Positions 1 through 64,000 of a DNA stretch of 64,000 bases are shown one piece after another. Both the position numbers and the translations under genes were made by a program. Source of the DNA: Candidatus Panguiarchaeum symbiosum (GTDB lineage: Archaea > Asgardarchaeota > Njordarchaeia > Njordarchaeales > Panguiarchaeaceae); the NCBI GenBank assembly GCA_024720975.1, contig JANJXX010000001.1, forward strand, positions 250,811 to 314,810, read 5' to 3'. Every line of letters begins with the position of its first letter. The first letter of the stretch is position 1. The notes below the pieces were generated by a model. It had not been told where the DNA came from and made no database searches. It saw nothing but the letters and a program-made list of their open reading frames with translations.

Positions 1-1
1 A

Positions 2-133
2 GATTTAATTACTAGAACGCTTAGAAGCGTAGCTAAGAGAGACGTGATAGTAGGTAAATACGCAGATATAGCGTACATCCGCATGATTAATGGAGTAAAA
101 GAATGCAAAATCGAAACCATTGCATTGTTGTAG
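2..133 (+). CDS. C-terminal end of an unidentified protein (truncated by window edge)
   Basis: An open frame enters the window from the left and stops at a TAG ending at base 133. About 43 residues are visible, basic in the first half and ending in a hydrophobic segment. It runs convergently towards the uL5 gene with only about 14 bases between the two stops, the tight packing seen elsewhere here. No motif is recognisable in this short tail, so no function is proposed. It could be chance, but codon use is unremarkable and no alternative gene covers the stretch. Confidence 0.4.
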   Translation, partial: DLITRTLRSVAKRDVIVGKYADIAYIRMINGVKECKIETIALL

Positions 134-147
134 CAGAGAGAGGCTAA

Positions 148-780
148 TTATTCCTCTTCCGGCCTAGCACCAGGTTTTACTGTAACTCCCATTTCCCTTA
201 GGAAAATTATTACATCTTCTCTAGTTAATCTGTGTCTTAATGGAATCTTACTAGTTTTCAGTCTTCGCCTCATAACACGATATCCGTTTCGACAGAATGT
301 AACACAAACATCAAAGCCTATTGTGCCGAGTTCGGGAATATACTTAACTCCAGGTATTTCGATGTGCTCTTTAACACCGAAGGAAAAGTTGCCATATTTG
401 TCTATTTGTTCTTCATAAACTGTGTAATCGATAACTTTCATTAGACGCTTTAGCCATTGATATGCCTCTTCACCACGGAGAGTTAATTTCCAACCATGAG
501 TTTTTCCACGTCTTATGCCCCATGTATGTATTGTTTTTTTAGCCCTCACTAGAGCTAACTTTTTGCCGAAAATTCCTTCTAGTATAGTCTTAGCGCGTTC
601 TAATTTCGATTCATCTGGACCACACGAGTAATTTATTACCACTTTCTCAAGGCGTGGTATTAGGTTGGGATTTGGGTATCTATCCTTATACTTTTTTATA
701 ATAGCTTCGGTTATCTCGCTGAGACTTTTAGCCAACGTCACCTCTTTCTTCTCTTCTACCCTTCTAGCTCTCTTGCTCAT
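148..780 (-). CDS. rpl5: 50S ribosomal protein uL5 (L5)
   Basis: This is the large-subunit protein that contacts 5S rRNA and the P-site tRNA. The family pattern is clear: a basic N-terminus, the VINYSCG-type strand, the GKK...RAKKTIHTWGIRRG segment, and the later GV-E-I-PGVKY stretch with a GFDVCVTF strand. A longer frame starts at 828, but the first 16 residues would overlap the eS4 stop region and look unlike L5, so the ATG at 780 (MSKRARR) is preferred. It is the last gene of an eL24-type block uL24-eS4-uL5. uS14, which normally follows uL5 in archaea, is absent here. Confidence 0.93.
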   Translation of the reverse strand: MSKRARRVEEKKEVTLAKSLSEITEAIIKKYKDRYPNPNLIPRLEKVVINYSCGPDESKLERAKTILEGIFGKKLALVRAKKTIHTWGIRRGKTHGWKLTLRGEEAYQWLKRLMKVIDYTVYEEQIDKYGNFSFGVKEHIEIPGVKYIPELGTIGFDVCVTFCRNGYRVMRRRLKTSKIPLRHRLTREDVIIFLREMGVTVKPGARPEEE

Positions 781-793
781 CAGAATCACCAAA

Positions 794-1546
794 CTATGGT
801 AAAGATATTTCTGGGCGGTCTCTTCCAACGACTAGGATGTACCTAAGGCTCGTCGAAATTGTTTCTTCAGTTTGTGTTTTAATCATTGCCGTATGATACT
901 TTCTCATAAGTTGCTTAGATATCTTGAGAATTTTGCCATGTTCACCTGCATGAGCTCCGCCTACTATGAGGCCATAGGCGCCTTCTTCTAGTTTGAAGTG
1001 ATCGAGTATCTTTTGTTCAGGCAATGTTATTTTCAATGCATCCCAAGTTTTATATGTATCAAGTACCTTCTTTCTATCGTCTTCTTTACTCACCTTGAAG
1101 AGAATATTGCGACCATCCTCCAGATTTAACTGTATCCACCCATTGTTGACATAGCGCTTCCCAATAATTCTCACGATCTTTATATTTGCTTCTGTGGGGG
1201 CTATCTCGTGAAGAATTATTCTTCGCTTGTGTGGGAACACCCTCCAATATTTCTCAGCACCTTTTATGTACAGGACATCCATTATTCCCACTGGGAATTT
1301 ATAATCAGTAATCACGCGACCATCTACGTAGATAAGTCGCTGAGCTAAGATTTTACGAGCTTCTCGCAATGATTTAGCGTAATTCAAAATGTCCCGTAGA
1401 ATCACTGCTATCGGAATTGAATATTCCATTGGATGCGGTCCGGGACTGGGGCGTATGGTATACTTACCATGTCGACGCTTTCTTGATATCGGAAAGACCG
1501 GAGGGGCGGCCAGCCTTTTGATGTGACGAGTTCCACCTAGTTTCAT
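794..1546 (-). CDS. rps4e: 30S ribosomal protein eS4 (S4e)
   Basis: Archaeal/eukaryotic small-subunit protein eS4. The signature KLGGTRHIKRLAAP N-terminus is present, followed by an S4-like RNA-binding region (about residues 45-105, containing the YVDGRVITD turn) and a KOW-like segment near GLIVGGAHAGEHGKI. About 250 residues is usual for the family. The frame opens two codons earlier at 1552, but the ATG at 1546 gives the conserved start. It lies 17 bases downstream of uL24 and 13 bases upstream of uL5 and is surely cotranscribed with them. Confidence 0.95.
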   Translation of the reverse strand: MKLGGTRHIKRLAAPPVFPISRKRRHGKYTIRPSPGPHPMEYSIPIAVILRDILNYAKSLREARKILAQRLIYVDGRVITDYKFPVGIMDVLYIKGAEKYWRVFPHKRRIILHEIAPTEANIKIVRIIGKRYVNNGWIQLNLEDGRNILFKVSKEDDRKKVLDTYKTWDALKITLPEQKILDHFKLEEGAYGLIVGGAHAGEHGKILKISKQLMRKYHTAMIKTQTEETISTSLRYILVVGRDRPEISLP

Positions 1547-1563
1547 GCACAAATCACCTCAGA

Positions 1564-1971
1564 CTACTCTGTTTTCGTAGCTTCTTCACTTTTAGACACT
1601 TTCTTCCTTTCTATCATCTCCTTCCTTCGTGAATCAGAGAGATCAAGCTCAATTATTTTAACATTCCACGGATATATTGGGTAATATCTGGTAGCTCCTC
1701 CAGCACGCTTGATAGTAACCCCTTCAACGTACACTCTAAGCTTCTTTGGAAGGAGTTCCACGACCTTGCCTACTACGCCTTTGAATCTGCCCTTTTGAAT
1801 TATAACCGTATCTCCTTTCCTTATTGGAATCCTTTTTATGCCATACTTTTCCCTGGCCTCCTTGGTTAATGGTGCTACCATCATTTTGAGCCTCATATGA
1901 TGTGGAAGGTTGTATAAATATTTACGCATCTTTCTTGGCTGAGATGAAATTCTGGAATTTAGCTTCATCAA
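1564..1971 (-). CDS. rpl24: 50S ribosomal protein uL24 (L24)
   Basis: Large-subunit assembly-initiating protein. It has the archaeal N-terminal extension (SSQPRKMRKYLYNLPHHMR) and a KOW motif in IRKGDTVIIQKGRFKGVVGKVVEL at about residues 50-73. The C-terminal tail is charged. It heads the uL24-eS4-uL5 block. Upstream at about 2000-2030 the minus strand is very AT-rich and can supply a TATA element, so the block probably has its own promoter rather than reading through from rpoK. uL14, its usual upstream neighbour, is missing. Confidence 0.94.
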   Translation of the reverse strand: MMKLNSRISSQPRKMRKYLYNLPHHMRLKMMVAPLTKEAREKYGIKRIPIRKGDTVIIQKGRFKGVVGKVVELLPKKLRVYVEGVTIKRAGGATRYYPIYPWNVKIIELDLSDSRRKEMIERKKVSKSEEATKTE

Positions 1972-2032
1972 TATCCCCAGCGACTATGCGAATTCACATG
2001 ATTAAAATTTTTACTACAATAAAAGTAAAAGG

Positions 2033-2320
2033 TTATTCATCCAAAACCTCAAGCCAAGCCAACGGTATTAGCTGGTACTCACCAGTAGGCAAATAGCGAC
2101 ATATTGTTAGAGGAACTTTCTTCTTACTTATCTCCATTTTTGCGATCTGAATGGGATTCGATGAATCTATCATTTTCAATTCATCTTTCGAGAGGAAAGC
2201 GGGAGCTCCATATGCTATTTGAATGGCCCTAATGGCAACAAGTGTTGCGTATTCATATCTAGTGAGATGGGGTGGTCCAATAACGACGTGATTATCTGAA
2301 ATTCGTTTCTTGAGGGCCAT
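2033..2320 (-). CDS. rpoK: DNA-directed RNA polymerase subunit K (Rpb6 homolog)
   Basis: Small RNA polymerase subunit stabilising the largest subunits. The diagnostic stretch IGPPHLTRYEYATLVAIRAIQIAYGAP and the later IAKMEI...PLTICRYLPTGE match RpoK/Rpb6. At 95 residues it is typical or slightly long. Start chosen at the ATG at 2320 (MALKKRIS); the frame is open three codons further. In many archaea rpoK follows uL13-uS9-rpoN. Here it follows eL18, uL13, a phosphodiesterase and a TPR protein, so rpoN and uS9 have been displaced. Confidence 0.92.
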   Translation of the reverse strand: MALKKRISDNHVVIGPPHLTRYEYATLVAIRAIQIAYGAPAFLSKDELKMIDSSNPIQIAKMEISKKKVPLTICRYLPTGEYQLIPLAWLEVLDE

Positions 2321-2333
2321 AAAAATCACCTAG

Positions 2334-3080
2334 TTACTTCTTGAATCCTAGCTCATGAAGGTACTGTAAGATTTCATTGAATTTATCAGGAAGCCTTTCC
2401 TTAACGAAATTTAGTATGTCCTCCACTTCGCCACTACTTGCAAATTTACAGTATATTCTTAGTGCTTTTTTAAGTTCCCCAACGGCACGGTTAGTTTCAC
2501 CCATCGTTACATATATTTCCGCAAGAAAGAGCAGTAACTCAGCGTATTGAGGATCATCACTTAAATTTGAATACTTTCCAACTAATTCAGTTAAAACACT
2601 TTCAACGCGTTTTATGTCAGTTTTTGCTATTTCTGGACCCCAGAGAATTAGGATGAATGCGATGTAGTATCTCAAAATGTCAAGTCTATTGTTACTTTCG
2701 AGCAGAAGCCTCTCAAAGTCACTGCGGATTCTTTCGAGCTCATCTAATAAGTCTCGCCCCTGTGCAAGTCCTAACTTTACCTTTTCCGATCTTAAGATCA
2801 ATTTATAGAGCGCATAGTCCGTTGAATTTTTGTCCTTGAGTTCCTCGTAGATTGAATCAAGCAATTCCATCGATTTATTCGAATCCCCAATTAGTGTATA
2901 AGCCCTTGCAAGTTGAATGAAGGCAGCAGATTTCTTTTTTGGATCCTCAATGGAATCCGCCAACTCAAGAGCGGCATCTAATGTGTACTTAGCTTTCAGA
3001 ATTTCGCCTTTCTTTGCCAACTCAATTGCATGACTAACAGCAATGACCAGTAGATTATAATTGGATAATTCGCTGCTCAC
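2334..3080 (-). CDS. TPR-like helical repeat protein, unknown function
   Basis: An all-helical protein of 248 residues with TPR-like units, clearest near residues 15-75 (AIELAKKGEILKAKYTLDAALELADSI, then QLARAYTLIGDSNKSMELLDSI) and again at 185-215 (LLFLAEIYVTMGETNRAVGELKKALRIY). No signal peptide or membrane segment, so it is probably a cytoplasmic scaffold. The start is a GTG at 3080 that overlaps the end of the upstream phosphodiesterase gene by 26 bases. It sits between that gene and rpoK in one transcription unit. It is one of three TPR-type proteins in the first 10 kb. A specific partner cannot be named. Confidence 0.75.
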   Translation of the reverse strand: MSSELSNYNLLVIAVSHAIELAKKGEILKAKYTLDAALELADSIEDPKKKSAAFIQLARAYTLIGDSNKSMELLDSIYEELKDKNSTDYALYKLILRSEKVKLGLAQGRDLLDELERIRSDFERLLLESNNRLDILRYYIAFILILWGPEIAKTDIKRVESVLTELVGKYSNLSDDPQYAELLLFLAEIYVTMGETNRAVGELKKALRIYCKFASSGEVEDILNFVKERLPDKFNEILQYLHELGFKK

Positions 3081-3612
3081 GCGTTATCACTTGATCCTCA
3101 GTTAATTCATAAATGACTATTTGAAGGCACCTATCCTCAATAGTTATTTTTCCCCACGTAGGAATTTCGTAGCCGCCCGCTCCTCCCCAGACACCACAAA
3201 CCGAGCCTGGATTTAATATAATTGCATCATGGTACGCAAGTATAGCAGGACTATGTGTATGACCAGTGATTATGACCCTGGCGGATCTTTTCCTTGCAAT
3301 GCTTAATAATTGCTCGGGATCACCTCGGGGGTATATGCCGTGACCGTGGAATACACTAAACTTTATATCACCTATGGTGAAATCAGCCACCAATGGCAGT
3401 TTCATAGCGTCGCCCTCATCCATATTACCTCTCACGGCATAAACGTTTTTTGCTAGATGTCTTACAGAATCAAGCACGCTGTATATCACTAGATCGCCCG
3501 TTACGACCATTATATCAGGCCGCTCTTGTATAAGAAATTCGATAAATCTCTTTGGTAGCCTGTTTGATCGATAAGGAATATGAGAATCTCCCCAAAAAAC
3601 TATCTTCGTCAA
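3055..3612 (-). CDS. Calcineurin-like phosphodiesterase, MJ0936/YfcE type
   Basis: Metal-dependent phosphodiesterase of the small MJ0936/YfcE group. Visible motifs in order are FWGDSHIP (metal-binding D-x-H), VTGDLV, RGNMDEGD (the GNxD motif), FHGHGIYPRGD and TGHTHSP, then the NPGSVCG segment characteristic of the group. A frame exists from 3702, but that would run well into the uL13 gene and add 30 unconserved residues. A TTG at 3612 preceded by GGTGGAC gives a normal start directly before the first strand (TKIVFWGDSH). A GTG at 3621 is an alternative. Substrate unknown. Confidence 0.85.
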   Translation of the reverse strand: MTKIVFWGDSHIPYRSNRLPKRFIEFLIQERPDIMVVTGDLVIYSVLDSVRHLAKNVYAVRGNMDEGDAMKLPLVADFTIGDIKFSVFHGHGIYPRGDPEQLLSIARKRSARVIITGHTHSPAILAYHDAIILNPGSVCGVWGGAGGYEIPTWGKITIEDRCLQIVIYELTEDQVITREQRIIQL

Positions 3613-3659
3613 AATGTCCACCGGATGACTAGAAAAGTGAGAGTGATGAGTGAAAAATG

Positions 3660-4124
3660 CTATTGAGATTTGCCTTTGGGTGTCCATCCAAGTAATCTGC
3701 ACAAGGCTTCGAGGTATATAAATTTGTATTTGCCAGATTGCGGATCTATCATAGCATCTCTAATTGTTATTTTCTGAACATTTTTAAATTCATCTGGAAC
3801 GCCAATGTATACTTTAAGACGCCTGAATAATATTCTAGAACGTTTTCGCTTCCAATACGAAGGCAGCATCCCTCTTATTCTTCGCTTAAGAAATAGATCC
3901 GGGCGGACATTGTGGAATGGCCCCCTTCTCGGATTGGTTAGAGTTCTCAGTTCCATCCAGCTTCTCCACTTTTCGATTATTCTCTTTGGTTCACCAACGA
4001 AGACTGCCTTCTCTGCATTCACGATGATGACACTTTTATTTTCTAGGAGCATTTTTGCAACTCTAGTCGCCAATCGTCCAACTTTATGATTTGTCGCATC
4101 TATGAACACTGTATCAATACTCAC
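3660..4124 (-). CDS. rpl13: 50S ribosomal protein uL13 (L13)
   Basis: Large-subunit protein uL13. The archaeal form is recognised from the N-terminal IDATNHKVGRLATRVAKMLL, the VNAEKAVFVGEP turn, and RGPFHNVRPDLFLKRRIRGMLP followed by the basic KRKR segment. Start is a GTG at 4124 with GGTGAG just upstream. It follows eL18 by 10 bases, conserving the common archaeal order eL18-uL13. The next usual gene, uS9, is found about 10 kb away at 14.1-14.5 kb. Confidence 0.95.
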   Translation of the reverse strand: MSIDTVFIDATNHKVGRLATRVAKMLLENKSVIIVNAEKAVFVGEPKRIIEKWRSWMELRTLTNPRRGPFHNVRPDLFLKRRIRGMLPSYWKRKRSRILFRRLKVYIGVPDEFKNVQKITIRDAMIDPQSGKYKFIYLEALCRLLGWTPKGKSQ

Positions 4125-4134
4125 AGCGGCTCAC

Positions 4135-4512
4135 CTATAGCAGAATTTTTACGTTAGAGCCTTTTGGATTTCTCTCAATGAGTTCTTTGATACTCATTAC
4201 CGTTCCTCCAGCATCAAGTATCTTCTTTTTTGCCGTGTCGCTAAATGCAAATGCTGCAACGTTAACCTTGTGTTTTAATATTCCTGCGCCTAAGACTTTT
4301 CCGGGGACTAATACTGTGTCTCCTTCCTGTGTGTATCTGGATATTTTCGAAATATTGACTTGCGCTCTTAGCCTGCGAGGCTTTCCTAGTAGTTCCGCGG
4401 CGCGTCTCCATATACTAGCTTCATTTTCTCTCGCTTTCTTCTTCAGGAATTTGATTAGTGCAAGTAGTTGAACATTGGTTATCCTTTCATATCTGCGAGT
4501 CACGATCATCAC
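4135..4512 (-). CDS. rpl18e: 50S ribosomal protein eL18 (L18e)
   Basis: Archaeal/eukaryotic eL18, structurally related to uL15. The sequence shows IWRRAAELLGKPRRLRAQVNISKISRYTQEGDTVLVPGKVLGAGIL, which is diagnostic, and the closing ILDAGGTVMSIKEL. 125 residues is normal. It is the first gene of the eL18-uL13-phosphodiesterase-TPR-rpoK run. RpoD and uS11, which usually precede it, are not upstream; the preceding gene is a MIP18-family protein 29 bases away. Confidence 0.95.
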   Translation of the reverse strand: MMIVTRRYERITNVQLLALIKFLKKKARENEASIWRRAAELLGKPRRLRAQVNISKISRYTQEGDTVLVPGKVLGAGILKHKVNVAAFAFSDTAKKKILDAGGTVMSIKELIERNPKGSNVKILL

Positions 4513-4541
4513 CGTGCCTTAGAGGTACTTTTGGATTTTAT

Positions 4542-4916
4542 TCAAGATATAAATAGCTTTATTTGGCTTGTTTCTTGCAATCGAGAAATTACTTTGTCGA
4601 GAAAAGATGCATCCAGGAGTTGAGCATTCCAATAGGAGGCCATTGGCTCAGATTCATCAATAAGGATTCTCAGATCCCAATTGCCAATTTCAAAAACATT
4701 CATTATAGCATATCTCATAGCTGCCGCTATAGGAATTACAAGAGGGCACAACGGTGATGTAGGTATCCACCTTATTTCGATTTTCTTGTGCTCTTCGTCA
4801 ACCGTTACTTCTTTTATCAGTCCCAAATCCACGACATTGATACCTATTTCTGGATCCTTAACTCTTTTCAGGGTCTCCATTATTTTTTGTTTTACTAGCT
4901 CCACCATTATAGTCAC
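4542..4916 (-). CDS. MIP18-family (DUF59) iron-sulfur assembly protein
   Basis: Small alpha/beta protein of the MIP18/PaaD-like DUF59 family, implicated in Fe-S cluster assembly or transfer. The hallmark VKDPEIGINVVDLGLIKEVTVD occupies about residues 20-41, followed by IRWIPTSPLCPLV with the conserved cysteine region. Two candidate starts are a GTG at 4916 and an ATG at 4907; neither has a strong ribosome-binding site. It is divergent from the DUF504 gene at 4981. The exact client cannot be told from the sequence. Confidence 0.85.
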   Translation of the reverse strand: MTIMVELVKQKIMETLKRVKDPEIGINVVDLGLIKEVTVDEEHKKIEIRWIPTSPLCPLVIPIAAAMRYAIMNVFEIGNWDLRILIDESEPMASYWNAQLLDASFLDKVISRLQETSQIKLFIS

Positions 4917-4980
4917 GCATAATGAACTAGGATCTTAACCTGTTAAAAAAAGTCTCAATACTAAAAAGGTGCTTCAAACA

Positions 4981-5886
4981 ATGAAAATAACTATCAAATC
5001 TGCAATATCGAAAATACTTTACGACAATCGGTTGGATCCCGCAGAATTTCGAGTAATTTTCAAGCATCAGGACGGTGAGTACTGGGACGTCCCTTTCAAT
5101 TACCTAAGATTCCAGGGAGGATTCTTTCAGTACTCTAACCTTGATACACTGTATCCCCTCCATAGAATCGTTGCTATATACTCTCTAGATGGAGGATATC
5201 TTGTAAGGCGCAAGTTTAATCCTGATCTAGTCGTGATTAAGCCACAAACAATAGAAATCACTCCAGGTATTCCCATAGAACAGCAGTACGACTCATTCAC
5301 TGTTGCAAGATTTGGGTGGCTCATTATTAGACATTTAGAGTCTATGCTATCAGACAAAAATGACGAGATTGATAGCATACTCGAGACTTTAGGCGAAATT
5401 GATGAATTGGGTACAGACGATTCTTACCTTGTTAGGAGTGGTTATTTTGCCGGAACAATAATCAGAGATAAAACGATAATACGTGGGGCTTCGCCCCTGA
5501 ATTTTCTTGAGATTAGAGATCACCTATATTTTCAGAGGGTGTATCTATTCGACGCTGATGATTTATTCATCATTCACGAAAAAATTGCATGCAGGACAAC
5601 ACCGACGAGGAGAGTAGAAAAAATGGATTCTATGAGTAGTTTTTCGTTTATTTTGAACATTGCTGAGAAGTACTCGTTACTAGCCGCAAATGGAAAGATA
5701 TTAACACTCGTAGACCAACAATCGAAAATGATCCTACCACCTAAATTAGCCAGCAAAATCGTTGGAACTCTGGGTGGCGATTCACTCCTTGCAGAATTTG
5801 AAGTTAGCCAGAAGCGCTGGATTTATCAGAGGAACAAACTGGCCCTTGTGGCTGACCATGACACTATAGTTTCATACATCGCCTAG
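4981..5886 (+). CDS. DUF504 (MJ1316-like) domain fused to an unknown C-terminal region
   Basis: The first 75 residues match DUF504/UPF0248 (MJ1316-type): a leading helix (AISKILYDNRLDP), a strand, then DVPFNYLRF and LYPLHRIVAIYS, the last corresponding to the family's IP-HRI core. The family is linked to RNA end recognition in some eukaryotic fusions. The remaining 225 residues resemble nothing I recognise and appear to contain a repeated alpha/beta unit. ATG 4981 is preferred over GTG 4969 because AAGGTG lies 9 bases upstream of it. Stand-alone DUF504 proteins are usually about 80 residues, so the fusion is unusual. Confidence 0.7.
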   Translation: MKITIKSAISKILYDNRLDPAEFRVIFKHQDGEYWDVPFNYLRFQGGFFQYSNLDTLYPLHRIVAIYSLDGGYLVRRKFNPDLVVIKPQTIEITPGIPIEQQYDSFTVARFGWLIIRHLESMLSDKNDEIDSILETLGEIDELGTDDSYLVRSGYFAGTIIRDKTIIRGASPLNFLEIRDHLYFQRVYLFDADDLFIIHEKIACRTTPTRRVEKMDSMSSFSFILNIAEKYSLLAANGKILTLVDQQSKMILPPKLASKIVGTLGGDSLLAEFEVSQKRWIYQRNKLALVADHDTIVSYIA

Positions 5887-5911
5887 AAAGCGTCCAAGCA
5901 ATTTACAATCA

Positions 5912-6478
5912 CTACTTGATGAACGTCCGTATGAACTCTATCATTAATTTCACAGCTTTGGCTCTGTGGCTGTGCATATTCTTCTCTGCGGTGCTCATCT
6001 CACCGAAAGTTTTCTGACTACCCTCCGGGATAAATATAGGATCAAACCCAAAGCCGAAATGCCCCCTAACCTCGTTGCTTATTTTACCCTTACATACACC
6101 TCTAAACACTTTGATTATTCCCCTAAAGCACAACGCTATTATGCTTCTGAATTCAGCATTTCTATTTGTTATTCCATTCATTAGCCTTAGTATGCCCTCA
6201 CAACCAATAGTCCTATAGACATAATTCGAATATGGACCTGGAAATCCTCTTAAAGCATCTATAAACAAACCTGCATCCTCTATAAAGAAGTCCACACGAA
6301 TCTCTCTGCTTAAGTTTTCTGCCGCAAAAAGGACTATTTCATCCAATGAATCCCCCTGTATCTCCAACTTCCTTATATTGCCAAGTGGCTCTAGTTGGAT
6401 GCCAGACTCAAGCTCCTTAACTAAAGCTAGCACCTCCTCAAATTTATGCCTATTACTAGTTACAAAGTAAAGCTTCAT
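5912..6478 (-). CDS. XTP/dITP pyrophosphatase (HAM1/RdgB family)
   Basis: House-cleaning nucleotidase that hydrolyses non-canonical purine triphosphates (ITP, dITP, XTP) to monophosphates. Family motifs are present: FVTSNRHKFEEV at the N-terminus, FFIEDAGLFIDALRGFPGPYSNYV in the middle and GHFGFGFDPIFIPEGSQKTFGEM with the conserved FGYDP-like substrate loop (here FGFDP). 188 residues is typical. It overlaps the upstream TPR gene by four bases (ATGA) and is cotranscribed with it. Confidence 0.93.
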   Translation of the reverse strand: MKLYFVTSNRHKFEEVLALVKELESGIQLEPLGNIRKLEIQGDSLDEIVLFAAENLSREIRVDFFIEDAGLFIDALRGFPGPYSNYVYRTIGCEGILRLMNGITNRNAEFRSIIALCFRGIIKVFRGVCKGKISNEVRGHFGFGFDPIFIPEGSQKTFGEMSTAEKNMHSHRAKAVKLMIEFIRTFIK

Positions 6479-6963
6479 TTAACCACACCAGATCCAAGCT
6501 CCTTTTCTATGTCTAAAATCTCCTCATCATATGGGTTTAATTTTCTTGCTTTCTCTATCTCTTTTCTCGCTAAGTCCAAATTTCCCATTTCCAGCAAGAT
6601 TCTAGCCTTGAGGATCAAAATCTCATAGTCTTCATACTCTTCAAAGACCTGACGCAGTTCGTAAGCTTTATCAAGTGATTCCAAAGCTTCAGCAGGTCTG
6701 CCCATCTTGTGTAGAATCTTAGCTCGCAATACCCAAGCTTCAAAGAGTTTCGCATCGGAGTTTATTGTCTCTTCTATAGCCTCTAGGGCACTCTGCAGCT
6801 CTGACTCTTGAAAACATATCCATGCAAGGAGGAGCGTTGCTTTGGGATCTTTTCCCTTCTCAAGGATTCTTTTGACTATTTGTTTAGCTTCTTTAACTTT
6901 TCCTTGGAAGAATAAGGTGTACGCAAGTTCTACAGTCAACTTAAGGACCTTAAACAACCACAA
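6475..6963 (-). CDS. TPR repeat protein
   Basis: About 160 residues forming roughly four tetratricopeptide repeats: AKQIVKRILEKGKDPKATL, LESALEA-type helices, LFEAWVLRAKILHKMGRPAEALESLDKA and LKARILLEMGNLDLARKEIEKA. No signal peptide. The frame opens with TTG at 6963; TTGs at 6957 and 6939 are alternatives and a TATA-like CTATTTAAT lies near 6978, so the precise start is uncertain. It is translationally coupled to the XTP pyrophosphatase downstream. Likely a protein-protein interaction scaffold; no partner can be inferred. Confidence 0.8.
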   Translation of the reverse strand: MWLFKVLKLTVELAYTLFFQGKVKEAKQIVKRILEKGKDPKATLLLAWICFQESELQSALEAIEETINSDAKLFEAWVLRAKILHKMGRPAEALESLDKAYELRQVFEEYEDYEILILKARILLEMGNLDLARKEIEKARKLNPYDEEILDIEKELGSGVVK

Positions 6964-7021
6964 TAAATCTAATTAAATAGATTACACAAATACTAAAGCA
7001 GCTAGTAGAACGTGAGTCGGA

Positions 7022-7561
7022 ATGACAAAAGAAATCCGCACTATACTTTTAGCACTATTTTTGCTGACAGCACTTGTGTTAACAGAGGTACATTCTCTGG
7101 AAGTTCTTATTGGGCACTCCTCCTTGAAGGATGTATACTATCAGGGGGAGGACTTAATAATCGATGTTTCAGTTTGGAACAATGGGACATCGGCGCTTAG
7201 AATAATTCACTTTAACTTGACAATCTGGAGAGTGGAAAAGCGCTACGATAGGTTGCGCAATGTAGAGCTAGTTTACAACTCAACAATAAAAAAGAACGAG
7301 ACGATATCACCAGGACAAATATACTCACTACGAATTCTTGTAACGGTCACATTTCAACCTGCACAGTATAATTTATCACTAGCGGTGGTAACTAGATTTG
7401 CTTTAGGAGCAGCAGGCGAAAGGGAGGATTATATTATACCCACATATCTGTTCTGGGTTAAGCCAACATTTGAAGTCCCCACGATAGTCTGGGCTATTGT
7501 CGTCGAAGTTGTCCTAATAGGGCTCGCCATTTACATCTATAGACGCCTAAGGGTATCCTAA
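7022..7561 (+). CDS. Membrane-anchored extracytoplasmic beta-sandwich protein
   Basis: Residues 5-25 form a hydrophobic signal sequence (TILLALFLLTALVLTEVHS). A beta-rich extracellular region follows with many N-glycosylation-type sequons (NGT, NLT, NST, NET, NLS), reminiscent of CARDB/Ig-like modules (YYQGEDLIIDVSVWNNGTSALRI). A C-terminal transmembrane helix (TIVWAIVVEVVLIGLAIYIY) is followed by a short basic tail. The topology suggests a small surface protein. It lies alone between a divergent TPR gene and the RIO2 gene. Function unknown. Confidence 0.75.
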   Translation: MTKEIRTILLALFLLTALVLTEVHSLEVLIGHSSLKDVYYQGEDLIIDVSVWNNGTSALRIIHFNLTIWRVEKRYDRLRNVELVYNSTIKKNETISPGQIYSLRILVTVTFQPAQYNLSLAVVTRFALGAAGEREDYIIPTYLFWVKPTFEVPTIVWAIVVEVVLIGLAIYIYRRLRVS

Positions 7562-7649
7562 GCCACAACTAGCTCATATTCCTGAAATAATTTCTGCGCC
7601 TCACTGATGAATCCATTGCACTCTCATTGAGTTCCGATTAGGTCTCATT

Positions 7650-8540
7650 ATGTTAGAGTGCGCTATTAGTGCTATTTCTATGCTTAGGCAAAAACATGTT
7701 AAAGCTCTTAAGCTCTTATATCGCCTCCTACGTAGATATGAATATGTTCCTATACATGCCTTGGCCTCGAAATTGGGAATGAAAGCAGATACCACCCGAA
7801 AAATACTCGAATACTTAATGAACATGGAACTTATTGAATCTAGAAAGAGAGACTATGAAGGATATAAGCTTACTTGGTGTGGATTAGATACGCTTGCTCT
7901 TCATAAGCTACGGAACTTAATAGAGTTAAAGGAAATATCACATAGAATCAACGTTGGAAAAGAGGCGGACATCTACGCATGCCGCGGGATTGACGGTCGT
8001 CTCTATATTGTAAAGACTTATAGACTTGGTCGAACGAGTTTTAGCAAGGTTAAGGCTAAAAGACCCATTTATGAGACAACAGCCGGTTGGTTAGTCATGA
8101 GCTCCAAGGCTGCTAAGAGAGAGTTTCAAATATTAACAAAATTGTGGGAAGTTGGCGTCTCCGTTCCCAAGCCTATAGCACATGCATACCATATGATATT
8201 GATGGAATTTGTCCCTGGGCGCGAGTTATATAAGGCACGTCTTAAAAATCCGCTAAGCGTGTTTAGAACAATCATAAATGAAACTCTCAAGGCGTATACG
8301 AAAGCTGAAATCGTTCACGCAGATTTAAGTGAGTATAACGTTATTATTAATGAAGCCACAGAGGACATATGGATCATTGACTGGTCTCAGTGGTTACCAA
8401 GTGATCATTTGGAAGCTGAAAATTATTTTAGAAAAGACATGGAAAATATTGTTAAGTTTTTTCATAAAAAGTATAGAATTGACCTGAATACACTGCGAGG
8501 AATTTTAGAAGATACCATTAGAGCATTTGGTAAAGACTAG
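7650..8540 (+). CDS. rio2: RIO2-type serine/threonine protein kinase / ribosome maturation ATPase
   Basis: Rio2 acts in late maturation of the small ribosomal subunit. Residues 1-90 form the Rio2-specific winged helix (ASKLGMKADTTRKILEYLMNMELIESR). The kinase follows: VGKEADIYA (glycine-poor nucleotide loop, 102-110), IVKTYRLGRTSF, the flexible-loop segment, MEFVPG, catalytic HADLSEYNV (223-231) and metal-binding IIDWSQW (242-248). 296 residues matches the family. ATG 7650 has AGGT upstream. Its last four bases overlap the convergent helical-repeat gene. Confidence 0.95.
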   Translation: MLECAISAISMLRQKHVKALKLLYRLLRRYEYVPIHALASKLGMKADTTRKILEYLMNMELIESRKRDYEGYKLTWCGLDTLALHKLRNLIELKEISHRINVGKEADIYACRGIDGRLYIVKTYRLGRTSFSKVKAKRPIYETTAGWLVMSSKAAKREFQILTKLWEVGVSVPKPIAHAYHMILMEFVPGRELYKARLKNPLSVFRTIINETLKAYTKAEIVHADLSEYNVIINEATEDIWIIDWSQWLPSDHLEAENYFRKDMENIVKFFHKKYRIDLNTLRGILEDTIRAFGKD

Positions 8541-10171
8541 GGCAGTATAGCAAGAACGTACTCCTGAATAAAGCGAATAATTATTGGTAGAAGACCTACT
8601 CTTCTTCTTTCAAATTCACGAAGAGAGAACTCTGTATATTCTCTTGCTCTCGCAATATCATGTTTCAATAATGCATCCGCGGCTACACCTAAGTACTCAA
8701 GTATCTGAAGCCTTATTGTCTCGGGAATATTTGCTTCGTAGGCATATTTTAATATGTAGTTGAGAACGAAACTCCCATCGCGCTTTTCTAGTAGATTCAG
8801 GAGAATTTCCTTTGCTGACTCTTCTAGTTGTTTTATGTTTATTGCTCTGAAATCCCTTATGATTTCATTTATAGCTCTATCTAAGCCTATTTCCTTGTAT
8901 ACCTCAGTGAGGTATGCCATGTTGTCCTTGTGAATCTTCACCTCTATTCCTATCATTTCTGTGGGTCGTAGTTCGTTTGCATATTTCTCAGCTAAGGAGG
9001 TAGGAATACTCTCGGGAAATTCATTAATGACAAACAAGAGACTTGAGGCAGAGTCTATTAGAAGCGGTGTTCGTATAATAGGATCAACCTTTGATAATTC
9101 ATCAAGGCAGTAACTTAAAAGTGCGCTCGTATAGTCAAAATCGCCATATTTAGCATAAATCCTTGAAAGTCTGTTGGCAATAAAAACCTCTGATGAAGAA
9201 TCCGTTTTTTGGAGATTAACTTTAATGTCATCGAGAAATGCTTGCACTTCCTTTCTATATCCAAATTTTAGGAGGATGTCTATTAGATCTGGTATTGTGG
9301 ACAGGAACTCCTTCTTGTATAAATTTTGAATTATCGATGATTTTATTTTCTTGCACAACGAGGATACCTCAGGCTGGTCTATTTTAGTCCCTCCAATAAG
9401 GTATATATGCAATGCATTTATCAACGCTCGTAGATGGTCTATTATTGATGTATCGGCCTGAACAAGCTGAAGTATCTGCTCTGCGAGCTCTTTTGTTTGG
9501 CCCTTGGTTTTATTAGCTAGCGCCAGAAACAATTCAGATAATATATATGCTTTCTTTTCCTTGGAGGCAAGAGGTAATAGGACTTTAACATCGATGCTTT
9601 CACCTTTTGCTATGGCCATCTTTACGAGTTTGACTATGGCTTCAACACGCTTGATCTCATAGGTTATTCTCTGAAGAAACTCTAAGGCTTTATTGAATCC
9701 ATAGAGTTCATATATAAAAGGTAATATCCTCGCTAGTGCTATTGAACGATCAGATCTATCTGGAATCTTTAGAGCGTACTCAATACTTTTATCTAAATAC
9801 TTCTTGGCCAGATCTTTATTATTTGCCCTCAGGAAAGCTTGAGACAGAATACCATATGCTAGCGCGGCATCAAAATCCCACTCGAATAACACATTAGCTT
9901 TCGAATCTATTTTGTTAGCAAGCTCAATAGACTTACTAATTTTATTCTGTGATAGGATTCCGGCTAATATTGCCAGTGTCATGCCCGATTCTTCCTTACT
10001 AAGAATGTCTTCACTTATGTGCTCTAACAATATCAATAAACCTGCCCATTTGATGTGCTCAAGTTCATCTGCAAGTTGCATTAAGATGAGTTTTTTCTTT
10101 CCTGCATCTTCTAGCTGATTGTACAATTTAACGAAGGTTGAAAGAATTTCTTCGTAAGCATTTGTTTCCAT
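8537..10171 (-). CDS. Large helical-repeat (TPR/HEAT-like) protein, unknown
   Basis: A 544-residue, almost entirely helical protein. Degenerate TPR-like units recur, for example DFDAALAYGILSQAFLRANNKDLAKKYLDKSIEYALKI near 95-130 and SRIYAKYGDFDYTSALLSYCLDEL near 330-355. No signal peptide or membrane span. ATG 10171 has AGGTGT upstream. It follows a small nuclease-fold gene by 11 bases, so the two are probably cotranscribed. It resembles the 635-residue helical protein at 34.5 kb in style rather than in clear sequence. Function unknown. Confidence 0.75.
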   Translation of the reverse strand: METNAYEEILSTFVKLYNQLEDAGKKKLILMQLADELEHIKWAGLLILLEHISEDILSKEESGMTLAILAGILSQNKISKSIELANKIDSKANVLFEWDFDAALAYGILSQAFLRANNKDLAKKYLDKSIEYALKIPDRSDRSIALARILPFIYELYGFNKALEFLQRITYEIKRVEAIVKLVKMAIAKGESIDVKVLLPLASKEKKAYILSELFLALANKTKGQTKELAEQILQLVQADTSIIDHLRALINALHIYLIGGTKIDQPEVSSLCKKIKSSIIQNLYKKEFLSTIPDLIDILLKFGYRKEVQAFLDDIKVNLQKTDSSSEVFIANRLSRIYAKYGDFDYTSALLSYCLDELSKVDPIIRTPLLIDSASSLLFVINEFPESIPTSLAEKYANELRPTEMIGIEVKIHKDNMAYLTEVYKEIGLDRAINEIIRDFRAINIKQLEESAKEILLNLLEKRDGSFVLNYILKYAYEANIPETIRLQILEYLGVAADALLKHDIARAREYTEFSLREFERRRVGLLPIIIRFIQEYVLAILP

Positions 10172-10182
10172 AGATTGAACAC

Positions 10183-10626
10183 CTATTCAAGGAAAAGGAT
10201 TTTTCTAATTCGGTGCTCCTCTTCACTTGAAATGCCTTCCAAATCGTCATTTTGATAAACAAGCTTGAATTCATAGTTATATATGAACATCGAAATTCCA
10301 TCCGTTAAAACGACGTACCAAGGCCTCAGAATTTGAATATACGGTAATACTAAAAGCTTCTCAAAGCGCCCCCTAACTGTTGGATCTCTAATGTTTACCT
10401 CTGGATCCATAACCTCAACAACAACGACAGGAAAATTATTATGGACCCAAACAAGATCGGGTTGTAGTTCATTATAATTATCCATAACTATTAGATTGCT
10501 GCGCGGAACACCAGATTTTTCAAAGTACATCTGAAAGAGAGCAACAATAAAATCGTGCTTTCTGTTTTCCGTTTTTACAATTCTCGCGATTTTCCTAAGG
10601 GATAAACTTTCTATCATAACAAACAC
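10183..10626 (-). CDS. Small PD-(D/E)XK-type protein similar to type I restriction R-subunit N-termini
   Basis: A 147-residue protein resembling the HSDR_N module. The pattern LIVMDNYNELQPDLVWVHNNFPVVVVEVMDPE gives a plausible PD-(D/E)XK core (D in QPDLVW, E in VEVMD), although the usual ExK lysine is replaced, so catalysis is doubtful. The tail YIQILRPWYVVLTDGISMFIYNY is also typical of the family. No helicase or modification genes lie nearby, so this is not an intact restriction system. Start is GTG 10626 or ATG 10617. Confidence 0.6.
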   Translation of the reverse strand: MFVMIESLSLRKIARIVKTENRKHDFIVALFQMYFEKSGVPRSNLIVMDNYNELQPDLVWVHNNFPVVVVEVMDPEVNIRDPTVRGRFEKLLVLPYIQILRPWYVVLTDGISMFIYNYEFKLVYQNDDLEGISSEEEHRIRKILFLE

Positions 10627-10667
10627 GGGATCTAGTTTGCTTAAGCGATCAGGTCATAGCAGAGTAG

Positions 10668-10776
10668 TGGGCCCGGCGGGATTTGAACCCGCGACACAGG
10701 GCTTAGGAGGCCCTCGCGCTTTCAGATTCAACAAATTTTATCAACATAGTAATTATCCTGGCTGCGCTACGGGCCC
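10668..10776 (-). tRNA. tRNA-Arg (CCT) with a 34-nt intron in the D-loop
   Basis: On the minus strand a full cloverleaf folds: acceptor GGGCCCG/CGGGCCC, D-stem GCGC/GCGC, anticodon stem AGGGC/GCCCT with loop CTCCTAA (anticodon CCT), and T-arm GCGGG-TTCAAAT-CCCGC. The D-loop is 44 bases instead of about 10, implying a non-canonical intron of about 34 bases at roughly 10720-10753. Without it the tRNA is 75 nt including the discriminator A. Exact splice points are ambiguous by a few bases. Confidence 0.9.
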
Positions 10777-10806
10777 TCGCATTTTTTGGGTCATAAAAAT
10801 CCATGG

Positions 10807-10878
10807 TGGAGGGGGCGGGATTCGAACCCGCGGCCTCAGGCTTGCCATGCCTGCGAGATACCTCTACTCCACCCCTCC
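10807..10878 (-). tRNA. tRNA-Ala (GGC), lacking the usual G3:U70 pair
   Basis: The minus strand folds into a 72-nt tRNA: acceptor GGAGGGG/CCCCTCC, D-arm GAGT-AGAGGTA-TCTC, anticodon stem CAGGC/GCCTG with loop ATGGCAA, T-arm GCGGG-TTCGAAT-CCCGC, discriminator A. With the invariant T33 the anticodon is GGC (alanine). Position 3:70 is A:U rather than the near-universal alanine identity pair G:U. CCA follows the discriminator directly in the DNA, unusual for this gene set. It lies about 30 bases upstream of tRNA-Arg(CCT). Confidence 0.85.
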
Positions 10879-11074
10879 TCCTTTTTGTTTTGATCCCAGT
10901 TGAATTAGACTATATCTACTATTTAGTGATTTAAAAATATTTCATGTCACCCACGACTCCTTTTGCAAACAAATTAAAGCCGCTTTTTAATTCTCCATAA
11001 GGACCAGAATTTGTTCAATAACTTTGAGTAAATTCTTTCTAAGATTTTGAGAAGGAGTTAATTAAACCGCTGAG

Positions 11075-11148
11075 TGGGCCCGGGCGGATTCGAACCGCCG
11101 ACCGTCCGGTTATGAGCCGGACGCTCTACCTGGCTGAGCTACGGGCCC
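11075..11148 (-). tRNA. tRNA with anticodon CAT (Met elongator or Ile2)
   Basis: Minus-strand cloverleaf of 74 nt: acceptor GGGCCCG/CGGGCCC, D-arm with GCTC/GAGC, anticodon stem TCCGG/CCGGA around CTCATAA, T-arm GGCGG-TTCGAAT-CCGCC, A discriminator. It lacks initiator features. The GGGCCCG acceptor is more like archaeal tRNA-Ile2 (whose C34 is modified to agmatidine) than elongator Met, but sequence alone does not settle this. No intron. The preceding 195-base spacer from 10879 is AT-rich and shows no gene. Confidence 0.92.
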
Positions 11149-11217
11149 TATTTTCAAGCGCTACCAGACATTATCCATAAGAGTAACATAATTCAATACA
11201 CTTTTTTTAAAAATTTG

Positions 11218-13110
11218 CTATATCCTGAGGCTTTTGACAATTTCTATACCTTTTTCATTAGCTTCTGCTATTATCAAGTCGTATGATTGCAGATCAAGAA
11301 CACTGAAGTATCCTATTGTCGGAACTATACCTATGTCTCTTTGCCATGCAGTCAAACCCTCAAAGCTTCCTGCCGTTAATACAACTGTTCCTCGATGCCG
11401 TGCGTGACTTGATATATGTACGTGACCCATCAGTAGAATGTCAGGTTCCTCCTCTATTACCAAATGATCTTCTTGAGTAGGGGCTTGTGGTATCAATCCC
11501 CATTGGGGGCATAAGTGTCTCCACCTCAGTAGTTCCGTCGTTACCTCATGTACATTTTCAAGTTTGACTCCAAATAAGCCCGCTATTCGCTCCAGACCCT
11601 GACCATGGTATAATAATATTTTCACCCCATGTATTTCTACCATCGCGGGATTAGAAAGAATTTGCACTGTTGAGAGGTCATAGAGAGCATCTGCAAATTT
11701 TTCGCTGATTGGGGGCTGTGGAATAAATCTCGTAGAAGCATCATGATTCCCGGGTATTGCTATTACCAGCTTGTCGTCTGGTATTTTACTTAGGTACTCT
11801 GCCAGAATTCTATACTGACTCTTTTGGTCAAATATTGCAAGTTCATCCTTTTGTTGAGGATATATCCCAACACCATCTACAAGATCTCCAACAAGGATTA
11901 TGTATTCGATTTCTCCTGCTATTTCATTTAATTCTGGGCTTTTTGTCTCTCCCCTCAGGAATTCTATGAGCCGCTCAAATCGATCCTTCATAAATTGCTT
12001 ACTGCCTACGTGTAGATCTGCTGCTACTAGTATTTTCGTTGGTTCAGTCGATTTATTGCGGGTCCTCACTCTAGGTAAGTCGGGAAATATTATATTAGAG
12101 GCAATGACAAACCTTTCTGACTTTACTGATTTTATTTCAACTGCGATAACCGTATCTTCTAGTATTCTATCAAATTTTGCTTTAAGATCCGGATCAGCGT
12201 CGAAAGGTACATATATTTTGAACCTAGAGTATGTGTCATCACCGACGATTAACCCTCCTTTACCATTCTTAGCTATTTCCTTTGAGTCTACCATAATCAC
12301 TACATACGTATCCTGATACTCACCCGGCTTCAGGTCTAAACTTTCTATGATGCGTCCGCCTACATTCTTCTCAAGAATTTTTAGAAGTTTCTCATATCGA
12401 CTGAGGAAATATGCTCTGAAAGCTTCTGGGGAGTCACTTAAATTATACCAAGGAACTGTTTTTACAATTCTAACCGATGCTTTAATTTGATCACGTTTCT
12501 TAGAGAATGCTGCTTTATCAGTCCCGACAGTTTCTACTGCTTTTTCTTGAATTGCCTCAATAGACGCAGCCCTAAGTTTTTCAGTCGAATCTTCCTCGCG
12601 AATATGAGCATTGAAAATTTTATTTAAAGGTTCCTCGTAAGATGCCTCCGGTTGACGCTGCTTTGATGCTAATACATTTTCTTTAACCCGCCCGCGAGTT
12701 TCAACGCTGAATTCCAGTACCTGTTGAGGGGTCTGCTCCATTTGATGTAATATTGATTTGCAGCTGGCTTCTGTTTCTCGCCCATGTTTCTTATTTTCCC
12801 TCTTTGTTGCCTTTTCTAATATTTCGCTAATACCAATCATTGGAGATTTGGTTCGCGTCTTGGGTAGAGCTCGAGATTCATACAACACCGATTTTATTGC
12901 ATCTTGAACGTAGCTCTTATCTATGACTGAAATATTATGTCTTTCTACACGATAGGCCAGTTGTTTCATTATTTCTTCAAAAAGACTCTTGGGAAGAATT
13001 TCAAACATCACTGAAAGTATGTTTAAAGCGTCTGGTGTTATGTTTGTCTTTAGTTTTTCAAATACTATTTCTAGTATACTCAGAGCGCACTTTGAAAGCT
13101 TGCTTACCAA
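11218..13110 (-). CDS. polB: DNA polymerase D small subunit (DP1), 3'-5' proofreading exonuclease
   Basis: DP1 is the exonuclease subunit of archaeal family-D DNA polymerase. Residues 1-75 match the N-terminal helical domain. A long, variable, charged linker runs to about 210. An OB-like domain follows (about 255-345), then the calcineurin-like exonuclease: ADLHVGSKQF (364-373), VGDLVDGVGIYPQQ (407-420), IPGNHDASTR, LLYHGQGL and MGHVHISSHARHRGTVVLTAG. All metal ligands appear intact. Start is TTG 13110 with GAGGG upstream. Length (630) is at the long end because of the linker. The catalytic DP2 gene is not in the window. Confidence 0.95.
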   Translation of the reverse strand: MVSKLSKCALSILEIVFEKLKTNITPDALNILSVMFEILPKSLFEEIMKQLAYRVERHNISVIDKSYVQDAIKSVLYESRALPKTRTKSPMIGISEILEKATKRENKKHGRETEASCKSILHQMEQTPQQVLEFSVETRGRVKENVLASKQRQPEASYEEPLNKIFNAHIREEDSTEKLRAASIEAIQEKAVETVGTDKAAFSKKRDQIKASVRIVKTVPWYNLSDSPEAFRAYFLSRYEKLLKILEKNVGGRIIESLDLKPGEYQDTYVVIMVDSKEIAKNGKGGLIVGDDTYSRFKIYVPFDADPDLKAKFDRILEDTVIAVEIKSVKSERFVIASNIIFPDLPRVRTRNKSTEPTKILVAADLHVGSKQFMKDRFERLIEFLRGETKSPELNEIAGEIEYIILVGDLVDGVGIYPQQKDELAIFDQKSQYRILAEYLSKIPDDKLVIAIPGNHDASTRFIPQPPISEKFADALYDLSTVQILSNPAMVEIHGVKILLYHGQGLERIAGLFGVKLENVHEVTTELLRWRHLCPQWGLIPQAPTQEDHLVIEEEPDILLMGHVHISSHARHRGTVVLTAGSFEGLTAWQRDIGIVPTIGYFSVLDLQSYDLIIAEANEKGIEIVKSLRI

Positions 13111-13266
13111 AATTTTCCCTCGGTCTTATTTCTTTGTCTATTCGTCTTATTAGGAAAATATGCGTCTTAATACAATCCTTCATCTTAGCCCATTTCAACT
13201 CTAAATTGTTATTACCAAACAAGAGGATCCTCATCTGAGATTTTCTGATCGGTTGCGATATAAGAA

Positions 13267-13338
13267 GCCCGGGGCGGGATTTGAACCCGCGACCTCGGGA
13301 TTACAAATCCCGCGCTCTAACCGCTGAGCTACCCGGGC
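13267..13338 (-). tRNA. tRNA-Thr (TGT)
   Basis: Minus-strand 72-nt cloverleaf: acceptor GCCCGGG/CCCGGGC, D-arm GCTC/GAGC, anticodon stem CGGGA/TCCCG with loop TTTGTAA (anticodon TGT), T-arm GCGGG-TTCAAAT-CCCGC. No intron. Only 26 bases separate it from tRNA-Ile(GAT) upstream on the same strand, suggesting a shared transcript. Confidence 0.95.
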
Positions 13339-13364
13339 AATGGTCTTTCTTAAGAGAATTTTAG

Positions 13365-13454
13365 TGGGCCCGGCCGGACTCGAACCGGCATAAGGTTAAC
13401 CCTGTTGTCCTTCCGGTTATCAGCCGGACGCGCTAGCCACTACGCTACGGGCCC
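13365..13454 (-). tRNA. tRNA-Ile (GAT) with a ~17-nt intron in the variable region
   Basis: Minus-strand tRNA: acceptor GGGCCCG/CGGGCCC, D-arm GCGT...GCGC, anticodon stem TCCGG/CCGGA with loop CTGATAA (GAT), T-arm GCCGG-TTCGAGT-CCGGC. Between the anticodon stem and T-stem are 22 bases (13390-13411) instead of the usual 5. Isoleucine tRNAs have short variable loops, so a non-canonical intron of about 17 bases is inferred; an AAGG/CCTT pairing brackets it. A class II variable arm is the alternative but would not fit an Ile anticodon. Confidence 0.9.
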
Positions 13455-13529
13455 CTACATGTTGATACTCTCCAAAAATAACAGTATACTAGTACTTCAA
13501 TTTTAAAAATGAGGGACGATGCAAGTAAC

Positions 13530-14009
13530 TTAAACTCTCCTACCTCGCCGTCCTCCAGGTCTTCTAATAGAATCATGAGGAATTGGCGTTACGTCATCTA
13601 TGGAAATTATTTGCAGCCCCGCTCTTGCAATTGATTTTATCGCTGCTGCAGCAGATGCTGAATTTATGTTTGGAGAGCGATTACCTCCTCTTCCTCGAAG
13701 TTTTATCATAACTTTTGATATTCCAAGCTCTCTTGCTCTCTGGGCCGCGTGACGTCCGACCATTAGTGCTACCCAAGGTGTCGGCTCATCCCTCGCAGTT
13801 TCTGCGAATAGACCACCAGAGGCACGTGCTATTGATATTGCACCCGTTGCATCTGTTATCGTCAGCAATGTGTTGTTTTTATGGCAGAATAAGTATGCTA
13901 TCCCAATTTTTAGTGGATCCGCTGGGAGAGCTGCTACCTCAGCCTTCGCTTCCGCTTCTTCGGGAGTCTTTTTTACCTCTTCTTCGCTTTCTTCGGCATT
14001 CTCAGACAT
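13530..14009 (-). CDS. rps11: 30S ribosomal protein uS11 (S11)
   Basis: Platform protein of the small subunit. The conserved core starts near residue 33 (KIGIAYLFCHKNNTLLTITDATG) and continues ARASGGLFAETARDEPTPWVALMVGRHAAQRARELG, KLRGRGGNRSPNINSASAAAAIKSIARAGLQI and the C-terminal PIPHDSIRRPGGRRGRRV. The first 30 residues form an acidic extension rich in Glu. A TATA-like TATTTATAACGG lies about 55 bases upstream on the minus strand, so it may have its own promoter even though uS9 is just upstream. Confidence 0.95.
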   Translation of the reverse strand: MSENAEESEEEVKKTPEEAEAKAEVAALPADPLKIGIAYLFCHKNNTLLTITDATGAISIARASGGLFAETARDEPTPWVALMVGRHAAQRARELGISKVMIKLRGRGGNRSPNINSASAAAAIKSIARAGLQIISIDDVTPIPHDSIRRPGGRRGRRV

Positions 14010-14091
14010 GTAATCCTCACACTAGCAGTAGTTTTGACTTATACAATATTGTATGTTTAGCCGTTATAAATACTAGCCTTTGGAGGATTAG

Positions 14092-14505
14092 CTATCTGTA
14101 GCTTGTTTGGAATCTGGCACGCGCCCCCGGACCGCCAAATTTTTTCATTTCTTTCTGTCTGGTATCCTCAACTAGCAAGTATCTGTCGTACCATCTGAAA
14201 AGTTTTTCTAGACGTGGATCCTGGAAGTATTTAACAACAGCTCTAGCAATAGCACACCTGGCAGCATATAACTGCGAGACTAAACCCCCTCCTCTTACTT
14301 TCACTCTCACATCTATCTGCTGGGCTAATTTTCCTATCAATAGCAAGGGTTCAAGCACTAATAGGCGCAGGTATTTATTTTCTATGAATGTAACTCGCTT
14401 TCCATTAATTCTCACGACTCCCGTTCCGGGTGTTATTATACAGCGGGCTCTTGCTGTTTTTCTTGTAGCACTTGCCAAGATTGCACTAACTGTTGTTGTA
14501 CTCAT
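14092..14505 (-). CDS. rps9: 30S ribosomal protein uS9 (S9)
   Basis: Small-subunit protein whose C-terminal tail reaches the P-site tRNA. The family motifs SATRKTARARCIITPGTGVVRINGK, VRVKVRGGGLVSQLYAARCAIARAVV and the terminal GGPGARARFQTSYR (ending in the invariant basic-SYR/KR tail) are clear. ATG 14505 is preferred because AAGGTGG sits 5 bases before it. The THUMP-protein stop lies about 10 bases upstream, so the two are translationally close. Order uS9 then uS11 is unusual for archaea. Confidence 0.95.
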   Translation of the reverse strand: MSTTTVSAILASATRKTARARCIITPGTGVVRINGKRVTFIENKYLRLLVLEPLLLIGKLAQQIDVRVKVRGGGLVSQLYAARCAIARAVVKYFQDPRLEKLFRWYDRYLLVEDTRQKEMKKFGGPGARARFQTSYR

Positions 14506-14515
14506 TGCATCCACC

Positions 14516-15565
14516 TTACCTTCGGCTTAAACGCAATATTCGTGATGGGATACCCATTACTGCTATGTCAATGACTTTTTCTGCCTTATTAAAGACAAAA
14601 TCTACATCGATATCCGCTCTTACTATTAAGACTGCTTCCTCCCAAGTATCGTTATTAGTTAGTAGACAGTTCACTCTGTTCAGGACCTCTCTTTGTTTTT
14701 CTTTTCCAGGAAACAGGAGCGTTAAATTAGAAAGCAGTGCACTTACTGAAACCGATCGCAGGCTTTCAATTGATTGCATGCGTATTTCTCTATATTTTAT
14801 TTTCGTTGTTTTGCATTCGTCTGAAAAACAGAAGACCTCTACCATTTGTTTTCTCCAGCTTTTAGCCACTAGATCAAGAATCTTTTGATAATCAACATTC
14901 AGTAAGTTGACGATTGCTGATTCTAAGATCCGCTCTTTTTGCGGTTCTTGATTAAAGAATTCAAATGCTGATTCACAAATTCCAGCATGGAAGATTTCAC
15001 CAATCCCTGTTACTTTGTTACAGCATAGAGTCGCAAGCCTATTTACAGCCTCTGTGACTGTGTTCATTTCATTCTTGAAAAGTTTAATTGCTGGAACGAA
15101 CTTATTCCGAACGATAAAAGCTGCAATTTCTAGCTCTGGGGATTTTAAATCGACAGCTGGCCGCTTTTGAGTATCCTCTAAAAATCTATCTATGACTCCT
15201 TGACCAACTAATCGCCCAACGACTTTTTTGTCGATATCCGTAGTTTTAGGAACAACAGCGAAGGATTTTTCAAAGCTGAATATATCCGGCCATGGAATGC
15301 TTTTAGACAGTTGGTATAAGTCCTCAATACTTTCGCATTCTTCAACCTTTGGTGCGAAATATAAGTTAATCACTGCTCGAGAGAACAAGGAAAGCAGTGT
15401 CGCATCTTCACTGATATCATCACTTTTAACGAGGAGTAGATTGGGCGTCAAATCGAAAACTTCTCTCTGACCTAATATCCTGCGGATTTCTCTTTCGACG
15501 AGTTTGCTTGTACCTGGAATTATCTCTAGGCACAGAAACATAGAGACATCACAGATTAATCTCAT
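14516..15565 (-). CDS. THUMP-domain protein with a degenerate methyltransferase-like C-terminus
   Basis: Residues 1-165 match the NFLD/THUMP RNA-binding region of archaeal tRNA methyltransferases such as Trm14 and Trm-G10: FLCLEIIPGTSKLVEREIRRIL, SIEDLYQLSKSIPWPDIF, SFAVVPKTTD, VGRLVGQGVIDRFLEDTQKRPAVDLKSPELEI. A Rossmann methyltransferase should follow, but no DPxCGSG SAM-binding motif or NPPY catalytic motif is visible. The final DVDFVFNKAEKVIDIAVMG still resembles the closing strands of those enzymes. It reads as a tRNA-binding paralog that has lost catalysis, though a diverged activity is possible. It is cotranscribed with uS9. Confidence 0.7.
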   Translation of the reverse strand: MRLICDVSMFLCLEIIPGTSKLVEREIRRILGQREVFDLTPNLLLVKSDDISEDATLLSLFSRAVINLYFAPKVEECESIEDLYQLSKSIPWPDIFSFEKSFAVVPKTTDIDKKVVGRLVGQGVIDRFLEDTQKRPAVDLKSPELEIAAFIVRNKFVPAIKLFKNEMNTVTEAVNRLATLCCNKVTGIGEIFHAGICESAFEFFNQEPQKERILESAIVNLLNVDYQKILDLVAKSWRKQMVEVFCFSDECKTTKIKYREIRMQSIESLRSVSVSALLSNLTLLFPGKEKQREVLNRVNCLLTNNDTWEEAVLIVRADIDVDFVFNKAEKVIDIAVMGIPSRILRLSRR

Positions 15566-15627
15566 GTTAACAAGAAAGAAAAGAATAAGAATTATAGTAA
15601 TTTGGAAAGTAGTCTTGACTTGGTGCT

Positions 15628-16797
15628 ATGATTGATATTTTGGGTGATATTCAAGTGCTAGAAGCATTTGAAGATGCCTTTATAACGTTCACTGACGCCG
15701 GAGAACGCATGCTAAAATATGCTTTAGATCAAGCTGAAATTCTCCTCAAGATTAGAAGCTTGCTATTAGAAGCCCGACAAAATAATAGAAGAGTTCACAC
15801 GGTAGGAATGGGTAGATCTGGACTCTGTGGTAAATTCCTCGCTGAATTACTAAAACTCAGACGTGTAAAATCTTCTGTTATTGGCACCACGTTAGCAAAG
15901 CCGGTCAATAATGGCGATGTTGTTTTTGCAATCTCTGGAAGCGGATGGACTAAGACCACGACCCTCTATACTGAGTTATGCCTAGAGAGAGGAGCTACTG
16001 TTATCGCATTCACTGCAACTAAAGGATCGAAACTGGACAGACTATCTGACTATTCGTTGTACCTGCTTGGAAAACCTCTACCGACGTCTACAGACTACAT
16101 TGCAAGAAAAATCTCTGGAGATTACAGATCACCACTTGCGCCCATGGGATCTATATCCGAGTTTTCCACACTTCTTGTTTCCGCCGGGATAGCTAATATG
16201 ATTGACTCTGAGGAACCTATAGAAGAATTTAAAAGGACATTGACAACGATAATCAATGTAGCAAAAAGCTCGTTAAGCAAACTACTGATTCATAGAGATA
16301 ACCTAAATAGACTAATAGCTTATTACGAAGTTGCTAAGAAAAAAAACCATTCATGCTTCTTTGGCGGTATGGGTCTTTTAAGTTACATCAGTGATATCAT
16401 ATCCATAAGATTCCAACACCTTGGAATAGACGTTAGCGATATCTCGGATTGGATCCTACGAAAGAAAGAAGACGTTCTAACGATTCTTTCTGGATCCGGA
16501 GAAGCATCCATACTTAAAATCTTAGCAGAAGAAGGAAAACGGAGCGGAATGAAAATATTAAGCATCGTTGGAAATGATGAAAGCACTATAGCTAAGTTAT
16601 CTGACGCGTTCTTGTTGTTAGAGGATATCGAGGAGCGCAAGAAATACTTTGAACTTGGACGCGAGGAACTTGGACGTTTCATACCCGCTTTTGAAATTTC
16701 ATGCTTCATACTGTACGAAAGCATTATCGCCGAACTAGCAAATAGATTCGGTATCACAGAAGAAGCTATGAAAGAAATGCACGCAAACATTGAATAG
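15628..16797 (+). CDS. Tandem SIS-domain protein, fused duplicate of 6-phospho-3-hexuloisomerase type
   Basis: Two SIS sugar-isomerase domains lie in tandem. The first (about 30-205) has the VGMGRSGLCGKFLAE phosphosugar loop and AISGSGWTKTT. The second (about 230-389) has FGGMGLLSYISDI, ILSGSGEASI and a closing AELANRFGITEEAMKEMHANIE that matches the C-terminal helix with catalytic His of 6-phospho-3-hexuloisomerases. Those enzymes are normally single-domain, about 190 residues, and oligomeric; they serve ribose-5-phosphate synthesis in archaea. The first half keeps the GRSG loop and the second the His tail. It is divergent from the THUMP gene. Confidence 0.75.
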   Translation: MIDILGDIQVLEAFEDAFITFTDAGERMLKYALDQAEILLKIRSLLLEARQNNRRVHTVGMGRSGLCGKFLAELLKLRRVKSSVIGTTLAKPVNNGDVVFAISGSGWTKTTTLYTELCLERGATVIAFTATKGSKLDRLSDYSLYLLGKPLPTSTDYIARKISGDYRSPLAPMGSISEFSTLLVSAGIANMIDSEEPIEEFKRTLTTIINVAKSSLSKLLIHRDNLNRLIAYYEVAKKKNHSCFFGGMGLLSYISDIISIRFQHLGIDVSDISDWILRKKEDVLTILSGSGEASILKILAEEGKRSGMKILSIVGNDESTIAKLSDAFLLLEDIEERKKYFELGREELGRFIPAFEISCFILYESIIAELANRFGITEEAMKEMHANIE

Positions 16798-16839
16798 GTG
16801 AATATGAGGTAATAGAACCATACTTTCTAGGAGAATAAA

Positions 16840-17493
16840 TTATAAGAGGCGATACAATTTTCTTAGTGCGTCGTACGTCGCGTACACAAAGCTAATTGCT
16901 GTTCTAGTCCTACCAAAGCTTTTAGTCCAACAATCTTGCACTCCAGCAAGCTCGAGAACACGCTTCGCGGCTTCTCCAGCAACAAGACCTGTTCCTCTAG
17001 GTGCTGGCAGTAAATGAATCCTTACGCTTCCACACTCACCAACGATTTTAAATGGAACTGAATGTGGCATATTACAGCGACATTCCCAACTACCACAACC
17101 CCTCATTATTGGTATTAGGTTCTTTTTCGCATTAGTTATTGCCTCTTGTATTGAAAAGCGCATTTCTGGGTTTCCGCCTTTTCCAACACCAACTAACCCA
17201 TCTTTATTACCAATAACTGCAACAGTCCTAAAGCTAAATCTTCTTCCGCTGTCGGTCATTCGTGCTGTTACAATAACGTTCAAAATGTAGCCATAAATTT
17301 TATCTCCAACGAACCAATCTACTATTTCAGGCTCTGGTATGCTGCTAGTGTAGTAAAGTAATTCCTGTATAGTCCCAATTTTACCCTCTTTTACAAGCTT
17401 GCCAATTGTTGTTCGCGGCTTCCAAAATTCTTCTAATTCTTCCCGGGGCCTTACTATAGATTCTGGAGGTACTTCCCTAACTTTTATAACCAT
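16840..17493 (-). CDS. rps5: 30S ribosomal protein uS5 (S5)
   Basis: Small-subunit protein at the mRNA entry channel. Visible: KIYGYILNVIVTARMTDSGRRFSFRTVAVIGNKDGLVGVGKGGNPEMRFSIQEAITNAKKNLIPI, then GCGSWECRC and the RIHLLPAPRGTGLVAGEAAKRVLELAGVQDCWTKSFGRTRT signature. 217 residues is typical. It is the last gene of eL32-eL19-uL18-uS5, separated from uL18 by three bases. uL30 and uL15, which usually follow, are absent. Confidence 0.96.
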   Translation of the reverse strand: MVIKVREVPPESIVRPREELEEFWKPRTTIGKLVKEGKIGTIQELLYYTSSIPEPEIVDWFVGDKIYGYILNVIVTARMTDSGRRFSFRTVAVIGNKDGLVGVGKGGNPEMRFSIQEAITNAKKNLIPIMRGCGSWECRCNMPHSVPFKIVGECGSVRIHLLPAPRGTGLVAGEAAKRVLELAGVQDCWTKSFGRTRTAISFVYATYDALRKLYRLL

Positions 17494-17496
17494 CCT

Positions 17497-18126
17497 TCAT
17501 TCACCTACTCTTTTGATCCAGTCGGGTAGGCTGGTATTGTATTCCTTCGCTATTTTACTCAATACTTCAATGAAATTATTAGTTATTTCTTCTGGCCTAA
17601 TACCATTAGCTAGATAAAAACTAAACTGTCTGTCATAACGTTTAGGGTCTTTTTCCTTAAGTCTCCTAGAAAATTCAGCTATATGCTTTCCAACTATACG
17701 CTCAGCTGATGGAAGTATGTCTGGGTCATATGGAATCTGCACTCCAGAGTCTATGAGTCCCTTGAGAGCAGCATAAAGCCTATTACCTCTAGTAGATCTT
17801 TGAGGACCTATATCTAGTATCGCTTCGTTGATATTAGCTTTTCTAGCTTTCAGACCCGCTAAGAATCCTGTTAGATATGCTGCAGGCACATTACCACAGC
17901 TGTATTTCCAACCGTACCTTCTTAATTCAGACGAGTGTGTATAAGATAGAGTTCTATCACCTAGTATCGCTCCCTCAGCGAATTGAACGATGACATTTCT
18001 GAGACTTTTTCTTACTACTGCTCTAATTTTCCTGGAGAGCAACATTTTATATCGGGCGCGATAGTCAGTTTTGCCTTCTCTTCTTCGCCGCCATGGAACT
18101 TTGTACGCTTTTCCGAACTTCTTCAT
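17497..18126 (-). CDS. rpl18: 50S ribosomal protein uL18 (L18)
   Basis: 5S rRNA-binding protein. The archaeal form shows VPWRRRREGKTDYRARYKMLLSRKIRAVVRKSLRNVIVQ, SSELRRYGWKYSCGNVPAAYLTGFLAGLKA and DIGPQRSTRGNRLYAALKGLIDSGVQIPYDPDILPS. Its ATG overlaps the eL19 stop (ATGA), indicating coupling. 209 residues is normal. Confidence 0.96.
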   Translation of the reverse strand: MKKFGKAYKVPWRRRREGKTDYRARYKMLLSRKIRAVVRKSLRNVIVQFAEGAILGDRTLSYTHSSELRRYGWKYSCGNVPAAYLTGFLAGLKARKANINEAILDIGPQRSTRGNRLYAALKGLIDSGVQIPYDPDILPSAERIVGKHIAEFSRRLKEKDPKRYDRQFSFYLANGIRPEEITNNFIEVLSKIAKEYNTSLPDWIKRVGE

Positions 18127-18632
18127 TTCTCACCACCATACTTTATGAGAATTTCCTCCTTCCAATTTTCTGGTATTGGTTTGGTGTTGAGCTTACGTTC
18201 TAATATGTAGCTAATGACATGACCTTTACTCTTAAATGTTCCAGCTTTCGCAAGTCTGCGAAGATAATTGTATGTTTTTGGAGTTATTATTCCGGCGAGT
18301 TTCAATGCTCTTAGCGTGCGCCTAATTGCTCTTATTTTGGTAACCCAAATGTACGACCCGCCTGCGCGGACATAGTAGGAACCCTTTCTTTTTCCAGGGC
18401 CTCTTCTACGCCCTTTTCTTCGTTTTTCTGCCAACTTGTTGGCTCTAATATGACTAGTTCCTTCAATTGGACGCTTCCAGATTTTTCTCTCTTTTATTAA
18501 CTTTCTTATCTCCTCGCTTGTAACCGCAGAAGAAACAATGTCAGTGGCATCAGGATCTATCCAAACTCTATTAATTCCACATTTTAGAATTCTAGCCGCT
18601 ACTCGTCTTTGTAGGATAAGCTTTCTTGTCAT
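18123..18632 (-). CDS. rpl19e: 50S ribosomal protein eL19 (L19e)
   Basis: Archaeal/eukaryotic eL19. The N-terminal LILQRRVAARILKCGINRVWIDP, the basic RRKGRRRGPGKRKGS loop and the later WVTKIRAIRRTLRALKLAGIITPKTYNYLRRLAKAGTFKSKGH are diagnostic. The ATG at 18632 (MTRKLILQ) gives the family start; the frame opens five codons earlier. It overlaps uL18 by four bases and lies about 38 bases after eL32. Confidence 0.96.
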   Translation of the reverse strand: MTRKLILQRRVAARILKCGINRVWIDPDATDIVSSAVTSEEIRKLIKERKIWKRPIEGTSHIRANKLAEKRRKGRRRGPGKRKGSYYVRAGGSYIWVTKIRAIRRTLRALKLAGIITPKTYNYLRRLAKAGTFKSKGHVISYILERKLNTKPIPENWKEEILIKYGGEK

Positions 18633-18670
18633 AGAAATCCCCAACAAGCTTTTTATCTATTCCCTTCCAA

Positions 18671-19207
18671 CTAGGAGCCTCCAGATTCACTAGTAGTTTT
18701 TCTCTCGGACTCGGTTTTGGGTCTTTCTTCAGCTTCTATTTCCTCAACAAGTTTTTCGAGTTTTTCTTCTAATGGTTGGGGAGGAGTCTCAAGACGCATC
18801 TCGGGCGGTTTTCTTGGATTAAGAATGTGAATACCAAAATTTTTAGCAAATTGAATGATTTGCAATCGTTTTCTCTGGCCCACACTGGATGCTATTCTCG
18901 CTGCTTCCGTAGCTGGATCTATTATAAATAAGTCCTCCACTCGACGTACTAGAACTTCTCTTCTACCTGATGGGTGAAGGTATCTAACGAGTTTAGGAGC
19001 GCGGTATCCAACTTTCACCTTAGGTGGGTAGCCTTTGTATTGTAGTCTAACTTTATTATCCCGTCCTTTAGGATACCTCCAGGAATCATCCAGTTTCGTC
19101 CAACGCCAAGATAAGTACCGTCGGAATTCTTTGCGATTTCTTTTCCTTACCTTAAGCAATCTACGTATTTCTCGTACTTGAGTTTCGTTCAACTCTTTCA
19201 ATGCCAT
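18671..19207 (-). CDS. rpl32e: 50S ribosomal protein eL32 (L32e)
   Basis: Archaeal/eukaryotic eL32. The conserved core is FRRYLSWRWTKLDDSWRYPKGRDNKVRLQYKGYPPKVKVGYRAPKLVRYLHPSGRREVLVRRVEDL, residues about 28-92. A longer-than-usual acidic tail (about 40 residues ending in Glu/Ser-rich sequence) follows. It is the first gene of the eL32-eL19-uL18-uS5 block; uL6, which usually precedes it, is absent. A TATA-like TTCGTTATAAATTG lies on the minus strand at about 19250-19262. Confidence 0.95.
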   Translation of the reverse strand: MALKELNETQVREIRRLLKVRKRNRKEFRRYLSWRWTKLDDSWRYPKGRDNKVRLQYKGYPPKVKVGYRAPKLVRYLHPSGRREVLVRRVEDLFIIDPATEAARIASSVGQRKRLQIIQFAKNFGIHILNPRKPPEMRLETPPQPLEEKLEKLVEEIEAEERPKTESERKTTSESGGS

Positions 19208-19283
19208 TAGCTACACCACCAGGATCAAGTAACCTTAGATGAACCTTAGACAATTTATAACGAAACAATAAATTAGGATATTA

Positions 19284-19295
19284 GATATTTTATCC
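19284..19295 (+). promoter_or_regulatory. TATA-like element for the RNase P RNA gene
   Basis: The AT-rich GATATTTTATCC stretch lies about 15-25 bases before the first paired base of RNase P RNA, roughly where an archaeal TATA box is expected. The purine-rich segment just upstream (GATATTAGATA) could be part of a BRE-TATA unit. Assigned by position and composition only. Confidence 0.35.
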
Positions 19296-19302
19296 TTATC
19301 TT

Positions 19303-19641
19303 GGGGGGAGCTTAGGCCTAGCGGGTTTCCATTTCATGGTGGAAAGTCCCCCGCCCCAAATTCAGGCAGGGCGGCGCAAGCCGCGGAGGAGAAATCCTCC
19401 GTAAGGGCAACAGAAACGACACGTCCTCCTGCAGATGCCAATGCGGCAGCGAAGGGCATGGCAACATGCCCGAGTTAACCTGCCGAGAATGCAGGAGGGA
19501 ACGATGAAACGAGGCCCTCCCTGAGGGGCTAAGGAATGAACCGTCGGCTGTGAAGCCTGAGCCGACGCGGACCGCTTAGTCTGATCCCGCTAGGGTATCA
19601 AACCCGAAACAAAAGGGGGCTTATGGGCCTAGGCTCCTCCC
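19303..19641 (+). ncRNA. rnpB: RNase P RNA (archaeal type A)
   Basis: Catalytic RNA that removes 5' leaders from pre-tRNAs. The ends pair as a long P1 helix (GGGGGAGCTTAGGCC at 19304 with GGCCTAGGCTCCTCCC near 19627-19641). Conserved regions appear in order: GGAAAGTCC (CR I, 19341-19349), AAGGGCAACAGAAACGA (CR II/III, about 19403-19419) and ACAAAAGGGGGCTTAT (CR V, about 19609-19624). About 339 nt fits an archaeal type A RNA. It ends only 14 bases before a tRNA-Arg gene on the same strand. Confidence 0.95.
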
Positions 19642-19655
19642 AACATCTGAGTACT

Positions 19656-19730
19656 GGGCCCGTGGCGTAGTCAGGATATCGCGCGGGCTTTCGGAGCCCG
19701 GGGTCGCGGGTTCAAATCCCGCCGGGCCCA
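19656..19730 (+). tRNA. tRNA-Arg (TCG), immediately downstream of RNase P RNA
   Basis: A 75-nt cloverleaf without intron: acceptor GGGCCCG/CGGGCCC, D-arm GCGT-AGTCAGGATA-TCGC, anticodon stem CGGGC/GCCCG with loop TTTCGGA (anticodon TCG), T-arm GCGGG-TTCAAAT-CCCGC, discriminator A. The 14-base gap to the RNase P RNA suggests a dicistronic transcript in which RNase P cleavage at the tRNA 5' end would also free the 3' end of its own RNA subunit. Confidence 0.95.
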
Positions 19731-19801
19731 ATTCGCTCTGTAATTCTAGTAGGGTCCGAGATCTTGGTACTCTGGCTCAGAAATTCTAAGAAACATGCTA
19801 A

Positions 19802-21022
19802 TCAAGGTTGCGCCAACACGCAAGCTAATTCTTGGTATATCTCCGCAAAAAGGGGATCTTTGAGTAGGATATCCTCGATGACTTCCACCGGTATCTCTAA
19901 TTTGATTATTCGCGTACGTCCGTGTCTGCCAAACGAAACTATTGTTGAACTTATTATTCCAAGTGTCTCTAACTCTGCCAGGTAATCGTTAATTCTTCTG
20001 AGAGTTATAGGCTGCCTTCCTATCTGTGAGAGTAGCCAATCATAAGTCTGTTTTATCCTACCTGTTACTATCTTACTACTCGTCTTGGACAGTCCTGCTA
20101 TTCCCAGTAATAAAAGTTGCTGATTTGGCGGAAGAGTTAATATAACCTCCTTTATTATATTTCTCTCTACCTCTTCAGATGCCTGCATTACGTGATCCAC
20201 TGCAACTTTTGAATCACCCTTTCTCTCTGCAATCTCCCCCGCTACTCGAAGCAAATCTATGGCTTTTCTAGCATCACCATCTCTGGCTGCCACTGCTGCA
20301 GCATATCTTATTGCTTCGTCATCTATTACTCCCTCCCAGAAGGCTAACTTTGCTCTCTGCAGTAATATACCATACAGCTGGTCCTGTGTGTATGGTTGAA
20401 AGATTATAGTTTCCTCCGACAAACTTGAGAGAACCCTAGCATCTAGATATTCCCTAAAGCGTACATCATTTGTAATGCCAATTAACGATATTTTCGATTT
20501 TGCAAGTTCGGAGTTCAGTCGCGTGAATTGATAAAGAATATCGTCCCCAGAATATTTAACCAGCCAGTCTACTTCATCAAAAACAACAAGGAAAAACATG
20601 TAATTTTCCTCTAGTCTTTTCATAATCAAAGAAAGAATTACATCTGGAGGAAGCCCCGTTTTAGAAATTTTAAGCTCAAGGTCTGTGGCTATTTTTACGA
20701 GTGCGCGATAATTGGTGCGATAGAACCGGCAATTCACGTACGAATAGCCGAAAGGAACCTTAGCTTCGTCTGTTTTTTCCTTTAGCTTTCTCAGAACTAG
20801 CTGTGTAACTGCTGTTTTACCAGTGCCTACAGGACCATACTCAAAAATGTTACTGGGTCGCGTCCCCTTGAGTATATTTACTAAAATATCGGCAAGTTTT
20901 AATATTTCCTTCTCTCTGTAGGGGAGATCATCTGGAACGTAGTCTACAGATAGGTACCTTTTGTCCTTAAATACGCTTCTTCTACTAAGTGCTTGCTCAA
21001 GAAATTTGTCTAATAGACTCAT
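19802..21022 (-). CDS. cdc6: Orc1/Cdc6 replication initiator
   Basis: AAA+ origin-binding protein. Walker A is GPVGTGKTAV (63-72), Walker B LVVFDEVDWL (about 143-152), and sensor segments GITNDVRF and DGDARKAIDLLRVAGEIAE follow. A C-terminal winged helix spans about residues 310-395 (TGRIKQTYDWLLSQIGRQPITLRRINDYLAELETLGII). 406 residues is typical. Many archaeal cdc6 genes lie beside an origin; the 250-base divergent spacer to the PIN-ATPase gene has no ORB-like repeat that I can recognise. Confidence 0.95.
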   Translation of the reverse strand: MSLLDKFLEQALSRRSVFKDKRYLSVDYVPDDLPYREKEILKLADILVNILKGTRPSNIFEYGPVGTGKTAVTQLVLRKLKEKTDEAKVPFGYSYVNCRFYRTNYRALVKIATDLELKISKTGLPPDVILSLIMKRLEENYMFFLVVFDEVDWLVKYSGDDILYQFTRLNSELAKSKISLIGITNDVRFREYLDARVLSSLSEETIIFQPYTQDQLYGILLQRAKLAFWEGVIDDEAIRYAAAVAARDGDARKAIDLLRVAGEIAERKGDSKVAVDHVMQASEEVERNIIKEVILTLPPNQQLLLLGIAGLSKTSSKIVTGRIKQTYDWLLSQIGRQPITLRRINDYLAELETLGIISSTIVSFGRHGRTRIIKLEIPVEVIEDILLKDPLFAEIYQELACVLAQP

Positions 21023-21050
21023 CTTTACGAGGACCCACTAGACTTGTGCG

Positions 21051-21057
21051 TATATAG
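21051..21057 (-). promoter_or_regulatory. TATA box of cdc6
   Basis: On the minus strand CTCTATATACGC places a TATA core about 29 bases before the cdc6 ATG. That spacing implies transcription starts at or within a few bases of the start codon, so the mRNA is probably leaderless; no ribosome-binding site is seen before the ATG. Confidence 0.5.
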
Positions 21058-21164
21058 AGCTCCTGAGGAAGCTTAAACAAGAAGGCATTACCTATACAAT
21101 ACATCTGAAATACACGATAATGCATACGCTAGGACAACTGTTCAGACTACTAGAATAATTAGGA

Positions 21165-21182
21165 AAAGCAAACTTTTGCTTT
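21165..21182. repeat. Perfect 8-bp inverted repeat in the cdc6/PIN-ATPase spacer
   Basis: AAAGCAAA and TTTGCTTT face each other with two bases between, midway in the divergent spacer. It could be an operator, a duplex-unwinding or initiator site, or chance in AT-rich DNA. No second copy was noticed nearby. Confidence 0.4.
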
Positions 21183-21269
21183 ATCTTCAGGCAGTTGTCA
21201 TTTTTAAATTCATCCAATAAATTTTTTGCAAATTTTGTACCTGTTGGCTGCATTGTAGCGGGCTGGATT

Positions 21270-22880
21270 ATGGAACCTCGCAAAAAATACGTCATTGACA
21301 TAAGTCTTATAACGTCAGGAGGTTTGGAAACGGAAACCACACAGGAGTTGGCGAAGGACAATGCTACCTTTTATGTTCACTCCTTAATAATACGAAAACT
21401 AAAAAATATGGCCGACGAAGGTCTAGACGAGGGTCGCATAGGTATTTCGCTACTCGAAAACTTCGGGAAAAAAGCTCGACTTGAATTTGAATTCTCCGAT
21501 GTTCCCGACAGAGTTTCCATCACTGAAGCAATTTTAGAGCTCGCAATGCGACTATCTGCCACTGTATTAACTAGTGATGAAAACGTCCACAAGTTATGCA
21601 GGGGTTTCAAAATAGACTCTATTCTAATAAAGAAAGATGTTGATATCAATACGTTGAAACTCCTACAATTCTTTGATGATGAAACATTGAGCATTCATTT
21701 AAAAGAGAAATGCAAGCCATTTCGAAAGAAGGGGGTGCCTGGAAATTGGGTGTTTGAAGAAATACGTGACAATCCTATTACGGCGGATGAACTAAGAGAA
21801 TTAATAAGAGAAGTTATAGAGGCTGCAAAAATTCATCCTGGAAGTTTCATCGAGATTGAAAGACCTGGCAGTACAATAATTCAATTGAGGGATCTCAGAA
21901 TAGTGATAACAAGACCTCCGTTCTCCGATGGCCTTGAAATAACCGCTGTTAGGCCTGTGAGAAGACTACATCTAGAGGACTATCATCTTCCGGAAAAACT
22001 GATTCGAAGACTTGAGCTTCGAGCCGAGGGAATTCTGATTTCTGGCAGTCCTGGTGCCGGAAAAACTACTTTTGCGCAGGCTTTAGCAGAGTTTTATCGC
22101 AGAAAGGGTAAAATAATAAAAACTATAGAAGCACCGCGAGACATGCAGCTAAGTGAGGATATAACTCAATACTCAAAAAGCTATGGAACACCAGAGGAAC
22201 TCCATGACATTCTTTTGCTCTCTAGACCTGATTATTGCATATTCGACGAAATACGCAATCCGGAGGATATAGAACTATTCTCTGACCTTAGGCTCGCCGG
22301 TATAGGCATGGTTGGTGTTATTCACTCAACGACGGCTATAGACGCCATACAACGATTTATAGGCAAGGTAGAACTCGGGATGATACCTAGCATTATTGAC
22401 ACAGTAATCCATATGAAGCATGGCCAAATTGAAAGGGTCCTAGCTTTGAGAACAATGGTTAAAATTCCGCACGGGTTAACAAGTGAAGATCTAGCTCGTC
22501 CTGTGGTCGTAGTTTACGACTTCCTCTCAGGTAGACCTCTTTTTGAGATTTATACATTTGGAGAGAGAACGTTCGTGGTACCTATTTCAAGGGAGGCTAG
22601 TAGAGAAATTTATGGTGAATCTATGGAAGGAGCTTTAGAAGCCCCAACCCAGGAGGGGCTGATATTTACATTAAGAGAAACCAAACGCGCATATATATTT
22701 GACTTCGGAAAGAAATACGGATCCAAACACGTGGTTGGTTACGCTGGATCGAAAATCATCGCGAGAGGCGTAACATCAAGAAGTGGCAAGTTAGTAGTTT
22801 CTAAAAGATCTCATTCAGGCAGAGCAATCGAAGAAGCTCTAAGCGCCGGGGAAGAGCTTAAGTTTTATATGGGACAATAG
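21270..22880 (+). CDS. PIN domain - PilT-type ATPase - KH protein (PINA family)
   Basis: Archaeal PINA-type protein; Sulfolobus members are Holliday-junction migrating ATPases. An N-terminal PIN domain (about 1-130: YVIDISLITSGGLE, later LSATVLTSDENV) is followed by a PilT/VirB11-like ATPase with Walker A ISGSPGAGKTTFAQA (about 257-271) and Walker B DYCIFDEIRNPEDIELF. A C-terminal KH-like basic region (HVVGYAGSKIIARGVTSRSGKLVVSKRS) closes it. The frame is open from 21195, but ATG 21270 gives the conserved start. It is divergent from cdc6, consistent with DNA-related work. Confidence 0.88.
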   Translation: MEPRKKYVIDISLITSGGLETETTQELAKDNATFYVHSLIIRKLKNMADEGLDEGRIGISLLENFGKKARLEFEFSDVPDRVSITEAILELAMRLSATVLTSDENVHKLCRGFKIDSILIKKDVDINTLKLLQFFDDETLSIHLKEKCKPFRKKGVPGNWVFEEIRDNPITADELRELIREVIEAAKIHPGSFIEIERPGSTIIQLRDLRIVITRPPFSDGLEITAVRPVRRLHLEDYHLPEKLIRRLELRAEGILISGSPGAGKTTFAQALAEFYRRKGKIIKTIEAPRDMQLSEDITQYSKSYGTPEELHDILLLSRPDYCIFDEIRNPEDIELFSDLRLAGIGMVGVIHSTTAIDAIQRFIGKVELGMIPSIIDTVIHMKHGQIERVLALRTMVKIPHGLTSEDLARPVVVVYDFLSGRPLFEIYTFGERTFVVPISREASREIYGESMEGALEAPTQEGLIFTLRETKRAYIFDFGKKYGSKHVVGYAGSKIIARGVTSRSGKLVVSKRSHSGRAIEEALSAGEELKFYMGQ

Positions 22881-22905
22881 TAGTTGGCTAAGTATTATTT
22901 CATTT

Positions 22906-24366
22906 TTATTCATCAATATAATTCAAAATCTCACGCCTTATTACAAGACTATACATGTCTTGGAGCATTTCCTCCTCCCTAGCGACCTCCAGCATTTTGC
23001 TAGGTGAATCGATTATTTCGAAGGAAGTAAATGATGGTTCAATCTTAATGGTCTTCACGTATTCTTCAAGAAAGTCACTCAGCAAAACTGACTCGTCCAC
23101 TAAAAAAACAATTCTTTGACCCTCAATCCATGGTCCAGCAATGGATCTGCCACGATATTTTCGAATAAATGACAATATGTTTTCAGTGCTAGCGCTTGTT
23201 GGAGGGCCACTAACTATTCTAGGAGTAGGCGTCGCATGAAATCTTGTCTCAATTAGAATTATCATTGAATTCTTCCCTTCGCTTATTCCCAGAAAAATTG
23301 GGGAGAACTCACTGCGTTCTAGTACATTTTTAATCTTATGCATAATTCTAAGCGCCTGTCCCCAGTACACGTCTGGCGGTACGTTACTCCTCCTTAGAAC
23401 TAACATACATAATTTTCTCCTGGAAATCTCGCTTATGATAGACTCATCTTTGGGTAAGTCCGGAGCTTTCGGGAAGAAGAACTTACTACTCGGTTTTGCT
23501 AGGAATAGTTTGGATAACAACTGAAATCGACATATGGTCTCCCTCCTTAGCGCATTCGTTACATTCCTATTCCTATCTACTGGATCTACGAGTATGAATG
23601 AGTGGTTGAATTTCTTAAACGCATCCTCAGGAGACCAGGTGCGCGTTAAATCGATAAGTATTCTTTTCTTTCTTGACAATTCCTTTACAGCCTGTAGGAA
23701 TGAGCCATAATATATTATCAGTAACTCACAGGCGTACCCAGAGAAGCCGCCAACTTTTATCTCTGCGCCGTATACTCCTATTCCTTTTAAAAACCCTTTG
23801 AGCAACCTAACCTCATTTCTTAGATCATCGTTAAGCATTGATCGCACATAACGTGTATGGTAGGGCGTTCTATCAACTGCGGATATTATTTTTTCTGGGT
23901 GGGATTCAAATGCCGGTACGATATCAACCTCATAGCCTTCAATCCATACGTGTAAATATGGATGCTCAGCGTACCTCATTTGGCTACGAAGATCGAGTTC
24001 TCTCATAACCTTCATTACAAGATCTTCAAGCATACCTTTATATTCATATTCACTAGTAGGCGGTGGCGGCAGTAGAATGAATATATCAAAATCCACGGAT
24101 CCAGAGATCCAAGTACCTCTAGCAACAGATCCCTCGATTTCAACTGATGCTTGAATTTCGAGCTTTCTTAATGCTTCCTCAACCTTTAATTTAATTTTCT
24201 CGGCTAGCTCTCTTACTCGCTTATCCTCCTCATCTGATGGTACTATTCTATGAAGAACTTCAAGAAGTGTATTAACGAGGTCTTCTCTACCTTCTTCGCG
24301 TGCTATCCTTATTGATGGAAGCTCTAGGAATCTTTTTTGAGCTCCAGATGGTTCACCATGGAACAT
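22906..24366 (-). CDS. cca: Archaeal CCA-adding enzyme (class I tRNA nucleotidyltransferase)
   Basis: Adds CCA to tRNA 3' ends. The nucleotidyltransferase signature is IEGSVARGTWISGSVDFDIFI (GS at 79-80; catalytic D92 and D94), with the third carboxylate in EGYEVDIVPAF. Further conserved segments include TPYHTRYV, RLLKGFLKGIGVYGAEIKVGGFSGYACELLI and WSPEDAF. 486 residues is slightly longer than usual. It overlaps carS by 14 bases at the end of a four-gene operon. Nearly all tRNA genes here lack an encoded CCA, so the enzyme is needed. Confidence 0.95.
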   Translation of the reverse strand: MFHGEPSGAQKRFLELPSIRIAREEGREDLVNTLLEVLHRIVPSDEEDKRVRELAEKIKLKVEEALRKLEIQASVEIEGSVARGTWISGSVDFDIFILLPPPPTSEYEYKGMLEDLVMKVMRELDLRSQMRYAEHPYLHVWIEGYEVDIVPAFESHPEKIISAVDRTPYHTRYVRSMLNDDLRNEVRLLKGFLKGIGVYGAEIKVGGFSGYACELLIIYYGSFLQAVKELSRKKRILIDLTRTWSPEDAFKKFNHSFILVDPVDRNRNVTNALRRETICRFQLLSKLFLAKPSSKFFFPKAPDLPKDESIISEISRRKLCMLVLRRSNVPPDVYWGQALRIMHKIKNVLERSEFSPIFLGISEGKNSMIILIETRFHATPTPRIVSGPPTSASTENILSFIRKYRGRSIAGPWIEGQRIVFLVDESVLLSDFLEEYVKTIKIEPSFTSFEIIDSPSKMLEVAREEEMLQDMYSLVIRREILNYIDE

Positions 24367-24883
24367 TCTTGAGCCCTGCTAGATATGCGATTGTGTTGGA
24401 TAATGGATGTATGAGTAAAGTAAAGAGCAAACACACCATTAGTTCAAATGAACTTAGAAGCGGGTAAAAAGGATATGAAAACAGTAGTGCAAAAACAGCG
24501 AATCCCAATTGATCCATTAGAGGCAATGTTGATCCAGGCTTCAAATTCAACCGACGTTTAATAAAAGATCCTAAGAGATCCCCCGTGTGCGTTCCTAAAC
24601 TCAGGAGAAATGCTAAAAGTAAAGCATCTGATACTAAAATTTCATCAAGACTAACCAGAGGGAATATTAGGGGCAGAACTAATCCCGTCAAAGTTCCCAG
24701 AGTTAGACCTCCAAAAAAACCACAAATTGTTTTATTATCCCCAAAAATGCGCTTACCATCAACGAATTTTTTGCCAAAGTCTAAAGGAGGACCTCCGCGA
24801 GTTATTACTGGCGTGGCATTCGCGATGTACGCTGGCAGAATATACACTAAAGCCCGAAGGAAGCTTAACAGAAGATCGCTCAT
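24353..24883 (-). CDS. carS: CDP-archaeol synthase (CarS)
   Basis: Integral membrane CTP:archaeol cytidylyltransferase in ether-lipid synthesis. Motifs: YIANATPVITRGGPPLDFGKKF near the N-terminus, GDNKTICGFFGGLTLG, and GTHTGDLLGSFIKRRLNLKPGSTLPLMDQLGF with the family's cytidylyltransferase-like D-Q-D pattern. About five hydrophobic segments. The frame opens at a GTG at 24895 that overlaps the SRP19 stop; ATG 24883 has AAGGTGAG upstream and is preferred. Confidence 0.93.
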   Translation of the reverse strand: MSDLLLSFLRALVYILPAYIANATPVITRGGPPLDFGKKFVDGKRIFGDNKTICGFFGGLTLGTLTGLVLPLIFPLVSLDEILVSDALLLAFLLSLGTHTGDLLGSFIKRRLNLKPGSTLPLMDQLGFAVFALLFSYPFYPLLSSFELMVCLLFTLLIHPLSNTIAYLAGLKNVPW

Positions 24884-24891
24884 TAGTTTTC

Positions 24892-25272
24892 TCACCTTAT
24901 TATCCGCTTGAGCATTTTGTCGGCTTGAGTTTCCTTCTTTACCTCCTTAACAACAACCTTACCCTCACGTATTTGGTTTATTTTATGCGCCAACAATTTA
25001 AGCAACTTATGCTTGCTTACCTTAGCGAGCTTCGGAATTTTTATTCTGCCTTTTCCCTCAATCCAGTTACTAGGATGCGATTTATTCCTTTCGACAATAA
25101 CGGGAATATTTAAAAGCTCACATGCTTTAATTAGCTCATTCAAAGTAGGGTTTTCCACAGCAAGACTAAGCGGAACCTTTCTGCCAAGTTTTCTTGATAA
25201 CCGATAGTCCACATGCTCGGGATAAATAATCCAATACTGATTGCGTTCAGTGATGTATTCACTCAAAGTCAT
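24892..25272 (-). CDS. srp19: Signal recognition particle 19 kDa protein
   Basis: SRP19 binds SRP RNA and promotes SRP54 loading. The family pattern WIIYPEHVDYRLSRKLGRKVPLSLAVENPTLNELIKACELLNIP is followed by RNKSHPSNWIEGKGRIKI and a basic tail. 126 residues is slightly above usual. The start overlaps the stop of the 616-residue protein by four bases and its end overlaps carS, so it is embedded in an operon. Confidence 0.93.
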   Translation of the reverse strand: MTLSEYITERNQYWIIYPEHVDYRLSRKLGRKVPLSLAVENPTLNELIKACELLNIPVIVERNKSHPSNWIEGKGRIKIPKLAKVSKHKLLKLLAHKINQIREGKVVVKEVKKETQADKMLKRIIR

Positions 25273-27119
25273 CCACCGCTTGGCTCTCTAATGAGCTCTT
25301 CAACAAGCCCCAATATGTAAGCATGAGCAACGATAAACTCATCATCAAATTCCTTAGCAAGTTCTGAGTATACTAAGCGATGAACATTAAGTCTATCTAG
25401 TATTCCGTAATAATCGGATGCTGTCTTGAGCTTTTTGATGAACATCAGAGCCTTTATTAATTTAGCTGCGGATCCAACAAAGTCAGAAGGCAAGTTGCAT
25501 TCTGTTCTCACTTTTTCCCACAGTTCACGCTCTAGCTTAGGAGCACACAAAATAATCAATCTCTTTTTTTCTACTAGAACTCCGAGGAATTCGTGACACT
25601 CAAAACCTAAAGAACGTTTTAGCTTTGTAAGATCAAAAACCTCGAGAAATGCATATGGTTCTTTGTAAATTTTATACCTTAGGTTGCGACCACTCGCCTC
25701 CAGGTTATCAGTTTCAACAACACATAAGTAGTGCGCATATATTTCAGAAAGTAGGAACGGTATACCTTTTTGGAGGCAGTAAAGAAAAACATTGGATGGC
25801 CTTAACGCTGAACCTTCAGTTATCTCTGAACTTATGCCAGATCGTGCAATCATGATCCTTAAGCGCCAGTAAGCCTCTTCAACGCTTTTTCCACTCCTTA
25901 TTATCTTAAGTGCTTGGGCAATCTGGTTTCGCTCCTCCTGACTCAGATCTTTATGCCTAGAAAGGTACAGAAAAATGTTCTCAACGAATTTTATATCTGG
26001 CATAGGTTCACCGTTCTTGTCTTGCCTCATGCAGATGAGAACCCTTCCAATACCAGGCAGGAACGTTTGAGTAAGCACTTGGAGGTAGTTATTTCCCACC
26101 TCAATTAAGCTACCTATTACGCTCTCCGGGAGCATCTTTATTGATGGGCAACGTGTGAAATTTTTAGAAGGTTCTTTTAAGAGGGTTCTTTCCACAAGCA
26201 GTACACCCCTCTGTTCCCTCAAGTTTTCAGCACTGACATAACCCAACGGTTTGTACCTTGGTTGCAGCTTGCTCAGAGTATCAGAAGATAAGTAATTCAA
26301 ATAACCCTCGACACCTAGGAAATGCCTTATTGTCGAAGGCTTTAATTCCTGTTTACCGATTCTAGCCTGCATGCGCCTGACGAACTTAGCGCGGAAGTCT
26401 GATACATCTGTAGCCATGAAATCAAAGCCAAGATCTTTGTACAAAGCATCTAATACTGTACTATCAATCTCCTCCTCTGAAGCTACTTCTAGAAAAACTT
26501 GCCCTTCCGCACTTATGTAGAGATCCGTAACTAGAGCGAGCTCGCCATCAGGTTCTAAACGTACATTTTGACCGATCATTCTCTTGAATCGAAGTACTAT
26601 TGTCGGATCTACTGCCGAGATATTAGAAAGTATGTTTAGAACTTTTAGTAATTTCTCTGCTTTAACCAGTAACTTCTGAAGATGCGATGAACGCTCATCC
26701 TGGTATTTACTTTGGAGATTTTTTATTGTCTCCAGACTCCTCCTAAGATCATCTGAGAGCTTGATAATCGTGTCACGGTTGCTTTTAATGGTATTCCACA
26801 AAACCTTAAGATTAAGCTGACCAGTGGAGATTGCTGAAAGGTAACTCCTAATCCTGGAAACATATTCCTCAACTGCATCGATGCTCTTAATGGCTTCGGG
26901 CTTACTTTCGCTGAGTCTATGCTCTGTTGCAGATTTTTTTGCGTATAATTCCCCCATTTTTTGAAGTAAAATTGCCATGTAATGCCTTAGTTTGCTTAGC
27001 GATTCTGCACTTAATTTCCTCTGAGCTTCTTCTACCAACTTTGTAACGTACTGCAATTCATCATTGATTTCCTGGAGATTTTTAGCAAGTAATAGATACA
27101 AATCAAAGTCTTCACTCAT
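25269..27119 (-). CDS. Unknown 616-aa protein with N-terminal coiled coil
   Basis: First gene of the operon leading to SRP19, CarS and the CCA enzyme. The first 180 residues are highly charged heptad-like helices (DLYLLLAKNLQEINDELQYV, KLSDDLRRSLETIKNLQSK). The rest alternates beta-rich stretches (GQVFLEVASEEEIDSTV, RYKIYKEPYAFLEVFDL, EKKRLIILCAPKLEREL) with helices and resembles no family I know. A longer frame starts at 27191, but ATG 27119 has GGAGGG nine bases upstream and avoids an unconserved lead. Context suggests a membrane-, SRP- or tRNA-related role, by association only. Confidence 0.7.
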   Translation of the reverse strand: MSEDFDLYLLLAKNLQEINDELQYVTKLVEEAQRKLSAESLSKLRHYMAILLQKMGELYAKKSATEHRLSESKPEAIKSIDAVEEYVSRIRSYLSAISTGQLNLKVLWNTIKSNRDTIIKLSDDLRRSLETIKNLQSKYQDERSSHLQKLLVKAEKLLKVLNILSNISAVDPTIVLRFKRMIGQNVRLEPDGELALVTDLYISAEGQVFLEVASEEEIDSTVLDALYKDLGFDFMATDVSDFRAKFVRRMQARIGKQELKPSTIRHFLGVEGYLNYLSSDTLSKLQPRYKPLGYVSAENLREQRGVLLVERTLLKEPSKNFTRCPSIKMLPESVIGSLIEVGNNYLQVLTQTFLPGIGRVLICMRQDKNGEPMPDIKFVENIFLYLSRHKDLSQEERNQIAQALKIIRSGKSVEEAYWRLRIMIARSGISSEITEGSALRPSNVFLYCLQKGIPFLLSEIYAHYLCVVETDNLEASGRNLRYKIYKEPYAFLEVFDLTKLKRSLGFECHEFLGVLVEKKRLIILCAPKLERELWEKVRTECNLPSDFVGSAAKLIKALMFIKKLKTASDYYGILDRLNVHRLVYSELAKEFDDEFIVAHAYILGLVEELIREPSGG

Positions 27120-27308
27120 ACACAACTTCCCTCCAGGATTAAAGTGATGGAAAATGCTATCCCCTTTAGGAAATTTAATACTTAGAGACAAATTGCGTTA
27201 AAATCCATAGAAACATAAGCAATTCAGGCCTATTGAGAGTACTTTTCTAATAAAACTTTAAAAGTAATAGTTTGACACTACTATATTACTTTCTGTGGTG
27301 GTGCCGTT

Positions 27309-27575
27309 TTGCGGATGTGTCCACAGTGTGGAACCCCACTTGAGAGGAGAGAAAGAAAAGGTAATTATGTGTTATTCGTTTGTCCTATTTGTGGCTTTTC
27401 AGAGACAGCTAAAATTAAAAAACCCGTAACTGATGAGAAGCAGGGGATAAGAATCAAGATTGAACAAAAGGGAGAGGGAGTTATTGAAGAGAAAAAGAAA
27501 CGCGTTGAAATAAGCGAGGAAGAAATTGAGAGTGTACTCGAGATTCTAGAAAGTTCAGAGAGTACCGGTGGGTAA
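27309..27575 (+). CDS. Short TFS/RpoM-like protein with only the N-terminal zinc ribbon
   Basis: 88 residues starting MRMCPQCGTPLERRERKGNYVLFVCPICGFSE, a C-x2-C...C-x2-C ribbon closely like that of transcription factor S (full-length copy at 58950-59288). TFS normally has a second C-terminal ribbon with the acidic DE hairpin that stimulates RNA cleavage; here a charged Glu/Lys helix replaces it. It cannot act in transcript cleavage in the known way. TTG 27309 has GGTGGTG upstream. Its end overlaps the convergent EF-2-like gene by 21 bases. Confidence 0.75.
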   Translation: MRMCPQCGTPLERRERKGNYVLFVCPICGFSETAKIKKPVTDEKQGIRIKIEQKGEGVIEEKKKRVEISEEEIESVLEILESSESTGG

Positions 27576-29510
27576 GTGAGATATTCGGGATAGATACTCA
27601 AAGATTCGTTTTTCCTCGTTTTCATTCGCAATTCTAAATCCCCAATATTCTAATTGAACACTTGCTCGTCCATGCGTAGCATTCCTCAAGGCCTCTGCAA
27701 ATCCTAAGGAATCCAGAACTGAGATCCGTCCTGATATCTCACATAAATCGGTGCTAGTTACATTTTCTATCTTTGCATTACGTGATGACAATAAGCTAGT
27801 CACTTGACCTATGAACTCATGATCAGTGATTATGCTAAAAGAATAGTATGGTTGTGCTACATATGTTTGCAAACTAGAGAGGGCTTCATATACTTTTTGA
27901 ATGATTTCGCTCTCCGGAATTTTCTCTTTAATTTTAACCGAAATTCGAGTTGCTACTATTGGCTCTCTTATCCTTGGGCCTGCTCTCAAGCTATTTAATA
28001 TTATCGATTCGAGCGCTGATTTTTTGTCAGGTGGCAAAACGCCAGTGATTTCAACACGATTCTCTAAATTTTTTATTGCGTCAACCGATGTCACATCTTC
28101 AATCGGTTCAATAATGATCTCAAGTGCATCTGTCGAAATCTTAACTTTCTCTTTGGGAATCTCTTTGAATGCTACTATAGGTTCTGTTGTAAATACAGGC
28201 ACAGTCTCATTCAAGTTTTTGATAGCAAGTTCAAGGTGAAGTTCCCCCAAGCCATGCAGGATTATTTGTCCGGTCTCCTCTGATACTCTAAATGATAAGT
28301 TTGGATCTTCAATTACAAGCCTCTCGAGAGCCTCGAGGAGACGCTTTATTTCACCATAATTCTTTGGACTAATTGCCACCACAAGGACTGGATAAGCCGT
28401 ATACATTGGTGCAACAAAATATCCATCAATAGGTTTTTCGGAGTACGTTTCACCAGGAAGTGCATTCATTACACCCCCAAAAATGTTACCTGCAGGAACT
28501 TCAGCGATACTCTCTAACTTGTTTGCGTGAATTAAAAATACTGACTGCAAACGTCTTCTTTCTCCTTTACTAGAGTTTATATACTCACCTGGTTTGACTG
28601 TCCCAGAGAAAACACGAGCTGTGATATAACTCAATCCTCTTTCTATAGAAACCTTACTCACATAGAATATAACCTCGCTATCTGGAGAGCATAATAAAGC
28701 ATTTTCTGGAAGTTCTCCATTCCATAGATACTTAACTCTAATCTTTTGAGCATATACTGGGGGTGGACACTTATCTAAAATCACGTTAATGATTTTTTTG
28801 CCCAGTGGAAATTCGCCTTGGAGCTCCTGGATTTTTCCACTACGGTAATAATTAATTACGTCTTCGAATTTTAGGCCATACCTCCTGAAATCGCTATATA
28901 CTAGTCCCCAACCATGCAAAGCAGATCCGAATATTATTGTGTCATCCTTTGGATTTATTTGCCAAGTACTAGCAAGTTCCGGGAATGCATATCTTTCTAA
29001 TATCGAGTTAAACCTCTTAATTATCGAGGACAGCTTGGAATAGATTTGAGCGGGACTTGCCTTTATCTCATTGATGAGTCTATCTATCTTGTTAATAAAT
29101 AGAATCGGGCGCACCACTTCACGAAGTGCTAGACGGAGGTATGACTCTGTCTGCGCCATAACTCCCTCGACTGCATCTACAACAAATATCGCTGAGTCTG
29201 CTAACCTTAAAGCTCTAGACACCTTTCCAGAGAAGTCTACGTGTCCAGGTGTATCCACCAGATGCACCAAATACTCCGAGGAGTTTCTAGTTATTCTGAG
29301 GCTCATTACTGTAGTCTTCATAGTTATACCGCGTCGCTGCTCTTCAAGCCAATAATCTAGAAATCTCGCCTTGCCTGCTAATGATTTCGCTATCACACCT
29401 ACCTCAGCAAGTATATAGTCAGCCATTGTTGTCTTTCCATGATCAATATGCCCAGCTATGGCAACGTTTCTAACCTGCTCACTTGGCGGAAACTTTTTCA
29501 ATGCATCCAC
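27555..29510 (-). CDS. EF-2-like GTPase paralog lacking the diphthamide loop
   Basis: Translational GTPase of the EF-2/EF-G family. G motifs are intact: G1 AGHIDHGKTT (19-28), G2 RRGITMK (59-65), G3 DTPGHVDF (86-93), G4 NKID (140-143). Domains II and III are recognisable (PAGNIFGGVMNAL, GLGELHLELAI). The C-terminal half is short: about 651 residues against about 730 for archaeal EF-2. The domain IV tip that carries the H-x-D-x-x-H-R-G diphthamide segment is missing, whereas domain V is present (GQVTSLLSSRNAKIENV). It is therefore a paralog or reassigned factor. Start GTG 29510, with TTG 29501 possible. Confidence 0.85.
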   Translation of the reverse strand: MDALKKFPPSEQVRNVAIAGHIDHGKTTMADYILAEVGVIAKSLAGKARFLDYWLEEQRRGITMKTTVMSLRITRNSSEYLVHLVDTPGHVDFSGKVSRALRLADSAIFVVDAVEGVMAQTESYLRLALREVVRPILFINKIDRLINEIKASPAQIYSKLSSIIKRFNSILERYAFPELASTWQINPKDDTIIFGSALHGWGLVYSDFRRYGLKFEDVINYYRSGKIQELQGEFPLGKKIINVILDKCPPPVYAQKIRVKYLWNGELPENALLCSPDSEVIFYVSKVSIERGLSYITARVFSGTVKPGEYINSSKGERRRLQSVFLIHANKLESIAEVPAGNIFGGVMNALPGETYSEKPIDGYFVAPMYTAYPVLVVAISPKNYGEIKRLLEALERLVIEDPNLSFRVSEETGQIILHGLGELHLELAIKNLNETVPVFTTEPIVAFKEIPKEKVKISTDALEIIIEPIEDVTSVDAIKNLENRVEITGVLPPDKKSALESIILNSLRAGPRIREPIVATRISVKIKEKIPESEIIQKVYEALSSLQTYVAQPYYSFSIITDHEFIGQVTSLLSSRNAKIENVTSTDLCEISGRISVLDSLGFAEALRNATHGRASVQLEYWGFRIANENEEKRIFEYLSRISHLPTGTL

Positions 29511-29576
29511 CTTTGTTTTTCTATTATAAAGCCTTTTCAGTAGTTAAGTATTAACAGTATCTCGAAGGGGGAGCTA

Positions 29577-29894
29577 TTGGCTTCAAAACTACCACCTAAG
29601 AAACCCCTCGACTTCAAACAGCGGCTTGCTCTAGTCACTAAAAAAGTACGCGTTTTCACTGAAACAAGAAAGAAAACACACGTAGTAACGATAATACAAG
29701 GACTTGACAGCAAAAGTACTAATCTCGAGGATATAACAAGCAAACTCAAAAAGCATTGCGCCACAGGAGGCACATATAAAAATGATTCCAGATATGGAGA
29801 GATAATCCTTCTCCAGGGCGACCAGGTAAACAAAGTAAAACAGTTCTTGACAAAGGAACTGGGAATTCCAGAGGAGAACATAGAGACCGTGTGA
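29577..29894 (+). CDS. Translation initiation factor aIF1 (SUI1)
   Basis: SUI1-fold factor controlling start-codon selection. The sequence TRKKTHVVTIIQGLDSKSTNLEDITSKLKKHCATGGTYKND and the end GDQVNKVKQFLTKELGIPEENIE is the standard eIF1/SUI1 pattern. Start is TTG at 29577 with GGGGGAG eight bases upstream. It is divergent from the EF-2-like gene and convergent with the methionine aminopeptidase gene. Confidence 0.95.
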   Translation: MASKLPPKKPLDFKQRLALVTKKVRVFTETRKKTHVVTIIQGLDSKSTNLEDITSKLKKHCATGGTYKNDSRYGEIILLQGDQVNKVKQFLTKELGIPEENIETV

Positions 29895-29940
29895 GAAAAC
29901 TAAGTACGAAGGATATCACAAATAAAAATATTCCATTTAT

Positions 29941-30873
29941 TTACAACTTGCGGGTTAGTATTTCTATTTCTTCCTTTTTTACTAAGATTGTTTCTTCAGA
30001 CTGAGCTACCGAACCACTTCTCTCCTTAAGAACGGGGTATTTTATTAAGAGTCCATTTTGATCCAGTATAGAGAGAGCTATTCTTACTGTGGTATTATCA
30101 AAAACCTTATTCAAATGCCTAATACTCACGGGTAATGCCTTTCTGTTTTTAAACAACCAAAAGAAAACTTCGCGAACATCTCGCAAGTGTATGGGTAGTT
30201 TGAGTCTACCAGAGACCTCTGCAAAAACGCTGGGTAATGAATATATTCTAACGTCGTCCGAAGGATAAGCGAATCCTTCACCATTTGTAACAAATACTTC
30301 TATGGCATAGATTTCTCCCTCTTTGAATGTCCCTTCGACGTTAATGCTAGGATCTATTGGTACCTCTTTGTCTGTGTGAAGCTTCCACCTCTCTATTTTG
30401 TGCCCATGCAAATTCGAGATCACTTTGAAACCCCTCGACTTTACGAAGTCATGCACTGCACTTGCAACATTAGCAATGGGTTCATTAGCTTTAATGTTCT
30501 TAAGAGCAACTTCCAGGGCTTCGTTAGCAGTTTCAATAAGGGCTTTTTTATCTGTATCCTCACCTAAGTAAAGCGAGAATGCTTTGTCAAGTATGTATCC
30601 ATCAACACACACTCCAAGATCTATTTTCACAATTTCATCTTCTGGTATTACCGTGTTCTCACCCATTAGCGGCGTGTAGTGCGCAGCGATATTTCCTATA
30701 GCTATATTTACCGGAAAAGCCCACATGCCACCGAGCTCGATTATTTTTTGTTCTATCCCCTCTGCAATGTCGAGTATTTTACTGCCACTGGTGATATTTT
30801 TCGAAATTGAATCAAGCACATCAAAAAGAATTCTTTGAGCTTTTTCCAGACATGATTTTTCATAGTCTTCCAT
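29941..30873 (-). CDS. map: Methionine aminopeptidase, type 2
   Basis: Removes initiator methionine. Ligands of the dinuclear metal site are visible: D in VKIDLGVCVDG and D in GYILDKAF (about residues 84 and 95), H in NLHGHKIERWKLH, E in IYAIEVFVTN, and E in SEETILV. The insert between the last two sites is the type 2 helical domain. 310 residues is typical. It follows aIF5A by 23 bases and is probably cotranscribed with it. Confidence 0.94.
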   Translation of the reverse strand: MEDYEKSCLEKAQRILFDVLDSISKNITSGSKILDIAEGIEQKIIELGGMWAFPVNIAIGNIAAHYTPLMGENTVIPEDEIVKIDLGVCVDGYILDKAFSLYLGEDTDKKALIETANEALEVALKNIKANEPIANVASAVHDFVKSRGFKVISNLHGHKIERWKLHTDKEVPIDPSINVEGTFKEGEIYAIEVFVTNGEGFAYPSDDVRIYSLPSVFAEVSGRLKLPIHLRDVREVFFWLFKNRKALPVSIRHLNKVFDNTTVRIALSILDQNGLLIKYPVLKERSGSVAQSEETILVKKEEIEILTRKL

Positions 30874-30896
30874 ATTTTAAGTCCCCTTGGAAATGG

Positions 30897-31307
30897 CTAT
30901 TCCGTCCGCCGGGCCCGAGTGATAATAGGCTTGCCACCCATAAACCAGACTTCAACCATTGTTCCCTCTTGAAGCTTCCCAAGGAGCTCGTCATCAGCCA
31001 CTGGTGCTTCGAATTGCTCAAAGGTTTCCAGGTCCATAAGTTCAACATATCTTCCGCGAATACTCAGAACTTGGGCCTCTTTTCTCGCAACTATTGGTAC
31101 TTCAATCTTATCTCCAGTAGACTTAATTATGGTGCGTTTTTGACCAGTAAAGACGCCTACAGCAACAATTCTCGCTTTCGCAGCTCCATGCTTACCCAGC
31201 TTCGATTTTGAGATTTCAACTATTTTGCAGGGCTCACCGTCGATCATAATGTACGTTCCAGTTTTTAGGGCACTAACTGGTTTGTAGGTTATCTCTTCTT
31301 CGGACAT
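30897..31307 (-). CDS. Translation factor aIF5A
   Basis: Promotes peptide-bond formation at difficult sequences. The hypusination/deoxyhypusination loop SKLGKHGAAKARIVAVGVFTG contains the modified lysine (about residue 39). A C-terminal OB domain follows (VLSIRGRYVELMDLETFEQF). ATG 31307 with AAGGTGA upstream. 136 residues is normal. Confidence 0.96.
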   Translation of the reverse strand: MSEEEITYKPVSALKTGTYIMIDGEPCKIVEISKSKLGKHGAAKARIVAVGVFTGQKRTIIKSTGDKIEVPIVARKEAQVLSIRGRYVELMDLETFEQFEAPVADDELLGKLQEGTMVEVWFMGGKPIITRARRTE

Positions 31308-31402
31308 AACTTGTCACCTTCATCCTAACGCAAACTTCAATATTAAAGCTTTGAATAAACCTAATATTAAATGTAGTGTTATTTTAAATCCTACCACATA
31401 GC

Positions 31403-31413
31403 ATTTATTTAAA
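31403..31413 (+). promoter_or_regulatory. TATA element for the C/D sRNA and leuS
   Basis: ATTTATTTAAA lies about 30 bases upstream of the C box at 31433. This is the correct distance for transcription to begin just before the guide RNA. The same transcript could continue into leuS at 31510. Confidence 0.4.
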
Positions 31414-31432
31414 CCATCTATTGGACACTCAT

Positions 31433-31482
31433 ATGATGACACGAACAGACTCTGACTAATGATGATGGAAGAGCCACTCTGA
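31433..31482 (+). ncRNA. Box C/D guide sRNA upstream of leuS
   Basis: Order of boxes: C ATGATGA (31433-31439), 12-nt guide CACGAACAGACT, D' CTGA (31452-31455), short linker, C' TGATGA (31460-31465), 13-nt guide TGGAAGAGCCACT, D CTGA (31479-31482). Spacing is classic for archaeal C/D sRNAs that direct 2'-O-methylation. Targets were not identified. It ends 27 bases before the leuS ATG, so it may be processed from the leuS leader. Confidence 0.8.
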
Positions 31483-31509
31483 AAAATTCTTTCAACGGGT
31501 GCGGGGATT

Positions 31510-34440
31510 ATGGAAAAGCTCACTTTGGAGTACTTACGCACAATTGAGAGGAAATGGCAACAAATATGGAAGGAGAGAAACATCTATGAGGCTGACGCTG
31601 ATCCTAAAAAACCTAAGTTCTTCCTGACTGTTCCATATCCTTATACATCGGGTCCTTTACATATAGGACACGGTCGTACATATGTTCTAGGCGACATTAT
31701 TGCGCGATTTAAGCGATTGCTTGGCTTCAATGTTCTCTTCCCAATGGCTTTTCACGTTACAGGAATGCCTATACTCTCCATAAGTGACCGAATAAGTCGA
31801 GGGGATAGAAAAACTATAGACCTGTACCGGACTTATGTTCGGCTTTACATTGATAATGAAGAGGAAGTCGAAAGAGTTTTAGAATCCTTCAAGGATCCTA
31901 TTAATGTTGCAACATTCTTTGCCGATAACATTCAGAAGGATTTTGAGTCTATAGGATTAAGCATTGACTGGAGGAGAAAATTTCACACGGCTGAACCAAT
32001 ATATAATAAATTCATTGAGTGGCAGTATTATCGCTTGAAAGACCTGGATCTATTAAAGAAAGGCACACACTACGTACGTTACTGTCTTCTCCATAAACAA
32101 CCAGAAGGCGAGGATGATATAGAAGATGGTGATGTTAATCCAGTTCATATACAGGAATTCGTAGCAATAAAGTTTAAATACGAGGATGGATACATACTAG
32201 CATCGACTCTTCGACCAGAAACCCTTTATGGAGCAACTAACATGTGGGTCAACCCAAATGCGACATACGTCAAAGTGCGCGTTCATAACGGTGAAATCTG
32301 GTACATTTCGAGGGAGAGTCTAATCAAACTGAAACACCAATATCCCTTTGAGTTCGAGGCCATCGAGGACACCATAGGGAGTGCATTCGTTGGTAAATAC
32401 GTAGAGAGCCCATTAGGAGACAAATTAGTCATATTACCAGCATCATTTGTTGATCCTGACAGGGTTACCGGCTTTGTCTACTCAGAACCAGCTGATGCTC
32501 CGTATGATTATGCTGCCCTAATGGATCTTAAGAGAAACCCTGATACCCTGAGAAAGTATGGTGTGGATCCCTCGATTCTGGATAGTATCAAACCTAAGAA
32601 GATTATCGAGGTCAAGGGCATATCTGGACTTCATGCCGAGTATGTAATAAATAAATACAACATTAAGAATCAGTTAGATCCATCACTTCAAGATGCTACT
32701 GAGGAGGTTTATAGGGAGCAGTTCTATAATGGCACTATGAATGAGAATGCAGGCGAGCTGGCTGGCTTACCTGTAATTATTGCACGGGATAGAATAAGAG
32801 AAAAGCTAATCAGAGAAAATAAGGCAATAATCTTCTATGAAACCTCTCGAAAAGCTGTTTGCAGGGGAAAAGGCAAGATCATTATCGCACGAGTAGATAA
32901 TCAATGGTTTTTGGATTACTCCTCTGAGTGGTGGAAAAAGAAAACAAAAGAACATTTTAAGAGAATGTTAATTGTTCCAGAGAAATACCGAAAAGTCTTC
33001 GAGGACGCCATAGATTGGCTTAAATTCAGGCCTTGTGCTAGATTAAGAGGTTTAGGAACACGTTTACCTTTCGATAAGGAGTGGCTAATAGAGTCATTAA
33101 GCGATTCAACGATTTATATGGCTTTTTACACAATAGTCCATATAATAAGAAGCTCCAATATAGACCCAGAACAATTAACTCCAGAAGTCTTTGACTTCAT
33201 CTTTCTGGGACACGGCGATCCGGCGGCGATATCCACTAAAACAGGTATACCCATAGATACCTTAGAGAAGATGCGAAGAAGTTTTGAATACTGGTACCCA
33301 AACGATCTAAGACACACGGCAACACCGCACATATCAAATCACCTAACGTTTTTCATCATGCATCACATAGCATTGTTCCCAGAAAAATACTGGCCTAGAG
33401 GAATTTCACTCAACGAATTAGTTATATGCGAAGGCCAAAAAATGGCGAAATCTCGAGGAAACGTTATACCTCTAGTAGATATAGCTAAGAAGTATAGCGC
33501 AGATTTATTTAGATTATACGTTGCTAGCAGCGCCGATCTCGATGGTGTTGTAGATTGGCGGGAAGTCGAAGTAGCTCGGCTTGAAAGAAGTCTATTATCA
33601 TTCATGAGAATTTGTCTAGATGCGACAAAAATTGAGGAAGCGGATACTAGCGTTATTGAAAAGCCTGCAGTTCGATGGTTCTTATCAGTTTTCTATCGGC
33701 ATCTTGAAAACGCTAAAACTTTGCTCGAAAATTTCAAGATAAGAGACTACATAACCTCAATGTACTATGAGATCATAAACTACATAGACAAGATAAAGAA
33801 GCGTATCGGGGAGCATGATGCGCTGAAAGCCGTTAGATTGATTCTAAAGGATTGGATTATAGCATTAAGCCCGGTTATTCCACATATTGCAGAGGAAATT
33901 TGGTCAAGGATAAACCGCGATCCCCTTAAATGGAGCATTAATTTAGAGCGTTGGCCAGAGACTCGGAAAGAATTCATAAACGAGAGGCTAGAAGCTCTTG
34001 AAGACATCTTAGGGAACCTAATAAGCTTGGGTAGAGAACTTAAGAGACTACTTAAAAGCCCCGTGAGCTCCGCCCTAATAGTTGTTGCTGCCGAATGGAA
34101 ATTTGAAGTACTAGATCTCTTACGTGAAAAATTCCTCAAAGGTGGCACAAGGGATCTAAAGCAAATGCTTGGCCAAGTAAGAGAGAAGGAGAGTTTAAGA
34201 AAGCATATTGAACAAGTCGCGGAGATATTAAAGAAGGTGTTTGAAGGAAAGATAAAGGTACCAGAGGTTGAGTTAACCCAAAGAGATGTTTATGAATACT
34301 TACAACAGAATCGGGAACACATCGCTCGCGAGTTGGATGTAGCCTCAGTTGAGATAATAATCGAAGAAACTGCTACACCTGATATTAGGGATAGAGCACA
34401 AAGATCACTTCCGGACCGACCAATAATAGTTTTTGCATGA
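31510..34440 (+). CDS. leuS: Leucyl-tRNA synthetase
   Basis: Class I synthetase charging tRNA-Leu. HIGH motif in PYTSGPLHIGHGRTYVLGD (HIGH at 51-54), an editing (CP1) domain with STLRPETLYGATNMWV and VTGFVYSEPADAPYDY, and KMSKS in EGQKMAKSRGNVIPL (about residue 645). The archaeal/eukaryotic anticodon-binding and C-terminal regions follow. 976 residues is normal for the archaeal form. It lies downstream of a C/D sRNA. Confidence 0.97.
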   Translation: MEKLTLEYLRTIERKWQQIWKERNIYEADADPKKPKFFLTVPYPYTSGPLHIGHGRTYVLGDIIARFKRLLGFNVLFPMAFHVTGMPILSISDRISRGDRKTIDLYRTYVRLYIDNEEEVERVLESFKDPINVATFFADNIQKDFESIGLSIDWRRKFHTAEPIYNKFIEWQYYRLKDLDLLKKGTHYVRYCLLHKQPEGEDDIEDGDVNPVHIQEFVAIKFKYEDGYILASTLRPETLYGATNMWVNPNATYVKVRVHNGEIWYISRESLIKLKHQYPFEFEAIEDTIGSAFVGKYVESPLGDKLVILPASFVDPDRVTGFVYSEPADAPYDYAALMDLKRNPDTLRKYGVDPSILDSIKPKKIIEVKGISGLHAEYVINKYNIKNQLDPSLQDATEEVYREQFYNGTMNENAGELAGLPVIIARDRIREKLIRENKAIIFYETSRKAVCRGKGKIIIARVDNQWFLDYSSEWWKKKTKEHFKRMLIVPEKYRKVFEDAIDWLKFRPCARLRGLGTRLPFDKEWLIESLSDSTIYMAFYTIVHIIRSSNIDPEQLTPEVFDFIFLGHGDPAAISTKTGIPIDTLEKMRRSFEYWYPNDLRHTATPHISNHLTFFIMHHIALFPEKYWPRGISLNELVICEGQKMAKSRGNVIPLVDIAKKYSADLFRLYVASSADLDGVVDWREVEVARLERSLLSFMRICLDATKIEEADTSVIEKPAVRWFLSVFYRHLENAKTLLENFKIRDYITSMYYEIINYIDKIKKRIGEHDALKAVRLILKDWIIALSPVIPHIAEEIWSRINRDPLKWSINLERWPETRKEFINERLEALEDILGNLISLGRELKRLLKSPVSSALIVVAAEWKFEVLDLLREKFLKGGTRDLKQMLGQVREKESLRKHIEQVAEILKKVFEGKIKVPEVELTQRDVYEYLQQNREHIARELDVASVEIIIEETATPDIRDRAQRSLPDRPIIVFA

Positions 34441-34549
34441 TTCTAAAGGTATCAATTATTAATTGCTCCGTTATATACACTTTTATACACTGTGGGCTAA
34501 GTCTAAACGTGCATATATTGCCTAATTGCAATAAATCTTAGCTAGCAGG

Positions 34550-36457
34550 ATGGTTCACATGTCCAGTTCGAGTCTTTTAGATGTGCTTAAAATTATTGAA
34601 GACCGTGAGCTCAAAATCCAAGAGCGTCTTGCGGCAATTAACAAAATACCACAATTAGATTCAAATATTTTAATCGCTAACATTAGACGCATACTAGAGA
34701 CATTGACCTATCTAGGAAAGTACGTAGAAATGGGAATTCCATCGGAGCAGGAAACCTATGGAACCCTGCTTTTAATTCTTTCTGAAGTCTTAAAGTTAGC
34801 TCCTAAGTACATTGACGAAACATTTAAATTCCTGAGGAAAATCCATGAAGCGTTCCCGAAGACTCTCTCTGGAAGAGCCTTAACAATGACATTGCATGCA
34901 TTAAAAAATTTTGTGGGCATCAAACACGAAATTATCTTTGACCCTTATGTTAAAGATTTATTTAGAAAAGCTCTAATGAGCAAAGAGCACTATGTGAGAC
35001 TGGAGGGGCTCCGCTCATTAATAGATTCTCTATGGATCGTTCCCTGGGCGACTAGTTACTACATGGATCTGTTAAATCTATTAATTTCAAATGAGCAAGA
35101 TCCTTTACATGCAACCTTATTCGAAGAGTTAGGTAAAATCGCTAAGAAAAGTTACCTCCCAGTCAGACCTATAGTGCAAATGCTTCTCAAAGAGTATACG
35201 ATTCCGACAAATATTCCGAAGCATGTAGTGAGATTTATTGCAAACCTCAATATTCCGATATATAAAAGGGAAGACATAAACTCCGTAGGCAAATTGCTAG
35301 AGGAGATAGCGCTCTTACATAAAGATAGCGAGCTGGGGATAATTAGCATATTTGGCTTAGCCAATATGTATAGAAATCCCGCACTTATTGAAGAAAAACA
35401 ACGACTGATTAAACTGCTGGAGCAACTTTCAACGGAGGCTACTAAATCAGCAAATATAAATCTTGCACTGGCTTGCCTAAAGGCCCTATCTATACCTGCT
35501 TGGGGTGATTTAGAAATTCCCGAGAGTATTATAGAAGGACTGTTGTCTGCATATAGTAAGATACAGGACCCCCACCAATGCCACTTATTCATTGATGCGT
35601 TGTTCAGTGTCTATTCGAATTTACCTAGGCTTTCTAGGTTAATCATAGGATTTCTAGTGAACGAGCTTACTAGAATTACGGATATCGAGCTAATGAGAAA
35701 GTTCACTGACACATTAAGTGCAATCGCGAGTTCCGCTCCTCAGGAAAATATAATTAAAGATATCTTGAAGTTCACTTTAGCGGCTTATAACCGCTCGGAT
35801 GAGGAGTTTAGCGCATTCATGCGTATTTGGGTTGCAGAAAACGTCTTACTACGCATTGCTAGGACTAATCCACGTATAATACTGGATTCTGCTGATGAGC
35901 TTTTGGATGCATATAGAAAAGTACCTAGTGCAACACTCTACGAGATTTTCTGTAGGATTTTCTTCGAAGCCTTAAAGCTACATCCCAACCATGAAAATGC
36001 CGTTAAACTTTTGGACTACATCCTCGATGCACCTAACTATGAAGAAACCTATGATACGATACTCAGAATAATTTCAGAACTGGCACATAAATTTAAAGAA
36101 CACTTGACTGAGAAATTGGATAAGTTTAGTGCCATTCTAGATGTTATACTAAGAAAGCAAAGGGAAATAACGGATGTTCGGGAGAAATACTACCTAATTG
36201 ACAATGCAATGAAGAATTTAGCACGAATATTGAACACTATAAACCCTGCGGTTAAACCTGAGGTTCTACCAGATTACTGCGATATTTTGCTACTGATGTT
36301 AATCAACGCGTCAGAAGATGTACTAAAAGATGTTGAATTCTTGCTCAAGAACTTTATAACGGAATCAAATAAAAGGTCCTTTTTAAGTGAGAAAGCCCGA
36401 GAGAAAGCCATTCCTCCTAGAGGATTGGAGGTACTCAAGAGAATAGGGGTTCTTTAA
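34550..36457 (+). CDS. HEAT/ARM-like helical repeat protein, unknown
   Basis: A 635-residue all-helical cytoplasmic protein. Repeated amphipathic helix pairs occur throughout, for example HYVRLEGLRSLIDSLWIVPW, ISIFGLANMYRNPALIEEKQRL and ALACLKALSIPAWGDLEIPESI, suggesting a HEAT/ARM solenoid. No enzyme motif, signal peptide or membrane span. It follows leuS by about 110 bases with its own TATA-like TTATATACACTTTTATAC, and its stop overlaps the convergent metallophosphoesterase by four bases. Starts at ATG 34550 or 34559. Confidence 0.7.
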   Translation: MVHMSSSSLLDVLKIIEDRELKIQERLAAINKIPQLDSNILIANIRRILETLTYLGKYVEMGIPSEQETYGTLLLILSEVLKLAPKYIDETFKFLRKIHEAFPKTLSGRALTMTLHALKNFVGIKHEIIFDPYVKDLFRKALMSKEHYVRLEGLRSLIDSLWIVPWATSYYMDLLNLLISNEQDPLHATLFEELGKIAKKSYLPVRPIVQMLLKEYTIPTNIPKHVVRFIANLNIPIYKREDINSVGKLLEEIALLHKDSELGIISIFGLANMYRNPALIEEKQRLIKLLEQLSTEATKSANINLALACLKALSIPAWGDLEIPESIIEGLLSAYSKIQDPHQCHLFIDALFSVYSNLPRLSRLIIGFLVNELTRITDIELMRKFTDTLSAIASSAPQENIIKDILKFTLAAYNRSDEEFSAFMRIWVAENVLLRIARTNPRIILDSADELLDAYRKVPSATLYEIFCRIFFEALKLHPNHENAVKLLDYILDAPNYEETYDTILRIISELAHKFKEHLTEKLDKFSAILDVILRKQREITDVREKYYLIDNAMKNLARILNTINPAVKPEVLPDYCDILLLMLINASEDVLKDVEFLLKNFITESNKRSFLSEKAREKAIPPRGLEVLKRIGVL

Positions 36458-37224
36458 TGATTCACAATAATACCACGCTTTAATCGATCCTGCAATTGAA
36501 TAACTTTACCAAAATTTAATACATGACCTGCGGTGGATACCAAAATAACCTCATAGTCATTTAAGTTGTCCTCAAGTAATGGGGACTTGTACTCATCTGA
36601 GTCCATCATACCGTTAATGATATCAAACCCAGACAACAAGGGCGTCAGTGCCGGAAGTATCAAGGAACGCTCCCCTAGTAGGAAACATTTGAATCTATGA
36701 TGTGATATTCCATCGAAAACTGTCACTACTGGATGCACATGAGCCATCACGAGGAATTTGTCTTCAGTGACGATATCCTCTGGGACCGGTTTATGTCCAT
36801 GTATGAGTACTATATCCTCGAGTATTAGGTAATCGAGTACCTTAACACCAAATCTCTCAAGGAAGCCACTGATATATGTATCATGATTACCTCTGATAAG
36901 TATTAACTCTTTATTCAGGCTCTTCAGAGACGCAAGTAAATCAAGAACCTCTTTGTGCTCTTGAGGAGTCCTCTCCTCGAATTTATGCTTCAGATCGCCT
37001 AGGATTATTATGCGTTCTGGTTTTGCGTGCTCTATAGCTCTAAGTATGTTAAGTTTCATCCTACTGTATTGAACAGGCGGAATAAAAAGACCTTTCTCCG
37101 CAAGCGCAAATTCCAATCCTATGTGGGTATCGGCAAATACCAAGGATTGCAGGTCTTTTATATGCAGCATTCCTTCAGGTAGTAGTTGAAATCGCTCTTT
37201 GACTTTTTTGAATAGCTCTTCCAT
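36454..37224 (-). CDS. Calcineurin-like metallophosphoesterase (MJ0037/COG1407 type)
   Basis: Metallophosphoesterase of the archaeal COG1407-like group. Metal-binding motifs in order: SLVFADTHIG, IIILGDLKHKF, LIRGNHDTYI, IVLIHGHKPV, VMAHVHPVV. A C-terminal region after LLGERSLILPALTPLLSGFDIIN is typical of this group; some members lie near DNA ligase or helicase genes. No such neighbours here. Substrate unknown. A second member of the same group is at 61762-62580. Confidence 0.85.
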   Translation of the reverse strand: MEELFKKVKERFQLLPEGMLHIKDLQSLVFADTHIGLEFALAEKGLFIPPVQYSRMKLNILRAIEHAKPERIIILGDLKHKFEERTPQEHKEVLDLLASLKSLNKELILIRGNHDTYISGFLERFGVKVLDYLILEDIVLIHGHKPVPEDIVTEDKFLVMAHVHPVVTVFDGISHHRFKCFLLGERSLILPALTPLLSGFDIINGMMDSDEYKSPLLEDNLNDYEVILVSTAGHVLNFGKVIQLQDRLKRGIIVNH

Positions 37225-37544
37225 GGGTATCTTCCACGTATCAATCCCTTTATCTTAAAGACGTGCCTAAATAATACCAAAATTTTGCCTTGATGTAATC
37301 AATTACCTGCGATTTCCTAGGTTTTCTCCTGTTACTTACTGCTAAAGATCGCAAGTACGTGATTATTTCTACAGAATGGTACTCACAGGGATTACCAAAC
37401 CAACTTGAAGATTAGGCGTTGCACTCCTTCTAATAACCACCAACGGTTAATCCCATAATGCACTATTGACAAGTCGAACAAACTTCTACATTTTTATTTC
37501 TTAAACTTTTAATATAAACCTACAAGTTGTTTTGGGGTAGCAGA
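37225..37544. other. Non-coding spacer of about 320 bases
   Basis: No gene is supported here. A 38-codon open frame (37299-37412, plus strand) encodes a protein-like segment (AKDRKYVIISTEWYSQGLPN) but has no upstream ATG and no ribosome-binding site; it may be a gene remnant. The right end carries the TATA element for the downstream roadblock-like gene. No tRNA, guide-RNA boxes or repeats were seen. Confidence 0.5.
37508..37518 (+). promoter_or_regulatory. TATA element for the roadblock-like/CRM operon
   Basis: TTTAATATAAA lies 27-37 bases before the ATG at 37545, giving a very short or absent mRNA leader. Confidence 0.45.
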
Positions 37545-38009
37545 ATGGCTTCTGAGGATACAAAAGCAGCTAGGGCGGAAATAAATGAGATTCTTAAATC
37601 CATTTGCGAGTCTGATGCACACATGATTGGAGTTTTATTAGTCGACTCACAAAGTGATTTAATCACAATGCAATACATTAGGAAGGACCAGGTTAGGGAA
37701 TTAAGTGCAAGAGGGGGCTTTACCGAACTCAAGGGAGGCGTACTAGGTCGATTAATTCCCGCTCTGAAAGACCTATGTCTTGATGGCGGCTTAAATATAG
37801 GCGATCCAAATGTGTCAATAATTCTTGCTAATAATGGAACCGCAATAGTATGCCTTATCACTCCTCGGTGGACAATCATTGCTTTCGGAAAAAGAGAGCT
37901 AAACATAGCACATGTAGCCCGGCAGATTGTAGGGTTGCGTTCGAAATTTCAGACATTGATTGAAAAGGCCAAACTTGAAGGGGAAACTTTTGAAGAATGG
38001 GGTTTCTGA
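37545..38009 (+). CDS. Possible roadblock/LC7-like protein
   Basis: A 154-residue protein with an N-terminal helix, a strand (MIGVLLVDSQSDLITMQYI), a central helix, two further strands (VSIILANNGTAIVCLIT, WTIIAFGK) and a closing helix. This order resembles roadblock/LC7 folds, which act as GTPase partners, but identity is weak and a roadblock assignment is tentative. The frame opens at 37527; ATG 37545 (MASEDTK) is preferred. Its stop overlaps the ATG of the CRM-domain gene (TGATG), so the two are coupled. Confidence 0.5.
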   Translation: MASEDTKAARAEINEILKSICESDAHMIGVLLVDSQSDLITMQYIRKDQVRELSARGGFTELKGGVLGRLIPALKDLCLDGGLNIGDPNVSIILANNGTAIVCLITPRWTIIAFGKRELNIAHVARQIVGLRSKFQTLIEKAKLEGETFEEWGF

Positions 38010-38368
38010 TGCAAGACATTTTAAGAATAATTCGAAGACGATTTCATGGAAGCATTGATCTTCGAATAGGTCACAGAGGAATTCATAGCAAATTAATTGA
38101 AGAAGCTAGAAATCTACTAGAGAAGAGGGGTGGAATCATAAAGCTAAGGATCCTCCGTAATGCGGCGGCAACAAAAGAAGAAGCTCAAGAACTTGCAAAT
38201 TTATTAGCATACGAAATTGGCGCTGATTTTGCGAAAGTCATAGGACGCAGTGCTGTAATTGGAAAGATAAGCCTAATTAAGAAGAGCCTCGATAAAACCA
38301 CTAGAAAAATGCAGACTCAACAGCGGACGCAAACTCGAAGAGTTTATTCCTCTTATCAGAGGCCTTAA
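38009..38368 (+). CDS. CRM-domain (YhbY-like) RNA-binding protein
   Basis: A 119-residue protein with the CRM/YhbY fold: SIDLRIGHRGIHSKLIEEARNLLEKRGGIIKLRIL then TKEEAQELANLLAYEIGADFAKVIGRSAVIGKI. Family members bind rRNA precursors. ATG 38009 with GGGG upstream forms a TGATG stop-start overlap with the upstream gene. A Gln/Arg/Lys-rich tail follows the domain. The last 68 bases overlap, in antisense, the end of the triosephosphate isomerase gene. Confidence 0.85.
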   Translation: MQDILRIIRRRFHGSIDLRIGHRGIHSKLIEEARNLLEKRGGIIKLRILRNAAATKEEAQELANLLAYEIGADFAKVIGRSAVIGKISLIKKSLDKTTRKMQTQQRTQTRRVYSSYQRP

Positions 38369-38990
38369 CAAACGCACTAGATATCAGAACACCCATAACT
38401 CCGTAACTAAAAGCTAGTTTCACATCCTCCTCTGTGGAAATTCCCGCACCGCATATCGGTATAGACTTTCCGTCTGATTCCTGCACAATGCTGACTACGC
38501 TTATCTTTAGGTCGTTAGGTTTAGCCTTCGAAACACTAACTCCCGTACCAATAAGCTCAGGTGGCTCAAATGCCACGTAGTCTGGCCTTAATGCTGCTAT
38601 CTTTGAGACTTCTTTCAGATCTCTAGCGCATGCTAGAGTTTCTATGCCTAGACTGCGCGACTTATCAATAATCTGAGAGATTGCCTCTATGCTAATGGGT
38701 CTTTCAGAATGATTTATGATCGTACCATCAGCCCCTAAGATTTTTATTGCTTCCAGAGGTAGATGACCCGTGTACGCTCCTAAGGGAACTGGGTCAACAT
38801 GTTGGGAATATATTTTCACGAGGCGTTTCTTTTTGGAAAATTCAGACAGACAAAACGCATTTGGTGCCAACACAAAGCTTATCTGAGGAAATTCGTGCGC
38901 AACATTTTCGACGACGTTTAGGATTTCTAATCCTTCATCAAACGCTTCTTTATATGCCTTCAAATTTAGGATAATGAGTGGCTTCTTCAT
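38301..38990 (-). CDS. tpiA: Triosephosphate isomerase (archaeal)
   Basis: Interconverts glyceraldehyde-3-phosphate and dihydroxyacetone phosphate. Catalytic residues are visible: Lys in IILNLKAY, His in TIINHSERP and Glu in YVAFEPPELIGTG, then a phosphate-binding CGAGI and GVLISSAFVKA. 229 residues is the compact archaeal form. Its C-terminal codons overlap the convergent CRM gene by 68 bases. Confidence 0.96.
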   Translation of the reverse strand: MKKPLIILNLKAYKEAFDEGLEILNVVENVAHEFPQISFVLAPNAFCLSEFSKKKRLVKIYSQHVDPVPLGAYTGHLPLEAIKILGADGTIINHSERPISIEAISQIIDKSRSLGIETLACARDLKEVSKIAALRPDYVAFEPPELIGTGVSVSKAKPNDLKISVVSIVQESDGKSIPICGAGISTEEDVKLAFSYGVMGVLISSAFVKASDKRNKLFEFASAVESAFF

Positions 38991-39029
38991 AAAATCACCA
39001 TTGTAACTAGAAGCGAAAAGGCGATAATA

Positions 39030-39893
39030 ATGAAGCTGACTATCGGCAGCTACGTAACAATTAGTTACGAGATCAAGTACTTAGAGCATGGGGAGGAGTA
39101 TATACTTGCAACTACACGCCGAAAAATTGTTAGGAATGAAAGCTCCGAGGAAATCGTTGACGAACCAGTAATAGTCAGACTAGGTGATGCTGAACTCCCG
39201 GAATTCTTTGAAAAACTTCTGCAAGAATCCGACATTGATATAGGAAAGGAATATCTAGAAGAAATTCCACCCGAAAAAGCCTATGGTAAGAGAGACACAA
39301 ACAAAATAGAGTCAGTGCCGCTAAAGAAGATCCGAAGATTACTCCAACAAGAGGCTTTAATTACGGATGACAATACTAAAGCACTCAACGTAGGGAAAAT
39401 TTTATACGCAAACTTAGGAGGACTAAGAGTATACTATGGTCGTGTTCTTCACGTCGGTGATAGAGATGTTGTCGTAGATAGGAATCATCCACTCGCAGGA
39501 AAGACTATGAAAACCTGGTTTAAAATCCACGATGCTATTCTACCAACCGCTCCTAAAGAGCAATTGGTTAGAGTAATCCTTAGAAAATTATTTGGCGCAG
39601 TAGAGAGTTTTCTAAAATCACGTTTTTTAAGCGAGAACATCCTAGAAATTGAGTTGTCTAAGGATTATTTTCTAAAATTCTCGGAATTCGATAGACAAAC
39701 TGCAGAAACAATCATACGCGAATTGTACACGCCAAAAGTCATCCTTATGGCAAGAGCAAACTCACTCTTTAAAGATCTAGGCATTACGAGAATTATTTGG
39801 ATTGATGAATACGAAGTTCGAATCGAAACACCAGCTGTGGGACTTGAGAAGAGCACTGAAGGCTCAATCGAAAACGAGACTAAGGAGCAATAA
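39030..39893 (+). CDS. FKBP-type peptidyl-prolyl isomerase (SlyD-like, long archaeal form)
   Basis: An FKBP core with an inserted-in-flap (IF) domain: SYVTISYEIKYLEHGEEYILATT, IVRLGDAELPEFFEKLLQESDIDIGKEYLEEIPPEKAYGKRDTNKIESVPL, then GGLRVYYGRVLHVGDRDVVVDRNHPLAGKTMKTWFKI (the NHPLAGK signature). Residues 175-287 form an additional C-terminal domain found in long archaeal FKBPs. Probably a cytoplasmic folding factor. ATG 39030. Confidence 0.9.
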   Translation: MKLTIGSYVTISYEIKYLEHGEEYILATTRRKIVRNESSEEIVDEPVIVRLGDAELPEFFEKLLQESDIDIGKEYLEEIPPEKAYGKRDTNKIESVPLKKIRRLLQQEALITDDNTKALNVGKILYANLGGLRVYYGRVLHVGDRDVVVDRNHPLAGKTMKTWFKIHDAILPTAPKEQLVRVILRKLFGAVESFLKSRFLSENILEIELSKDYFLKFSEFDRQTAETIIRELYTPKVILMARANSLFKDLGITRIIWIDEYEVRIETPAVGLEKSTEGSIENETKEQ

Positions 39894-39918
39894 ACCTTGG
39901 GATTACAGAGGAGAAGTA

Positions 39919-40380
39919 CTATTCTTTTTCCATTTTGGCCTCTCTAGAAGAATTGCTAGTTGCATCATTATTTACTTCACTTAGCTCAACCTTGGCACCT
40001 CTGCTGTAGAGGAAGGATATCATTTCCCCTCGGGTAAGGGTGATCAAACCGTATCGCCGAGCTTTTTCGATTGCTAAATCCGATATTTTATTTCCTATAA
40101 CTATCCCTGCAGTCAATCCCAGAGATTCGACAACTCTCTTGAACTTTATTATTGTGTCGCTTCCTATTGAGCGTCGCCAGTCTTTAATTATTACCCCCCA
40201 ACGTTCGCCGGTGTCTTCTATGAATATTATAAAACTTATTGCATTCTTTTTTTGCACACTAGGAGGCGGTTCTATTATTTTGAAGTTGCGTTGGTGAGAG
40301 TTTAGGACCTCCTCGAAGTACCTTATCGCAAGATTCTGTAAGGGCATGTTTTTTAAGCTCTCTGACATGCTAAAAACCAT
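39919..40380 (-). CDS. Mrr-like restriction-endonuclease-fold protein
   Basis: A 153-residue protein with the Mrr_cat core: ISFIIFIEDTGERWGVIIKDWRRSIGSDTIIKFKRVVESLGLTAGIVIGNKISDLAIEKARRYGLITLTRGEM. The DTGERWGVIIKDW segment sits where D...(Q/E)xK is expected, with VIIKD in place of a canonical ExK, so activity is uncertain. No methylase is nearby. Similar archaeal solo proteins are often annotated as Mrr-like nucleases. Start ATG 40380 or 40368. Confidence 0.65.
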   Translation of the reverse strand: MVFSMSESLKNMPLQNLAIRYFEEVLNSHQRNFKIIEPPPSVQKKNAISFIIFIEDTGERWGVIIKDWRRSIGSDTIIKFKRVVESLGLTAGIVIGNKISDLAIEKARRYGLITLTRGEMISFLYSRGAKVELSEVNNDATSNSSREAKMEKE

Positions 40381-40566
40381 GCTAAGCCGTCTAGTACCTA
40401 CTTATTAGTTAGTTTGCAGTACAATAAAAAGGTTAGCTACTGGCTTAAACACTTCAAACCTTTAATAAGAACCAAATCGGTTTTTTAGACCCCGGGATTT
40501 GCTAAAGGTGAAAATAACAAAAATTTGATGAAGATATTATACCTATAAGGCTCTTCCGAACCTACG

Positions 40567-40615
40567 ATGATGATGTTCGGCCCTCTGAGCCTCTGATGAA
40601 GATCTTGAGTGCTGA
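40567..40615 (+). ncRNA. Box C/D guide sRNA upstream of uridine phosphorylase
   Basis: C ATGATGA (40567-40573), 11-nt guide TGTTCGGCCCT, D' CTGA (40585-40588), short linker, C' TGATGA (40594-40599), 12-nt guide AGATCTTGAGTG, D CTGA (40612-40615). A TATA-like GATATTATACCT at about 40533-40543 fits initiation near 40560. It lies in the 260-base spacer before udp, which is otherwise empty. Targets not identified. Confidence 0.82.
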
Positions 40616-40641
40616 GTACTCAATTATGACGGCTGATTACG

Positions 40642-41460
40642 ATGCAACTAGCTGACAAACCCATCTTAGATGGTAAATTGTACCACATAGCTATCGCCCC
40701 AAACGAGCTTCCCCGCTACATTCTAGTACCAGGTGATCCACAAAGAACTGAGATCATTGCTAACATGTGGGATGAAAAAGAGGAGTTGGCGTACTATAGG
40801 CAGTACAGAAGCTTTCGGGGAAAGTATAAGAATGCTCCTATAGGAACTGTTTCTACGGGCATTGGGGGGCCAGCAACGGAGATTTGTATCATCGAACTAC
40901 TGTATGCTGGTGCTGATACATTTATTCGGGTTGGCTCTACAGGGGCATTAGTTAAGGATATAGAGCTTGGAGACCTTATTATTAACTATGCAGCTGTGAG
41001 ACTTGATGGAGCCTCCCGTGCATATGCACCTCTGGAGTTTCCAGCGGTTGCTAGTCTTGATGTAACACTCGCTTTAATCAAGGCAGCAGAGGCTCTCGGA
41101 TACAGATACCACGTTGGAATAGCAGCTAGCACTGATTCCTTCTACGCTGGGCAAGAGAGACCTATCAACGGTTGGCTACCCGATAATCAACGTGGCTTAA
41201 TAGAGAGACTAAAACGACTGAGAGTAATCAACTTTGAAATGGAATGCGCTACATTGTTCACAATAGCATCAATTTTTGGAGCCAGAGCTGGTAGCGTGTG
41301 TGCAGTTTATGCGAATAGAGAAACTGGTGATTTCTCAAAGAAGGGAGAAAGCGAAGCATGTAAGGTAGCATGCGAAGCTGTTCGAATACTCTATGAGTGG
41401 GATGAAGAACGCAATCGCCTCAGAAAAGGCACATTTTGGATACCGGAATTATTCAAATGA
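40642..41460 (+). CDS. udp: Uridine phosphorylase (NP-I family)
   Basis: Nucleoside phosphorylase in pyrimidine salvage. Visible: RYILVPGDPQRTEIIANMWD, STGIGGPATEICIIELLYAGADTFIRVGSTGAL (phosphate/ribose loop), STDSFYAGQERP and NFEMECATLFTIA (substrate-binding F-E-M-E). 272 residues is normal. It ends with an 8-base overlap with the convergent RecA-like gene. Confidence 0.92.
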   Translation: MQLADKPILDGKLYHIAIAPNELPRYILVPGDPQRTEIIANMWDEKEELAYYRQYRSFRGKYKNAPIGTVSTGIGGPATEICIIELLYAGADTFIRVGSTGALVKDIELGDLIINYAAVRLDGASRAYAPLEFPAVASLDVTLALIKAAEALGYRYHVGIAASTDSFYAGQERPINGWLPDNQRGLIERLKRLRVINFEMECATLFTIASIFGARAGSVCAVYANRETGDFSKKGESEACKVACEAVRILYEWDEERNRLRKGTFWIPELFK

Positions 41461-42172
41461 GTATGTCTAGGCCTACTTTAAAGAACCCAATGGTTTCAGG
41501 TAGGTATTTCGAGTAAACAATACGCAACATGAATAGTCCTCTTCTAACTTTTTTGAGAAGTATTAATGTGTCAGTGAATAATTGAAGCACATTCCAGAAT
41601 GCCGGAATTGACCCCTCTTTCTTCCAAAATTCCGGTGCGTTCACTTCCTTTGTTATGGACCGCATTTCATCGACAAGCATTAAGATATAATCTCTCTTAT
41701 CAAGCAAGTTTCGCAATCCGGCTAAAAAACTGTATACTTCTCTTTTAAGTGCTCCCCGCTTGGCATCTGAGAACTTTCTTGATAGAATCGTTCCGATGAA
41801 TATTGAAGGGAGCGGATCTATAGCCAGAAATATACTTCGGTTCTCGTCCGATTCCGCAATAAGTGTCCTTATGTAATTCAATATAAGATCTGAATCAGCT
41901 AGGCTCGATATCCTGATGTTACTAAGAACATGTTCTGAGATCATGTTTTTCTCGCAAATTTGCTGCAGATCAAATTTCCTGGTGATATTTTCGGGATCTA
42001 TAAGAACGACATTGGCATTAAATAAATCCTCCAAAAATCTTAGTGCCAGTAGCAGCATCAGAAGCGTCTTTCCCGCTCCAGGTGGTCCACAAATAGTAAC
42101 AACTTGATTAATAGGTATTCCCCCAAGGCTATCTATGAAGCCAAGTCCAGTCCTGAATTTATTTACTATCAT
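41453..42172 (-). CDS. RecA-superfamily ATPase (RadB/KaiC-like), unknown role
   Basis: A 239-residue RecA-fold ATPase: Walker A ICGPPGAGKTLLMLL (about 28-42), hydrophobic Walker B SIFLAIDPLPSI, and a conserved VVLIDPEN turn. It resembles RadB or small archaeal RecA-like proteins rather than RadA, lacking the N-terminal HhH domain. It follows elp3 by 12 bases on the same strand and is likely cotranscribed. Role unknown. Confidence 0.75.
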   Translation of the reverse strand: MIVNKFRTGLGFIDSLGGIPINQVVTICGPPGAGKTLLMLLLALRFLEDLFNANVVLIDPENITRKFDLQQICEKNMISEHVLSNIRISSLADSDLILNYIRTLIAESDENRSIFLAIDPLPSIFIGTILSRKFSDAKRGALKREVYSFLAGLRNLLDKRDYILMLVDEMRSITKEVNAPEFWKKEGSIPAFWNVLQLFTDTLILLKKVRRGLFMLRIVYSKYLPETIGFFKVGLDILI

Positions 42173-42184
42173 TTTGGGGTCCTT

Positions 42185-43783
42185 CTAGCAGATCTTCTTG
42201 ACCATATAAGGACCCTCAAGCTTATAGCCAAAGCGCCTATAGTATTCCCTAACACCAATTCCACTTAATACAGCGACCTTGACAGCGTCGAAGTCTTCCG
42301 CAGCTACAAGCTCTGCTTCTTTAAGCAGAGAAGCCCCTAATCCTCTATGCTGGGCGCTTTCAGGTTTCCTTTCTCCAATTGGTACCAGAGGTCCGTAGAC
42401 ATGTAACTCCCTAACGATGGCTGTATTGTGGTTTATTTCAGGTCTATGAGATAAATCTGATGGAATCCTAAGCCTAAGCATGCCAAATATGACATCACTC
42501 CTCACATCTTCATACGATAGGAAGATCTCAGTACCCATAGATGCCTTGTATTTTCTCTTAACTAACCGGACCTTGCTTATATCAAGTGCGTATCCTTCCT
42601 TTAAAGCTTTGTGACCAACTTCACGACATCTTATACACCTGCAGTGCCAACCTAGCTTTCCCATGTATCTTTTAACAACATCACGAAGGTTTCCGAAGGA
42701 GTATCCTGTTTCAATCAGGTATGTAGGTATATCTCTCTGAACTCTTTGGACTCGTATCCAAGGAGGGAGAAGCTTCTTTATCCTAGCCAATAATTCGATT
42801 AGTTTCTCCTCAGGATACGGTCTATATTCCCCGCGTAACCACATATCGTATAGTTTAGTACCCGCTACAACAACTGTCGGGTATATCTTTATCATGTCAG
42901 GTCTGAAGTCAGGATCCTCAATTAACATCATAAAGTCCTTAAAGTCTCTTTCCGGACTAGGATCAGGCGGAAGATTGGGCATCATATGAGCTACAATCTT
43001 GAAACCAGCATCTTTGGCTATCCGAAACGCTCTTTTAGTACATTCTACGTCATGTCCTCTTTTGACAAATTCTAGGACATCATCGAAGAGACTTTGAACA
43101 CCGATTTCTATCCGCGTCGCACCATAGCGAAGGAATTCATCAACATGATATTCAAGACAATAATCAGGTCTCGTTTCGAACGTCAGTTCTACGAGACGTC
43201 TCGGCGAGGTTTCTAGTGCTTTTTTTAATTCCTCCAGGGAGGAACATAGGCCTCTACGACCTAGGATTCCTTCATAGATTCCCTTCATGAACTCGTCGCG
43301 GTAATCTTTAGGAAGAGCTATAAATGTACCACCCATAACTATAACGCTGATCTTGTCTGGTGGATGGCCTAGACGTTCTATATGTTGCACTCTACGAACT
43401 ATTTGCAGGAATGGGTCATAGTTTAGTTCAGCTGCACGTCTAGCGGCTGGTTCATGACCTGAGTAACTTTTTGGACTTGGGATTGGAGAGAAACCAGGTC
43501 CACCTGGGCAATAGATACAAGAGCCAGGACACCCAGCTGGCTCTGTAAAGACTGAGACTACTATTATTCCCGATATACTTCTTACTGGCTTAGATAATAT
43601 TTTAATCTTCTTTCTTGAGCTAGCATTTAGCCTAGAGAGTATTTCGTGATCTTTGGGAACAAAATTAGCTCGTAGCCTCTTAGCTACATCTACCTTGATG
43701 CGCTGCAGTAAGTTTTTGTCCACGCTTTCATATTTTTGAAGCTCCCTGATGATTTCTGATATCACCAATTCTCTCTGAGCCAT
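42185..43783 (-). CDS. elp3: Elp3-type tRNA uridine(34) acetyltransferase (radical SAM + GNAT)
   Basis: Archaeal Elp3 makes cm5U in the tRNA wobble position. The radical SAM cluster cysteines are C85, C89 and C92 in EPAGCPGSCIYCPGG. GHEPAARRAAELNYDP and IEIGVQSLFDDVLEFVKRGH are typical. A cysteine-rich HCRCIRCREVGH lies near residue 377. The C-terminal GNAT domain includes AQHRGLGASLLKEAE. 532 residues is normal. Cotranscribed with the RecA-like ATPase. Confidence 0.96.
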   Translation of the reverse strand: MAQRELVISEIIRELQKYESVDKNLLQRIKVDVAKRLRANFVPKDHEILSRLNASSRKKIKILSKPVRSISGIIVVSVFTEPAGCPGSCIYCPGGPGFSPIPSPKSYSGHEPAARRAAELNYDPFLQIVRRVQHIERLGHPPDKISVIVMGGTFIALPKDYRDEFMKGIYEGILGRRGLCSSLEELKKALETSPRRLVELTFETRPDYCLEYHVDEFLRYGATRIEIGVQSLFDDVLEFVKRGHDVECTKRAFRIAKDAGFKIVAHMMPNLPPDPSPERDFKDFMMLIEDPDFRPDMIKIYPTVVVAGTKLYDMWLRGEYRPYPEEKLIELLARIKKLLPPWIRVQRVQRDIPTYLIETGYSFGNLRDVVKRYMGKLGWHCRCIRCREVGHKALKEGYALDISKVRLVKRKYKASMGTEIFLSYEDVRSDVIFGMLRLRIPSDLSHRPEINHNTAIVRELHVYGPLVPIGERKPESAQHRGLGASLLKEAELVAAEDFDAVKVAVLSGIGVREYYRRFGYKLEGPYMVKKIC

Positions 43784-43887
43784 ATTTGAACACTTTTGGG
43801 CACTTTACTGTAGCAATCAACCGTTGCCTCTAGATAATAGGATATATTTAATAGCTTCTGCACCTATTATATTATTCCTTAAGTCTG

Positions 43888-43985
43888 TGGGCATAGGGTA
43901 TGAGGATCAGGGCCCTATATGAAATCCAATGATTCAATGGCACCGAGTACCGACCCGCCCAAAACGGAGGCGGTTTGAATCGTAA
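43888..43985. ncRNA. Candidate structured intergenic RNA, unassigned
   Basis: Two inverted repeats stand out in an otherwise empty spacer: CATAGGG/CCCTAT (43892-43898 with 43913-43918) and GATTCAA/TTGAATC (43931-43937 with 43975-43981) enclosing CCGCC/GGCGG (43955-43959 with 43969-43973). The second forms a long hairpin with an asymmetric internal loop. A plus-strand TATA-like ATATATTTAATAG lies near 43850. GC is higher than the surroundings. It lacks C/D or ACA boxes. It could equally be a terminator or leader on either strand. Confidence 0.35.
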
Positions 43986-43987
43986 GT

Positions 43988-44737
43988 TTAATCCTCAATA
44001 AATAAATCAAGCTTCTGCCCTTTCTTTCCTAGAACCCTATCTATAGTTTCTTGTGAAAGAAGCACTTGAAGAAAGGCCCTTGAGTCACGCAGAAGCTCTC
44101 TGAAGTTTTTGGTTCCTATCTGTTTCGCAAGAAAACTCATAGCCCTAAGTACATAATTTACGACACTGATGCAAAGCTCCAGTCCATAATCTGTGAGCTT
44201 AAATGCTTTTCGGACCATATGATGGGTTGGTGGAATAACTAAGATGTTTGATTTTGATGTCATGTACGCGTCAGATATAATTATAACAGGCTTCGTTGCT
44301 GGTAAGTGATATTCAAGATCTAGTACTTTCAATATTTTATGGTTTAAGCATATTATCGCAGTATCGAAGTCCTGCTCGATCATGTCGTATATCTTGTTTT
44401 TCACCTGAAACCTCTCAAACAAAATTTCTAGCTCCGGTACGCTTAAATTATCGAAGCACTCCTTGATGCTTATCACATAGTCTTCCTCACTTATAACTCC
44501 ATATGGTGTCACTAGGTACAATAGAACCTTCTCGCCAGTGCTCTCTAGTCGCATTACCGCTCTTTGCAGCCTAGTGAACACTGAGTTGTACAAGGCACTA
44601 GCTACTGAGGGAATATAGCGACCCTCATCCCTAAGCCTTGCTAGGAAGCTGTATATATCCACTTCATCGATATCCCAGACGCTTATCTTGCCTTTAATTC
44701 CCTCTATACATGGCGATTCAAGGATGACTATATGCAC
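43988..44737 (-). CDS. Unknown 249-aa protein, third gene of the E2-like operon
   Basis: Alpha/beta protein with strands at the start (MHIVILESP), LLYLVTPYGVISEEDYV near 90 and PVIIISDAYMT near 150, followed by a helical C-terminus. The VTPYGVISEEDY region weakly recalls DUF6884/YaaA-like proteins, but I would not assign it. GTG 44737 with GAGGG seven bases upstream. It starts 11 bases after the E2-like gene, so it belongs to the same operon. Function unknown. Confidence 0.65.
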   Translation of the reverse strand: MHIVILESPCIEGIKGKISVWDIDEVDIYSFLARLRDEGRYIPSVASALYNSVFTRLQRAVMRLESTGEKVLLYLVTPYGVISEEDYVISIKECFDNLSVPELEILFERFQVKNKIYDMIEQDFDTAIICLNHKILKVLDLEYHLPATKPVIIISDAYMTSKSNILVIPPTHHMVRKAFKLTDYGLELCISVVNYVLRAMSFLAKQIGTKNFRELLRDSRAFLQVLLSQETIDRVLGKKGQKLDLFIED

Positions 44738-44748
44738 CAGAATTCCCT

Positions 44749-45324
44749 CTATAGGTTTATGAAGCTTATGCCCCTTCCAAGCTGTTGAACCACTTTACTT
44801 TTTTTAGTTGATACTATAGAAAACCATATGAGAAAGATACTTAAGTAATGCGCTATGCCTGCATAAGGAGAATTTTTTATCCAAATTTGCCTCAAAATGG
44901 GGGGTATACACATAAATGGCGCCCCACCTGTTTCTCTATCGATGATTCTCCTGAACATGAGGTCTTCCTTAGATGTTGGATCATCCGCAAGTCTAGGTAA
45001 AGCTCGTGGATATGTTCTCGGGCATAAAATTGATATTGTAATCTTTTTAAACTGGTCTGAGTGCTCTTCGCCAAGTAGTTTGGTACAGTCAACATCAACA
45101 AGAAATTTTCCGCCCTTGACATACCTAAGATTTTCAAAAGGTATGTTTTGATTAAACTTTTTCCATGCGGCAAAGGCACTTATCTCTTCTTTAACACGGT
45201 TGGGGTCCTCTGCAGGGTGTTTATCCACATATATCAATGGTATTTCATCTAGAAAATTCCAGTATCCAACTATGTTTATTCTCAATTCTATTCTCAACAC
45301 GTGAGAGTTACTCATGATTCCCAC
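44749..45324 (-). CDS. E2-like (ubiquitin-conjugating fold) protein, candidate
   Basis: 191 residues whose layout follows E2 enzymes: a basic/acidic helix (NRVKEEISAFAAWKKFNQ, 42-59), a strand ending KFLVDVDC, the strand ITISILCP followed by TYPRALPRL (compare E2 YPxxPP), then GGAPFMCIPPILRQIWIKNSPYAGIAHYLSIFLIW, which mirrors the E2 active-site stretch xICLxIL..W.P...L...L..I..L. The likely active Cys is C139 and Trp W148. The HPN motif is not conserved. GTG 45324 overlaps the zinc-protein stop by one base. No E1, ubiquitin-like or JAMM gene is in the window. The family assignment is from pattern only. Confidence 0.6.
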   Translation of the reverse strand: MGIMSNSHVLRIELRINIVGYWNFLDEIPLIYVDKHPAEDPNRVKEEISAFAAWKKFNQNIPFENLRYVKGGKFLVDVDCTKLLGEEHSDQFKKITISILCPRTYPRALPRLADDPTSKEDLMFRRIIDRETGGAPFMCIPPILRQIWIKNSPYAGIAHYLSIFLIWFSIVSTKKSKVVQQLGRGISFINL

Positions 45325-45695
45325 TATTTACCTTTTAGTATCGCTTGAGGGGTAATGAGTGTGTACTTCGCTTGCCTGCCACATAGATCGCATTTAGGCA
45401 TCTTCGGTTTTCTTCTTGGCCATAGGAGCCACTTATGTTTCGGCGAGATTGACGTTAAGCTTTCAAGACAAAACTCACATATTGTTATTCCTAACTTAGC
45501 CGGTATCATAATGAAGCTCGCATCATGTAACTTGCACACATCACATTTAGTTATGTCTTTAAATATAGGTCGAGGTACTATAAAAGCTGACGCTGCAAAG
45601 CCGAGTAGCGTTAATAGTTCGATACACTTCTTGCAAACTCTGAGGGGCATATCAAGCTCTTTCCTGTCCTCTACTACTATACTCAAATCGAGCAC
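45324..45695 (-). CDS. Four-CxxC zinc protein, first gene of the E2-like operon
   Basis: 123 residues with four Cys pairs: C21/C24, C51/C54, C73/C76 and C102/C105, spaced about 26, 18 and 25 residues apart. That permits two zinc sites, either as tandem ribbons or interleaved as in C4C4 RING-like domains; no His ligand is apparent. The first pair lies in VCKKC, the last in KCDLCGRQAKYTLI. GTG 45695 is the longest start, ATG 45650 also plausible. It abuts the E2-like gene. A RING-like E3 role is speculative. Confidence 0.6.
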   Translation of the reverse strand: MLDLSIVVEDRKELDMPLRVCKKCIELLTLLGFAASAFIVPRPIFKDITKCDVCKLHDASFIMIPAKLGITICEFCLESLTSISPKHKWLLWPRRKPKMPKCDLCGRQAKYTLITPQAILKGK

Positions 45696-45894
45696 CAGAT
45701 TTTTCTACTTAACTAAGCTCACTAAGTACCTATTAGATTGAATATTGAGAATAGCTTTACTAATACATAATGCATAAATTCAGAATGATGACACCTTACC
45801 TTATATAAAGGGCTGATTAAATCTTTTAACTCCCTTTAAAAATAGCTTGAGCCCCGAATATCATCAGCTATCTCTTAGTCTGGGTGCTAAGTGA

Positions 45895-47949
45895 ATGCTA
45901 ATAAAGCTCTGGGAGCGAAGATTCGACTCTGAGATCAGGGGTATTCATGTAGCTGATATAAATTCTGATGGACTTGATGAAGTGATCTTAGCCAGCCACG
46001 ATTCTAGGATATATGCAATCTCACATAATAAGGTTTTGTGGTCAACTGAAGAACAAGAGTTTCCCGGTGAGAATGTTACGGTTATTAAAACATCCATGGG
46101 AAAGCCCTACCGCATCGTTGGTTCTTTTCATAAGGAGTTGATATACTTCGATTTAGAGGGAAAAAAACTCCATAAGACATCATTATCCTCCTGGATTGTG
46201 CGTCTGATCAATATCGGTCCTAGTAAGTATGGCATTGATGCACTACTAGCAGTAGACCTCAGGGGAACAATTTATTGCGTTGATCCAGAGGGGAATATTT
46301 CATGGAGACTTGAAAAGGCGTTTCAAGAGAACAGTCTTAACCGTATGCTATATGGAATAGCTGTTGATAATGAGTTACAAAGAATTTTTCTAGCTGATAG
46401 GCATGAAATTAAGGTAATAGACTTCGATGGAACTCTAAGACAAACTAAGAGTATAACCCGCGAGGATATTCATGGAATAGCGATAGTTAATATCGTTCAA
46501 GAGAGCCACCACAAAGTAAAGATGCTCGCTGTTGGAACAAGAGGGGGAGTTATCCTCCTTGATCTTGTCACTCTAAAGGAATTGGCGAGGACTGATCTTG
46601 GTTCTAAAAGAGAAACCCGTGTACTGCTATCATGTGACATCAACAGCGACATGAACGATGAAGTATTCATAGGCTCTTGGTCCGAGGATCAAGTGATTGT
46701 CCTGGAATACAATGAGAAAGAGAAAAAGCTGAAGGAAATAGCAAAATACAACATTGAAGGAAATCCACTCTGCATCCTAGCTGGCGATTTTCGCGGCTGT
46801 TTTCAGAAGGAGATTGTTATCGGAACTGATGGGGATCGCGCCTATGCAGTAATCTGGCCTAAAGACGTTATTGAGCTCGAGGCTAGCGTCTCATTGCACA
46901 GCATTTGTTTTGGAAATACCTTAGGATATGGTCCACAGGACATTTTACTTAGGTCTAACAAGGAAACAATGACTTGCTATTCTTTTGTTCCGCGCGTGTG
47001 GTCAAAACTCAATAACTTTAATACTCTTGAGGGCATGCTGTATGCAATAATACCATCAACTGCAAAGATTAAGACCGATAAAGTTGTTATACTTGATACG
47101 AAAAATCGAAAGGTAGCCAGCGCATCTCTTGATAAGAAAAAGATATCACTTTGTGAGATACCATTTAAGGCAGCGTATAAAGGAGGTATATCCGAACTTA
47201 CTGTTGAAGTTGACAACAAAGCGCTTCTGAGAAGTTTTATTTTAGTCCCAGACACTGGTAAATTGACGGTGCTTACTAGGAGCCTTGCCTTGGCCGAAGA
47301 GGACATTATCACTATAGATGATATAAAAGTCGATAAAAAAGAACTAGAGGTCAAATCCAGAGGACTCGAAATAGTCAAAACCCTTGTCAAGGACAACAAA
47401 CTTAAGCTAGGGGTGGTAAGGAACACTAGTGATATAGCCCGCGTGGAAATTTCAGTGTACTCTTACAACGAGCAAAACAAAGAGAGACAAATGATGCTAA
47501 AATACAATTTCATGGTAGTTCCATTGGAAACATTACGTGCTGAGTTACAAATTGATGAGATGATCACTACCGAAGACGCTATAACTCTCCATTTGCGGAA
47601 TAACTCTGGAAAAGAGATACCATACAATATCATCAGCGATGGTCCCCTCAATATTAAAGCTTCTGGCGAGCTTTTGCCCCATTCAGAGAAACCCGTGAAA
47701 CTTACAATTTCAGTAAAATCTGATGAACTGCAGATTGAAGTAAACCAGGTTCTAGATCTAACGTATGGAGATTACTTAAGGAGGACAATCAAAATCCCGA
47801 TTAGATCTCGCGTACTGAATGTAAGCGCTATCAATGAGCGCGCTAGACGGATATATGCGGCTACCAAAGACCTAAGAGTCGTTTTCGAGACTCTGAGTAA
47901 AGATTTGAATTTGTCCGAAGAAGTTCTTAAGAAGGTCGTAAGATTGTAG
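45895..47949 (+). CDS. Intracellular beta-propeller protein with C-terminal ear-like domains
   Basis: 684 residues without signal peptide. The first 400 form a propeller with FG-GAP-like blades: HVADINSDGLDEVILASHDSRIYAI at about 19-43 and SCDINSDMNDEVFIGSWSEDQVIVLEY at about 244-270. Ig/adaptin-ear-like beta sheets follow (VEISVYSYNEQ, AITLHLRNNSGKEIPYNI), then a C-terminal helix (LRVVFETLSKDLNLSEEVLKKVV). The arrangement recalls BBS2/BBS7-like propeller-GAE proteins, but this is resemblance only. Divergent from the E2-like operon across a 200-base spacer containing TATA-like CTTATATAAAGG and TTTAAAAATAG. Confidence 0.65.
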   Translation: MLIKLWERRFDSEIRGIHVADINSDGLDEVILASHDSRIYAISHNKVLWSTEEQEFPGENVTVIKTSMGKPYRIVGSFHKELIYFDLEGKKLHKTSLSSWIVRLINIGPSKYGIDALLAVDLRGTIYCVDPEGNISWRLEKAFQENSLNRMLYGIAVDNELQRIFLADRHEIKVIDFDGTLRQTKSITREDIHGIAIVNIVQESHHKVKMLAVGTRGGVILLDLVTLKELARTDLGSKRETRVLLSCDINSDMNDEVFIGSWSEDQVIVLEYNEKEKKLKEIAKYNIEGNPLCILAGDFRGCFQKEIVIGTDGDRAYAVIWPKDVIELEASVSLHSICFGNTLGYGPQDILLRSNKETMTCYSFVPRVWSKLNNFNTLEGMLYAIIPSTAKIKTDKVVILDTKNRKVASASLDKKKISLCEIPFKAAYKGGISELTVEVDNKALLRSFILVPDTGKLTVLTRSLALAEEDIITIDDIKVDKKELEVKSRGLEIVKTLVKDNKLKLGVVRNTSDIARVEISVYSYNEQNKERQMMLKYNFMVVPLETLRAELQIDEMITTEDAITLHLRNNSGKEIPYNIISDGPLNIKASGELLPHSEKPVKLTISVKSDELQIEVNQVLDLTYGDYLRRTIKIPIRSRVLNVSAINERARRIYAATKDLRVVFETLSKDLNLSEEVLKKVVRL

Positions 47950-48044
47950 TACCATTAGAATAAACCGACAAACAAATTAGCACTCGAACTAAAACACATA
48001 AGGATTGTATTGTATATGTCGTGTAAAGAGATACATGACTAATT

Positions 48045-48383
48045 CTATGCTGCTATCTTTAAATGAACCCAAACATCGTTGGGTACAGGAAGAGCGGCGA
48101 TTAGTGCCAGATCTCTCGACGAAATCTCGCAAACAATTAGACGCCTATGAATACTCAATGCGAAGTGGTCAAATGTATCTGACCCCTGTCCACAGGGAGT
48201 CCGGCGAGCATGCACCCAAAGTCGCTTTGTTGGCAGTCTAACAAAGCTAACCTTATAGTTCCTAGTTTTAAGTGCTTGAACAATAGCATTTGCAAATTTG
48301 TCTAATGAGTTATAATCGAGTCCTATGAGCTTTATATGGACAGGTTTTGCGTGCTTAGTTCTAGTGGATGGTCTTCGATGCAT
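48045..48383 (-). CDS. rps10: 30S ribosomal protein uS10 (S10)
   Basis: Small-subunit protein uS10: KPVHIKLIGLDYNSLDKFANAIVQALKTRNYKVSFVRLPTKRLWVHARRTPCGQGSDTFDHFALSIHRRLIVCE and a VPNDVWVHLKI end. The open frame extends to 48530, but ATG 48383 (MHRRPSTRT) has AAAGGAG four bases upstream and gives normal size. In most archaea uS10 follows EF-1A; here it stands alone between the beta-propeller gene and a TOPRIM gene. Confidence 0.95.
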   Translation of the reverse strand: MHRRPSTRTKHAKPVHIKLIGLDYNSLDKFANAIVQALKTRNYKVSFVRLPTKRLWVHARRTPCGQGSDTFDHFALSIHRRLIVCEISSRDLALIAALPVPNDVWVHLKIAA

Positions 48384-48504
48384 GGGTCTCCTTTCTCCTC
48401 TTTGTTGTTGTTGGCTTTGCAAACTTAAACACCCCAGTATGATATCACATTGATTGCATTTTAATATTATTAAAAGTCTCCGAGAGATTTTAGGCGATAT
48501 GTAA

Positions 48505-48936
48505 TTGCCTGCAAGAAAGAATGAGATCATTACAGACTTTCATAAACTGTGGGCAAAGATCGTTGAGGAGTTAAAAGAAGAGGAAAGTTGTGTCGTTGTT
48601 GAGGGTATTAAAGATAAGAAAATTCTTCTCATGATCGGTATACCACCCAACAAGATAATTTGCGTCAGTTGCAGCAAGTTAGATCATATTGTCAATAAGA
48701 TCTCTTTGAGATTTAAACGTACCTACTTGTTATTAGACCGCGATGCCAGAGGACGACAGAAGATGCATATTCTTAGACGAATGCTTGAACAAAATCGTAT
48801 CGAAGCTATAGATTTATGGGAGCATATTTTCTATCCCCTCAAAATACGTGGTTTCAAATCGATTAGAAAAGTTGAAGAAATGAAAAAGATTGCACTCATC
48901 ATAAGCGAAAACACACGATACTGCGACACAGACTAG
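48505..48936 (+). CDS. Small TOPRIM-domain protein
   Basis: 143 residues with a TOPRIM core: SCVVVEGIKDKKILLMIGI (conserved Glu) and RTYLLLDRDARGRQKMHILRRML (D-x-D, the metal-binding pair). Such small archaeal TOPRIM proteins are related to RNase M5/DnaG-like nucleases or primases, and some act in rRNA processing. Start is TTG 48505. It converges with a P-loop ATPase gene, the stops being eight bases apart. Confidence 0.82.
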   Translation: MPARKNEIITDFHKLWAKIVEELKEEESCVVVEGIKDKKILLMIGIPPNKIICVSCSKLDHIVNKISLRFKRTYLLLDRDARGRQKMHILRRMLEQNRIEAIDLWEHIFYPLKIRGFKSIRKVEEMKKIALIISENTRYCDTD

Positions 48937-48944
48937 CCGTAATC

Positions 48945-49595
48945 TTACTGGGGATTCCGCTTTAAGGAGGTAAAACTTCGACCAGCCAGCAGTAAATTAA
49001 TGCACTCCTTATTGGTGTACTTTCCGTCTTCGAATTTTGCCAGACATATTTTCCTGACCCTTGAAATTCTCTCGATTCTAAGGAAGTTGAAACCGAACTT
49101 TAGATAGTATTTGAACCAAAAAGGTCTTCCTTGGTATACATTCTCGATGGTAGTCACTATAAAGACGCAGCCAAGCACTTCCGAAAATATCTTGCCCAGT
49201 AATAGGAATTTAGATATTTTCTTTTCCATTTCCATGCTGCCAGTATGTTTTATAAGCGCATCGCGGGGAACTATATCATCTATCAATATAGCCACATTTG
49301 GCTTTGTAACGCCATTTTTATTAATCTCATCCAGTACCTCAAGTAGCGTTTCTCTAAGTAAGTTAGAATATTCATTAAGGGAAACATCTTCGTAAGCGCA
49401 AATTAATTTGATTCCCTTGGGAACACTGCTGAGTTCTTCCCTTACGATCATAAAAACCCTATAGTTCAAATATTCAACTAAAAATCTAGCAAGTGCAAGA
49501 AGAAGGGCTGATTTACCGACTCCACGCTCACCAAAGATAACCAGAGGGGAGTATTCCAGTACACTCTTTAAGAAGTTTTCGAACTCTAGCTGCAA
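48945..49595 (-). CDS. P-loop ATPase, unknown
   Basis: 216 residues with Walker A LVIFGERGVGKSALLLAL (about 18-35) and Walker B NVAILIDDIVPRDALI (about 99-114), resembling small archaeal ATPases of the KAP/AAA or STAND-related classes. No recognisable C-terminal DNA-binding domain, and it is short for an MoxR or Cdc6 protein. It lies between tRNA-Pro and the TOPRIM gene. Function unknown. Confidence 0.7.
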   Translation of the reverse strand: MQLEFENFLKSVLEYSPLVIFGERGVGKSALLLALARFLVEYLNYRVFMIVREELSSVPKGIKLICAYEDVSLNEYSNLLRETLLEVLDEINKNGVTKPNVAILIDDIVPRDALIKHTGSMEMEKKISKFLLLGKIFSEVLGCVFIVTTIENVYQGRPFWFKYYLKFGFNFLRIERISRVRKICLAKFEDGKYTNKECINLLLAGRSFTSLKRNPQ

Positions 49596-49636
49596 GCGAG
49601 TAACCTTGTTGTTTTGGTTGCACTATTTTAGCGAAG

Positions 49637-49710
49637 TGGGGGGTGTGGGATTCGAACCCACGACCACTGGCGCCCAAGGCCAGCATCCTTCCTGGCTAGA
49701 CTAACCCCCC
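49637..49710 (-). tRNA. tRNA-Pro (TGG)
   Basis: Minus-strand 74-nt cloverleaf: acceptor GGGGGGT/ACCCCCC, D-arm GTCT...GGAT, anticodon stem CTGGC/GCCAG with loop CTTGGGC (TGG), T-arm GTGGG-TTCGAAT-CCCAC, discriminator A. No intron. TATA-like AATATTTATAG lies about 60 bases upstream on the minus strand. Confidence 0.95.
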
Positions 49711-49880
49711 ATAGCATGCATTGGGCAATTTCAATTCCTTCTAAAACCACCTTCGGTACCATACTATAAATATTGTTGTAACTCTCTTGATAATTTAAAG
49801 TTAAGACTTGATTATAAATGACGGTTGTATAAAACTGCCCAGCCAATCTTCAACATGTCATCAATTATGGTGTTTCTATC

Positions 49881-52004
49881 ATGTTCAGACCCTACAAATC
49901 CCTGATAAGTATCATAAGAGAACTTATCTTAAAGGCTTTGAAGACGCTTAATGTAGATGTCGCTGAGGATGATATTAAAGTTGAGGAGACAAAATCTAGA
50001 ATCCACGGTGATTTCTTTACCACAGTTGCATTTGCGATAGCGAAGAATCTATACAGAGAAAATTTTAAAGCCAACGCCGTGAGGCTAGCTGAGGAATTAG
50101 CGAAAAAAATCAATGAAATCAAACCTGACGTCATCAGTCACGTGAGAGCTGAAAATGGATATATTAATTTCTTCCTCGATCGTGGTGCATTCGCAAAATT
50201 TGTTCTTGAGGGATTAATGAAAGACCGAGAGAAATTCGGTAAATTCACTGAAGAATCTGAAAATATCATTATCGAACACACTTCTGCAAATCCCATTCAT
50301 GCACTGCATATCGGTCATGCTAGGAATGCTTTTATTGGAGATTGCTTAGCGCGGATTTATAAATTCGTCGGAAACAAGGTTTCAAGAAGATTTTACATCA
50401 ATGATTGCGGCAAACAGGTTGCCATGTTAATTCTCGGACTAAAGGCGCTTGGGAAAATACCATCGAATACTAAAGTGGACCATTTCTGCGGAGCTGTGTA
50501 TTCGTGCATAGCCTCGATTGTAGAGTTACATAAAAGTCTTAAGAATGCTATCAAAAACATAGATCAACTGAGGGCTACTTTAAGGAAAATAAATACCAAT
50601 AACCACTTATACGACTCACTCATAAGAAACTTGGTGCGCGATATCGCCCTAGGGCACCATGAGATTGCGAAGAGAGTAAAAGCTATCACTGAAAACTCCA
50701 GCGAGGTTCTTGACAATCTAATCGCACGGTTGGAAGTTTCTACAGCATCCATAAAAAACTCGTTTGAGATTTTGGCCTCGATTGCAGCTAAATGGCCTGC
50801 GATATATTACAATCTAAGTAATGGGCTTAAGGGAAATGTTCCGGCTAGAATTAGTCAGATAATTAGGGATTACGAGAGGCAAAATGAAAATATCACTAAA
50901 TTCGTAAGAGAGACACTTAACAAGGTCCTAGATAGTCTTACGGAAACTCTTGATTTCCTGCGGATATATTTCGACGCCTATGATTGGGAGAGCGATCTTA
51001 TCTGGAGTGGGATCGTTGAAGATATCCTACGAAAGCTAATGGAGAGAGGATATGCTTGCAAGGATGAGAAATCAAACGCAATATTTCTTGATGCACGAAA
51101 AATCCTTAAGGACTTTCCAGAAATGCAAGAATTCTTCCTTGATGGGAGAAAAGATATCAAATTTGAGGAAATTAAAAACCCCGTCCTCGTTCGCAAAGAT
51201 GGATCGACACTATATCTGCTGCGCGACATAGCATATGCTTACTATAAGTTGCTCTTTCTCAAGGCTGATAAAGCAATCAGCGTGATAGGAATTGACCAGA
51301 AGCTTGAACAGAAATATGTTGTATTGGCATTAAGATCATTGGGGATCACTAATGTTCTTCAAAGATATAAACATGTAGCATATGAACTCGTTAGACTCCC
51401 AGGTCGAAGAATGTCATCCCGAAAGGGACAATACATTACGCTTGATGAGATTCTATGGGAGACTATCAAAAGATCTTACGATGAAGTCGAAAAAAGATAC
51501 AAGGAACTTGGGGATATGCCTAAATACGCATTAGCCAAGGAGATAGCCATCGGTGCTATTAAGTATGCACTTCTCAGCCAAATACCAACGAAAGTCATTA
51601 CGTATGACTGGAATCGAGTGTTAGACTTCGAGCAAAATTCAGGACCATTCATTCAATATGCACACGCTAGGGCTGCTTCTATACTCCGAAAAGCTTTTTG
51701 GAAAATTCCAGAAGATTGTAACTTATCTCTACTAAGAGAGCCAGAAGAATTCGAATTAATCTACAAAATATCAAAATTTCCGGAGGTTCTGGACGAAGTC
51801 ATTAGAACTTCTAGGCCGGATATTCTAGCTGAGTATACAAATGAATTGGCAATGTTATTCAACAAATTTTACCAAAAGTGTCCAGTTTTGAGTGCTGAAG
51901 ATGCAGAACTAGGAAAAGCTCGTCTATTGCTTGTAGCAACATTTAGAAGTGTTATAGCAACCGCAATGAAATTGATGGGAATAACTCCTCTTTATCGCAT
52001 GTAG
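49881..52004 (+). CDS. argS: Arginyl-tRNA synthetase
   Basis: Class I synthetase. The N-terminal Arg-specific domain covers about 1-110. HIGH in SANPIHALHIGHARNAFIGD (143-146), the catalytic DWESDLIWSGI region, and MSSRKG (about 510) replacing KMSKS follow. The anticodon-binding end shows QNSGPFIQYAHARAASILRK and the final MKLMGITPLYRM. 707 residues is long; an extra helical insertion follows the HIGH region (about 190-350), as in some archaeal enzymes. Note its partner tRNA-Arg genes at 10.7 and 19.7 kb. Confidence 0.96.
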   Translation: MFRPYKSLISIIRELILKALKTLNVDVAEDDIKVEETKSRIHGDFFTTVAFAIAKNLYRENFKANAVRLAEELAKKINEIKPDVISHVRAENGYINFFLDRGAFAKFVLEGLMKDREKFGKFTEESENIIIEHTSANPIHALHIGHARNAFIGDCLARIYKFVGNKVSRRFYINDCGKQVAMLILGLKALGKIPSNTKVDHFCGAVYSCIASIVELHKSLKNAIKNIDQLRATLRKINTNNHLYDSLIRNLVRDIALGHHEIAKRVKAITENSSEVLDNLIARLEVSTASIKNSFEILASIAAKWPAIYYNLSNGLKGNVPARISQIIRDYERQNENITKFVRETLNKVLDSLTETLDFLRIYFDAYDWESDLIWSGIVEDILRKLMERGYACKDEKSNAIFLDARKILKDFPEMQEFFLDGRKDIKFEEIKNPVLVRKDGSTLYLLRDIAYAYYKLLFLKADKAISVIGIDQKLEQKYVVLALRSLGITNVLQRYKHVAYELVRLPGRRMSSRKGQYITLDEILWETIKRSYDEVEKRYKELGDMPKYALAKEIAIGAIKYALLSQIPTKVITYDWNRVLDFEQNSGPFIQYAHARAASILRKAFWKIPEDCNLSLLREPEEFELIYKISKFPEVLDEVIRTSRPDILAEYTNELAMLFNKFYQKCPVLSAEDAELGKARLLLVATFRSVIATAMKLMGITPLYRM

Positions 52005-52016
52005 ATAAAATTCGCG

Positions 52017-52313
52017 TTAGATAATTCCAAGTGAGCTAGCTATGTCTATAGCAGAGTACTCGGGCTTAAGTTTGACAATAGCCTTCTTCTCACCCTGAGG
52101 CGTTATTGCTGTCCAGACTTTTTCTACTCGAACATCAAAGGCCTCCTCCACTGCGCGTTTAATCATTGACTTATTAGCGCGGCGATCTACAATAAGGGTT
52201 AACTTATTTCCTCTGCGTATGAGATCTATTGCTTTCTCTGAAACAACAGCTCTGATTATTATCTCCGATGACCTCAGAGTTTCAACTTTTTTTCTATAAA
52301 CTGATTCGCTCAA
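52017..52313 (-). CDS. rpl23: 50S ribosomal protein uL23 (L23)
   Basis: Exit-tunnel protein that docks SRP. Core: [73 protein letters not shown]. The start is a TTG directly after the uL4 stop (TAG TTG) with GGGGAT upstream. It ends the uL3-uL4-uL23 block. uL2, its usual follower, is absent. Confidence 0.95.
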
Positions 52314-53108
52314 CTAGTATCCCCTCATCTTCCCATACCTACTATTGATGATTTCAGGAAGCTTAAGAATTGCTTTTTTCGACCATATACAAAGTCTCGC
52401 TGGCCAGCCCCCTGGTGCCACATTTATAACTGATAGATTATCCACTACCTTAACATCAACTCCTTCAAGATTCCTGGCGGCACGTATTAAAGGCGCATCC
52501 TTAGTTGATACTATTATTAATGGTCCCTTCTTTCTCTTATACTTCCGCCCACGTCTTTTTCCTTTTCCGGCTCTGACTCTGCGGCCAGCTTCAACCCTAT
52601 CGAGCTCATCTTTAAGGCCCAGGTTGACTAGTACTTTGCGCACGTCTCTTGTCTTAGAAATGTTTTCAAATTCATCCACAACAATAATTGGCAATTCACG
52701 AACGAAATCAATTCTGTGTCCTCTAAACTGTACTAAAACGGAGTCTTTAGTTGCAGCAATTGCAGATTTTAAAGCGAGAACTTTCTCTTTCTTATTGATA
52801 AATTTGACCAATCTCTTGTAAGGTTTAGGAGCTCCTATACGATACCCCCCAACAACATTTGCGGCCATAGCTGCACGCCCAAAGCCCTCGATTCGCCTAA
52901 TGCGAGCAATATCAAACCCGGCTCCTACAGACCACGCTACTGCTCTTCTACCGGCCATAGGGGATTTACCATAGGGGGTGAACTTTTTACTATACGCCGC
53001 TATGAAGGCTCTCCGTATTAGATCTGGTCTTATAGGGGTCTCAAATACCTCAGGTAGCTCTATTTCTTCAACTCTATTGCCATTGAAATCGTATATACCA
53101 ACCTTCAT
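52314..53108 (-). CDS. rpl4: 50S ribosomal protein uL4 (L1e/L4)
   Basis: Large-subunit tunnel protein. Seen: EIELPEVFETPIRPDLIRRAF, KSPMAGRRAVAWSVGAGFDIARIRRIEGFGRAAMAANVVGGYRIGAPKPYK, AGRRVRAGKGKRRGRKYKRKKGPLIIVS and a C-terminal VVDNLSVINVAPGGWPARLCIWSKKAI. 264 residues is normal for archaea. Nine bases after uL3. Confidence 0.96.
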   Translation of the reverse strand: MKVGIYDFNGNRVEEIELPEVFETPIRPDLIRRAFIAAYSKKFTPYGKSPMAGRRAVAWSVGAGFDIARIRRIEGFGRAAMAANVVGGYRIGAPKPYKRLVKFINKKEKVLALKSAIAATKDSVLVQFRGHRIDFVRELPIIVVDEFENISKTRDVRKVLVNLGLKDELDRVEAGRRVRAGKGKRRGRKYKRKKGPLIIVSTKDAPLIRAARNLEGVDVKVVDNLSVINVAPGGWPARLCIWSKKAILKLPEIINSRYGKMRGY

Positions 53109-53117
53109 TTGAATCCC

Positions 53118-54404
53118 CTAGGAAAATTGAATTTGTGGAATAAAGTTAGCTAGTTCAAAGACAGATGCTATATCCTCGCGACTTAACAGTAACTCACGCC
53201 CATAGTAAATTGAGATTATATCAACATCCTTCCTCAAAACCTGGGAACGCACAGCATATCTAAGTACTAATAGCCTCTTTGGCGGGCCCTGGCAGCTACC
53301 TCGTATTATTACAACGTCGTTTTGAATTATTCCATAATGCGGCCACCCACCAGATGGCGTCATCTTCAATGCATAAGACTCTACTTCTGGCTCTACTGCC
53401 TCTTTCCTCTTTGGTTTAAGGCCCAATTTTTCTATAATTGCACTCTTGACCTCGGGTGCAACGTTTGATAAATCTTTTAATCTCAGCGTATCCATTCTTC
53501 CCAATTCGTAGGGCTCCTGACCTTCACTTAGTTCATCTGAAAAGTTGTATCGAATATTATACCAGTGCGGAATCAATGCTACTATTTGCTTGTTGAATTC
53601 TGTTCTACGAAAGAATCCCAGCTGACCTGGTCGGGGGACTGTCCACATTATTCTTGCTGGAGTCCATGGACCTAGCGAACCTACTTTCCTATGCCCTTTT
53701 TTGAATTTCTCTGGAAGTAGTTTAACACCAAATCGCTTAATGACACTGGCGAAACCTTTTCCCTTGGTAACTCCAATAACGTCAACGAATGTACCAGGCT
53801 CGAATACTTCAAATATCCTAACGAACCTACCGAGTTTCTCCATGCCCCACTTAAAAGCTTCCCTATTTTCGCCACCAATTTTTATCTCCAAGACCTCTGG
53901 TTTCTTCTTTCCTAATGTAGTCAGGTTTGGACTCGTGCGAACAATAGCTCTTATCTCATCAACTTTCCCTTCATCGATAGCATCTTCGATAGATCCTATC
54001 TTCTTTTCTGCCTCGTCTCTTAACACAGTAATGGGTTTTTTGGGTATTGGAAACTTTCTCTTTAAATACTTCTTCTCATATGTGCTCCAATATGGTGTCC
54101 AAACTTCGTTAAGCACTTTAAGTCCATACGGATCCGCTGTATAAGCTCTAAGCGCTAAGATTCTTAGGGGTGGTGCTTCAAGGACTGTAGCAGCGACTAC
54201 GCGTTCTATTCCATGCCACATTGCACGTTCACTTACAAGCAGATTTTTCTCTAGTACTGAGACCATACCAACTTTATAGACTGGATAGCCTAAAATGCCA
54301 ACCCTGTCTGTTTTAGGCCAGGATATAATGTTGGGATATATTCTCCGCGCTCTTTTTCTCCTGAAACCAAGTGAGCCATGACGAGGTGCATGATATTTGA
54401 CCAT
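53118..54404 (-). CDS. rpl3: 50S ribosomal protein uL3 (L3) with an internal insertion
   Basis: Large-subunit core protein. N-terminal HAPRHGSLGFRRKRA, DVIGVTKGKGFASVIKRFGVKLLPEKFKKGHRKVGSLGPWTPARIMWTVPRPGQLGFFRRTEFNKQI and C-terminal MTPSGGWPHYGIIQNDVVIIRGSCQGPPKRLLVLRYAVR are diagnostic. Between NKQI and MTPSGG about 80 residues (WYNIRYNFSDELSEG..., KLGLKPKRKE...) replace a much shorter link in typical uL3, raising length to 428 from about 340-350. First gene of uL3-uL4-uL23. Confidence 0.95.
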   Translation of the reverse strand: MVKYHAPRHGSLGFRRKRARRIYPNIISWPKTDRVGILGYPVYKVGMVSVLEKNLLVSERAMWHGIERVVAATVLEAPPLRILALRAYTADPYGLKVLNEVWTPYWSTYEKKYLKRKFPIPKKPITVLRDEAEKKIGSIEDAIDEGKVDEIRAIVRTSPNLTTLGKKKPEVLEIKIGGENREAFKWGMEKLGRFVRIFEVFEPGTFVDVIGVTKGKGFASVIKRFGVKLLPEKFKKGHRKVGSLGPWTPARIMWTVPRPGQLGFFRRTEFNKQIVALIPHWYNIRYNFSDELSEGQEPYELGRMDTLRLKDLSNVAPEVKSAIIEKLGLKPKRKEAVEPEVESYALKMTPSGGWPHYGIIQNDVVIIRGSCQGPPKRLLVLRYAVRSQVLRKDVDIISIYYGRELLLSREDIASVFELANFIPQIQFS

Positions 54405-54499
54405 GCTTTTGCACCATTGAACGCTCGGAAAAACATAGTCGGAACTTTATTCGTTTATAAATTTACTCCAAAGTATTGTTAATAAGTCTAGGTGTTTAA

Positions 54500-55138
54500 A
54501 TGCTACGCTACGAAGATATAACTGATGAACATGGTAGGTTTCTAGTTAGATTAGCAAGACAGGCTATAGAAACTTACTTGAATGAAGGAAAGCACATCAA
54601 ACCGCCCCCTAATACACCGGAGATCTTAAAGGAGAAAAGCGGAGTATTCGTTACATTAAATAAGCTTATAGCAAGTAAGGGGGAAGAACTAAGAGGTTGT
54701 ATTGGTTATATTCAGCCTGTTTACCCGCTTGTAGAAGCGACAATCGATGCTGCTATAAGCGCTGCAACCAGAGATCCTCGTTTTCCACCATTATCTGCAG
54801 AAGAACTCAGCGAAATTCTGGTGGAGGTCACAATATTAACTCCTCCTGAACTTATTAAGGTAAGTTCACCCACAGATTATCTGAAAGAGATAATAATAGG
54901 TCGCGATGGTCTAATCGTAGAGTATAAAGGATTTGGCGGAACGCTACTACCCCAAGTTCCCGTTGAATACGGCTGGGACGTGAGAACGTTCCTAGAGCAT
55001 CTTTGCTGGAAGGCATTCCTCCCCAAAGACTGCTGGAAGTGGCCTGAAACTAAGATTTATAGATACCAAGGGATAATTTTTAAAGAGGATAAGCCAGGAG
55101 GTAGTGTTCATAGAATTAAATTAACGACTGATTTTTAA
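54500..55138 (+). CDS. AMMECR1-domain protein
   Basis: Conserved archaeal/eukaryotic protein of unknown molecular function, in some archaea adjacent to MEMO-like and radical SAM genes. The hallmark LRGCIGYIQPVYPLVEATIDAAISAATRDPRFPPLSAEEL is present, followed by VEVTILTPPELI and GLIVEYKGFGGTLLPQVPVEYGWD. ATG 54500 with AGGTG upstream. 212 residues is typical. No MEMO partner here. Confidence 0.93.
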   Translation: MLRYEDITDEHGRFLVRLARQAIETYLNEGKHIKPPPNTPEILKEKSGVFVTLNKLIASKGEELRGCIGYIQPVYPLVEATIDAAISAATRDPRFPPLSAEELSEILVEVTILTPPELIKVSSPTDYLKEIIIGRDGLIVEYKGFGGTLLPQVPVEYGWDVRTFLEHLCWKAFLPKDCWKWPETKIYRYQGIIFKEDKPGGSVHRIKLTTDF

Positions 55139-55212
55139 TCTGAGATTTAATTCATTGTCCAGTATTGCTCAAATCTGTGAGCTTGATCTGATGATAGATC
55201 ATGAGGACCTCG

Positions 55213-55626
55213 ATGAAGCCAAAGAGGGAAAGAGAAACTTTGATAAAGTTAAAAAGAGTGAAAGAAATTTTAGGAGAGAGCACTCTTGAGATAGCAATCA
55301 GTACCGCAGCAATTCTCACCATACTCGCAATCCTCATAGAACTACCAGTAATCCTCTTAACCCACCCTCCAACTAAGTTTTACTATGCTATTCTGTTTAA
55401 CATCGGCCTGTTTGGAGCTCTTTTGCATATACGTGCCCATTTAATAGAAGAATCTGAAGAATACAGAGCCCTTAGGGAAAGTTTGCAAAAATCTCAGAGG
55501 GTGTCACCAGCAGAACTTGATTCTTACCTGAATAATAAGAAAAATTGGGATGCATACATTATGTGGCTAAAGCTTTCGATAGGTTTGGCACTATTGTTTC
55601 TCTTTGTCTATATGCTGCTACCCTAA
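55213..55626 (+). CDS. Small membrane protein, unknown
   Basis: About 137 residues with three hydrophobic segments: ISTAAILTILAILIELPVILLT, YYAILFNIGLFGALLHIRAHL and LKLSIGLALLFLFVYMLL. The loops are charged, with KRERETLIKLKRVK at the N-terminus. ATG 55213 has GAGGAC upstream; ATG 55201 is an alternative. It follows AMMECR1 and converges on the aminotransferase gene. No family recognised. Confidence 0.65.
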   Translation: MKPKRERETLIKLKRVKEILGESTLEIAISTAAILTILAILIELPVILLTHPPTKFYYAILFNIGLFGALLHIRAHLIEESEEYRALRESLQKSQRVSPAELDSYLNNKKNWDAYIMWLKLSIGLALLFLFVYMLLP

Positions 55627-55634
55627 AAAGAATT

Positions 55635-56975
55635 TTAAGTCCTCTTCTTGTCGACTTCCTTTATTATTTCTACTAGGATGTTAAGTGCATAGTCCCAATT
55701 CTCATCGGTTATTGTTAACGGAGGCGCCAACCTTAGAACTGACCTTCCCGCAGGAAGTACAACGAGACCTTTCTTATATGCTAGTTCAGTAATTTTATCT
55801 CTCTCTTCGGTACCATACTCCTTTGTATCTTTGTTTTTAACAAATTCCAGACCTATGAACAGACCCTTGCCCCTAACGTCACCGAGTATCTCGGTTTCGT
55901 CTTTAAGCTCATTAAAGATCTTGAGCGCCTGATCTCCTAGCTTGGCTGCTCTCTCCCAGAGTCTATGTTTTATTATGTAGTCCAAAGTAGCATTAGCAGC
56001 CGCGAGTGAAACTGCATTTCCACCAAATGTACTTGAGTGTGCTCCTTCATAGCCAAAATCTAGATCTGACCTTATTACAGTCGCTCCAAGTGGGAAACCA
56101 TTTGCTATTGACTTAGCTACAGTGATAATGTCTTGTACCGCATTAAAATGCTCAATAGAGAACATTTTGCCAGTTCTTGCAAATCCAGTCTGTACTTCAT
56201 CAACTATGAATAACATATCGTATTTCTTCGCCATCTTTGCTATTTTCTCAATGAATAACGGGTGCGGAACAACGTAGCCTCCCTCACCTTGTATTGGCTC
56301 TGCTATTATTGCTGCTATGTCTTCTGGTGGTGCTACTTTTTCAAAAATCCATTCCTCAATGAAATCAGCACAGTATGCGTTACAATTCGATGGATCTAAT
56401 TTGAATGGACAACGATAACAATATGCATAGGGAGCATGCACGCTTAGGTAGTATGGATAGAAATACCTTCTATGAGCTTTCTTTGAAGCTGTCAGTGTGA
56501 GTGAACCCAGGCTTCTCCCATGAAAAGCTCCGTAAAATGCTAGTATTAATGGGCGCTTCTTGTTCCACCGAGCAATTTTAATGGCTGCTTCGACTGATTC
56601 AGTTCCTGAATTTGCATAGAATACCTTCTTGTCGAATTGTCCAGGAATGTACTTTACTAGTTTCTTTGCGTACTCTAACTGAATTTCATCAAACCAATCA
56701 TGCGGACCCGTGTGAATGTATTTTTCAAGCTGAGCTTTAACAGCAGCAAGAACCTCCGGGTTTCTATGACCTATGTTTGCAACAGCAATTCCTGCTGCTA
56801 AGTCTATGTAAACGTTACCGTCTACGTCAAATATTAAGTCGTTCTCCATTTTAGCTATGACTATATAACTAAAGCGTGTTGTTGTAACTAGATATTTCTT
56901 CGCCTCTTCTATAATACTCGCTGATTTGGGGCCAGGAACGCTCGTTTTAATGGACGGGATCTCTTTCACTTTCAT
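55635..56975 (-). CDS. Class III PLP aminotransferase (archaeal GABA/ornithine aminotransferase-racemase type)
   Basis: Fold-type I PLP enzyme with PLP-binding ANSGTESVEAAIKIAR, GAFHGRSLGSLTLT, IIAEPIQGEGGYVVP, LFIVDEVQTGFARTGKM and the Schiff-base lysine in IITVAKSIANGFPLGA (about residue 288). A Cys-rich YAYCYRCPFKLDPSNCNAYC insert near 190 is typical of archaeal members, some of which are broad-substrate amino-acid racemases or ornithine aminotransferases. The exact substrate cannot be read from sequence. Confidence 0.88.
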   Translation of the reverse strand: MKVKEIPSIKTSVPGPKSASIIEEAKKYLVTTTRFSYIVIAKMENDLIFDVDGNVYIDLAAGIAVANIGHRNPEVLAAVKAQLEKYIHTGPHDWFDEIQLEYAKKLVKYIPGQFDKKVFYANSGTESVEAAIKIARWNKKRPLILAFYGAFHGRSLGSLTLTASKKAHRRYFYPYYLSVHAPYAYCYRCPFKLDPSNCNAYCADFIEEWIFEKVAPPEDIAAIIAEPIQGEGGYVVPHPLFIEKIAKMAKKYDMLFIVDEVQTGFARTGKMFSIEHFNAVQDIITVAKSIANGFPLGATVIRSDLDFGYEGAHSSTFGGNAVSLAAANATLDYIIKHRLWERAAKLGDQALKIFNELKDETEILGDVRGKGLFIGLEFVKNKDTKEYGTEERDKITELAYKKGLVVLPAGRSVLRLAPPLTITDENWDYALNILVEIIKEVDKKRT

Positions 56976-57050
56976 AAAATGTCACCGGTTCTATTTTATT
57001 TCGAAAATGTGCTTTAAGTACTAGGTGTATTTGTCTTATGGTGAAGAAGT

Positions 57051-57260
57051 TTGAGCTACGGGGCCTTTTTACTTGAGTGGGGAAATCTTATTGGAGTGCT
57101 TCTTTTGGCAATATCTACTTTGATATACGCCCATGTATACGCTGTTATCATCAGAGAAATGAAAAGATTAACATTAAGGCACTATTTGATTCTTCTGATG
57201 AACTCCTACGTGTTTTCATTCGGATTGTTGTGCTTGCTTATGGCAAATGGATGGCTATAA
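57051..57260 (+). CDS. Small two-helix membrane protein
   Basis: 69 residues with two hydrophobic helices: NLIGVLLLAISTLIYAHVYAVII and HYLILLMNSYVFSFGLLCLLMANGWL, linked by a basic turn (REMKRLTLR). Start TTG 57051 with GGTGA about six bases upstream. It lies between the aminotransferase gene and a C/D sRNA. No family recognised. Confidence 0.6.
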   Translation: MSYGAFLLEWGNLIGVLLLAISTLIYAHVYAVIIREMKRLTLRHYLILLMNSYVFSFGLLCLLMANGWL

Positions 57261-57306
57261 TATTGCCTGATTTATCTTGCCAGAATGATATTAGTAAACG
57301 GTAGCA

Positions 57307-57355
57307 ATGATGAGAGCTTGGCCACTGATCCGATGAGGAAGCTTGAAAGGGCTGA
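57307..57355 (+). ncRNA. Box C/D guide sRNA abutting rpoL
   Basis: C ATGATGA (57307-57313), 11-nt guide GAGCTTGGCCA, D' CTGA (57325-57328), linker TCCG, C' ATGAGGA (57333-57339), 12-nt guide AGCTTGAAAGGG, D CTGA (57352-57355). The D box is immediately followed by GG, so its last bases form the GAGGTG ribosome-binding site of rpoL (start 57367). A TATA-like CTATAATATT lies at about 57254-57263. Targets not identified. Confidence 0.82.
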
Positions 57356-57366
57356 GGTGCTGCATA

Positions 57367-57774
57367 TTGTCTTATGAAGATTACTATGGTGTTGATGAGC
57401 TTAGTCTTTGGAAGCCCAGAACCAAGAAAATAGAAGTAAAGATTCTCAATTATAGCGATGATCTCCTTGAATTTGAAGTCGATGGCGAAACTCACACATT
57501 ACTTAACCCACTCCGCATGGAATTAATGAACATAGAAGGTGTTGTATTCGCAGCATACAAGATCATCCATCCACTCTTCGATAAAGCAAGGTTTGTTGTG
57601 AGAACTGACAAGACGAAAATAAAGGCTCTAGATGCTCTTAAGTTAGCAAAGGAAAATGTTAAAAGAAAAGTCCTTGAACTCACCGCGAAAATACGAGAAG
57701 CCGTACAATCTGGGGAGCAGATCCCTGATTTCCTCTCGGATGAAGATTACAGAAAATTGAGGTCTAAACTTTAG
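57367..57774 (+). CDS. rpoL: DNA-directed RNA polymerase subunit L (Rpb11 homolog)
   Basis: RpoL pairs with RpoD to nucleate polymerase assembly. The core KIEVKILNYSDDLLEFEVDGETHTLLNPLRMELMNIEGVVFAAYKIIHPLFDKARFVVRTD matches RpoL. A TTG at 57367 with GAGGTG seven bases upstream gives a 135-residue protein; the frame continues to 57343 inside the sRNA. Even from TTG there is an N-terminal extension of about 20 residues and a long C-terminal helix compared with typical RpoL (about 90-100). Four-base overlap with the convergent ttuA gene. Confidence 0.88.
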   Translation: MSYEDYYGVDELSLWKPRTKKIEVKILNYSDDLLEFEVDGETHTLLNPLRMELMNIEGVVFAAYKIIHPLFDKARFVVRTDKTKIKALDALKLAKENVKRKVLELTAKIREAVQSGEQIPDFLSDEDYRKLRSKL

Positions 57775-58682
57775 CTCAGAGATTTCAACATTCTTACCAA
57801 TTTATGTGCTCTGCAAATGTTATCGGTCGTCGGGTAATTACAAATTTCGCATTTCTTTAGTTCTATGCTTTGTTCAGGAACGGTTCTGAGCAAATCCTGA
57901 TAAAAACGAAGGATATTGTAAAGAGTTCCTGGATGCTTCTCCTCTTGCTGATAAAGAAATAGTCTGATATCCCATCTCATGGATAGTTGTGCGTATGGAC
58001 ATGGTATATCATTGTGATCTAGCTCTAGTAAGTGCGTATATAGAGCTGTCTCTTTTTCGTAGAGCTCAATAAATGGATAAACACGCGGAACGAAACCTTC
58101 AACAACTCTCTCTCTGGTTATAGCCAATCTGAGAAGTCTATCGAGTGAATTTCTAATGACATTCATTAGAACCGTTTGTGCAAAATCATCAAGCGTATGA
58201 GCAGTTGCTAAGACTGTTGCTCCAGAATCTCTAGCTAGTTTATTTAGGGCCCACCTACGCCACTCTCCACAAATGCTACATGGCTCTAGATTCATTTTTC
58301 CCTCAGAATAGTATTTCGCAACATCGTCTATAGTAAAGCCAAATAAATCTTTGAATTTTGCCTGGCAGACTTTGTAACCGAGTATTTTGGCATGCTTGGC
58401 TATAATAGGCTCAGATTTGTCTGAGTAATTCGCTATTCCCTCATCAACATGCACTATCACTATCTCTGTAGGAAATTCTCTCTCAATTTCATCGATTATA
58501 TAGAGCAAAGCAACAGAGTCTTTTCCACCACTGACAGCCACAGCTATTTTATCATCAAACCTGAGCATATTATATTTCTGAATGGTTTTGAGAGTTTTTT
58601 TCTTCACGTACCTTATGAATTCTGCCTTACCAAAGTATCTTCCCGCATCCTTCTTGTAGTAGACATACATAGCAACAGCCAC
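57771..58682 (-). CDS. ttuA: tRNA 2-thiolation enzyme TtuA/Ncs6 family, N-terminal zinc finger lost
   Basis: PP-loop thiolase for 2-thiouridine in tRNA. PP-loop AVSGGKDSVALLY (51-56 core), cluster cysteines in PCSICGEWRR and in DIPCPYAQLS, and a C-terminal zinc finger KKCEICNYPTTDNICRAH. The family normally opens with another C-x2-C...C-x2-C finger; here the N-terminus MAVAMYVYYKKDAGRYFGKAEF has no cysteine, and a stop lies directly before the GTG. Start GTG 58682 or ATG 58670. It needs a ubiquitin-like sulphur carrier (TtuB type) for sulphur delivery in known systems. Confidence 0.9.
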   Translation of the reverse strand: MAVAMYVYYKKDAGRYFGKAEFIRYVKKKTLKTIQKYNMLRFDDKIAVAVSGGKDSVALLYIIDEIEREFPTEIVIVHVDEGIANYSDKSEPIIAKHAKILGYKVCQAKFKDLFGFTIDDVAKYYSEGKMNLEPCSICGEWRRWALNKLARDSGATVLATAHTLDDFAQTVLMNVIRNSLDRLLRLAITRERVVEGFVPRVYPFIELYEKETALYTHLLELDHNDIPCPYAQLSMRWDIRLFLYQQEEKHPGTLYNILRFYQDLLRTVPEQSIELKKCEICNYPTTDNICRAHKLVRMLKSLS

Positions 58683-58949
58683 TCAAAACAACTAGGACCA
58701 AATTTTGATTGAGTAGGAAGAAGACATTAAACTTAATCCGAATTTTTACAGACTCCTCTTAGATTCCACAATACGAGGCTTCTTTAAGGTCTATCTGCGT
58801 CTATATATCTGTCTTGGTAGACTTCTCATTAATGACAGCTATACGATCGAAATTTTGTGGATTGAGGAACATTAGTGGTAAGCAGCAGACTTCAGCGTTA
58901 TTCAAATCAACACAAATTACTTTATTCACTCTTGACTTGAAGTGAGATA

Positions 58950-59288
58950 TCAGCTATATTCACGCCAACCGTAGCCACATTTTGGACACTTGTATATTCG
59001 CACTGGAGGTTCATCTGCGGCCCTACTTTGTATGGAGGTATAATACACTGGACTATGTCCACACTTGGGGCAAGAGGTGATTGAACTCAAGGCACCTAGT
59101 TCTTCTCTCTCAATAATAACACCCTCATCAATAGTCTTAACTTTTTTGCTTAATCTTAATCCCTCTATGCTTCTATGTTGAGTAGTCTTATCTTCCACTT
59201 TATAGTTACACACTGGACACGTCCAAATTGTCTTATTTTCACAGTCTTGCCGTTCTAAGGGGGTTCCACAATTAGGACATAACCTCAA
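58950..59288 (-). CDS. tfs: Transcription factor S (TFS/RpoM, TFIIS-like), full length
   Basis: 112 residues with two zinc ribbons: LCPNCGTPLE...TCPVCNYKV at the N-terminus and TSCPKCGHSPVYYTSIQSRAADEPPVRIYKCPKCGYGWREY at the C-terminus. The tip has SRAADEPP, with D-E the catalytic hairpin that stimulates RNA cleavage by polymerase. Start TTG 59288. Compare the shortened paralog at 27309-27575. A 42-codon GTG frame downstream (58801-58929) is not supported as a gene; the 260-base spacer shows nothing else. Confidence 0.94.
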   Translation of the reverse strand: MRLCPNCGTPLERQDCENKTIWTCPVCNYKVEDKTTQHRSIEGLRLSKKVKTIDEGVIIEREELGALSSITSCPKCGHSPVYYTSIQSRAADEPPVRIYKCPKCGYGWREYS

Positions 59289-59415
59289 ATCTATGCACCA
59301 GCATTGCAGTAGGACTAAACCTATCTTTTAATACTTTAAAAGCAATAGAAAATGTTTGAGAGCCTCTCTTACATTTCTCATCTGTCTTAAGAGCTACACC
59401 TAAAGGTCTACTGCA

Positions 59416-61182
59416 ATGCCAAAAGATGAAGCTCAATCAATTTCCCCGGCTCAGTTTTTCAGTATGAATAGGGCTATAGCTGGTTTTACGAATCCTGCAA
59501 AATCCTTATATACGACAATAAGAGAACTTATAGAGAATTCTCTTGACGCCTGTGAGGCGATTAACGTCTTCCCAAACATTTGCATAAGGGTTCGAAGACT
59601 TACACCCGAAGAACTGAGAGAGTTAGGCATCATTGACATACTAGCTGCTAAAACTCAAAAAGCAGGAGAGAGAATAAATAATGTTCGTGAGGAGGCTAGT
59701 TCTCAATCAAAAGAGGAGGAAGATGAAGAGGAATCCGCTGTTCCAGAAGTCTTTGAAATTATTGTATCAGACAACGGGAAAGGCATACCTAGCGATAAGA
59801 TACCAATTTTACTTGGAAAAGTGTTGACATCTACAAAATATAAAATCAAGCAACAAAGAGGAAGATTTGGCCTCGGACTGAAAATGGCTATAATTTACAG
59901 CTTGCAGGAACTTAATACCCCCGTAGAGGTATGGTCCGCCACAAGATCTGAAAAATTTCTAAGCTACTACAAGTTGAAGATAGATATTGTTAACAATGAA
60001 CCCATAATCCTGGAGAAAAAAGAGATAAACAAAAGTGAATTTAAAGATCCTTGGAATAGGAAGATGCAACATGGTACTGTAATAAAACTTCTGATAGTCG
60101 GAGATTGGACTCGCGCAAAACCATATGTACTTGAATATTTAAAACAACTCGCTATAATAACTCCATATGCAACATTTTTATTCGAAGGACCAAATGACGA
60201 AAAAATATATTATGAACGTGTTAGCAACAAAATGCCGCCGCCTGCAAAAGAATCCAAGTATCACTTATCCGGCATAGACGCTCAAACTTTAATTCAGTTA
60301 ATGCGCGAACACAAGAGACTTAGTATACTTGAGTTCCTAACAATAACTTTCGAGAGAGTAGGAGAAAAAACCGCCAGGAAGTTCCTGAAAGCTCTCAAAG
60401 TACGTCCTGAAACCCCCGTGAAGAATATACTCAGAAATGACAAATTAATAACTTCATTCGTGCGCTTGGCATCTGTATACAAATTTAAGCGCCCTGATCC
60501 ATCGGCCCTGTCTCCTATAGGTGAGGAGCTACTGAAGCAAGGATTAACTGCAATCCTAAAGCCTGCATTTACCGCTACGTATCAACGAAAACCTATCTCT
60601 CTTCAGGGACATCCATTGATAGTTGAGGCAGCTGTGGCTTACGGTGGCGAGATTCAACCCGGCATAAAACTCCTAAGATTTGCAAACAGAGTTCCATTGC
60701 TCCATAAAACCAAGAGCGATGTTGGATGGAAAGCTTTAGAAGAAATAGATCTATCGCGATACAAAGTCACGGAACAGGATCCTATAGTTCTTGCAGTTAG
60801 TGTTGTCTCTACCAAGATACCTTTCCCAACGACTTCAAAGGACTATATTGATGACGTTGACATTTTACGCCGAGAAATAAAGCTAGCGTTTATGAGAGTC
60901 CTAAGAAAGCTAAGGATATATCTAACACATCTAGAGAGATTGAAACAACTGGAGGAAAAACGCAAAGCTCTAATGAGATACACCAAAAAATTTGCTACCA
61001 GTATATCCAAGATACTGAAAACAGATCCTAAATACAAGGATTGCATAGAAGCGCGAGATGACGCTATTTATGCTTACCTAGTAGATATAATAGATCACAG
61101 AATCTCTACCAAAACAGAAACTTCCAGGAGCGTGCATCAAGCGCCACAAAATCCAGGCGAAACTGAAAGTAAAAATCTTTGA
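59416..61182 (+). CDS. top6B: DNA topoisomerase VI subunit B
   Basis: ATP-binding GHKL subunit. Motifs: TIRELIENSLDACEAI (N box), IIVSDNGKGIPSDKI (G1), GRFGLGLKMAIIYSLQ (G2-like), and the transducer segment with the switch lysine in LLHKTKSDVGW. An acidic 20-residue insertion (SSQSKEEEDEEESAV) interrupts the GHKL domain at about 95-115. 588 residues is normal. Subunit A is not adjacent; three tRNA genes follow. Confidence 0.96.
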   Translation: MPKDEAQSISPAQFFSMNRAIAGFTNPAKSLYTTIRELIENSLDACEAINVFPNICIRVRRLTPEELRELGIIDILAAKTQKAGERINNVREEASSQSKEEEDEEESAVPEVFEIIVSDNGKGIPSDKIPILLGKVLTSTKYKIKQQRGRFGLGLKMAIIYSLQELNTPVEVWSATRSEKFLSYYKLKIDIVNNEPIILEKKEINKSEFKDPWNRKMQHGTVIKLLIVGDWTRAKPYVLEYLKQLAIITPYATFLFEGPNDEKIYYERVSNKMPPPAKESKYHLSGIDAQTLIQLMREHKRLSILEFLTITFERVGEKTARKFLKALKVRPETPVKNILRNDKLITSFVRLASVYKFKRPDPSALSPIGEELLKQGLTAILKPAFTATYQRKPISLQGHPLIVEAAVAYGGEIQPGIKLLRFANRVPLLHKTKSDVGWKALEEIDLSRYKVTEQDPIVLAVSVVSTKIPFPTTSKDYIDDVDILRREIKLAFMRVLRKLRIYLTHLERLKQLEEKRKALMRYTKKFATSISKILKTDPKYKDCIEARDDAIYAYLVDIIDHRISTKTETSRSVHQAPQNPGETESKNL

Positions 61183-61264
61183 GCAACATAGATTAGACCT
61201 AGCCCTTTAAAAGCAGCCTAACTAATACTCTAAATTTTGTATTTTGGTATTCAGACAGTAGGCG

Positions 61265-61278
61265 CTGGTCTATACCAG
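61265..61278 (+). repeat. Short hairpin upstream of tRNA-Leu(TAA)
   Basis: CTGGT-CTAT-ACCAG can form a five-base-pair stem with a four-base loop 13 bases upstream of the tRNA. It could mark the end of the Topo VI B transcript or lie in the tRNA leader. Confidence 0.35.
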
Positions 61279-61290
61279 ACTGCCAACTGA

Positions 61291-61390
61291 GCGGGGGTTC
61301 CGGAGAGGACAAACGGGCCGGACACGCACGGGCGCCGGACTTAAGATCCGGTGGCGTATGCCTTCGCGGGTTCGAACCCCGCCCCCCGCA
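61291..61390 (+). tRNA. tRNA-Leu (TAA) with a ~17-nt intron before the anticodon arm
   Basis: Class II tRNA: acceptor GCGGGGG/CCCCCGC, D-stem CCG/CGG, anticodon stem CCGGA/TCCGG with loop CTTAAGA (TAA), long variable arm TGGCGTATGCCTTC, T-arm GCGGG-TTCGAAC-CCCGC, discriminator A. Between the D-stem (ends 61316) and anticodon stem (starts 61335) lie 18 bases where one is expected, so an intron of about 17 bases near position 25/26 is inferred. Confidence 0.88.
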
Positions 61391-61403
61391 CCAATTAAAC
61401 TAG

Positions 61404-61500
61404 GCCGGGGTTCACGAGTTGGAACGTGGCCCGGCTTGAGAAATTGATCATGAGACCGGGTGGCGTTTGCGCCTCGCGGGTTCAAGTCCCGCCCCCGGCA
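61404..61500 (+). tRNA. tRNA-Ser (TGA) with a 14-nt intron at 37/38
   Basis: Class II tRNA: acceptor GCCGGGG/CCCCGGC, D-stem CAC/GTG, anticodon stem CCCGG/CCGGG, variable arm TGGCGTTTGCGCCTC, T-arm GCGGG-TTCAAGT-CCCGC. Removing AAATTGATCATGAG (61441-61454), at the canonical archaeal intron position, gives loop CTTGAGA and anticodon TGA. The acceptor stem looks serine-like but the discriminator is A rather than the usual archaeal serine G. Confidence 0.85.
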
Positions 61501-61540
61501 TCAAAATGACAGGCCGAAACCTCGGAACCTTGGTTGAAAT

Positions 61541-61613
61541 GCCCGGGTAGCTCAGTGGCTAGAGCGCGGGATTCGTAATCCCGAGGCCGCGGGTTCAAAT
61601 CCCGCCCCGGGCT
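61541..61613 (+). tRNA. tRNA-Thr (CGT)
   Basis: 73-nt cloverleaf: acceptor GCCCGGG/CCCGGGC, D-arm GCTC-AGTGGCTA-GAGC, anticodon stem CGGGA/TCCCG with loop TTCGTAA (CGT), T-arm GCGGG-TTCAAAT-CCCGC, discriminator T. No intron. Third of three tRNAs on one strand; differs from tRNA-Thr(TGT) at 13.3 kb in only a few positions. Confidence 0.95.
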
Positions 61614-61761
61614 CTCCTCGATTTATTGATTTTCAATTTTCTTAGCTGAATTGTGTATAATCTGCATATATCGAACTGTATATGTTTTGGGCGAAATTAT
61701 AAGCACAATGCACAGAGGCGCAACTGCTAGTTGCTATATTAAAGAGTTATAGTTGAGACAA

Positions 61762-62580
61762 ATGATCCCAAACACAGCATTTCTGAAGTTATCTGGAATC
61801 CAACTACTTGCCGAAATTCCTGCACTGAGTATCAAGCGCACACTAGTAGTTGCTGATCTTCACATAGGATTTGCCGCTAATCTTTTTCGCTACTCTTTGC
61901 GCGCAAGAGAACGCATTTCAAAATACCAAGTTTTATCTATGATCCATGCAATTTCATCGGTTGCTGAGAAGCATTATGATAAGCTTGTGATTGTAGGAGA
62001 TGTCAAAGATAGTATCGGTATGCCAAGAAAGTTCATTCTGAATGCTATTGATAAGTTCTTCTCGAAAGTTGGAGAATTTTTCAAAAGAGTTGTAATAGTC
62101 AGGGGAAATCACGATGGTGCGCTACTAGATTTGATTGATAAACTCAACCTAAACGTTGATCTAACGGATCATCTAATCTTGCACGACCAGAGAGCATACA
62201 TTGTATTAACGCACGGTCACATGAAGTTGCCATATAGTGACTACGCTAAGTCGGACCTGATAATTACAGGACACCTTCACCCCGCCACGCAATTAGATAA
62301 ACCGTTCGTCGTATGCACTTATAAGGTCAAAGAAAGCATCAAAAAAACCCTAATAATAATTCCTGCACTTAATCCAAAGGTCTGGGGTACTGCAGTGAAT
62401 TGTGATGCAATCTATAGTCTATTAAGAACGATAATCCCAAAGGACTTTCAATCAATTACCATAGAGGACGCTAACCTTATAGGCAGAACTACATTGGAAA
62501 AAATGATATGCGAACAAGAGCTAGGATTAACTCATTCACCACTGCTCAATGATAAGAAAGCACGGACTAATTCCCAATAA
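61762..62580 (+). CDS. Calcineurin-like metallophosphoesterase (COG1407 type)
   Basis: About 272 residues with TLVVADLHIGFAANLF, LVIVGDVKDSIG, VIVRGNHDGALLD, YIVLTHGHMKLP and LIITGHLHPATQ in order: the standard metal-binding set. It is of the same type as the protein at 36454-37224 but not closely similar in the linkers. Start ATG 61762 (TTG 61753 possible). Its last 49 bases overlap the convergent porB gene. Substrate unknown. Confidence 0.85.
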   Translation: MIPNTAFLKLSGIQLLAEIPALSIKRTLVVADLHIGFAANLFRYSLRARERISKYQVLSMIHAISSVAEKHYDKLVIVGDVKDSIGMPRKFILNAIDKFFSKVGEFFKRVVIVRGNHDGALLDLIDKLNLNVDLTDHLILHDQRAYIVLTHGHMKLPYSDYAKSDLIITGHLHPATQLDKPFVVCTYKVKESIKKTLIIIPALNPKVWGTAVNCDAIYSLLRTIIPKDFQSITIEDANLIGRTTLEKMICEQELGLTHSPLLNDKKARTNSQ

Positions 62581-63455
62581 AGCTCCATCTGTTGCCGAAG
62601 TTTCTCAGCATGCCATTCTTTCATTGCTCTAAAGCGACCTTGTTTTTCTATAAATCGTTCTAAGGGGACTCTCTTAGAGGGATCTATTAGTGTCGTACTT
62701 GGAGGCGTTAGGCGGAATTTTATCTTACCACCAATTACTTCCGCTTCCCAAAGAGGCCAGAATCCTGTTTCAACGGCGAGCCTTCCTAGTTCAATTGTTA
62801 AGCTTGAGTCAAATCTCCAACCTGGTGGATCTGGAGCTAGAATGTGTATATATCTCAACCCCTCCCCCCTAAATGAGGCCGCCTTCTTTACTTTATTGTA
62901 TATGTCTATTGGATAGCCAACTGAGGTTGTAGCAACGTACCTAACGCCATGATCCAATAATATAAACGGCATAGGTTTCTTTATTTCAGTTTTACCAGCC
63001 CAAGTGGTTGTAGTCCATGCGCCTGGTGGTGTAGCTCCACTCCTCTGTATGCCAGTGTTCATGTACGCTTCGTTGTCGTAACATATCACGATTATGTCCT
63101 CGCCGCGTTCAGCCGCACCTGACACTGTTGCTAATCCTATGTCTACTAATCCTCCATCCCCACCCCAAGCGACAACATTGACGTCTGTGTACCCCTTCTT
63201 CGTGAGAGCTCGCTTGATTCCGGATGCGACAGCTGCAGCACTAGCAAAAGCTACGTTATAAGTAATTACGTTAAATGATACTCCTGGATATACTCCTTGG
63301 TAAACAGAACTGCAACTTGCAGGTATGACTAGAATTGTTTTTTCGCCCAGCGCCTTTAGAGCCATACGGAGTGCTATTGTGGAGGGACAGCCTGGGCACG
63401 CTGAATGTCCGCGTAACAACAAATCTGGTTTAGAGATAATTTCCTTTAGGCTCAT
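62532..63455 (-). CDS. porB: Pyruvate:ferredoxin oxidoreductase beta subunit
   Basis: TPP-binding subunit converting pyruvate (or a related 2-oxoacid) and CoA to acetyl-CoA, CO2 and reduced ferredoxin. Motifs: HSACPGCPSTIALRMALKALG, ASCSSVYQG, the TPP-binding VVAWGGDGGLVDIG...NEAYMNTGIQRS (GDG...N), and PPGWRFDSSLTIELGRLAVETGFWPLWE. 307 residues is typical. It starts directly after the porA stop. Confidence 0.93.
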   Translation of the reverse strand: MSLKEIISKPDLLLRGHSACPGCPSTIALRMALKALGEKTILVIPASCSSVYQGVYPGVSFNVITYNVAFASAAAVASGIKRALTKKGYTDVNVVAWGGDGGLVDIGLATVSGAAERGEDIIVICYDNEAYMNTGIQRSGATPPGAWTTTTWAGKTEIKKPMPFILLDHGVRYVATTSVGYPIDIYNKVKKAASFRGEGLRYIHILAPDPPGWRFDSSLTIELGRLAVETGFWPLWEAEVIGGKIKFRLTPPSTTLIDPSKRVPLERFIEKQGRFRAMKEWHAEKLRQQMELYWELVRAFLSLSSGE

Positions 63456-64000
63456 CTAGATCACCTTGTTGACGACTTTCTTTATTTGCTCGGGGAGAAT
63501 TTCATCACCACCAAGACCTAAGCTTACAGAGTACACTGGTATTTCGGTATTGTATCTATGCAGGACGCTTCTTAATTCCATCGCAAGAATCCCATCGTGT
63601 CCTATACTTAGATCACGTTCTACAACGATTACCTTGTTTTTGTCCTTGAGGACATCAACAATTTCCTTTGACGGGAAGGGTCTAAAGAACCGAACTTTTA
63701 ATGATCCCACGCGCTTTCCTTCCTTTCTCAGTTCAGCAGCGACGTTCTCAGCAGTTTCGGCAATGCTTGCCATTGAAACTATTACTACTTCAGCCCCATC
63801 AGTTTCGTATTCTTTTATTAAGTCACCGTGGTTTATCCCAAATAACTCCTCGTACTCCTTGACAGTTTTCTTGATTGTATCCTTCGCATTCAGCATTGCT
63901 TTGTGCATGTCCCATCTTAAGTGGACAGTGTCCCACGGCCAAAGTATGTTACCAAAAGCGAAGGGTTTGGACACCTCAGGATTTAGAACATAGTGTGGCG
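63456..64000 (-). CDS. porA: Pyruvate:ferredoxin oxidoreductase alpha subunit, C-terminal part (truncated by window edge)
   Basis: The frame runs off the right edge, so only about 180 residues of the C-terminus are visible. VVIVSMASIAETAENVAAELRKEGKRVGSLKVRFFRPFPSKEIVDVLKDKNKVIVVERDLSIGHDG is typical of PorA domain II. The codon at 63974 is GTG, but in-frame codons upstream (HYVLNPEV) continue the protein, so it is not the start. Adjacent to porB in the usual order. Confidence 0.9.
   Translation of the reverse strand, partial: PHYVLNPEVSKPFAFGNILWPWDTVHLRWDMHKAMLNAKDTIKKTVKEYEELFGINHGDLIKEYETDGAEVVIVSMASIAETAENVAAELRKEGKRVGSLKVRFFRPFPSKEIVDVLKDKNKVIVVERDLSIGHDGILAMELRSVLHRYNTEIPVYSVSLGLGGDEILPEQIKKVVNKVI

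What the first reader, a model, noticed from the sequence alone, without database searches (positions are those of the whole stretch)
43988..45695. Candidate E2-like conjugation operon: zinc protein, E2-like protein, unknown protein
Seen: a four-CxxC protein overlaps a 191-aa protein whose segment order matches E2 enzymes (helix, strands, TYPRALP, then MCIPPIL..W...Y..I..YL), with C139 placed as the active Cys, followed 11 bases on by a 249-aa unknown. Known: archaeal ubiquitin-like cassettes (as in Caldiarchaeum) pair E2-like with small RING-like proteins. Inference: this may be a divergent conjugation or sulphur-transfer module with an E3-like zinc protein. The missing E1 and ubiquitin-like genes could lie elsewhere.
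Basis: partly seen in the sequence, partly recalled or inferred. Interest (0 to 1): 0.8.

Follow-up and report, generated by a model that had tools for sequence, protein, structure and literature searches.

The report
Archaeal UFM1-type protein-tagging enzyme and partner
An Asgard archaeon, from the archaeal group closest to eukaryotes, carries an active-site-bearing relative of UFC1, the enzyme that attaches the protein tag UFM1 in animal and plant cells, and the same genome holds the tag, its activating enzyme and its trimming protease, although two published surveys call this tagging system eukaryote-only.

Summary
The 191-aa protein (44749-45324, minus) is an E2, but of the UFC1 (UFM1-conjugating) kind, not the ubiquitin kind. 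A profile of its family finds only UFC1 among solved proteins (E=2e-8; nothing unrelated below 0.5). Its AlphaFold model (pLDDT 83) matches UFC1 in all of the top 27 PDB hits. Cys139 is invariant and aligns with the UFC1 active cysteine.

The organism is an Asgard archaeon (order Njordarchaeales). Elsewhere in the same genome are one UBA5-type E1 (CNVSLPTTM catalytic motif), one UFM1-like modifier (single terminal Gly108, short tail) and, 75 bp after it, a JAMM peptidase. Across 228 Asgard genomes, E2, modifier and E1 co-occur in 26 (Fisher 5e-26), often as an E1-JAMM-modifier-E2 operon. In a tree of E1s, human UBA5 falls inside the Asgard E1s (100/99).

The zinc protein (45324-45695) sits directly beside this E2 in all seven genomes that have it. 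It is the best E3-like candidate, but no known fold matched. The 249-aa protein adjoins the E2 only within the genus and is probably incidental.

Two published surveys state that UFM1 (and in one UFC1) is eukaryote-only. This is a new archaeal variant of UFM1 conjugation, using JAMM in place of UFSP proteases and lacking a recognisable UFL1.

The parts
44749..45324 (-). UFC1-type E2 conjugating enzyme, 191 aa (GTG start; ATG at codon 4 possible)
   Evidence: Pfam UFC1 E=0.0025; family profile vs PDB hits only UFC1, E=2e-8; AlphaFold pLDDT 83 with Foldseek ranks 1-27 all UFC1
44908..44910 (-). Codon of catalytic Cys139 (MCIPP)
   Evidence: Invariant in 7/7 close homologues and 18/18 Asgard homologues; aligns with the UFC1 active Cys
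45324..45695 (-). Four-CxxC zinc protein, 123 aa; candidate E3 or E2 cofactor, fold unknown
   Evidence: Found only in the 7 order genomes that carry this E2, always directly upstream of it; 8 Cys invariant; no PDB match by sequence or fold
43988..44737 (-). 249-aa protein of unknown function, likely co-transcribed but not a conserved partner
   Evidence: Homologues in 8/10 order genomes, adjacent to the E2 only in genus g1; no Pfam hit

Best explanation
The locus encodes the E2 step of an archaeal UFM1-type protein-conjugation pathway. Proposed working: (1) the JAMM peptidase (G000:C19:117796-118518) trims the short tail ITGST from the UFM1-like modifier (C19:117379-117720), exposing Gly108; (2) the UBA5-type E1 (C27:56427-57194) adenylates that glycine and holds it as a thioester on Cys195 (CNVSLPTTM); (3) the modifier passes to Cys139 of the window's E2; (4) the E2, probably aided by the four-CxxC zinc protein encoded directly upstream, transfers it to a lysine of a target protein; (5) the JAMM enzyme may also remove it. 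Shown: gene presence, homology, conserved catalytic residues, co-occurrence. Inferred: chemistry, the E3 role of the zinc protein, the target (ribosome at the Sec61 translocon is the best guess).
For: E2: profile match to UFC1 only, fold match to UFC1 only, invariant Cys. E1: profile best hit UBA5, 1e-45 against 1.9e-29 for ThiF; the CxxS[L/I]xTT catalytic motif is seen in the Asgard cassette E1s (with a few exceptions) and human UBA5 but in none of the non-Asgard relatives listed; human UBA5 nests with Asgard E1s at 100/99 and, within them, at 98/92. Modifier: UFM1 chains are the top hits (E=0.0075) with the terminal Gly aligned. The own genome shows exactly one E1 and one modifier of this kind and one E2, and no canonical UBC E2 was detected. 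JAMM next to the modifier with E, HSHP and S..D conserved. E2/modifier/E1 co-occur in 26 of 228 Asgard genomes, p=5e-26, and many of them carry E1-JAMM-modifier-E2 operons. Pfam's own UFC1 model exceeds its cut-off in 12 other Asgard genomes.
Against: The window E2 itself scores below the Pfam UFC1 cut-off (17.9 vs 25 bits). The UFC1 TAK motif is absent. The modifier-to-UFM1 match is weak on its own. The three steps are encoded at three separate loci in this genome, so pairing of this E2 with this E1 is by elimination in an 81%-complete genome. One relative (G005, 76% complete) has E1, modifier and JAMM but no E2 found. No E3 of the UFL1 kind was found above cut-off in the order. No biochemical evidence.
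Confidence: 0.86

Rival explanations
1. A ubiquitin-type E2 with a small RING E3, as in the Caldiarchaeum cassette.
For: E2-like fold and an adjacent Cys-rich protein; other Asgard archaea and Caldiarchaeum do have such ubiquitin cassettes (PMC6043591).
Against: No UQ_con match in the genome (controls uninformative). Profile and fold searches return UFC1 only, with ubiquitin E2s at prob <=0.54 and E >=0.1. The zinc protein matches no RING. The partner E1 is UBA5-type, not the two-domain ubiquitin E1.
Confidence: 0.05
2. A catalytically dead E2 variant (UEV/RWD-like) acting as scaffold or modifier-binding protein.
For: UEV proteins exist in Asgard ESCRT systems (PMC9192718); the C139 neighbourhood (CIPP/CMPP) differs from the CLG/CLT of cassette E2s and human UFC1.
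Against: Cys139 is invariant in all 18 aligned proteins, and so is H159 of the GIAH motif (GLAH in UFC1). In the window genome it is the only E2 found to go with the E1.
Confidence: 0.05
3. A sulphur-transfer/tRNA-thiolation module (Urm1/SAMP-like) with only incidental conjugation.
For: E1-like and beta-grasp proteins in archaea often serve sulphur transfer (general knowledge); the E1 retains the CxxC zinc site of MoeB/ThiF relatives.
Against: An E2 is not needed for sulphur transfer; the E1 carries the UBA5 catalytic-Cys motif and clusters with UBA5, away from the sampled MoeB/ThiF-like E1s; JAMM-modifier-E2 operons recur.
Confidence: 0.04

Closest known systems
Eukaryotic UFM1 conjugation (UFMylation): UBA5 - UFC1 - UFM1
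   Same: UFC1-type E2, single-domain UBA5-type E1 with C-x-x-S-L-P-T-T catalytic motif, small beta-grasp-like modifier ending in a single glycine with a short tail in the window genome
   Different: Processing peptidase is JAMM, not a papain-like UFSP (Peptidase_C78 not found in 228 Asgard genomes, but no positive control rang); no UFL1 above cut-off in the order; E1 lacks the C-terminal extension of UBA5; TAK motif absent; a unique four-CxxC partner protein
UFC1 family (PF08694)
   Same: Whole-length profile alignment including the IP...AGP..W..R.KEE N-terminal motif, YP....P, active Cys, W and G[IL]AH; same fold
   Different: About 17-22% identity in fold alignments; window protein below the Pfam gathering score; C139 followed by IPP rather than LTD
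Caldiarchaeum/Asgard ubiquitin cassette (Ub, E1, UQ_con E2, RING E3, Rpn11-like JAMM)
   Same: Operonic modifier-E1-E2-JAMM logic in related Asgard loci
   Different: Different E1, E2 and modifier families; no recognisable RING; components split over three loci here
Asgard UFL1 (PF09743), reported as Asgard-derived (PMC10183829)
   Same: Widespread in the phylum (90/228 over cut-off), so parts of the pathway's E3 exist in archaea
   Different: No Njordarchaeales genome is over the cut-off

Membership tests
UFC1-type E2 | Sequence profile specific for UFC1 over other E2s | tested here: met
   A1 profile vs 177,635 PDB sequences: 26 UFC1 hits 2e-8 to 1.5e-5, no other E2 up to E=1
UFC1-type E2 | UBC fold with UFC1 as nearest structure | tested here: met
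   Foldseek ranks 1-27 all UFC1, prob 1.00
UFC1-type E2 | Catalytic cysteine conserved at the UFC1 C116 position | tested here: met
   Cys139 aligned and invariant
UFC1-type E2 | TAK motif of eukaryotic UFC1 before the active Cys | tested here: not met
   The equivalent stretch reads DRETGGAPFMC in the window protein; hence called UFC1-type homologue, not UFC1 proper
UFC1-type E2 | Pfam PF08694 gathering score | tested here: not met
   17.9 vs 25 bits for the window protein; met by homologues in 12 other Asgard genomes
UFM1 conjugation system | UBA5-type E1 in the same genome | tested here: met
   G000:C27, E=6e-77 to the cassette profile; UBA5 best in PDB; Cys195 in CNVSLPTTM
UFM1 conjugation system | UFM1-like modifier ending in a single Gly, with short tail | tested here: met
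   G000:C19, Gly108 + ITGST; UFM1 top profile hit, E=0.0075, moderate strength
UFM1 conjugation system | UFL1/DDRGK1-type E3 | tested here: not met
   No order genome over the UFL1 cut-off; DDRGK1 not searched
UFM1 conjugation system | UFSP (Peptidase_C78) protease | tested here: inconclusive
   No hit in 228 genomes, but no control rang either; JAMM present instead
UFM1 conjugation system | Thioester and isopeptide chemistry; uL24 as substrate | not testable with these tools
   Needs biochemistry
RING-type E3 (zinc protein) | Cross-brace RING fold binding two zinc ions | tested here: inconclusive
   Eight Cys invariant but no Pfam RING above cut-off, no PDB sequence or fold match with a model of pLDDT 74.5
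Caldiarchaeum-type ubiquitin cassette | UQ_con E2 | tested here: not met
   No UQ_con in the genome at E<=0.001; window protein matches UFC1 only

The most novel reading that the evidence does not exclude
UFM1 conjugation arose in Asgard archaea before eukaryotes, and already acted at membrane-bound ribosomes: its modifier is fused in frame to the translocon subunit Sec61-beta in one Njordarchaeales genome and encoded two genes away from it in another, echoing the known role of UFMylation in releasing 60S ribosomes from SEC61. The window's zinc protein would then be a primordial, non-UFL1 type of E3.
Probability: 0.35. Interest if true: 0.95.

Novelty: new variant of a known kind. Interest (0 to 1): 0.87.

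Why it matters
A 2015 survey found Ufm1 absent from archaea and bacteria (PMC4327156), and a 2023 survey found UFM1 and UFC1 only in eukaryotes and derived UBA5 from bacteria (PMC10183829). An E1-E2-modifier-protease set in Asgard archaea, with human UBA5 nested among the Asgard E1s, would move the origin of this pathway into the archaeal ancestor and supply minimal systems in which to test what UFMylation was first for, possibly ribosome release from the membrane translocon. It also offers a small new candidate E3 class.

Tried and rejected
Canonical UBC family in the own genome: no hit. A1 had no stretch conserved enough for a degenerate scan, and the E2 alone found nothing in genome contigs; the organism was named through the E1 instead. 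Zinc protein as RING: no support by sequence or fold. 249-aa protein as conserved partner: rejected, adjacent only in the genus. UFL1 in the order: only sub-threshold winged-helix matches, and in one search Methanocaldococcus jannaschii rang too. UFSP protease: not found, control uninformative. The single-sequence modifier search of PDB gave nothing; only profiles reached UFM1. The E2 tree has long branches, so human UFC1's place there is not used as evidence. Eukaryotic contamination was rejected: the E2 is only about 20% identical to UFC1, lies on a 410-kb contig, and its homologues recur across the order.

Full report
Check of the observation. The zinc gene's last base is the first base of the E2 gene, and 11 bases separate the E2 gene from the 249-aa gene. 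Cys139 is encoded at 44908-44910. The E2 and zinc proteins are not chance ORFs. In six other genomes of the order both occur, the zinc gene always directly upstream of the E2 gene, with Cys139 and all eight CxxC cysteines invariant. A search with the zinc family returned the same seven genomes and no others in the order. The 249-aa protein has relatives in eight of ten order genomes, but away from the E2 except within the genus.

What the E2 is. Pfam gives UFC1 (PF08694) at E=0.0025 over residues 25-165, below the family cut-off. A single-sequence PDB search gives only UFC1 chains at weak scores. A profile of seven homologues hits 26 UFC1 chains at 2e-8 to 1.5e-5 and nothing else below E=0.5. 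The alignment spans the UFC1 N-terminal motif (IP...AGP..W..R.KEE), the YP....P strand, the active cysteine and the W...G[IL]AH region. The AlphaFold2 model from 18 homologues has mean pLDDT 83 with a core above 90; Foldseek against the PDB ranks UFC1 first to twenty-seventh (probability 1.00), with ordinary ubiquitin E2s and RWD domains far behind. The TAK motif of eukaryotic UFC1 is absent, so I call it a UFC1-type homologue, not UFC1 proper.

The organism. Njordarchaeales are Asgard archaea, placed in or near Heimdallarchaeia (PMC10307638). Families outside the order include Helarchaeota Hel_GB_A (G114) and Jordarchaeia QZM_A3 (G036).

The missing partners. In the same genome (G000) a profile search finds one UBA5-type E1 (C27:56427-57194) and one UFM1-like modifier (C19:117379-117720). 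The modifier ends ...FQIASAEMLG-ITGST, and 75 bp after it lies a JAMM peptidase gene. The E1 family profile matches UBA5 at 1e-45 and ThiF only at 1.9e-29; the own E1 has Cys195 in CNVSLPTTM, against CAASLPTTM in human UBA5. In the set examined the CxxS[L/I]xTT motif occurs in the Asgard cassette E1s, with a few exceptions such as L041 and L038, and in none of the non-Asgard relatives listed. The modifier profile has UFM1 chains as best hits (E=0.0075), with the conserved archaeal glycine on UFM1 Gly83; this link is the weakest and leans on context. JAMM homologues conserve E, HSHP and S..D, and one passes Prok-JAB at 6e-5.

The wider picture. Among 228 Asgard genomes, E2 (29 genomes), modifier (31) and E1 (42) co-occur in 26, and every genome with both E2 and modifier has the E1 (Fisher 5e-26). 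Many hold compact E1-JAMM-modifier-E2 operons; in several the modifier and E2 are one ORF (L225, L226, L228, L229, L237). Pfam's own UFC1 model passes its cut-off in 12 of them. In a tree of 56 E1s the Asgard cassette E1s plus human UBA5 form a clade at 100/99, and human UBA5 joins one Asgard subgroup at 98/92. Only one eukaryote was included and outgroup sampling was limited, so this is a lead, not proof of an Asgard origin. In other Asgard families UFL1 is widespread (90/228 over cut-off), but no Njordarchaeales genome passes.

How it most likely works. Trimming by JAMM, activation by the E1, thioester transfer to Cys139, and ligation to a lysine with help from a partner. The zinc protein is the only gene always linked to the E2, so it is the prime candidate for that partner (my estimate about 0.4). 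But its model (pLDDT 74.5) has no PDB fold match and no RING hit. A second candidate is the coiled-coil protein with an 'ETPRGxVPT' motif encoded beside the E1 in the order. For targets, eukaryotic UFMylation frees 60S ribosomes from SEC61 (PMC10937380). In Njordarchaeota G008 the modifier is fused in frame to Sec61-beta (192-aa ORF; Sec61_beta E=1.8e-12), and in G005 Sec61-beta follows modifier and JAMM. That is suggestive, not demonstrated.

Known or new. Published surveys in the held library state that Ufm1 is absent from archaea and bacteria (PMC4327156), that UFM1 and UFC1 are eukaryote-only and that UFL1/DDRGK1 came from Asgard archaea (PMC10183829). Searches for an archaeal UFM1/UFC1 system found none. 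Preprints and most subscription journals are not held, so prior description elsewhere is possible. I rate it a new variant of a known kind.

Noticed in passing
L085:1225-1803 (G008:C167, Njordarchaeota B77_G9); L086:1788-3087 (G005): UFM1-like modifier and Sec61-beta in one continuous 192-aa ORF (MLG|APPMSEEFW...GAGLLRFYEEE); in a second genome Sec61-beta lies just after modifier and JAMM.
   Followed up: partly
L225:4584-5402, L226:4775-5587, L228:3316-4137, L229:4087-4923, L237:4196-5008: Modifier and UFC1-type E2 encoded as one 270-280 aa ORF in several Asgard families; separate genes in close relatives, where the modifier ends exactly at ...IIDRGIVG.
   Followed up: partly
L082:3680-10670; L084, L090, L092, L094: The UBA5-type E1 gene sits downstream of a conserved SMC-like gene and three linked genes in several Njordarchaeales, next to a coiled-coil protein with a conserved ETPRGxVPTxES motif; a related motif begins an ATPase-like protein in other Asgard cassettes (L016, L017, L018).
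   Followed up: no
L022, L023, L027; G008:C211 (L031): Some Njordarchaeales carry a second complete E1-E2-modifier cassette and even a third E2, so parallel UFM1-like systems coexist in one genome.
   Followed up: partly
L197:2220-3254, L199:2188-3225: Winged-helix proteins matching EAP30/Vps36 (Pfam 1.7e-9 and 7.5e-9) follow the E2 in some Asgard operons; possible E3-like parts, since UFL1/DDRGK1 are also winged-helix proteins.
   Followed up: no
window 45895-47949 (+): 684-aa protein with FG-GAP/BBSome-like beta-propeller matches, divergently transcribed from the zinc-E2 genes and conserved there in the sister species.
   Followed up: no
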